Shown: positions 1 through 8,093 of the stretch, piece after piece | Layout of the letters: the number at the start of each line of letters is the position of its first letter | How positions within the stretch are numbered: position 1 is the first letter of the stretch | Source of the DNA: a bacterium | GTDB lineage: Bacteria; T1Sed10-126 | NCBI GenBank assembly: GCA_003557545.1 | Contig: PWOD01000204.1 | Location: forward strand, 1 to 8,093 | Length of the DNA: 8,093 bases | Reading direction: 5' to 3' | Position numbers and translations under genes: made by a program | Notes under the pieces: generated by a model | The model's database searches: none | The model's input: only the letters and a program-made list of their open reading frames with translations | What the model was told of the DNA's origin: nothing

Positions 1-579
1 ATCCTGGGCTATCCTCTGTTGGGGCTGCTTTTTCGCAGCGGCGCTTTTACCCTTCGTGACCAACGTATAACCTATGCTGTTCTTGCCGCCGCTTTGCTGG
101 GGCTGCTGGCCTATGGAATTTTGCGAGTTTTTATTTCGATCTGCTATTCTTATGAAGATACTCGTGGCCCGGTAATCTCCGCCACCCTGGCGCTGATAAC
201 CAATGGTAGTTTGAATATAATTTTTGTTCTGCTCTGGAGTTACTGGTTACCCGGCTTAATTGAATACCGTGTGGCATCATTGACTCTGGCCGGGACCGTA
301 GCCGTCTGGCTTCAGGTGTTCTTTCTTCGCCGCTGGCTTCGCCGTTATCTGCCCGACAAACAGCTCTTCCCCTGGAAAAAACTGTTACTTCAGCTGCTCT
401 TTGCAATTGTTATGAGTCTTATTGTAAGTCTGCTTTTTTGGGTTAGTATGAATGAACTTTTCAGGGTGGTTAGCGCTGTTTTTATTGGTGGGTTTAGTTA
501 TTTTTTACTTGCTCATTTTAGTGGAGAAACTTATCCTTACCGGATATGGAAACAGTTTAAAAACAGATTATTCAAGTAA
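1..579 (+). CDS. murJ: Lipid II flippase MurJ/MviN family, C-terminal part (5' end outside window)
   Basis: The reading frame is open from base 1 and ends with TAA at 577-579. This gives the last 192 residues of a protein whose family is usually about 500 residues or more. MurJ moves lipid-linked peptidoglycan precursor across the inner membrane. The fragment opens with a 'PLLGLLFRSGAF' segment, which resembles the family's 'LLFxRGAF' loop. It continues with an 'RVFISICYSYEDTRGPV' segment, like the conserved amphipathic Y-x-x-x-DT-x-x-PV stretch, and then an 'N-x-x-LN' helix. About five hydrophobic helices follow, with Arg-rich loops (for example 'RRWLRRYLP') and a short basic tail. The downstream neighbours make lipopolysaccharide sugars, so an O-antigen or polysaccharide flippase of the same MOP superfamily remains possible. 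The MurJ assignment rests on these loop motifs and is fairly strong. The symbol would be less certain without the missing N-terminal two thirds. Confidence 0.8.
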   Translation: MLGYPLLGLLFRSGAFTLRDQRITYAVLAAALLGLLAYGILRVFISICYSYEDTRGPVISATLALITNGSLNIIFVLLWSYWLPGLIEYRVASLTLAGTVAVWLQVFFLRRWLRRYLPDKQLFPWKKLLLQLLFAIVMSLIVSLLFWVSMNELFRVVSAVFIGGFSYFLLAHFSGETYPYRIWKQFKNRLFK

Positions 580-636
580 CCGGTCTGCCTGACAAAAAAT
601 TTGTTTCGCAGCCAGTTTAAAACTTTTATCATCGAA

Positions 637-654
637 CGGTTTAATGATAAACCG
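637..654. promoter_or_regulatory. Inverted repeat upstream of rfaE1 (possible operator or RNA hairpin)
   Basis: CGGTTT (637-642) and AAACCG (649-654) are perfect 6-bp inverted arms around the 6-base loop AATGAT. The repeat lies in the 114-bp spacer between murJ and rfaE1, about 50 bp before the rfaE1 start. No T-run follows, so it does not look like an intrinsic terminator of murJ. A near copy of the loop and right arm occurs at 5810-5824 in the other large intergenic region. It may be an operator or a weak 5'UTR hairpin; the role is inferred from position only. No convincing -35/-10 pair was found in this spacer, so rfaE1 may simply be read through from murJ. Confidence 0.35.
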
Positions 655-690
655 AGTTAAAACCCTAAAAACCGATTAAATTGTTCTTAT

Positions 691-694
691 GGAG
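691..694 (+). promoter_or_regulatory. Ribosome binding site that decides the rfaE1 start
   Basis: GGAG at 691-694 is the only good Shine-Dalgarno sequence here. It overlaps the GTG at 694, so it cannot serve that codon. It stands 8 bases before the TTG at 703, which is the normal spacing and points to TTG as the true start. Confidence 0.6.
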
Positions 695-702
695 TGAGTG
701 AT

Positions 703-1674
703 TTGGAAAAACTATTTGATAAATTTTCGCAACTGAAAATAGCCGTAATCGGAGATCTTATTCTTGATAAATATGTCTGGGGCGAGGTTTTCAGAGTTAG
801 CCCCGAAGCTCCGGTTCCTGTGGTTCGAGTCCAGAAAAAAAATGAACGGCTTGGAGGAGCTGGAAATACCGCTCAGGTAATTAAAGCACTTGGTGCCGGT
901 GTCACTCTGTTTGGCCGTTTGGGTGAAGATTTAGGTGGCAGGCGGTTTTCTAATCTTCTGGACGATGCAGAGATTGAGCTTGTCAAACTTCCCAATCAAC
1001 TGCACTGTTCCACAACTGTAAAAACGAGAATTATGGCCGGGGGCCAGCATATCGTTCGAATTGATGAGGAACGGCGTGATTCAGTTACTGTTTCGGAGTT
1101 GGAAACTACTCGTCAAAATCTTTTGTCTCAACTTTCTGGATATGATGCCCTACTTTTCTCTGATTACGGAAAGGGGGTTTTTTCTCCCGAAAACTTGAAG
1201 ATATGGATGGAACTGCGGACGACCCTGGACTGTCCGCTTGTTGTTGATCCCCACATTGGTCATTTCACCGACTATCGTGGTGCGACCCTGTTAACTCCTA
1301 ATGAGCAGGAGTTTCTTAGTGGTATGGGAGTTTATTCTGATGAACAGGTTAATCTGGAAGAACTTTCTCGACAGGCCGTGGAACAGCTACAGCTGGAGGC
1401 TCTGTTGATTACCCGGGGGGAAAATGGGATGAATCTTGTTGAAACCAATAAACCGGTTGTTCATCTTCCAGCGGAAGCCCGGGAGGTATATGATGTTACC
1501 GGGGCCGGAGATACTGTCGCCGGGGTTGTCTGTCTGGGTGAAGCACTGGGTTTAGATCGGCAACAATCAATCAGACTTGCCAATCTGGCCGCCGGTATTG
1601 CTGTGGGTCGTATGGGTACTGTTGTGGTTACTCCCGAAGAAATAAGGCAGGAACTGAAAAATGGGAGTTCTTGA
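703..1674 (+). CDS. rfaE1: D-glycero-beta-D-manno-heptose-7-phosphate kinase (PfkB family, RfaE domain I)
   Basis: This kinase phosphorylates heptose 7-phosphate at C1, giving the 1,7-bisphosphate, in cytosolic ADP-heptose synthesis for the lipopolysaccharide inner core. The 323-residue protein aligns by eye along its length with the N-terminal half of E. coli HldE. Matches include 'IGDLILDKY' (16-24), 'RVSPEAPVPVV' (31-41), the 'GGAGN' sugar-binding loop (51-55), a 'KTRIMAGGQHIVRID' segment, 'DYGKG', 'LLTPNEQE', and 'YDVTGAGDT' with the GAGD anion hole and catalytic base at 267-270 (Asp270). One difference is His184 in 'VDPH', where E. coli has 'IDPK'. I chose TTG at 703 because of the GGAG 8 bases upstream; GTG at 694 would add three residues but overlaps that site. 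The adenylyltransferase half is a separate downstream gene overlapping by 14 bp. An internal A8 run sits at 835-842. The family assignment is secure, and the substrate follows from the partner genes. Confidence 0.93.
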   Translation: MEKLFDKFSQLKIAVIGDLILDKYVWGEVFRVSPEAPVPVVRVQKKNERLGGAGNTAQVIKALGAGVTLFGRLGEDLGGRRFSNLLDDAEIELVKLPNQLHCSTTVKTRIMAGGQHIVRIDEERRDSVTVSELETTRQNLLSQLSGYDALLFSDYGKGVFSPENLKIWMELRTTLDCPLVVDPHIGHFTDYRGATLLTPNEQEFLSGMGVYSDEQVNLEELSRQAVEQLQLEALLITRGENGMNLVETNKPVVHLPAEAREVYDVTGAGDTVAGVVCLGEALGLDRQQSIRLANLAAGIAVGRMGTVVVTPEEIRQELKNGSS

Positions 1675-2149
1675 ACTGCAGGCCGCACGGGAAAAAGTTG
1701 CCACTCTTCAGGCCCGGGGGAAGCAGGTTGCTTTCACCAATGGCTGTTTTGATCTTTTACACTGTGGCCATCTGCATCTGCTGAAGGAAGATAAAGCCCG
1801 GGCTGATTACCTTCTGGTTGGATTAAATAGCGATAGTTCAGTTCGGCGGCTTAAGGGAAATAAAAGACCACTGTTACCCGAACAGGAGCGGGCAGAGTTG
1901 CTTGACGCTCTGGAGCCGGTGGACGATCTGGTGATTTTTTCTGAATCTACTCCGCTCCGGCTGATTGAAGAGATTAAGCCTGATCTGTTGGTGAAAGGTG
2001 CTGATTATCAGGTTGATGATATAGTTGGTGCTTCCTCGGTTCAGGCATCGGGTGGCCGAGTATACCGTGTCAAACTGAAAGAAAACTCTGGAACTACAGA
2101 GTTAATAAATAAGATCATTCGGCTCTATGGTGGTGAAGAAGATGGCTGA
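1661..2149 (+). CDS. rfaE2: D-glycero-beta-D-manno-heptose 1-phosphate adenylyltransferase (RfaE domain II)
   Basis: This enzyme transfers AMP from ATP to heptose 1-phosphate, giving ADP-heptose, two steps after the RfaE1 kinase. The intermediate phosphatase GmhB is not in the window. The 162-residue protein matches the C-terminal half of E. coli HldE. It shows 'FTNGCFDLLHCGH' with the nucleotidyltransferase HxGH signature at 34-37, 'LNSDSSVRRLKG' (55-66), 'RPLLPEQER' (69-77), 'LLVKGADY' (109-116) and a late 'STT'-like stretch, here 'SGTTELINKI'. The ATG at 1661 lies inside the end of rfaE1 (14-bp overlap) and has AGGA at 1649-1652, 8 bases upstream. Translational coupling with rfaE1 is therefore likely. 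Kinase and transferase are separate polypeptides here, unlike the fused HldE of enterics. A related glycerol-3-phosphate cytidylyltransferase-like role is unlikely given the RfaE1 neighbour. Confidence 0.93.
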   Translation: MGVLELQAAREKVATLQARGKQVAFTNGCFDLLHCGHLHLLKEDKARADYLLVGLNSDSSVRRLKGNKRPLLPEQERAELLDALEPVDDLVIFSESTPLRLIEEIKPDLLVKGADYQVDDIVGASSVQASGGRVYRVKLKENSGTTELINKIIRLYGGEEDG

Positions 2150-2873
2150 TCCCCAGGTTATAGCGGTCATTCCAGCTCGTTATCAATCCCAGAGATTTCC
2201 CGGAAAACCGTTAGCTAAAATTGCCGGTAAAATGATGATTAATCGGGTCGCCCGGGCTGCTTCAGAAGCTGTTACTGTCGATCGGGTTATAGTTGCGACA
2301 GATGACCAGAGAGTTTTTGATGCGGTGGACAGGGCGCTGGCCACACCCCTTATGACCTCGTCAGAGCATAGTTCTGGCAGTGATCGGGTGGCTGAGGTTG
2401 CTGTTAGTTTTCCCACGGCCAAAATCATCCTCAATGTTCAGGGGGATGAACCTTTAATCAAAGCTGCTGATCTTGATGCCGGAGTTGAGATTTTACAAAG
2501 CCGCCCTGACCTTAATCTGGTTAGCTTTGCCGCGCCCTGTCCGGCGGGGGAGGAAACCGATCCGGATCTGGTCAAGGTGGTTAAAACCCTTAGTGGTAAA
2601 GCACTTTATTTTAGTCGTTCACCGATTCCTTTCGCCCGAGCAAAAGAGCCCGACTACTGGCAGCATATCGGAATATATATATATCGCCGTTCTGCACTGC
2701 TTGATTTCGTTCGTAATTCACCCACTCCACTTGAACTTACTGAACAGCTTGAACAGCTGCGGCTTTTACAGAATGGCGTTGATATTCAGCTTGTAGAGCT
2801 GAAAGAACCAACAGTGGGAGTTGACCGTCCGGCTGATATTCGGTTGGTAGAGGAACGTATTAAGCACAGTTAA
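2142..2873 (+). CDS. kdsB: 3-deoxy-manno-octulosonate cytidylyltransferase (CMP-Kdo synthetase)
   Basis: KdsB activates Kdo with CTP to CMP-Kdo, the donor used by Kdo transferase to begin the lipopolysaccharide inner core; it acts in the cytosol. The 243-residue protein has the family's usual length and motifs: 'IPARYQSQRFPGKPL' (10-24), 'VIVATDD' (49-55), 'HSSGSDR' (76-82; the more usual form is SGTDR), 'NVQGDEP' (98-104) with the metal-binding Asp102, 'ALYFSRSPIP', 'HIGIYIYR', 'LEQLRLL' and a late 'GVDRPAD' with Asp228. The ATG at 2142 overlaps the rfaE2 stop by 8 bp and has GGTGA at 2132-2136 upstream. An ATG at 2127 would add five residues but has no ribosome binding site. A (AT)6 run at 2673-2684 encodes the Ile-Tyr repeat of 'GIYIY'. 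The CMP-Kdo assignment is firm. CMP-sugar synthetases for related octulosonates are a remote alternative. Confidence 0.94.
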   Translation: MADPQVIAVIPARYQSQRFPGKPLAKIAGKMMINRVARAASEAVTVDRVIVATDDQRVFDAVDRALATPLMTSSEHSSGSDRVAEVAVSFPTAKIILNVQGDEPLIKAADLDAGVEILQSRPDLNLVSFAAPCPAGEETDPDLVKVVKTLSGKALYFSRSPIPFARAKEPDYWQHIGIYIYRRSALLDFVRNSPTPLELTEQLEQLRLLQNGVDIQLVELKEPTVGVDRPADIRLVEERIKHS

Positions 2874-2931
2874 GAGTCCAGACTGACATCGGGTTGATCT
2901 TTAATAGATTTTTGAAAGTGAGAGCTGGTTG

Positions 2932-4566
2932 ATGCAAATTAGATTGCCGCGCTATTTGTTGCCTTTTAACTTAACCCAACTTCCACATTCCAGGGTAGAA
3001 GTAGCGGTTATCGGTGCAGGTGTGGCCGGTTTACGTTGTTCCCTCAGGCTGGCGGATAGTTATGAGGTTGAAATATTTGCCAAAGGATCTCCTGAAAAAA
3101 CCAACACCTGGCATGCTCAGGGGGGAGTTGCAGCAGCTCTGGCAGCCGATGATTCGGCTGAAAAACATGCACAGGATAGTTTGAAGACAGGAGCCGGTCT
3201 GTCCGACCGGCCGGTAGTGGAAAAAGTAACAAAAGCGGCCCCGGAACTTATCCGTAAACTTGTCAGCTCCGAACCGGTTTTTAATCGCTCTGAAAACCGC
3301 TTGTCCCTGGGGCGGGAAGGCGGACATAGTTGTGCAAGGGTAGTTCACGCCAGTGGTGATGCCACCGGGAGGGAAATCTCTCAAATCTTGTTGGACAGGG
3401 TTAAAAACTCTCCCGGAATCAATCTTAATTTGAACTCTATGGTGGTTGATTTGGTGATTGATCAGGGCAAAATTTCTGGAATACTTGTAGTTAGAAATGG
3501 TCGGTTGGAATTCGTGGAAACCGGTGCGCTGGTCCTTGCAACAGGAGGGCTCGGACAGATTTATCGTGAGACCACAAACTGTGTCGGAACTACCGGTGAC
3601 GCTATGGCTATGGCCCTGAGGAGTGGACTATCGCTTCAGGACATGGAGTTTATTCAATTTCATCCAACAGTTCTTTATCTGCCTGGCGCTCCACGATTCC
3701 TTATAACTGAGGCGGTCAGGGGAGAGGGCGGGATAATTCGTGATATCAGCGGTGAAAGATTTTTATCCTCGGCCGATCCGCGTGCTGAACTGGCTCCACG
3801 TGATCTTGTTAGTCGAGAGATTTTGCAGCGAATGATCTTAACCGATTCATCCTCTGTTTATCTGGATTTGACTGAGTTTTCAACGGACTGGCTGGAGAAT
3901 CGTTTCCCTACCGTTTTTTCTACCTGTCAAAGTTATGGACTGGATATTTCGCGGGAGCTGATACCGGTACGGCCCTGTGCCCATTATAGTATGGGTGGGG
4001 TATTAGTTGAACTGCCGGGTCGCACCGCTGTAGAAGGGGTTTATGCTGTTGGCGAAACAGCCTCGACTGGTTTTCACGGAGCCAACAGACTGGCCTCTAA
4101 TTCATTGCTGGAAGGATTAGTTCTGGGGGACTCACTGGGCCGGGAAATCTTGCAGGTAGGTCTGGTCAAAACTTCCCGTCCGGCCGGTTTGAAATCATCC
4201 GGTCTGACAGGCAGTAGAAATCTCGACCTGGTTGATGTCAGGAAATCATTACAGAGTACGATGTGGCGTTATGCTGGAATTTTACGCGATAGAGACAGAT
4301 TAGTCCGGGCCCGCGAATCTATTGCACGTTGGATAGAGTTGACTGCAACAGTGGACTGTAGAACTCCTGCTGATCTCGAGACGATCAATATGTTACAGTT
4401 GGGATTGATTGTTGTTAACCAGGCTCTGCTGCGCCGGGAGAGCCGTGGGGCCCATTTTAGAACGGATTTTCAAACTGCTCGTGATAAGTTTCGCTGTCAT
4501 TCAACCGTTTGTTGGGATTTTCAGGAAAATTGTCTGGATAGTGGTTGGAGAGCAGTCGAACAATAA
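2932..4566 (+). CDS. nadB: L-aspartate oxidase
   Basis: NadB oxidises L-aspartate to iminoaspartate with FAD. NadA then uses the product to make quinolinate, the de novo precursor of NAD. The 544-residue protein begins with the flavin-binding 'GAGVAG' (28-33), followed by 'AQGGVAAAL' (62-70) and 'REGGHS'. Residues known to bind or act on substrate in E. coli NadB are all present: Glu129 (E. coli 121), and His244, Glu260, Arg290, His351 and Arg386 at the same numbers as in E. coli. The 'FHPT', 'EAVRGEGG', 'LAPRD', 'HYSMGG' and 'HGANRLASNSLLEGL' blocks and a late 'ESRGAHFRTDF' agree. An Asn stands where succinate dehydrogenase carries the FAD-linked His, which argues against SdhA/FrdA. ATG 2932 has a weak GTGAGAG at 2918-2924. 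The gene follows kdsB after 58 bp without a clear promoter and may be the last gene of that operon. nadA and nadC are absent from the window. Confidence 0.95.
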   Translation: MQIRLPRYLLPFNLTQLPHSRVEVAVIGAGVAGLRCSLRLADSYEVEIFAKGSPEKTNTWHAQGGVAAALAADDSAEKHAQDSLKTGAGLSDRPVVEKVTKAAPELIRKLVSSEPVFNRSENRLSLGREGGHSCARVVHASGDATGREISQILLDRVKNSPGINLNLNSMVVDLVIDQGKISGILVVRNGRLEFVETGALVLATGGLGQIYRETTNCVGTTGDAMAMALRSGLSLQDMEFIQFHPTVLYLPGAPRFLITEAVRGEGGIIRDISGERFLSSADPRAELAPRDLVSREILQRMILTDSSSVYLDLTEFSTDWLENRFPTVFSTCQSYGLDISRELIPVRPCAHYSMGGVLVELPGRTAVEGVYAVGETASTGFHGANRLASNSLLEGLVLGDSLGREILQVGLVKTSRPAGLKSSGLTGSRNLDLVDVRKSLQSTMWRYAGILRDRDRLVRARESIARWIELTATVDCRTPADLETINMLQLGLIVVNQALLRRESRGAHFRTDFQTARDKFRCHSTVCWDFQENCLDSGWRAVEQ

Positions 4567-5550
4567 TCAGAGGACTTCTCGTAATCTTTCGGTTAACCGG
4601 ATAGCGTTGTCGAAATTTCTCATCCCCATAAAACTGATGTTTGCTCCGATAAGACAGGGGTTATTAAGCCGCTGATTGGTCTGTATAATCTTTTCTAGCA
4701 CCTTTGCTGATTCATCAATTGAAACATCAACTGGATTTTTACTATTTAAAATTTTTCGTTCAAGAGCTTCCGGAATTTTTACACCCAACCAGCGCATGAA
4801 ATTGATATCTTTTTTTTCGGCGATTGGAGCAAAACTCCAGAAAATCGCCGGACTGTCCGTCCCGGTTTCTCCAAGTTCCAGGTCGAGATCTTCAAGAAGT
4901 TTTGTTGCTGACCCGGCTTCGGTGATAATCTGTGTGGTGAAAAAGTCGGCGCCGCATCTAATTTTATAAGAGATTCTTTCCGGTTCATCCAGGCTGCTCA
5001 GGCGTCGCGTTGGTATACAGATATTTCCGATGAGGTAATCGGTTGGGTTCGCTGAATTGTTGAGCAGATTTGTTTTGCCGTTGTTTAAATTTTCTCGGAT
5101 TAGTCGATTGGCCTCCGGGACCGACAGCCCGTTATAGGCATCAGCCTCCTGTTCACCACCAACCACAACAAGATTTTCCAGGGCATAATTTTCGGCTGTT
5201 TCTATTAACCATTCTTCCTCTACTGCCGGGGGATTGTGGACGACAACCCGGCAGATTATGATTTTTTGGTTGGGAAAATGGGTGCGCAACTGTTGGGCGT
5301 ATTCTCGTGGTTGATAGCGTGGTTTAAATGAACTTTTCCTTTGACCTTTTTCACTCTTGCTTTGCTCTTCACGGATCTCTGGAAGATTAATACCGTCTAC
5401 CCGGGAACGCTCAAACAGTTCAGATAGTTTGTTGATTCGTAATTTTAACTCCTGCTCGTCTGCATCAAGTTCAGGGGGGATCAGTTCAAATAATAGTGGT
5501 TTATCAGAAAATCGTTGAGATATTCGGGCAATCCTGGGCTGGTTTGGCAA
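4567..5550 (-). CDS. Methylenetetrahydrofolate reductase-like protein (divergent MetF family)
   Basis: MTHFRs reduce 5,10-methylene-tetrahydrofolate to the 5-methyl form with a flavin in a TIM barrel, feeding methionine synthesis or the methyl branch of acetogenesis. The 327-residue protein is slightly longer than typical MetF (about 300). It has 'FELIPPE' at 21-27, matching 'FEFFPP' with the catalytic Glu (Glu22 here, Glu28 in E. coli). It also has 'DGINLPEI', 'VVGGE' near the place of the E. coli 'LRGD' loop, 'GLSVPEA', 'IGNICIP', an 'E..R...K...GADFFTTQ' block with the conserved Gln, and a late 'GANISFM'. A Lys/Ser/Arg-rich insert near residues 62-80 is unusual. The start is TTG at 5550, with a near-perfect AAGGAGG 8 bases upstream on its own strand. 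The gene stands alone, divergent from yajC, and its stop abuts the nadB stop. The family is likely. Substrate and reductant are uncertain, so no symbol is given. Confidence 0.75.
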   Translation of the reverse strand: MPNQPRIARISQRFSDKPLLFELIPPELDADEQELKLRINKLSELFERSRVDGINLPEIREEQSKSEKGQRKSSFKPRYQPREYAQQLRTHFPNQKIIICRVVVHNPPAVEEEWLIETAENYALENLVVVGGEQEADAYNGLSVPEANRLIRENLNNGKTNLLNNSANPTDYLIGNICIPTRRLSSLDEPERISYKIRCGADFFTTQIITEAGSATKLLEDLDLELGETGTDSPAIFWSFAPIAEKKDINFMRWLGVKIPEALERKILNSKNPVDVSIDESAKVLEKIIQTNQRLNNPCLIGANISFMGMRNFDNAIRLTERLREVL

Positions 5551-5558
5551 AATAAAAG

Positions 5559-5565
5559 CCTCCTT
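5559..5565 (-). promoter_or_regulatory. Strong ribosome binding site fixing the TTG start of the MTHFR-like gene
   Basis: Read on the - strand this is AAGGAGG, a full Shine-Dalgarno consensus. It ends 8 bases before the TTG at 5550. No ATG or GTG lies at a suitable distance, so TTG is the start. Confidence 0.85.
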
Positions 5566-5645
5566 TAGAGTTTAAAATCATCGTTAAGTTGAAAAATTTT
5601 ATCCCCTCACGTCCAGTTTTACAAGCTTGATTAATTTTGCTCTAT

Positions 5646-5654
5646 ATTATATCA
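5646..5654 (-). promoter_or_regulatory. Candidate extended -10 promoter for the MTHFR-like gene
   Basis: On the - strand this reads TGATATAAT: an exact TATAAT (5646-5651) preceded by TG at the extended -10 position (5653-5654). No good -35 is seen 16-18 bases upstream, which extended -10 promoters tolerate. Transcription would start near 5639, leaving a leader of roughly 90 bases before the TTG. The surroundings are AT-rich, so a chance match cannot be excluded. Confidence 0.45.
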
Positions 5655-5809
5655 GTCACTGTTAATTAAATTTCTGCTTGTAATATAATCACGCTTATTG
5701 ATTTTTGCCCGGTTATTTGCTTGAGCTAAGCTGTTTGTATGATATGATAATTTTTGCTAATCTATTTATCTATTGGTTGGCCACCTGATTTTAACAGTTA
5801 ATTGTTTTA

Positions 5810-5824
5810 AATGATAAACCCAGT
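5810..5824. repeat. Near copy of the rfaE1-upstream sequence (candidate shared operator)
   Basis: These 15 bases match 643-657 in 14 positions; the shared core is AATGATAAACC. Both copies lie in intergenic DNA. Both sit in a dyad in which GTTT and AAAC flank a centre containing AATGAT, with a spacing of 6 bases at the first site and 8 at the second. A common regulator site is possible. With only two copies in AT-rich DNA the evidence is modest. Confidence 0.3.
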
Positions 5825-5870
5825 CGTCAACTGGTGTCGGTCCTGTTCGAAAAGATCTTATTAAACCAGT

Positions 5871-5900
5871 TTGATAGTGCAAATTTTGCTGTTTTATTAT
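5871..5900 (+). promoter_or_regulatory. Candidate sigma-A/70-type promoter for yajC and downstream genes
   Basis: TTGATA (5871-5876) and TATTAT (5895-5900) each differ from consensus by one base and are 18 bases apart. Transcription would start near 5907, about 120 bases before yajC. This is the best -35/-10 pair in the intergenic region and points toward the yajC-TPR-Pro-rich set. Confidence 0.45.
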
Positions 5901-5937
5901 AAAATTGAGAAAATTGTCGCAAACCTTTCTGGAAATT

Positions 5938-5946
5938 TGTTAATAT
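5938..5946 (+). promoter_or_regulatory. Second candidate promoter (extended -10) for yajC
   Basis: TGTTAATAT has TG plus one base before TAATAT, an extended -10 pattern. The nearest -35-like TTGTCG (5914-5919) is too far away at 21 bases. It may act as a second start nearer to yajC, or be chance in AT-rich DNA. Confidence 0.25.
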
Positions 5947-5980
5947 ATAGCGTAAACGCCTGTTTTATTGATACGGATAA

Positions 5981-5992
5981 GTAAAATTTTAC
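5981..5992. promoter_or_regulatory. Perfect 12-bp palindrome in the yajC leader
   Basis: GTAAAATTTTAC is its own reverse complement. It lies 36 bases before the yajC ATG and downstream of both candidate promoters, a position suited to a repressor operator. The low complexity of the sequence makes this weak evidence. Confidence 0.25.
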
Positions 5993-6028
5993 AAGCCGGA
6001 GGGCTGTTTATAGGAGGCAAGGTAATCA

Positions 6029-6358
6029 ATGGATTTGTTTACAATTTCTTCAGCTTATGCGATGACGGTCGAAAATGGTAATGGGGGCGGTGGTTTTGGG
6101 ACAACAATTTTGATGCTTGCAATAATTTTTGGTATCTTTTATTTTCTGCTTATTAGGCCTCAGAAAAAACAGCAGGCTAAACATCAGGAGATGTTGTCCG
6201 AATTAAGTGCCGGGGACAGAGTTATTACAGCCGGCGGAATTCATGGAAAGATTATTTCGGTTAAAGACAACCAGGTTAAACTTGATGTCTATAAAGATTT
6301 CAAATTAACTCTGGAAAAGTCCTCAATTTCCACTGTTAAGGGTAGTGAAGATGATTAA
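6029..6358 (+). CDS. yajC: YajC, accessory subunit of the Sec translocase
   Basis: YajC is a small inner-membrane protein that associates with SecDF and the SecYEG channel. The 109-residue product has the family plan. A short N-terminus contains a Gly-rich stretch (17-24). One membrane helix spans about 25-42 and ends in the hallmark 'YFLLIRPQKKQQ'. A small beta domain follows with 'LSAGDRVITAGGIHGKI', typical of YajC. The length is normal. ATG 6029 is preceded by TAGGAGG (6011-6017, 11 bases away), with AAGG closer at 6 bases. In many bacteria yajC is followed by secD and secF. Here a TPR protein follows instead, overlapping the yajC stop by 8 bp, so secDF must lie elsewhere or be missing. 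yajC is the first gene of its transcription unit. Confidence 0.95.
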   Translation: MDLFTISSAYAMTVENGNGGGGFGTTILMLAIIFGIFYFLLIRPQKKQQAKHQEMLSELSAGDRVITAGGIHGKIISVKDNQVKLDVYKDFKLTLEKSSISTVKGSEDD

Positions 6359-7502
6359 ATATAAAAAAGAGCTTCTGGCAGATCTTGCAACCATAACCTT
6401 CGTAGTTGGACTGCTGCTTTTTTTCGGCAGCTCGGCACTGTTCGCTTCCGCTGATTATTTTCGTGATGGGCTCAGGTATTATTACCGGGAACAGTTTGAG
6501 CCGGCCCTGGAAAAATTTCAGCAGGCGATTGAACTGGAACCCTCCGATCCACGCCACCATTTCTTTGTGGCCAACAGCTATAAACATCTGGGTCAGTTTG
6601 ATAAGGCTGAGATTGCCTATCGTGAAGCGCTTGAGCTCTCTCCGGATTATATTACCGCCCGCCGCCGGCTGGCCTTTCTTTATTTTGACAATGGCCGCTG
6701 GGAAAAGGCGCAGGAGGAGTTTGAACAGTTAACTCAGGATGCACCGGGCGAGTTTGAATATCGTCATCATTATGCCATAACACTTTACCAGCTTGATCAG
6801 ATCGAGAGAGCCCGTGAGGAGTTTTATCGGGCTCGTGAGTTGCGACCGGATTCACCGGAGGTATTTTACTACCTGGGGAGGATTAGTCTTGATCGTGGTG
6901 AGTATATTAATGCGGTAAGTCGGTTTGACAGGGCTGTTGATGGTAAATCTGGTGAAGGTCGTTACCATTTTCATCGGGGACTGGCCTTTTTTCGGATGGA
7001 AGACTATCTGGAACCGGAGGTCGAGGTAAGATCGGTACCGGATTTTAGAAAGGCTATTGAATATAATTTTGATACAGAGCGTTCCCGGTTTCTGCTGGCC
7101 AATTCGCTGCTCTGCTGGGGATTACGCTTTGTGCGTGATGGACAGACTCAGGACGGGATCGATTATTTACGTGAAGCGGTGAGACTTTTTCGTACTGTAT
7201 TAGTGGCTGATCCTGAGGCCAGTAATGCTTATCATAACCTCGGCCTGAGCTATTTAGGAATTGGTAACCTTGATCTGGCGGTGGAAGCGCTCCGGGAAGC
7301 GGTTGAGCTGGAACCAGAGGTGGCATTTTTTCATGATAGCCTGGGACTTGCTCAGTTCCGCCGGGGTGATTTTAGAAGGGCTGTTACTGCCTGGCAGTTT
7401 GTTACCGAGATTAATCCTCAATATACTGAACATCCGATGCATGAACTTCTGGGTATTGAACCGTTTGAAGATCGTAAGCAGGAGGCTAGAATTCGCCAGT
7501 GA
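6351..7502 (+). CDS. Exported TPR-repeat protein, function unknown
   Basis: The 383-residue protein has a basic N-terminus (KYKK), a hydrophobic core at about 12-31, and 'FASA' with a plausible signal-peptidase site after Ala34. It is therefore probably periplasmic, or anchored if uncleaved. The rest is about nine tetratricopeptide repeats, for example 'ALEKFQQAIELEPSDP', 'AEIAYREALELSPDY', 'AREEFYRARELRPDS', 'AVEALREAVELEPEV' and 'AVTAWQFVTEINPQY'. The sixth is interrupted by a Glu/Val-rich insert ('YLEPEVEVRSVPDF'), and one later unit is lengthened. TPRs bind proteins, so this is likely a scaffold rather than an enzyme. ATG 6351 has AAGGG at 6338-6342, 8 bases upstream, and overlaps the yajC stop by 8 bp; GTG 6345 is too close to that site. 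The next gene overlaps the stop by 4 bp. An envelope assembly or secretion role is inferred from neighbours only. Confidence 0.85.
   Translation: MIKYKKELLADLATITFVVGLLLFFGSSALFASADYFRDGLRYYYREQFEPALEKFQQAIELEPSDPRHHFFVANSYKHLGQFDKAEIAYREALELSPDYITARRRLAFLYFDNGRWEKAQEEFEQLTQDAPGEFEYRHHYAITLYQLDQIERAREEFYRARELRPDSPEVFYYLGRISLDRGEYINAVSRFDRAVDGKSGEGRYHFHRGLAFFRMEDYLEPEVEVRSVPDFRKAIEYNFDTERSRFLLANSLLCWGLRFVRDGQTQDGIDYLREAVRLFRTVLVADPEASNAYHNLGLSYLGIGNLDLAVEALREAVELEPEVAFFHDSLGLAQFRRGDFRRAVTAWQFVTEINPQYTEHPMHELLGIEPFEDRKQEARIRQ
7480..7485 (+). promoter_or_regulatory. Ribosome binding site for the Pro-rich gene at 7499
   Basis: AGGAGG lies inside the end of the TPR gene, 13 bases before the GTG at 7499. 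The spacing is longer than usual, but no other start in that frame fits better, and the GTGA overlap with the TPR stop suggests coupled translation. Confidence 0.5.
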
Positions 7503-8093
7503 ACCGGAATGGGATCAAGAGGGGAATCTTTTCTATTAAGGTTCTGTCTAATTTTTTTATTTTCTCCATAGTTATACTGGTCTCTGTTTTAATGACAGGT
7601 CCGGTTTATGGCTGGCAGCGTCAGGCCGAGTCTCCTCTATATGATCTACGTAATTTTCCTGAATACCCACCTGTGGAGTATCCTGAGCCGGTTGAAGAAG
7701 AACAAGAAGAACCGGAACCTGTTTTTACCGAAGTGCCGGTGGACACACCAATTCCACCTCCACCAGTTCATCTTGACAGGCGACTTCCTCCACCCAACCA
7801 GCTGGAGGAGGACACACCACTTCCACCGACTCAGCCTGACCTTCGGCTTCCACCACCGGTAGACCCTCGTCGTGATACGCCGACTGAGCCCCCTGAAGAA
7901 CCTGAGGAAACCCCGGAAACCACCCCGGAAGAACCACCGCGCCGGCGTCGGCCTCTGCCACCACCGCCTCGCTCAGAAATCGAGGAAAGCTCTGATATTG
8001 AACAACAGACCATATATTCCGAGCAGCCGGCAGAGTCTGATACAGCTTCGGATGATACAGGATCAGAACTATTAGATTCGCTTATTCAGCAGC
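7499..8093 (+). CDS. Exported Pro/Glu-rich repeat protein, 3' end outside window
   Basis: The frame is open from GTG 7499 to the window edge, giving 198 residues without a stop. Its GTGA overlaps the TPR stop by 4 bases, and AGGAGG lies 13 bases upstream. The N-terminus is a signal peptide or anchor: basic residues (R3, K7, R8, K14), a hydrophobic stretch at about 15-33, and a possible cleavage site after 'VYG' at 38. After a short aromatic stretch the protein becomes low-complexity Pro/Glu. It has imperfect repeats beginning Asp-Thr-Pro at residues 82, 105 and 126, an 'RRRR' patch at 148-151 followed by 'PLPPPP', and then a Ser/Asp/Glu-rich part. Such segments are extended and can span the periplasm or cell wall, as in TonB's Pro-rich region, but the C-terminal domain that would identify it is missing. 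I do not recognise the gene. Other long frames here are by-products of the GC-rich proline codons. Confidence 0.75.
   Translation, partial: MNRNGIKRGIFSIKVLSNFFIFSIVILVSVLMTGPVYGWQRQAESPLYDLRNFPEYPPVEYPEPVEEEQEEPEPVFTEVPVDTPIPPPPVHLDRRLPPPNQLEEDTPLPPTQPDLRLPPPVDPRRDTPTEPPEEPEETPETTPEEPPRRRRPLPPPPRSEIEESSDIEQQTIYSEQPAESDTASDDTGSELLDSLIQQ
7742..7900 (+). repeat. Imperfect tandem repeat encoding Asp-Thr-Pro / Leu-Pro-Pro-Pro units
   Basis: Unit 1 (7742-7810, 23 codons) and unit 2 (7811-7873, 21 codons) each start with GACACACCA coding for Asp-Thr-Pro. Both continue with a Pro cluster, a basic residue and 'LPPP' before an acidic or basic end. A third, degenerate start (GATACGCCG) is at 7874. The units are in frame and look like internal duplication followed by divergence. 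Confidence 0.55.

Follow-up and report, generated by a model that had tools for sequence, protein, structure and literature searches.

A gene at a contig edge in a soda-lake bacterial lineage: a predicted envelope-spanning protein with a DUF6115/DUF2802-type tail and a possible flagellar connection

What lies at the far end of an exported, proline- and glutamate-rich chain that runs off the edge of its contig, and what could such a protein do for the cell? The question is raised by an 8,093-nucleotide stretch of DNA (the window), which is the complete contig C110 (PWOD01000204.1; GC content 46.2%) of the draft genome G000, an assembly of 239 contigs and 2.15 Mb. On its forward strand an open frame starts with GTG at position 7499 and continues for 198 codons, free of stops, up to the window edge. 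The preliminary description of this locus, made from the sequence alone, had read the frame as an exported spacer that reaches across the periplasm or wall to a C-terminal domain outside the window, possibly of the TonB, FecR, SPOR, OmpA or LysM type, and had recognised no family. The start of the frame overlaps the stop of the preceding TPR gene (TGA, 7500-7502), and an AGGAGG sequence at 7480-7485 of the same strand, a possible ribosome-binding site, is found 13 nt 5' of the GTG.

A search of G000 with the 3' part of the window also hit the end of contig C119. The two contigs overlap over the last 250 bases of the window (7844-8093), of which 242 are identical; the overlap is gap-free, stays in the same frame and contains eight substitutions, five of them silent and three missense. 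With the contigs joined, the frame (7499-8093 in the window, with the remainder on the minus strand of C119 at L003:6783-7547) gains 171 codons without an early stop, and with them a predicted transmembrane helix and a folded tail, to give a gene of 369 codons and a product of 369 residues. Because the overlap keeps the frame, the joined frame continues to a stop and the ortholog of a relative has both halves, the frame is confirmed as genuine and beyond chance. The contig extension that had been proposed as a check completes the gene, and the folded C-terminal domain anticipated outside the window is found there as an HTH-like tail. Contig C119 also encodes a 1263-residue protein (L003, 670-5720, minus strand) that combines ten InlB B-type repeats and GLUG motifs with a CHU_C/FlgD-like domain at the C-terminus; it adjoins a PorV/PorQ-family protein with TPR, a pairing that hints at a type IX-like secretion system for the lineage.

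The layout of the completed protein, well supported by sequence, consists of a signal peptide, a Pro/Glu/Asp-rich exported segment of about 208 residues, a second membrane helix, a basic patch and a C-terminal, HTH-like and putatively cytosolic tail. Hydropathy and sequence delimit the signal peptide or first transmembrane segment (residues 1-38; 7499-7612, forward strand), with a hydrophobic leader at residues 15-33 and a likely cleavage site after VYG. The mature N-terminus, SPLYDLRNFPE (7631-7663, forward strand), is conserved in the relative as DPLHDLRNIPE, in a local alignment whose score was equalled in 3 of 2000 shuffles. It is followed on the same strand by the Pro/Glu/Asp-rich spacer (7664-7972, defined by composition), which includes an RRRR patch (7940-7951), and by a Ser/Asp/Glu-rich stretch (7973-8093) that runs beyond the window to the second membrane helix and the tail (about residues 325-364); all three elements had been described before. 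The exported segment as a whole (residues 42-249) contains 21% Pro, 15% Glu and 7% Asp. The second membrane helix (residues 250-268; PWYWGIPLLALVILLVYLW) is directly followed by the basic patch, and the 101 residues C-terminal of it are first basic, then HTH-like. Given this helix and the positive charges after it, the positive-inside rule argues for a C-terminus in the cytosol and an arm outside the inner membrane. The spacer is therefore not expected to carry a domain across the periplasm or wall, as had been suggested; the chain appears to recross the membrane instead. No solved structure was found for the protein by sequence.

Upstream of the edge gene lies the gene of an exported TPR protein of 385 aa (6345-7502, forward strand; assigned with Pfam TPR models), whose start overlaps the end of yajC and whose stop overlaps the GTG of the edge gene. 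Its ortholog occupies the same position in the relative, with 205 of 385 residues identical, while a scan of genome contigs with this TPR protein gave no relative. Among 97 other genomes sampled, a good match to the edge protein was present in only one, G001, which belongs to the same family; a strong match to an alignment of the two tails was obtained in two of 386 genomes, again G000 and G001, and a plasmid search found no relative. In G001 a single contig contains the whole ortholog, of 438 codons and with a tail 63% identical to that of G000; its spacer encloses a LysM domain (44.4 bits against a cut-off of 20.9), for which the protein of the window species has no Pfam match. The order nadB, MTHFR-like gene, yajC, TPR gene, edge gene is kept in G001. 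Both the frame and its GTG start are thus conserved in the relative; as the G001 start is 14 bases past the TPR stop, the adjacency of the two genes is conserved but the exact start/stop overlap, which the preliminary description had noted, is not. Its coupling of an exported spacer to a TPR gene nevertheless agrees with the composition, the overlap in the window and the retained gene order, and the two genes are probably co-translated. The MTHFR-like protein (327 residues; 4567-5550, minus strand) scores 23 bits against a Pfam cut-off of 24, has a positionally conserved counterpart in the relative (L008:11124-12176) and is read as a divergent methylenetetrahydrofolate reductase. A published table gives two genomes, of 2.15-2.2 Mb and 46-48% GC and recovered from sediment of hypersaline soda lakes, for the GTDB phylum T1Sed10-126 (Candidatus Busufiota; PMC11382960); G000 and G001 agree with these in size and probably are the two members. 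The edge protein is known from just these two genomes of a deep-branching, phylum-level lineage.

The tail is the part of the protein with recognisable relatives, albeit distant ones. Pfam DUF6115 (PF19610) scores 16.3 bits on the G000 tail and 18.5 on the G001 tail against a cut-off of 27, with the last ~34 of 134 positions aligned, and DUF2802 (PF10975) left the edge gene unmatched in both genomes at 1e-3. Weak matches to the tail elsewhere are mostly short membrane proteins in which a coiled coil is followed by a DUF6115-type end, with some sigma factors among them. A DUF6115 tail profile with seeds chosen by Pfam match, independently of the edge protein's tail, gave 29.1 (G000) and 32.9 bits (G001), on a par with the 31.0 and 30.0 bits of the flagellar DUF6115 proteins in the same genomes. 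When 20 DUF6115 tails were searched against the whole of G000 they found two places only, the flagellar protein (6e-15) and the edge gene (4e-8); in G001 they found the flagellar protein (3e-12) and the ortholog (3e-9), and matches of sigma-factor size appeared only near 1e-4. The relation needed profiles to be seen, as BLASTP did not match the tail to the flagellar DUF6115 protein encoded in the same genome. These comparisons identify the tail as HTH-like and of the DUF6115/DUF2802 superfamily, and since the curated cut-offs are missed, it is placed as a relative of these families and not as a member. Residues G336, E352 and L355 of the tail are spaced by 16 and 3 positions, as in the ortholog and, read from its sequence, in the DUF2802 protein L071, a spacing partly common to HTH domains generally. 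Matches to Pfam DUF2802 and DUF6115 coincide in position and in protein (G171:C28, G151:C51, G284:C242, G024:C62, G096:C1, G234:C1 and others), so the two families share one tail domain. The AlphaFold2 model of the tail is an HTH bundle of helices (mean pLDDT 79.5), and the model of the whole ortholog is poor (mean pLDDT 53) with helices at the expected places.

Across genomes, DUF6115 keeps company with FlhF. A DUF6115 match above cut-off was present in 39 of 386 genomes, and FlhF was above its cut-off in 31 of these 39 compared with 67 of the 347 others (Fisher p 7e-14, with genomes counted as independent despite their kinship). In 12 of the 39 (G260, G171, G190, G310, G156, G001, G024, G193, G295, G215, G222 and G074) a DUF6115 gene lies less than 10 kb from flhF, the FlhF match in G156 and G193 being under its cut-off. 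Both G000 and G001 have FlhA and FlhF, and each encodes, directly behind fliA, a short DUF6115 protein distinct from the edge protein; in this flagellar cluster a receiver-like gene (L018:4338-4700) directly follows the short DUF6115 gene.

The edge protein is also not alone in its general build. Proteins in which a signal peptide, an exported region and a TM helix precede a DUF6115 tail above cut-off are present in no fewer than seven other genomes: L034 (G260), L046 (G079), L061 (G193) and L064 (G284), L043 (G190) and L063 (G295) with exported TPR, and L050 (G156) with an exported AMIN-like region. Five of them (L034, L043, L050, L061 and L063) are encoded 3-7 kb from flhF. The closest look-alike of the edge protein is L076 (G209), with a Pro/Ser-rich arm, a TM helix and a DUF2802-like tail. 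What these proteins share with the edge protein is the signal peptide, exported region, TM helix and type of tail; their exported domains are different, with no LysM seen, and the likeness in sequence is confined to the tail. In the G000/G001 lineage the TPR part is encoded apart, by the neighbouring gene. Together these proteins apparently form a recurrent and undescribed class, in which exported arms of TPR, AMIN-like, LysM or Pro-rich type have repeatedly been joined to the tail domain. In a separate case, L057 (G304:C1:2046292), a DUF6115 tail ends a very long coiled-coil protein with an open frame of more than 1700 residues.

The reading we prefer, at a probability of roughly 45%, is that the edge protein is a membrane tether anchored in the wall, with a tail that binds a partner from the flagellar or polarity machinery, for instance FlhF. 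The sequences themselves give the architecture and topology signals, the orthology, the superfamily of the tail and its genomic association with FlhF, and they contain flhF and flagellar genes; from there we infer wall contact, the topology itself, the partner and a role in placing or activating flagella. Export by the Sec pathway would put the N-terminal Pro/Glu-rich arm on the outer side of the inner membrane and, once the signal peptide is removed, leave a single-pass, envelope-spanning protein. For the sister species, wall contact would come from binding of peptidoglycan by the arm's LysM domain, while in the window species the arm may reach the wall by its length alone or be bound by the neighbouring exported TPR protein. 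The second hydrophobic segment would cross the membrane with the basic patch on its inner side, and the cytosolic DUF6115/DUF2802-type tail could then keep FlhF, or else the basal body in the manner of SwrB, at a membrane site anchored to the wall, thereby helping to place or activate flagella. Several observations count against this scheme: the arm of the window species is without a LysM domain, the edge gene adjoins yajC and the TPR gene outside the flagellar operon, the tail stays under the Pfam cut-off for DUF6115 and is unmatched by DUF2802, its G/E/L spacing is partly general to HTH domains, and the co-occurrence statistic treats related genomes as independent. With the separate short DUF6115 protein in place after fliA, the edge copy may indeed have left flagella.

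Given the gene's position outside the flagellar cluster and the short DUF6115 protein already residing there, a general role in the envelope remains a serious rival, although we consider it somewhat unlikely. The protein would be a scaffold unrelated to flagella that, together with the exported TPR protein, links peptidoglycan to a cytosolic organiser, like a reversed counterpart of RodZ. The neighbourhood of yajC and the TPR gene in both genomes fits such a role, and so do the TPR repeats or AMIN-like domains of the exported-domain proteins elsewhere; against it, the relatives of the tail track FlhF, and both genomes encode a RodZ-type protein of their own, with HTH_25, apart from the edge gene. 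RodZ carries its HTH at the N-terminus; the HTH of the edge gene is C-terminal and gives no match to the RodZ-type HTH_25. The idea that the edge protein replaces RodZ was dropped, as both genomes have an HTH_25 protein.

It is improbable, but less so than the readings that follow, that the protein is a membrane-tethered transcription regulator whose tail, resembling sigma region 4, binds DNA or RNA polymerase upon a signal from the wall. The idea draws on weak matches to Pfam Sigma70_r4_2 (16.6 and 21.6 bits on the two tails, under the cut-off of 25.7) and on the tail model, which among solved folds comes closest to sigma region 4 and to further HTH domains. The best of these is a middling match (Z 6.2, rmsd 3.0, 59 residues), every Foldseek E-value exceeds 0.4, none of the fold matches listed carries a DUF6115 or DUF2802 label, and the fold matches of the model only say HTH and nothing narrower. 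A sigma region 4 profile from segments of 28 sigma factors, chosen by Pfam match, scored the tails at 4.1 (G000) and 18.3 bits (G001), below their DUF6115 scores, and the flagellar DUF6115 proteins of the two genomes at 6.1 and 7.0; sigma-factor controls reached 51-75 bits with this profile and 3-4 bits with that of DUF6115. A first version of the sigma profile, which had given the tails 27.6 and 42.3 bits, was rejected as biased, its seeds being mostly sigma factors recruited by the tail itself. The last helix of the tail (RGELGLVINLAELIT) is hydrophobic and acidic, whereas the recognition helices of the sigma factors examined are basic. This, together with the poor fit to the sigma profile, makes a DNA-binding role less likely.

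The original expectation of a spacer ending in an outer-membrane or wall domain of the TonB, SPOR, OmpA or LysM type we regard as very improbable: the exported Pro/Glu-rich arm and the LysM of the relative would suit it, but that LysM sits in the middle of the spacer and in the sister species only, the second membrane helix leads into a basic patch and a cytosolic-type tail related to DUF6115/DUF2802, and neither Pfam nor NCBIfam matched a TonB-, SPOR- or OmpA-type domain in the completed C-terminal part. That the contigs were wrongly joined and the full-length protein is an artefact is hardly credible, for although the junction is a 97% identical overlap taken from assembled contigs rather than from reads, both contigs terminate exactly within it with the frame maintained, and the relative holds both halves in a single uninterrupted gene.

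The edge protein resembles three known systems in part. The FimV LysM domain binds peptidoglycan, and it stabilises and is needed for polar anchoring (PMC12918733). FimV/HubP and the edge protein have in common a signal peptide, a periplasmic LysM (in the sister species, with no match in the window species), one TM helix and acidic, repetitive segments; however, these segments are cytosolic in FimV and outside in the edge protein, and the cytosolic end is a FimV TPR domain in the former and a DUF6115-type tail in the latter. The FimV_core profile matched neither the edge protein nor anything in any control genome, so its silence does not demonstrate absence. The second system is SwrB, whose gene lies within the flagellar operon; the B. 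subtilis genome gives a DUF6115 match, which we take to be this protein. SwrB is a single-pass membrane protein that activates the flagellar export apparatus (PMC4526659), and it resembles the edge protein in its cytosolic part, with a tail probably of the same type as that of FipA, but it is without an exported arm, and in G000 and G001 the short protein encoded after fliA is already SwrB-like. The third, FipA, a DUF2802 protein, recruits FlhF to the cell pole; in the V. parahaemolyticus protein three residues, G110, E126 and L129, are invariant, the first and the last of them being required for FlhF binding (PMC11620751). FipA and the edge protein both have one membrane helix followed by a cytosolic C-terminal domain of the same superfamily, with the same G/E/L spacing and FlhF in the genome. 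FipA differs in its ~5 periplasmic residues and coiled coil, in place of an exported arm of ~208 residues, and in the position of its gene after the flagellar operon and not beside yajC and a TPR gene. On the question of how flagellum placement is tied to the cell wall, the known holders are separate proteins: FimV/HubP for the wall and FipA for FlhF. We tentatively suggest, as a possibility with the odds against it, that the arm-TM-tail class unites in one chain a wall-binding landmark in the role of FimV/HubP and a tail of the FipA/SwrB type for recruiting FlhF or activating the basal body, with the edge protein as its LysM-Pro/Glu version. A wall-facing exported part and such a tail in a single chain would make this link directly testable.
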